Below, piece by piece: positions 1 through 7,877 of a stretch of DNA of 7,877 nt. Made by a program: the position numbers and the translations under genes. Where the stretch lies: positions 1 to 7,877 of the forward strand of contig JALGZO010000462.1 in NCBI GenBank assembly GCA_025774865.1, read 5' to 3'. Every line of letters begins with the position of its first letter. The stretch's first letter is position 1. This stretch comes from a bacterium (lineage in GTDB: Bacteria > ARS69). A model generated the notes under the pieces. That model was not told the origin of the DNA, searched no databases, and was given only the letters and a program-made list of their open reading frames with translations.

Positions 1-485
1 CCCGAGAGCGAACGCCGGGCGGTGACCGGGGCGAAGATCGCGATGCCCTTCTCCTCCGCGAGGTCGAGGTCTGGTCCGCTCCCGAGGTCCCTCAATTCGG
101 AGAGGAGCAGCGGTTCCAGAAGCTCCCCGGGTCGATCCAAGAGCCACCGGGTCCACGCGCCTCCGATCGCCTTGGCGACCGTCTCGGCGATGCCTTGGCT
201 GCGGACGAGAACGGGTTCTCGGCTCCGGACCTCGGGCAGTATCCAGAAGGCGCCCCGACTGCAGCCGAAGTGTCCCAGCAAATTGTAGAGAGCTGCGTCC
301 GCGATCTCGTAGAGATCCAGGCGGACGCTGAGCTCCCGGCTGAGCTCGAGGAGCGACAGAAGACTCAGGTCTCCGCTGGGACGGCGGAGAGCCGGCCGAC
401 CCTGGTCGATCTTGGCCGGGGCAGCCGGTTCCTTGGTCGGTCGATCCCGCCGCGGCGCGGGCCCGCGAGGGGGGAACGCCCTCAA
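1..485 (-). CDS. GAF-domain signalling protein, C-terminus beyond left edge
   Basis: This reading frame is open from 485 to the left edge (161 codons visible) with no stop, so the protein is cut by the window. Residues 1-37 are a Pro/Arg/Ala-rich low-complexity leader. From about residue 39 the pattern DLSLLSLLELSREL, then LYNLLGHFGCSRGAFWIL, and later AIFAPVTARRSLSG fits a GAF domain, a small-molecule-binding sensor fold. I chose a TTG start at 485-483 because it overlaps the STAS stop as TTGA, the usual coupled arrangement, and no ATG or GTG follows in frame before the GAF domain. A GAGG lies about ten bases upstream. Directly downstream of phosphatase and STAS genes, it may continue into another SpoIIE phosphatase, GGDEF or HD-GYP output domain; that part is not visible. 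The GAF call is fairly firm, the start less so. Confidence 0.72.
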   Translation of the reverse strand, partial: MRAFPPRGPAPRRDRPTKEPAAPAKIDQGRPALRRPSGDLSLLSLLELSRELSVRLDLYEIADAALYNLLGHFGCSRGAFWILPEVRSREPVLVRSQGIAETVAKAIGGAWTRWLLDRPGELLEPLLLSELRDLGSGPDLDLAEEKGIAIFAPVTARRSLS

Positions 486-835
486 GCCCCGATCGCCTCG
501 AGCGCCTCGGCCTCCGTGGTGCCGAGATTGAGGAACTGCGTGAGATTCAAGAGCTCCACGACGGACCGGACGGGATCGGAGAGGGCAACGAGGTGAACGC
601 TTCCGTCCGCATCCCCGAACTCCTCCGTGAGCGCCAGGAGTGTTCCCACCCCGCTCGACGCCACGAAGGTGACTTCGGACAGGTTGATCACGACGTTCTT
701 GGTTCCCGCGTCCTCCATCTCGCGACACGTGCGCAGCAGGGCCTGCGCGTTCCGGGCGTCGAGACGTCCGGTCAATCGCAGCACGACGGCTCCGTGGTCG
801 GTCGCCGCTTCCGTGATCGAGAACTCCCTAGCCAT
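482..835 (-). CDS. STAS-domain anti-sigma factor antagonist (RsbV/SpoIIAA type)
   Basis: This 117-residue protein is a single STAS domain of the normal length for cytoplasmic anti-anti-sigma factors. The beta strand VVLRLTGRLDA (17-27) opens the fold, NVVINLSEV (47-55) is the central strand, and VASSGVGTLLAL (58-69) holds the phosphorylation loop with candidate serines S60 and S61. In RsbV and SpoIIAA the matching serine is phosphorylated by a GHKL kinase and dephosphorylated by a SpoIIE/RsbU phosphatase. Both partner domains are encoded by the gene just upstream. The usual Asp before the Ser pair is Ala here, a tolerated variation among STAS proteins. The ATG at 835 has GGAGG at 845-849, nine bases away, and overlaps the upstream stop by 8 bases, suggesting translational coupling and matched amounts. 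The true target (sigma factor or another output) is not in the window. Confidence 0.93.
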   Translation of the reverse strand: MAREFSITEAATDHGAVVLRLTGRLDARNAQALLRTCREMEDAGTKNVVINLSEVTFVASSGVGTLLALTEEFGDADGSVHLVALSDPVRSVVELLNLTQFLNLGTTEAEALEAIGA

Positions 836-2855
836 GGGTGACTTCCTCCACCCGGATCTTCGCCGGATCGAACCCCAGGATCGTGACGTTCCCCGCCGGC
901 GTGTCGGGGTGGTAGGACACCCGGCTCATCGCGCCGTGAATGATCTCCAACCCGAGCCCCCGCCCACGACGCCGGACGGCGGGGTCCCGGAGATCGACGT
1001 TCGGCGGTCCGTCCGGCCGAAATGCGCGGCCCTGGTCCGCCAGAACGAAGATTCCGCTCGCTTTCGATCCATCGGCCGCTTCGGGGATCCACCAAAGGTC
1101 GAATCCCCGCGAGGAGTCCTCCCCGTAACCATGCTCGACGATGTTGGCACAGGCCTCGTACAGCCCCACCTCCGCCACGGCCACTTCTCGGGCGCAGAGC
1201 GCGCCGAGACCGGGACAAAGCCGCATCCAGGCCCGGAGATCCTCCAGCGCCTTGAGGTCGGCCCGGAGCCGAAGATGGCTCCCCTGGCGCCGGGCCCGGG
1301 CGAGCACCGCCTCCGCTGCCCCCGGCTCTCGGGGCGGGGCCGCCGGTTGCGCGGGCCCCACCACCAGGAGGGTCTCGTCGTCGTGCGGCGGGTGGTCCCC
1401 GGACCACCGTCGGACGTCCGCCCGGATGGCATCGAGGACGGCCCGACACCCCCGGGGCGCCGCGGCCACCGCCGTCGCCTCCAGCCGATCGAAGCCGAAC
1501 TGGTGCTCACCGGTGACGTCGAAGGCTTCGTTGATCCCGTCGGTGTACTGGAGAGCGAGATCGCCCGCGCGGAGCCTCACGGTCCGATCCCGGAGGGTCT
1601 TCGCGAACGCTCCGGTCCGGACCGCGCCAATCGGGATTCCCGACGTCCGATACCACTCGACCGAGCCCGTCGCGGCGCGCCAAACGACCAGCGGCGAGTG
1701 TCCGGCCGAAGCGAACTTCAGGGAGCCCGTGCGCGGATTGAGAATGGCGTAGAACATCGTGATGAACGTCCCCGGACGAAGTGAGTCGCGGAGGTTCTCT
1801 TCGAGGCGGACGAGCAGGGCCTTCGGCGACGTCACGTCTTCGCGGAACGCCCGCAAGAGCGCCGCCAACATCGAGGTCACGAGACATCCCGCGAGGCCCT
1901 TGCCCGACACATCGGCGATGGCGAGGGCGACGCGTCCGTCGGCCAGAGGGAAGATGTCGTAGAAGTCGCCGCCGACCTCCGCCGCGGCCTGGTGCGCTCC
2001 CTCGATCAGGAAGCGGTCCACCTTCAAGTCCCCGGACGGCAGAAGGGACGACTGAATCTCTCGCGCGAGCTCGACGTCGTGGGCGAGACGTTCCTTCTCG
2101 GCGCGCTCCACCTGCGCGTCCCGGAGTCGAGTCGACATCTCGTTCATCGTCTCGGCCAGCCGCGTGAGCTCCGTCCCTCCCGTCAGTCGCACCGGCGTTT
2201 CGAGATCGCCACGGCCAATGCGTTCGAGGCCCTCACGAAGCGCACCGATCGGCCGAAGCAGCAGGGAGACGAGGACCGTCGACGCCACGATGCCGGTCAC
2301 CAGGAGCGCCGCCATGAGCATGATCTGCTTGTGTCGGTTCTCGTCGATCAGGCCATCGAGGTAGGCCTTCCGCATCGCCACGAGCGCCGTGCCGATGCGC
2401 TCGCCTCCGGGCTGTCGCACCGGCGTGGCCGCGACGAGGAGAGCACCGCTCGTCGCGAACATTTCGCGGTCCCCGAGCTCGACGGCGTGCCCCTCCGCTT
2501 TGAGATTGCTGGGAAGCGCGAATTCTTCCCCGATCCTCCGCGCGTCGGCGTGTCCTCGGATGATCCCCGCGTGATCGACCACGACCGCGAACGCGAGCTC
2601 GGGCCGCTCGTCACGGACCTCGGAGAGGATCGGAGTGAGCATCAGCTCGGGGAACTCGCTGACGAGCGCTCTGGAGCTCGTCAGCGCGAGGTTTCTCGAT
2701 TCCAGCAACAACCGCGTGCGAAGCTCCCGGGCGAGCGCCTTCCTGGCGTCCCGTTCCGCGAGCCCCCCCACTCCGATGACCGAGACGGACGTGAGGGCGA
2801 TCGCGGCGCCGGTGAAGATCCAGCGAATGCTCAGAACCGGTGGCTTCCCGGGCAC
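828..2855 (-). CDS. Membrane sensor with HAMP, SpoIIE/RsbU PP2C phosphatase and RsbW-like ATPase domains
   Basis: The 675-residue product has a short cytoplasmic start, a membrane span (about 12-31), an extracytoplasmic region to about 177 with a Cache-like VVVDHAGIIRGHADARRIG stretch (91-109), a second span (178-199) and a HAMP domain (201-247). A helix with ELAREIQSSLLPS (262-274), typical of RsbU-type linkers, leads into the PP2C domain. There GGDFYD (295-300), DVSGKG (315-320), SAGHSP (383-388), YTDG (437-440) and DDET (492-495) supply the metal-binding aspartates, so the phosphatase looks intact. A GHKL ATPase follows: N-box EACAN..EHGY (567-577), LADQGRAF (605-612) and GRGLGLEII (631-639), as in RsbW/SpoIIAB serine kinases. 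Known family roles predict opposing phosphorylation and dephosphorylation of a STAS protein, here the overlapping downstream gene. The GTG start at 2855 is the first possible one after an in-frame stop; AGAGG sits only 3 bases from it, so the initiation site is weak. Confidence 0.93.
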   Translation of the reverse strand: MPGKPPVLSIRWIFTGAAIALTSVSVIGVGGLAERDARKALARELRTRLLLESRNLALTSSRALVSEFPELMLTPILSEVRDERPELAFAVVVDHAGIIRGHADARRIGEEFALPSNLKAEGHAVELGDREMFATSGALLVAATPVRQPGGERIGTALVAMRKAYLDGLIDENRHKQIMLMAALLVTGIVASTVLVSLLLRPIGALREGLERIGRGDLETPVRLTGGTELTRLAETMNEMSTRLRDAQVERAEKERLAHDVELAREIQSSLLPSGDLKVDRFLIEGAHQAAAEVGGDFYDIFPLADGRVALAIADVSGKGLAGCLVTSMLAALLRAFREDVTSPKALLVRLEENLRDSLRPGTFITMFYAILNPRTGSLKFASAGHSPLVVWRAATGSVEWYRTSGIPIGAVRTGAFAKTLRDRTVRLRAGDLALQYTDGINEAFDVTGEHQFGFDRLEATAVAAAPRGCRAVLDAIRADVRRWSGDHPPHDDETLLVVGPAQPAAPPREPGAAEAVLARARRQGSHLRLRADLKALEDLRAWMRLCPGLGALCAREVAVAEVGLYEACANIVEHGYGEDSSRGFDLWWIPEAADGSKASGIFVLADQGRAFRPDGPPNVDLRDPAVRRRGRGLGLEIIHGAMSRVSYHPDTPAGNVTILGFDPAKIRVEEVTHG

Positions 2856-2870
2856 CTTCCTCTCGCTCTC

Positions 2871-2889
2871 CGAGACCGTCGCGGTCTCG
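2871..2889 (-). repeat. Perfect inverted repeat (8-bp arms, 3-base loop) before the phosphatase gene
   Basis: CGAGACCG, a 3-base loop, then CGGTCTCG form a perfect GC-rich hairpin in the 72-base gap between the dehydrogenase stop and the phosphatase GTG. On the transcribed strand its 3' arm ends 15 bases before the GTG, close to the AGAGG ribosome site. No T-run follows, so it is not a standard intrinsic terminator. It could protect the upstream message end, slow translation of the sensor gene, or be an operator dyad. The structure is seen directly; the role is inferred. Confidence 0.5.
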
Positions 2890-2927
2890 TGAGCGGTATC
2901 GGTCGACCCGGAGGGGTGTTGAAGGCG

Positions 2928-3896
2928 TTACGAGTAGACGACGCGCGGTGCGAGGCCCCGATGGCCGGCGACCGGCGTGAGGAGCGCCTTGAGATAGGCC
3001 TGCGGGAAGTCCTCGAAGCGCAGGTCTTCCTGGAACGCCGCTTCGACGAGAGTGGAAGTGTCGTCGTCGCGGGAAAAGAACTCATTGAGGAACGTACGCA
3101 GGTCGGGGTGTGAATCGGTCTTGCCGAGGTAGAGCCCCTTCGAGAAGAAATCCGACGTCAGCACGTAGGCCTCCTGACTGCCGTCCGCGACGAGAACGAT
3201 CGAGCCCTTCGGCCGCACGGCGGTCTGAGCCGTCGCGAACGCGGCTGCCGTGTTCGCGCAGTCGAAGACGGTCTGGAACCGATAGCGTCCCGGATCTGTC
3301 GCGATCTCCACCGCGGCCGGAAACTGGATTTCTTGGATCATCTCCCGCCGGGACTCGTTCGTCTCGACGAGACGGATCGAGCCCTGGGTCGTCAGGCCGA
3401 GCTCCCACGCGGTCAGCACCCCGAGGAGTCCGCCTCCCAGGATGAGGCAATCCTCACCGGTCTCCACGGCGGCGAGATCGATCGCGTTCCGGGCGTCGGC
3501 GGAAAGCACGCCGAGCATCGCGAGGTCGTTGGAAACGCCGGCCGGGACCCGGATGAAACGATGGTAGGGAATCAAGGCGAAGTCGCGGTGACCCAGCACG
3601 GCCACTCCCCGCTCGCCGATCAGAGTTCGGTCCCCGGCGTCGATGATGTCGACGACGTTCAGGTAACCAGGCTGGTACGGATACGAGTCCGCCGGCACGG
3701 CGGGAGAGAGACCTTGGATCAGAGTGCGCTCGGTTCCGGGGCTGACCGCGCCGACGATCGTGCGGACGAGGATTTCCCCCACCCCCGGGCTCGGCAGAGT
3801 GGTGATCGTGCGGTGCAGCTGGCCGGGCGCGTCGAGCGTCCACTCGACCGCTCGCACCGTGCTCACATCCGCCGCTTGCGTCGTTTCCTCATCCAC
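2928..3896 (-). CDS. Zinc-independent MDR-family NAD(P)-dependent dehydrogenase, substrate unknown
   Basis: The 322-residue product is a medium-chain dehydrogenase/reductase of the group with an SPGTE motif (52-56) in the GroES-like N-terminal half, a group that includes BchC-like and other COG1063-related proteins. The Rossmann half begins with LILGGGLLGVLTAWELG (151-167), the nucleotide-binding glycine loop, and LVETNESRR (176-184) puts an acidic residue (E178) at the end of the second strand, which suggests NAD over NADP. The only cysteines are C150 and C213, neither placed as a zinc ligand, so both catalytic and structural zinc sites appear absent. I place the start at GTG 3896 because a 9-base Shine-Dalgarno match lies 5 bases before it; an earlier in-frame GTG at 3905 is inside that site. 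It begins 40 bases after the kinase stop, so co-transcription is likely. The substrate cannot be named from sequence. Confidence 0.85.
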   Translation of the reverse strand: MDEETTQAADVSTVRAVEWTLDAPGQLHRTITTLPSPGVGEILVRTIVGAVSPGTERTLIQGLSPAVPADSYPYQPGYLNVVDIIDAGDRTLIGERGVAVLGHRDFALIPYHRFIRVPAGVSNDLAMLGVLSADARNAIDLAAVETGEDCLILGGGLLGVLTAWELGLTTQGSIRLVETNESRREMIQEIQFPAAVEIATDPGRYRFQTVFDCANTAAAFATAQTAVRPKGSIVLVADGSQEAYVLTSDFFSKGLYLGKTDSHPDLRTFLNEFFSRDDDTSTLVEAAFQEDLRFEDFPQAYLKALLTPVAGHRGLAPRVVYS

Positions 3897-3901
3897 GGTT
3901 C

Positions 3902-3910
3902 TCACCTCCT
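3902..3910 (-). promoter_or_regulatory. Strong Shine-Dalgarno site that fixes the dehydrogenase start
   Basis: AGGAGGTGA on the minus strand matches the usual anti-Shine-Dalgarno complement over nine bases. Eight bases separate its GGAGG core from GTG at 3896. The site overlaps the GTG at 3905, which therefore cannot be the start. It is the strongest ribosome site I found in the window, which suggests efficient translation of the dehydrogenase. Confidence 0.8.
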
Positions 3911-3936
3911 CGGCCCCAGCTGCCTCCGCCGCGGGT

Positions 3937-5274
3937 TCAGTGCACGTCGTAGTCGCTCCCGCCGATGAATTCGCGCAGGAGCGAAGTTCCCGGGACGAGC
4001 GAGTCGTCCTCCACGCTCTCGATCGACGATAACAGATCGTGAATGCGCCCGGCCCGAATGAAGCCGTCGAGGCGCTTCTCGTCTTTCCGCCAACGATCGA
4101 GAAACGTCGGAAAGCAGGAATACAGATTGAGCTTTAAGTACGGAAGCTCGTAGGCCAGCGAGCTGTTCACGATGAAATCGGCGTAGCCCTGGTACGGAAT
4201 GATGTGCTTGAGCTCGCTCCGGCGTACGTAGTGCCAGTGCAGGATCGTCTTCTCCGGCGAGTAAGCGCGGTGCTGAGAGTCTCGGATCATCCGACGGAGC
4301 AGCCTCACGTCGGCCCACCTGACGTACTCGCCGTCATGGCCCTTCAGCTGCCCGATCGTCTCGATGTAGATGCGAAACTTGTGCTCATCGGGGACGCTCC
4401 TGGTGAGTCCTCGGTACAAACCGTGCAGCGTGTCGAGGAGGATCACGCTGCCCTTCTCGCACTCGAAACGCATGGTCTCCTCGAGACGGACACCGGCTTT
4501 GAAGTCGTACTTCGGCATGTCGACACCACGCCCGGTGTCGAGCTCGGCCAGGTGTCGATTGATCAGCGGAAGGTCCATCGCTTCCGGCGTCTCGAAGTCG
4601 TAGTCCCCGAACTCGTCCTTGGGATGCATCTCGAGGTCGAAGAAGTAGTTGTCGAGAGACATCGGGATCACGGGGACGCCCCGCTCTTCCAGTCGTTGCT
4701 TGAGCTTGTGGGTCGTGGTCGTCTTGCCGGAGGAGCTCGGTCCCGCGACGATGACGAAGCGAAGCTCCTCCCGACGCTCGAGAATGGCGCGAGCCGCCTC
4801 GTCCAGGATCGCTTCGTAGCGCGCGTCGGCGGCCCGGATGAGATCGGGGAGGCGTCCGCCCCTGATGGTCGCGTTCAGTCTGTCCACGGTGTGACACTCG
4901 TGGTCGACGGCCCAGTCGAGCGCTTGCCACATCGTCTTGTACGGGATGTTTTCGATCTCGCGCTGCTGCTGACGGCGGCGCATTCTCGAGCGATCGTGTC
5001 GGTACACGATGTAGGACTTCGCGGTGCTGGCGTGGCCGTTGTCGATGAGCACCCGCTCCGCGATGTCCTGAATGTCCTCGACAGTCGGAGGCATGTCGTC
5101 GGAGTAGGTCTTCGCGAGAGTGTGCTCGACCTGCTCCGCCAGACGCTCGGAGAGCGAGCGATCGTGGCCGCCGATCGCGGCCGCCGCCTTGTAGATCGCG
5201 ACCGTGATCTTGTCGCGATCGTACGGAACAGCCTCGCCGGTCCGCTTGACGACCTGGGTGATCGCGGGGGTCAT
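3937..5274 (-). CDS. ATP-cone domain fused to uridine-kinase-like P-loop kinase
   Basis: The 445-residue product starts with an ATP-cone (about 6-95; VVKRTGEAVPYDRDKI at 8-23, then YIVYRHDRSR at 88-97), the adenine-nucleotide-binding regulatory module of ribonucleotide reductases, NrdR and some archaeal 2-phosphoglycerate kinases. A helical linker (100-170) leads to a kinase domain with Walker A GPSSSGKT (178-185), SLDNYFFD (206-213), YDFETPEAMDLPL (225-237), the strand VILLDTLHGLY (277-287) and a lid-like RRMIRDSQHRA (327-337). These fit the uridine kinase / phosphoribulokinase superfamily, nearest to the long uridine-kinase-like proteins that in Firmicutes and Thermotoga carry ThrRS-like N-terminal domains. 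True uridine kinase activity is unproven; the acceptor could be another sugar, nucleoside or small acid. The ATG at 5274 is 38 bases after the citrate synthase stop, lacks a clear Shine-Dalgarno site, and is the first start matching the conserved domain. Confidence 0.88.
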   Translation of the reverse strand: MTPAITQVVKRTGEAVPYDRDKITVAIYKAAAAIGGHDRSLSERLAEQVEHTLAKTYSDDMPPTVEDIQDIAERVLIDNGHASTAKSYIVYRHDRSRMRRRQQQREIENIPYKTMWQALDWAVDHECHTVDRLNATIRGGRLPDLIRAADARYEAILDEAARAILERREELRFVIVAGPSSSGKTTTTHKLKQRLEERGVPVIPMSLDNYFFDLEMHPKDEFGDYDFETPEAMDLPLINRHLAELDTGRGVDMPKYDFKAGVRLEETMRFECEKGSVILLDTLHGLYRGLTRSVPDEHKFRIYIETIGQLKGHDGEYVRWADVRLLRRMIRDSQHRAYSPEKTILHWHYVRRSELKHIIPYQGYADFIVNSSLAYELPYLKLNLYSCFPTFLDRWRKDEKRLDGFIRAGRIHDLLSSIESVEDDSLVPGTSLLREFIGGSDYDVH

Positions 5275-5312
5275 GATCGCCGAGGCGCGCGAGTCACCGA
5301 AACGACGGCCGC

Positions 5313-6461
5313 CTAGCGCTCGTCGATCGGGATGTAGGGTGCGTCGTGCGGACCCAGATACTCCTGGCGGGGACGGAAGATCCGGTTGTCCTGCATCTGC
5401 TCCAGGTAGTGGCCGAGGTACCCGGCCACGCGGGCTATCCCGAAGATCGGGGTGAAGAGGTCCCGCGCGATTCCCATCTTCAGGTAGACGGTGCCCGAGA
5501 AGAAATCGACGTTCGGGTAGATGCCTTTCGGACCCAGCTTCTCGGCCGCAGCCTTCTCGATCTCGACGGCAATGTCGTAGAGGTCCGTGCTGCCGAGCTC
5601 CTCGAATACTCGTGCGCCGAGCTTCTGCAGGGCGTACGCCCGCGGGTCCTTCACGTGGTAGACGCGGTGACCGAGGCCCATGATCTTCTTCTTTTCGGCG
5701 ACGGCATTCTCGAACCAGGCTCGCGCCTTCGACGCGTGGCCGATCTCGTCGAGCATGTCGAGAACACGCTCGTTCGCGCCGCCGTGGAGCGGACCACCGA
5801 GCGAGCCGAGCGCCGCCGAGACTGCCGAGTAAGGATCCGCTTCGGAGGAACTCACGACCCGGCACGTGAACGTGGACGCGTTCTGCGTGTGCTCGGCGTG
5901 GAGGATCATGGCCACGTCCAGGGTGCGCGCGACGATCTCCGCCGGCTCCTCGCCGTTCAGCATCCAGAGGAAGTTGCCGGCGTGGCCCAGGTCGTCTCGC
6001 GGGGCGATCGGATCTTGCCCCTTCGCGCGCCGCGCGATGGCGGCCAGCATCGTCGCGACTTGCGCGATGATGCGATGCGCGGAGATCTCGCGCTCGCGCG
6101 CATCGGTGGCGCCGGTGCGCGGGTAGTAGAGCCCCAGGGCCGCGACGATCGTCTGCAGCGCCGCCATCGGGTGTCCGTCCTTCGGCATCGCGCCGATCAT
6201 CGCGAGAAGCTCTGGCCGCACCTCCCGGTGAGAGCGGAGCGAGCTCTCGAACTCCTGGAGCTCCCCTCGCCTCGGCAGATGACCGTACAGGAGAAGGAAC
6301 GCGGTCTCCTCGAACGTGCTGTGCTCGGCGAGATTCTCGATCCGGATCCCCCGGTACTCGAGGATGCCGTTCTCGCCGTCCACGAAGCCGACGTGGGACT
6401 GCGCCGCGATAACGCCGGCCAGGCCGGGGACGAAGGGGTTAGCGGTCGCCTGCTCAGGCAT
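5313..6461 (-). CDS. gltA: Citrate synthase
   Basis: The 382-residue product joins acetyl-CoA and oxaloacetate to give citrate at the entry of the TCA cycle, in the cytoplasm. The catalytic triad is visible: His226 in GGPLHGGANE, His265 in GLGHRVY and Asp319 in NVDFFSG. HAEHTQNAST (188-197) and RPRQEYLGP (365-373) are further family signatures, the last with an Arg used in citrate binding. Its length fits the short class that lacks the extra N-terminal domain of the NADH-regulated Gram-negative hexameric enzymes. The ATG at 6461 is chosen over upstream in-frame starts at 6530 and 6500 because GGAGG lies 5 bases before it and the extra residues look unlike the family. 2-Methylcitrate synthase is a close relative and cannot be fully excluded, but no prp genes are nearby. 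The kinase follows after 38 bases, so the two are probably one transcript. Confidence 0.95.
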   Translation of the reverse strand: MPEQATANPFVPGLAGVIAAQSHVGFVDGENGILEYRGIRIENLAEHSTFEETAFLLLYGHLPRRGELQEFESSLRSHREVRPELLAMIGAMPKDGHPMAALQTIVAALGLYYPRTGATDAREREISAHRIIAQVATMLAAIARRAKGQDPIAPRDDLGHAGNFLWMLNGEEPAEIVARTLDVAMILHAEHTQNASTFTCRVVSSSEADPYSAVSAALGSLGGPLHGGANERVLDMLDEIGHASKARAWFENAVAEKKKIMGLGHRVYHVKDPRAYALQKLGARVFEELGSTDLYDIAVEIEKAAAEKLGPKGIYPNVDFFSGTVYLKMGIARDLFTPIFGIARVAGYLGHYLEQMQDNRIFRPRQEYLGPHDAPYIPIDER

Positions 6462-6466
6462 CGGAA

Positions 6467-6471
6467 CCTCC
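6467..6471 (-). promoter_or_regulatory. Ribosome binding site of citrate synthase
   Basis: GGAGG lies five bases before the ATG at 6461. It decides that start against two in-frame upstream candidates (6500 and 6530), which lack a comparable site. Confidence 0.75.
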
Positions 6472-6506
6472 GTGGTGGAACGCGCGTCAGGGGTGCCCAT
6501 GGCGCA

Positions 6507-6526
6507 AAAGCCGGCACCGCGGCCTT
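6507..6526 (-). terminator. Weak terminator-like hairpin after the carbamoyltransferase-like gene
   Basis: On the minus strand AAGGCCG, a six-base loop and CGGCTTT can pair over seven positions with one G-T wobble, with one more T after the stem. It lies about 60 bases past the stop at 6588. The stem uses up most of the T-run, so termination would be weak. It may equally be chance pairing in GC-rich sequence. Confidence 0.25.
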
Positions 6527-6528
6527 CC

Positions 6529-6558
6529 AATCTCGCGTGAAGGGGCCCTCTCCGTCAA
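6529..6558 (-). promoter_or_regulatory. Possible sigma-70-type promoter for the citrate synthase transcript
   Basis: On the minus strand TTGACG (6558-6553) matches five of six -35 consensus bases. After an 18-base spacer, GAGATT (6534-6529) matches only three of six -10 bases. It lies in the longest intergenic gap and would give a leader of about 60 bases before the citrate synthase ATG. Transcription would begin inside the hairpin described at 6507-6526, so the two proposals do not fit together easily. Confidence 0.3.
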
Positions 6559-6587
6559 GCGCGGTCGCAGGGCGCCGCCCAGTGCGC

Positions 6588-7877
6588 TCAGACCGGCGTG
6601 GGCGCCGATCGGGGCGAGCGCAGAAGGTAGGGTCCGAGCCGGAGCGCGTCGAGGGCGAGCGCGCCCCAGGCTTCGTAGGCGTCCCCGGGAGAGCAGGCGA
6701 CCGGCTCGCCGGCCCGAGCCAGCGGGCGCGCGGCGAGGGCAGGAGGCTCGCCGTGCCCCTCCAGTGCCTCGAGGACCGCGTGCAGCTCGCGATGGGCGTC
6801 GCGGTCGGCCAGGAACACGGGCTGGAGATGCGACGTCGCCGGCGCCACGCCGCACCGCTCCCGCCAGGGGCCGCGGACGACGGCATCGAGGAAGGCGGGC
6901 ACCTCCGTGTGTTCGAGCTCGAGTATCTCGCTCGCGAGCTCCTTGGGGACGACGAGGGAATCGGAATCCGTCAGAGGAGCCGAGGAGGTGGGCCGCCGGA
7001 GAGTCGAGCGCGTCGCAGTCGCGTCCTCAGCGAGATCGAGTCGTCCCGCGAACCACGCGAGGCGGAGGCCCCCCACGAGGGAATCGGTGGCCAGCGAGGT
7101 CCGCTCCTCGGTGGTGAGCTCCGTGGAATCGATACCATGCGAGCGAAGGAACGTCCGGATCTCGTGCGCGTTGTAGCCGGGTCCCGGGGCCGTACCGGGT
7201 CGCTCGCGACGCGCCCCTTCACCCGCGGTGGGAGCGCCCGATTGCAGCCACACGTCGAACGCGGCGCCGATCGCTTCGGCGCCTCCGCCAGCCGCGGGGT
7301 GGATCCAGAGGTCCGCGAACCCGGCGTCGCGCCGGACGGTCCCGACGATCCCCCGCTCCGCGGCGAGCGGCCCCCCGAGCGCGAATGCGTCGGCCCCGGT
7401 CTCCTCGTGCAACGAGTGCACGAGGGGTCCGATCCCCTCGAACGGCGCCTCGAGTGCACGCACCGGCTCGAGTGCGGCGCCGCGCCCGCGCCAGAGAGAC
7501 GCGTTCGCGCCGGCGCCGAGGACGAGCACCGCCGCATCCGGAAGTGGTGAGGTGTAGTACGCCCCCGCCGCGTGGGCGCGCGAGGCCGCGACGAACCGCA
7601 CCGGTGTCGAAGGGTCGAGCTCTGCGGAAACGAGGTCGGCCACGGTCTGCTTCGGTCCGAGCCAGCGGCGAACCCGTTCCTTCAGGTTCGCGGTCTCGCC
7701 GGAATCGGAGTCCGGGAGATCGGTGCCACCCGCGAATGCGACGGCCGACACGTCGTCGGGGCCGAGCTTGCCGGCGCGGAGGCAGTAGGCGATCGATTCG
7801 TACGGGAAATCCGAATCGCCGAGCCGGCGACTGAATCGATCCTCGCGGGATGCGGCCACGACCCGGCCATCGCGCAG
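6588..7877 (-). CDS. Divergent NodU/CmcH carbamoyltransferase-like protein, N-terminus beyond right edge
   Basis: The frame is open to the right edge (429 codons visible, no start), and the GTG at 7859 lies inside conserved sequence, so the true start is outside. RVVAASREDRFSRRLGDSDFPY opens the visible part (5-26) and matches the N-terminal ASKHA-fold half of O-carbamoyltransferases, which transfer carbamoyl from carbamoyl phosphate through carbamoyl-adenylate. Other anchors are RAHAAGAYYTSP (100-111), PAAGGGAEAIGAAF (194-207), GPGYNAHEIRTFLRSHG (232-248), AGRLDLAEDATATRSTL (277-293) and LALDALRLGPYLL (407-419). Against family motifs as I know them, the first His of the metal-binding HxxxH is Ala, the Asp of the following VDG strand and the Asp of AAGD are Gly, GRMEFGPRALGNRS is largely lost, and NTSFN is absent. 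Roughly 150 residues normally found before the LxGGxxxN block are also missing. It may be a non-catalytic homologue, possibly paired with an active copy upstream. Family membership is good; activity is doubtful. Confidence 0.78.
   Translation of the reverse strand: MRDGRVVAASREDRFSRRLGDSDFPYESIAYCLRAGKLGPDDVSAVAFAGGTDLPDSDSGETANLKERVRRWLGPKQTVADLVSAELDPSTPVRFVAASRAHAAGAYYTSPLPDAAVLVLGAGANASLWRGRGAALEPVRALEAPFEGIGPLVHSLHEETGADAFALGGPLAAERGIVGTVRRDAGFADLWIHPAAGGGAEAIGAAFDVWLQSGAPTAGEGARRERPGTAPGPGYNAHEIRTFLRSHGIDSTELTTEERTSLATDSLVGGLRLAWFAGRLDLAEDATATRSTLRRPTSSAPLTDSDSLVVPKELASEILELEHTEVPAFLDAVVRGPWRERCGVAPATSHLQPVFLADRDAHRELHAVLEALEGHGEPPALAARPLARAGEPVACSPGDAYEAWGALALDALRLGPYLLRSPRSAPTPV

Follow-up and report, generated by a model that had tools for sequence, protein, structure and literature searches.

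The gene at the center of this analysis, here called cone-kinase, encodes a protein in which an ATP-cone is followed by a uridine-kinase-like P-loop kinase domain, and it lies between genes for citrate synthase and a BchC-like medium-chain dehydrogenase (Table 1; positions are those of the window, the whole stretch of 7,877 nucleotides). Translation gave a reading frame free of internal stops, and alignment placed its start at the same position as in relatives. An earlier note on this DNA had pointed to the adjoining citrate synthase gene and to a cone at residues 6 to 95 ahead of the kinase; both observations held, the Pfam match to the cone agreeing to within one residue. Farther out, a gene for a Cache-HAMP-SpoIIE-HATPase sensor phosphatase overlaps that of a STAS anti-sigma antagonist, the two forming a partner-switching pair, and a carbamoyltransferase-like gene with partial domain matches only is cut by the contig end. 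A defense role for cone-kinase was rejected, PADLOC having returned weak P-loop matches only.

Table 1. Features of the window, with the evidence for each
Feature	Position	Strand	Evidence or remark
Cone-kinase gene (ATP-cone and uridine-kinase-like kinase)	3937..5274	-	445 aa; ATG at 5274, stop ends at 3937
ATP-cone domain, residues 7-96	4987..5256	-	Pfam PF03477, E 2.1e-22; fold match to 5olk
Helical linker, residues 104-170	4765..4965	-	AlphaFold2 helices 112-124, 130-138, 142-166
P-loop kinase domain, residues 175-371	4162..4752	-	Pfam PF00485, E 7.6e-20; fold matches
Walker A GPSSSGKTT, residues 178-186	4717..4743	-	alignment of relatives
C-terminal helices and conserved LREFIGGS tail, residues 376-445	3940..4149	-	homology, alignment, AlphaFold2
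Citrate synthase	5313..6530	-	439 bits to PF00285; upstream of cone-kinase, 38 bp gap
BchC-like medium-chain dehydrogenase	2928..3905	-	TIGR01202, E 5.5e-18, below cut-off; downstream, 31 bp gap
Cache-HAMP-SpoIIE-HATPase sensor phosphatase	482..2855	-	overlaps STAS gene
Carbamoyltransferase-like protein	6588..7877	-	cut by contig end

An ATP-cone joined to a P-loop kinase domain

The cone scored 79.9 bits against the Pfam profile PF03477 (cut-off 25.8). Both domain folds were recovered by fold search from a monomeric AlphaFold2 model (mean pLDDT 88.6, pTM 0.73), the cone region matching the ATP-cones of NrdB, NrdD, and NrdA with Z values of 12 to 16, including that of the NrdB structure 5olk (Z 16.0, 97 residues, 1.7 Å). 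Among solved structures, its sequence is nearest to the cones of PaNrdA and LbNrdB, and it also matches the dATP-binding cone of PcNrdD. Residues K10, R11, G13, E66, Q69, D70, Y91, R92, and R99 are invariant in an alignment of 63 relatives. R99 aligns with Arg102 of LbNrdB (chain and entry numbering being brought into register through the fold and sequence matches), a residue that contacts the γ-phosphates of dATP, and the PaNrdA and LbNrdB cones hold two dATP molecules each (PMC5794259). K10 and K/R22 align with K50 and K62 of NrdR, mutants of which are impaired in nucleotide binding (PMC9110341), and the adenine-contacting E56 of NrdR corresponds to Val16, the equivalent residue of PaNrdA likewise being valine. 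With these contact residues conserved, the cone is likely to bind ATP or dATP. Cone-kinase has the same sensor domain, nucleotide-contact residues included, as the cone-regulated PaNrdA, LbNrdB, PcNrdD, and NrdR, but its output domain is a P-loop kinase, whereas that of the ribonucleotide reductases is the reductase and that of NrdR a DNA-binding Zn-ribbon.

The kinase domain matched PF00485 (PRK/uridine kinase) with 72 bits (cut-off 22), and its fold matches to P-loop kinases lay at Z 14.5 to 17.5, with D-glycerate 3-kinase at Z 13. The Z values of uridine-cytidine kinase UCK2 (1uej; Z 16.1, 2.8 Å, 185 residues, 29% identity) and of type I pantothenate kinases (Z 16 to 17.5; for 5xlv, Z 17.5, 3.5 Å, 216 residues, 16% identity) are tied, and fold does not rank pantothenate kinase above UCK2. 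The best curated profiles for the protein were those of uridine kinase, udk (E 8e-28 and 3e-26), although its scores missed the NCBIfam equivalog cut-offs (97.3 against 180 bits and 92.2 against 220.3 bits).

We take His117 and Arg176 of UCK2 to be base-reading, Asp62 to be catalytic, and Arg166, Arg169, and Arg174 to be lid arginines, and we mapped these positions by sequence alignment. The Walker A motif (GPSSSGKT, against GG(S/T)GSGKT in udk), D208 (UCK2 D62), and R328, R331, and R336 (R166, R169, and R174) are invariant in the cone-kinase clade. In contrast, the His117 position is glycine (Gly261) in all 64 cone-kinases and histidine in 12 of 14 udk proteins, and the Arg176 position (residue 338) is tyrosine in 45 cone-kinases, leucine in 17, histidine in two, and never the arginine found in 14 of 14 udk proteins; Asp84 of UCK2 is replaced by glutamate. 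As judged from the alignment, the phosphate-transfer machinery of uridine-cytidine kinase, like its fold, is kept and the base-reading residues are lost. Relative to udk and UCK2, cone-kinase also adds the ATP-cone, the linker at residues 119-170, and the C-terminal helices with their LREFIGGS tail, which are absent from udk.

A sister family of ThrRS-like long kinases

The earlier note had held that related long uridine-kinase-like proteins carry ThrRS-like N-terminal domains, and such proteins proved to be the nearest relatives: residues 119-442 matched them with E values of 1e-51 to 1e-62, whereas matches to true udk reached only about 1e-12 to 1e-19. In a phylogenetic tree, the cone proteins (98/94) were sister to the ThrRS-like proteins (98/97), the two joining at 96/94 with udk outside. 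The homology runs from the linker at about residue 119 to the C-terminus and takes in the GPSSSGKT Walker A motif, the Gly/Tyr base site, and the SxLREFIGGS-type tail with its preceding helices. The ThrRS-like proteins have glycine at the His117 position in 10 of 10 cases and tyrosine at the Arg176 position in 8 of 10, the latter position being Tyr, Leu, His, or Asn across both families. The two families differ at the N-terminus, where cone-kinase has the ATP-cone and its sisters a TGS/ThrRS-like module, and at D281, which is glutamate in the ThrRS-like kinases; both proteins often occur in one genome. Three Acidobacteriota loci (L140-L142) contain ThrRS-like kinase open frames of about 1165 codons with an extra N-terminal part; in L140 the TGS-like match spans 256-313 and the kinase 542-739.

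One member of the sister family has been assayed: Thermotoga maritima TmUK formed no UMP, either full length or truncated, and in the presence of uridine it only hydrolyzed ATP (PMC10248530). The lost base-reading residues and the inactive Thermotoga relative together make "uridine kinase" a probable misnomer for cone-kinase. The window's own genome also encodes a true udk (contig C517), as do many other genomes, and these three observations combined favor a different acceptor, probably neither uridine nor cytidine, as the most likely case. In many genomes udk, a ThrRS-like kinase, and cone-kinase are found side by side, which argues for a distinct job for cone-kinase.

Distribution and gene neighborhood

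In a scan with each species represented by one genome, 116 relatives of cone-kinase were confirmed, of which 80 were kept, labeled Acidobacteriota, Anaerolineae, Ignavibacteria, Kiritimatiellae/Verrucomicrobia/Lentisphaerae, Cloacimonadota, Wallbacteria, and Neomarinimicrobiota; the closest relatives in named genomes were 64 to 68% identical over nearly the full length. The ATP-cone and the kinase domain were both present in 63 of 63 aligned family proteins from several phyla, and these matches, together with the near-full-length relatives, show that the two-domain fusion is not a chance one. Its distribution in bacteria is patchy: in genome samples, each given the phylum label of the locus at its center, it occurred in 2 of 151 genomes (Chloroflexota) and 2 of 199 (Acidobacteriota). 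In the class that includes the Melioribacter genome G018 it was present in 9 of 61 genomes, and in that of the Kiritimatiellae genome G009 in about 38 of 57. Any ATP-cone was found in only 9 of the 61 genomes of the G018 class and all nine carry cone-kinase; no NrdR or reductase cone was found in the 61, some of which, as drafts, may miss genes. Cone-kinase is the only ATP-cone protein found in G013, G017, G018, G380, G382, G390, G400, G427, and G429, and genomes of the window's family have cone-kinase and one other cone protein of NrdR-like length only. These inventories suggest that the switch works apart from reductase here.

Citrate synthase precedes cone-kinase in four of the five genera of the window's family (G000-G003) with gaps of 38 to 99 bp, so the pairing recurs in three genera besides that of the window. 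The BchC-like gene follows cone-kinase in G000, G001, G002, and the fifth genus, G004, whereas the contig ends in G003; G004 keeps this gene without citrate synthase. The G004 copy of cone-kinase (L095, 5085-6354) is broken by a deletion across the Walker A motif and a stop, and in this draft assembly it may be a pseudogene or an assembly fault. The related family neighborhoods lack the window's SpoIIE and STAS genes, which makes the trio of citrate synthase, cone-kinase, and BchC-like genes a conserved unit within one family. The carbamoyltransferase-like gene is likewise not kept, except in G003, where a 40% relative lies near the cone-kinase gene. Outside the family, citrate synthase was near cone-kinase in none of 80 loci (fetched flanks of up to 5 kb), and we therefore rejected it as a general partner: the citrate synthase neighbor belongs to a single bacterial family and is not the key to function.

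The widest conserved context is dnaG-rpoD-cone-kinase in Kiritimatiellae and relatives. There, rpoD is upstream in 31 loci (L010, L046, L157-L176, and others), in 30 of them on the same strand and 9 to 294 bp away, dnaG precedes rpoD in the eight loci where the stretch reaches that far, and an AMP-binding ligase gene follows cone-kinase in many. In this arrangement, a macromolecular-synthesis operon is joined by the gene for a putatively nucleotide-sensing kinase. Other phyla lack the rpoD link; other lineages have a pairing with a TadA-like deaminase, and no neighbor was common to all lineages among the loci compared. A cytidine/dCMP deaminase partner in Ignavibacteria was considered and set aside, since the best profile for the protein was TadA, below its cut-off, and was uninformative.

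Possible functions of cone-kinase

We consider it reasonably probable that ATP/dATP gates cone-kinase and that it phosphorylates an acceptor other than a pyrimidine. We infer that its N-terminal cone would take up ATP or dATP, probably as a pair of nucleotides on the pattern of P. aeruginosa NrdA, L. blandensis NrdB, and NrdR, and that nucleotide at the cone would alter either how the protein oligomerizes or how ordered its linker is, a change that would in turn switch the kinase active site on or off. The kinase domain would phosphorylate a small-molecule acceptor, our best guess being a ribosyl compound or another hydroxylated one.

Nucleotide salvage, which the earlier note had raised, would make cone-kinase a uridine/cytidine kinase with ATP/dATP feedback. 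The udk profiles, even below their cut-offs, and the UCK2 fold are consistent with this, as are four Ignavibacteria genomes (G013, G016, G017, and G018) in which cone-kinase is accompanied by no other PRK-family kinase, but the loss of the base-reading His and Arg throughout the clade, the presence of a true udk in the window's genome and many others, and the failure of the sister Thermotoga enzyme to make UMP (PMC10248530) render it quite unlikely. That the same relative hydrolyzed ATP without phosphorylating uridine (PMC10248530) means that the branch may consist of regulatory ATPases rather than kinases. Cone-kinase would then serve growth control as a switch that lacks a small-molecule acceptor: the cone would sense adenine nucleotides, ATP would be hydrolyzed by the P-loop domain, and the protein would act on a partner, for example the replication or transcription machinery, as its place after rpoD (and dnaG) in the Kiritimatiellae group might suggest. 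We regard this as rather unlikely: the invariance of the catalytic Asp and of the lid arginines points to an acceptor that receives the phosphate, operon membership by itself is no proof of contact, and the rpoD link does not extend to other phyla.

Control of carbon flux, also proposed in the earlier note, would have cone-kinase act with citrate synthase as a TCA-cycle regulator or accessory enzyme, possibly in one lineage only. The gene order kept in four genera, with close spacing and without the flanking SpoIIE, STAS, and (G003 excepted) carbamoyltransferase-like genes, speaks for it; set against the absence of citrate synthase from all 80 loci outside the family, the G004 locus, and the rpoD/dnaG or TadA-like deaminase pairings of other lineages, it is very unlikely, and as a general clue the proposal is not supported. 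Phosphorylation of another acid or alcohol, namely pantothenate, glycerate, or 2-phosphoglycerate, appears highly improbable. The pantothenate kinase and D-glycerate 3-kinase folds equal or approach that of UCK2 in Z value, but sequence identity is higher to UCK2 than to pantothenate kinase, and His177 of pantothenate kinase is not conserved. A pantothenate kinase role argued from the lack of another such enzyme was unsupported, since 16 of the 23 genomes tested, that of the window among them, encode a type III pantothenate kinase. The parallel with archaeal 2-phosphoglycerate kinase (PRK04220) drawn in the earlier note stands for domain layout, an ATP-cone and then a P-loop kinase, the archaeal enzyme reportedly beginning with the cone too, but its profile NF003259 matched cone-kinase weakly and at residues 36-96 only (E 0.043; 13.2 against 343 bits), with no match to the kinase part.

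To our knowledge, ATP-cones have been studied almost solely in ribonucleotide reductases and NrdR. The parts of cone-kinase are known and their combination appears to be new; a search of the available literature found no study of an ATP-cone fused to a uridine-kinase-like domain, an architecture that InterPro may list, and the family appears unstudied. A gated kinase of this kind, spread over several phyla and the sole ATP-cone protein found in one sampled class, would show that the switch controls other metabolism. It is conceivable, if doubtful, that the ATP-cone has in this family a third output, in addition to ribonucleotide reduction and repression by NrdR. Cone-kinase would then be a metabolic kinase switched by dATP/ATP and acting on a new acceptor, a checkpoint of nucleotide status whose gene neighbors are dnaG-rpoD or, in a different lineage, citrate synthase, and which is the sole protein with an ATP-cone in some Ignavibacteria-type genomes. 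Proteins annotated as uridine kinase throughout the cone-kinase/ThrRS-like branch are probably misnamed, and the branch offers two testable sister families. A further PRK-type architecture was seen in two Wallbacteria-type genomes (L120 and L122, in G014 and G015), where the kinase is fused to a CYTH domain in proteins of 558-559 aa that resemble plant TTM1.
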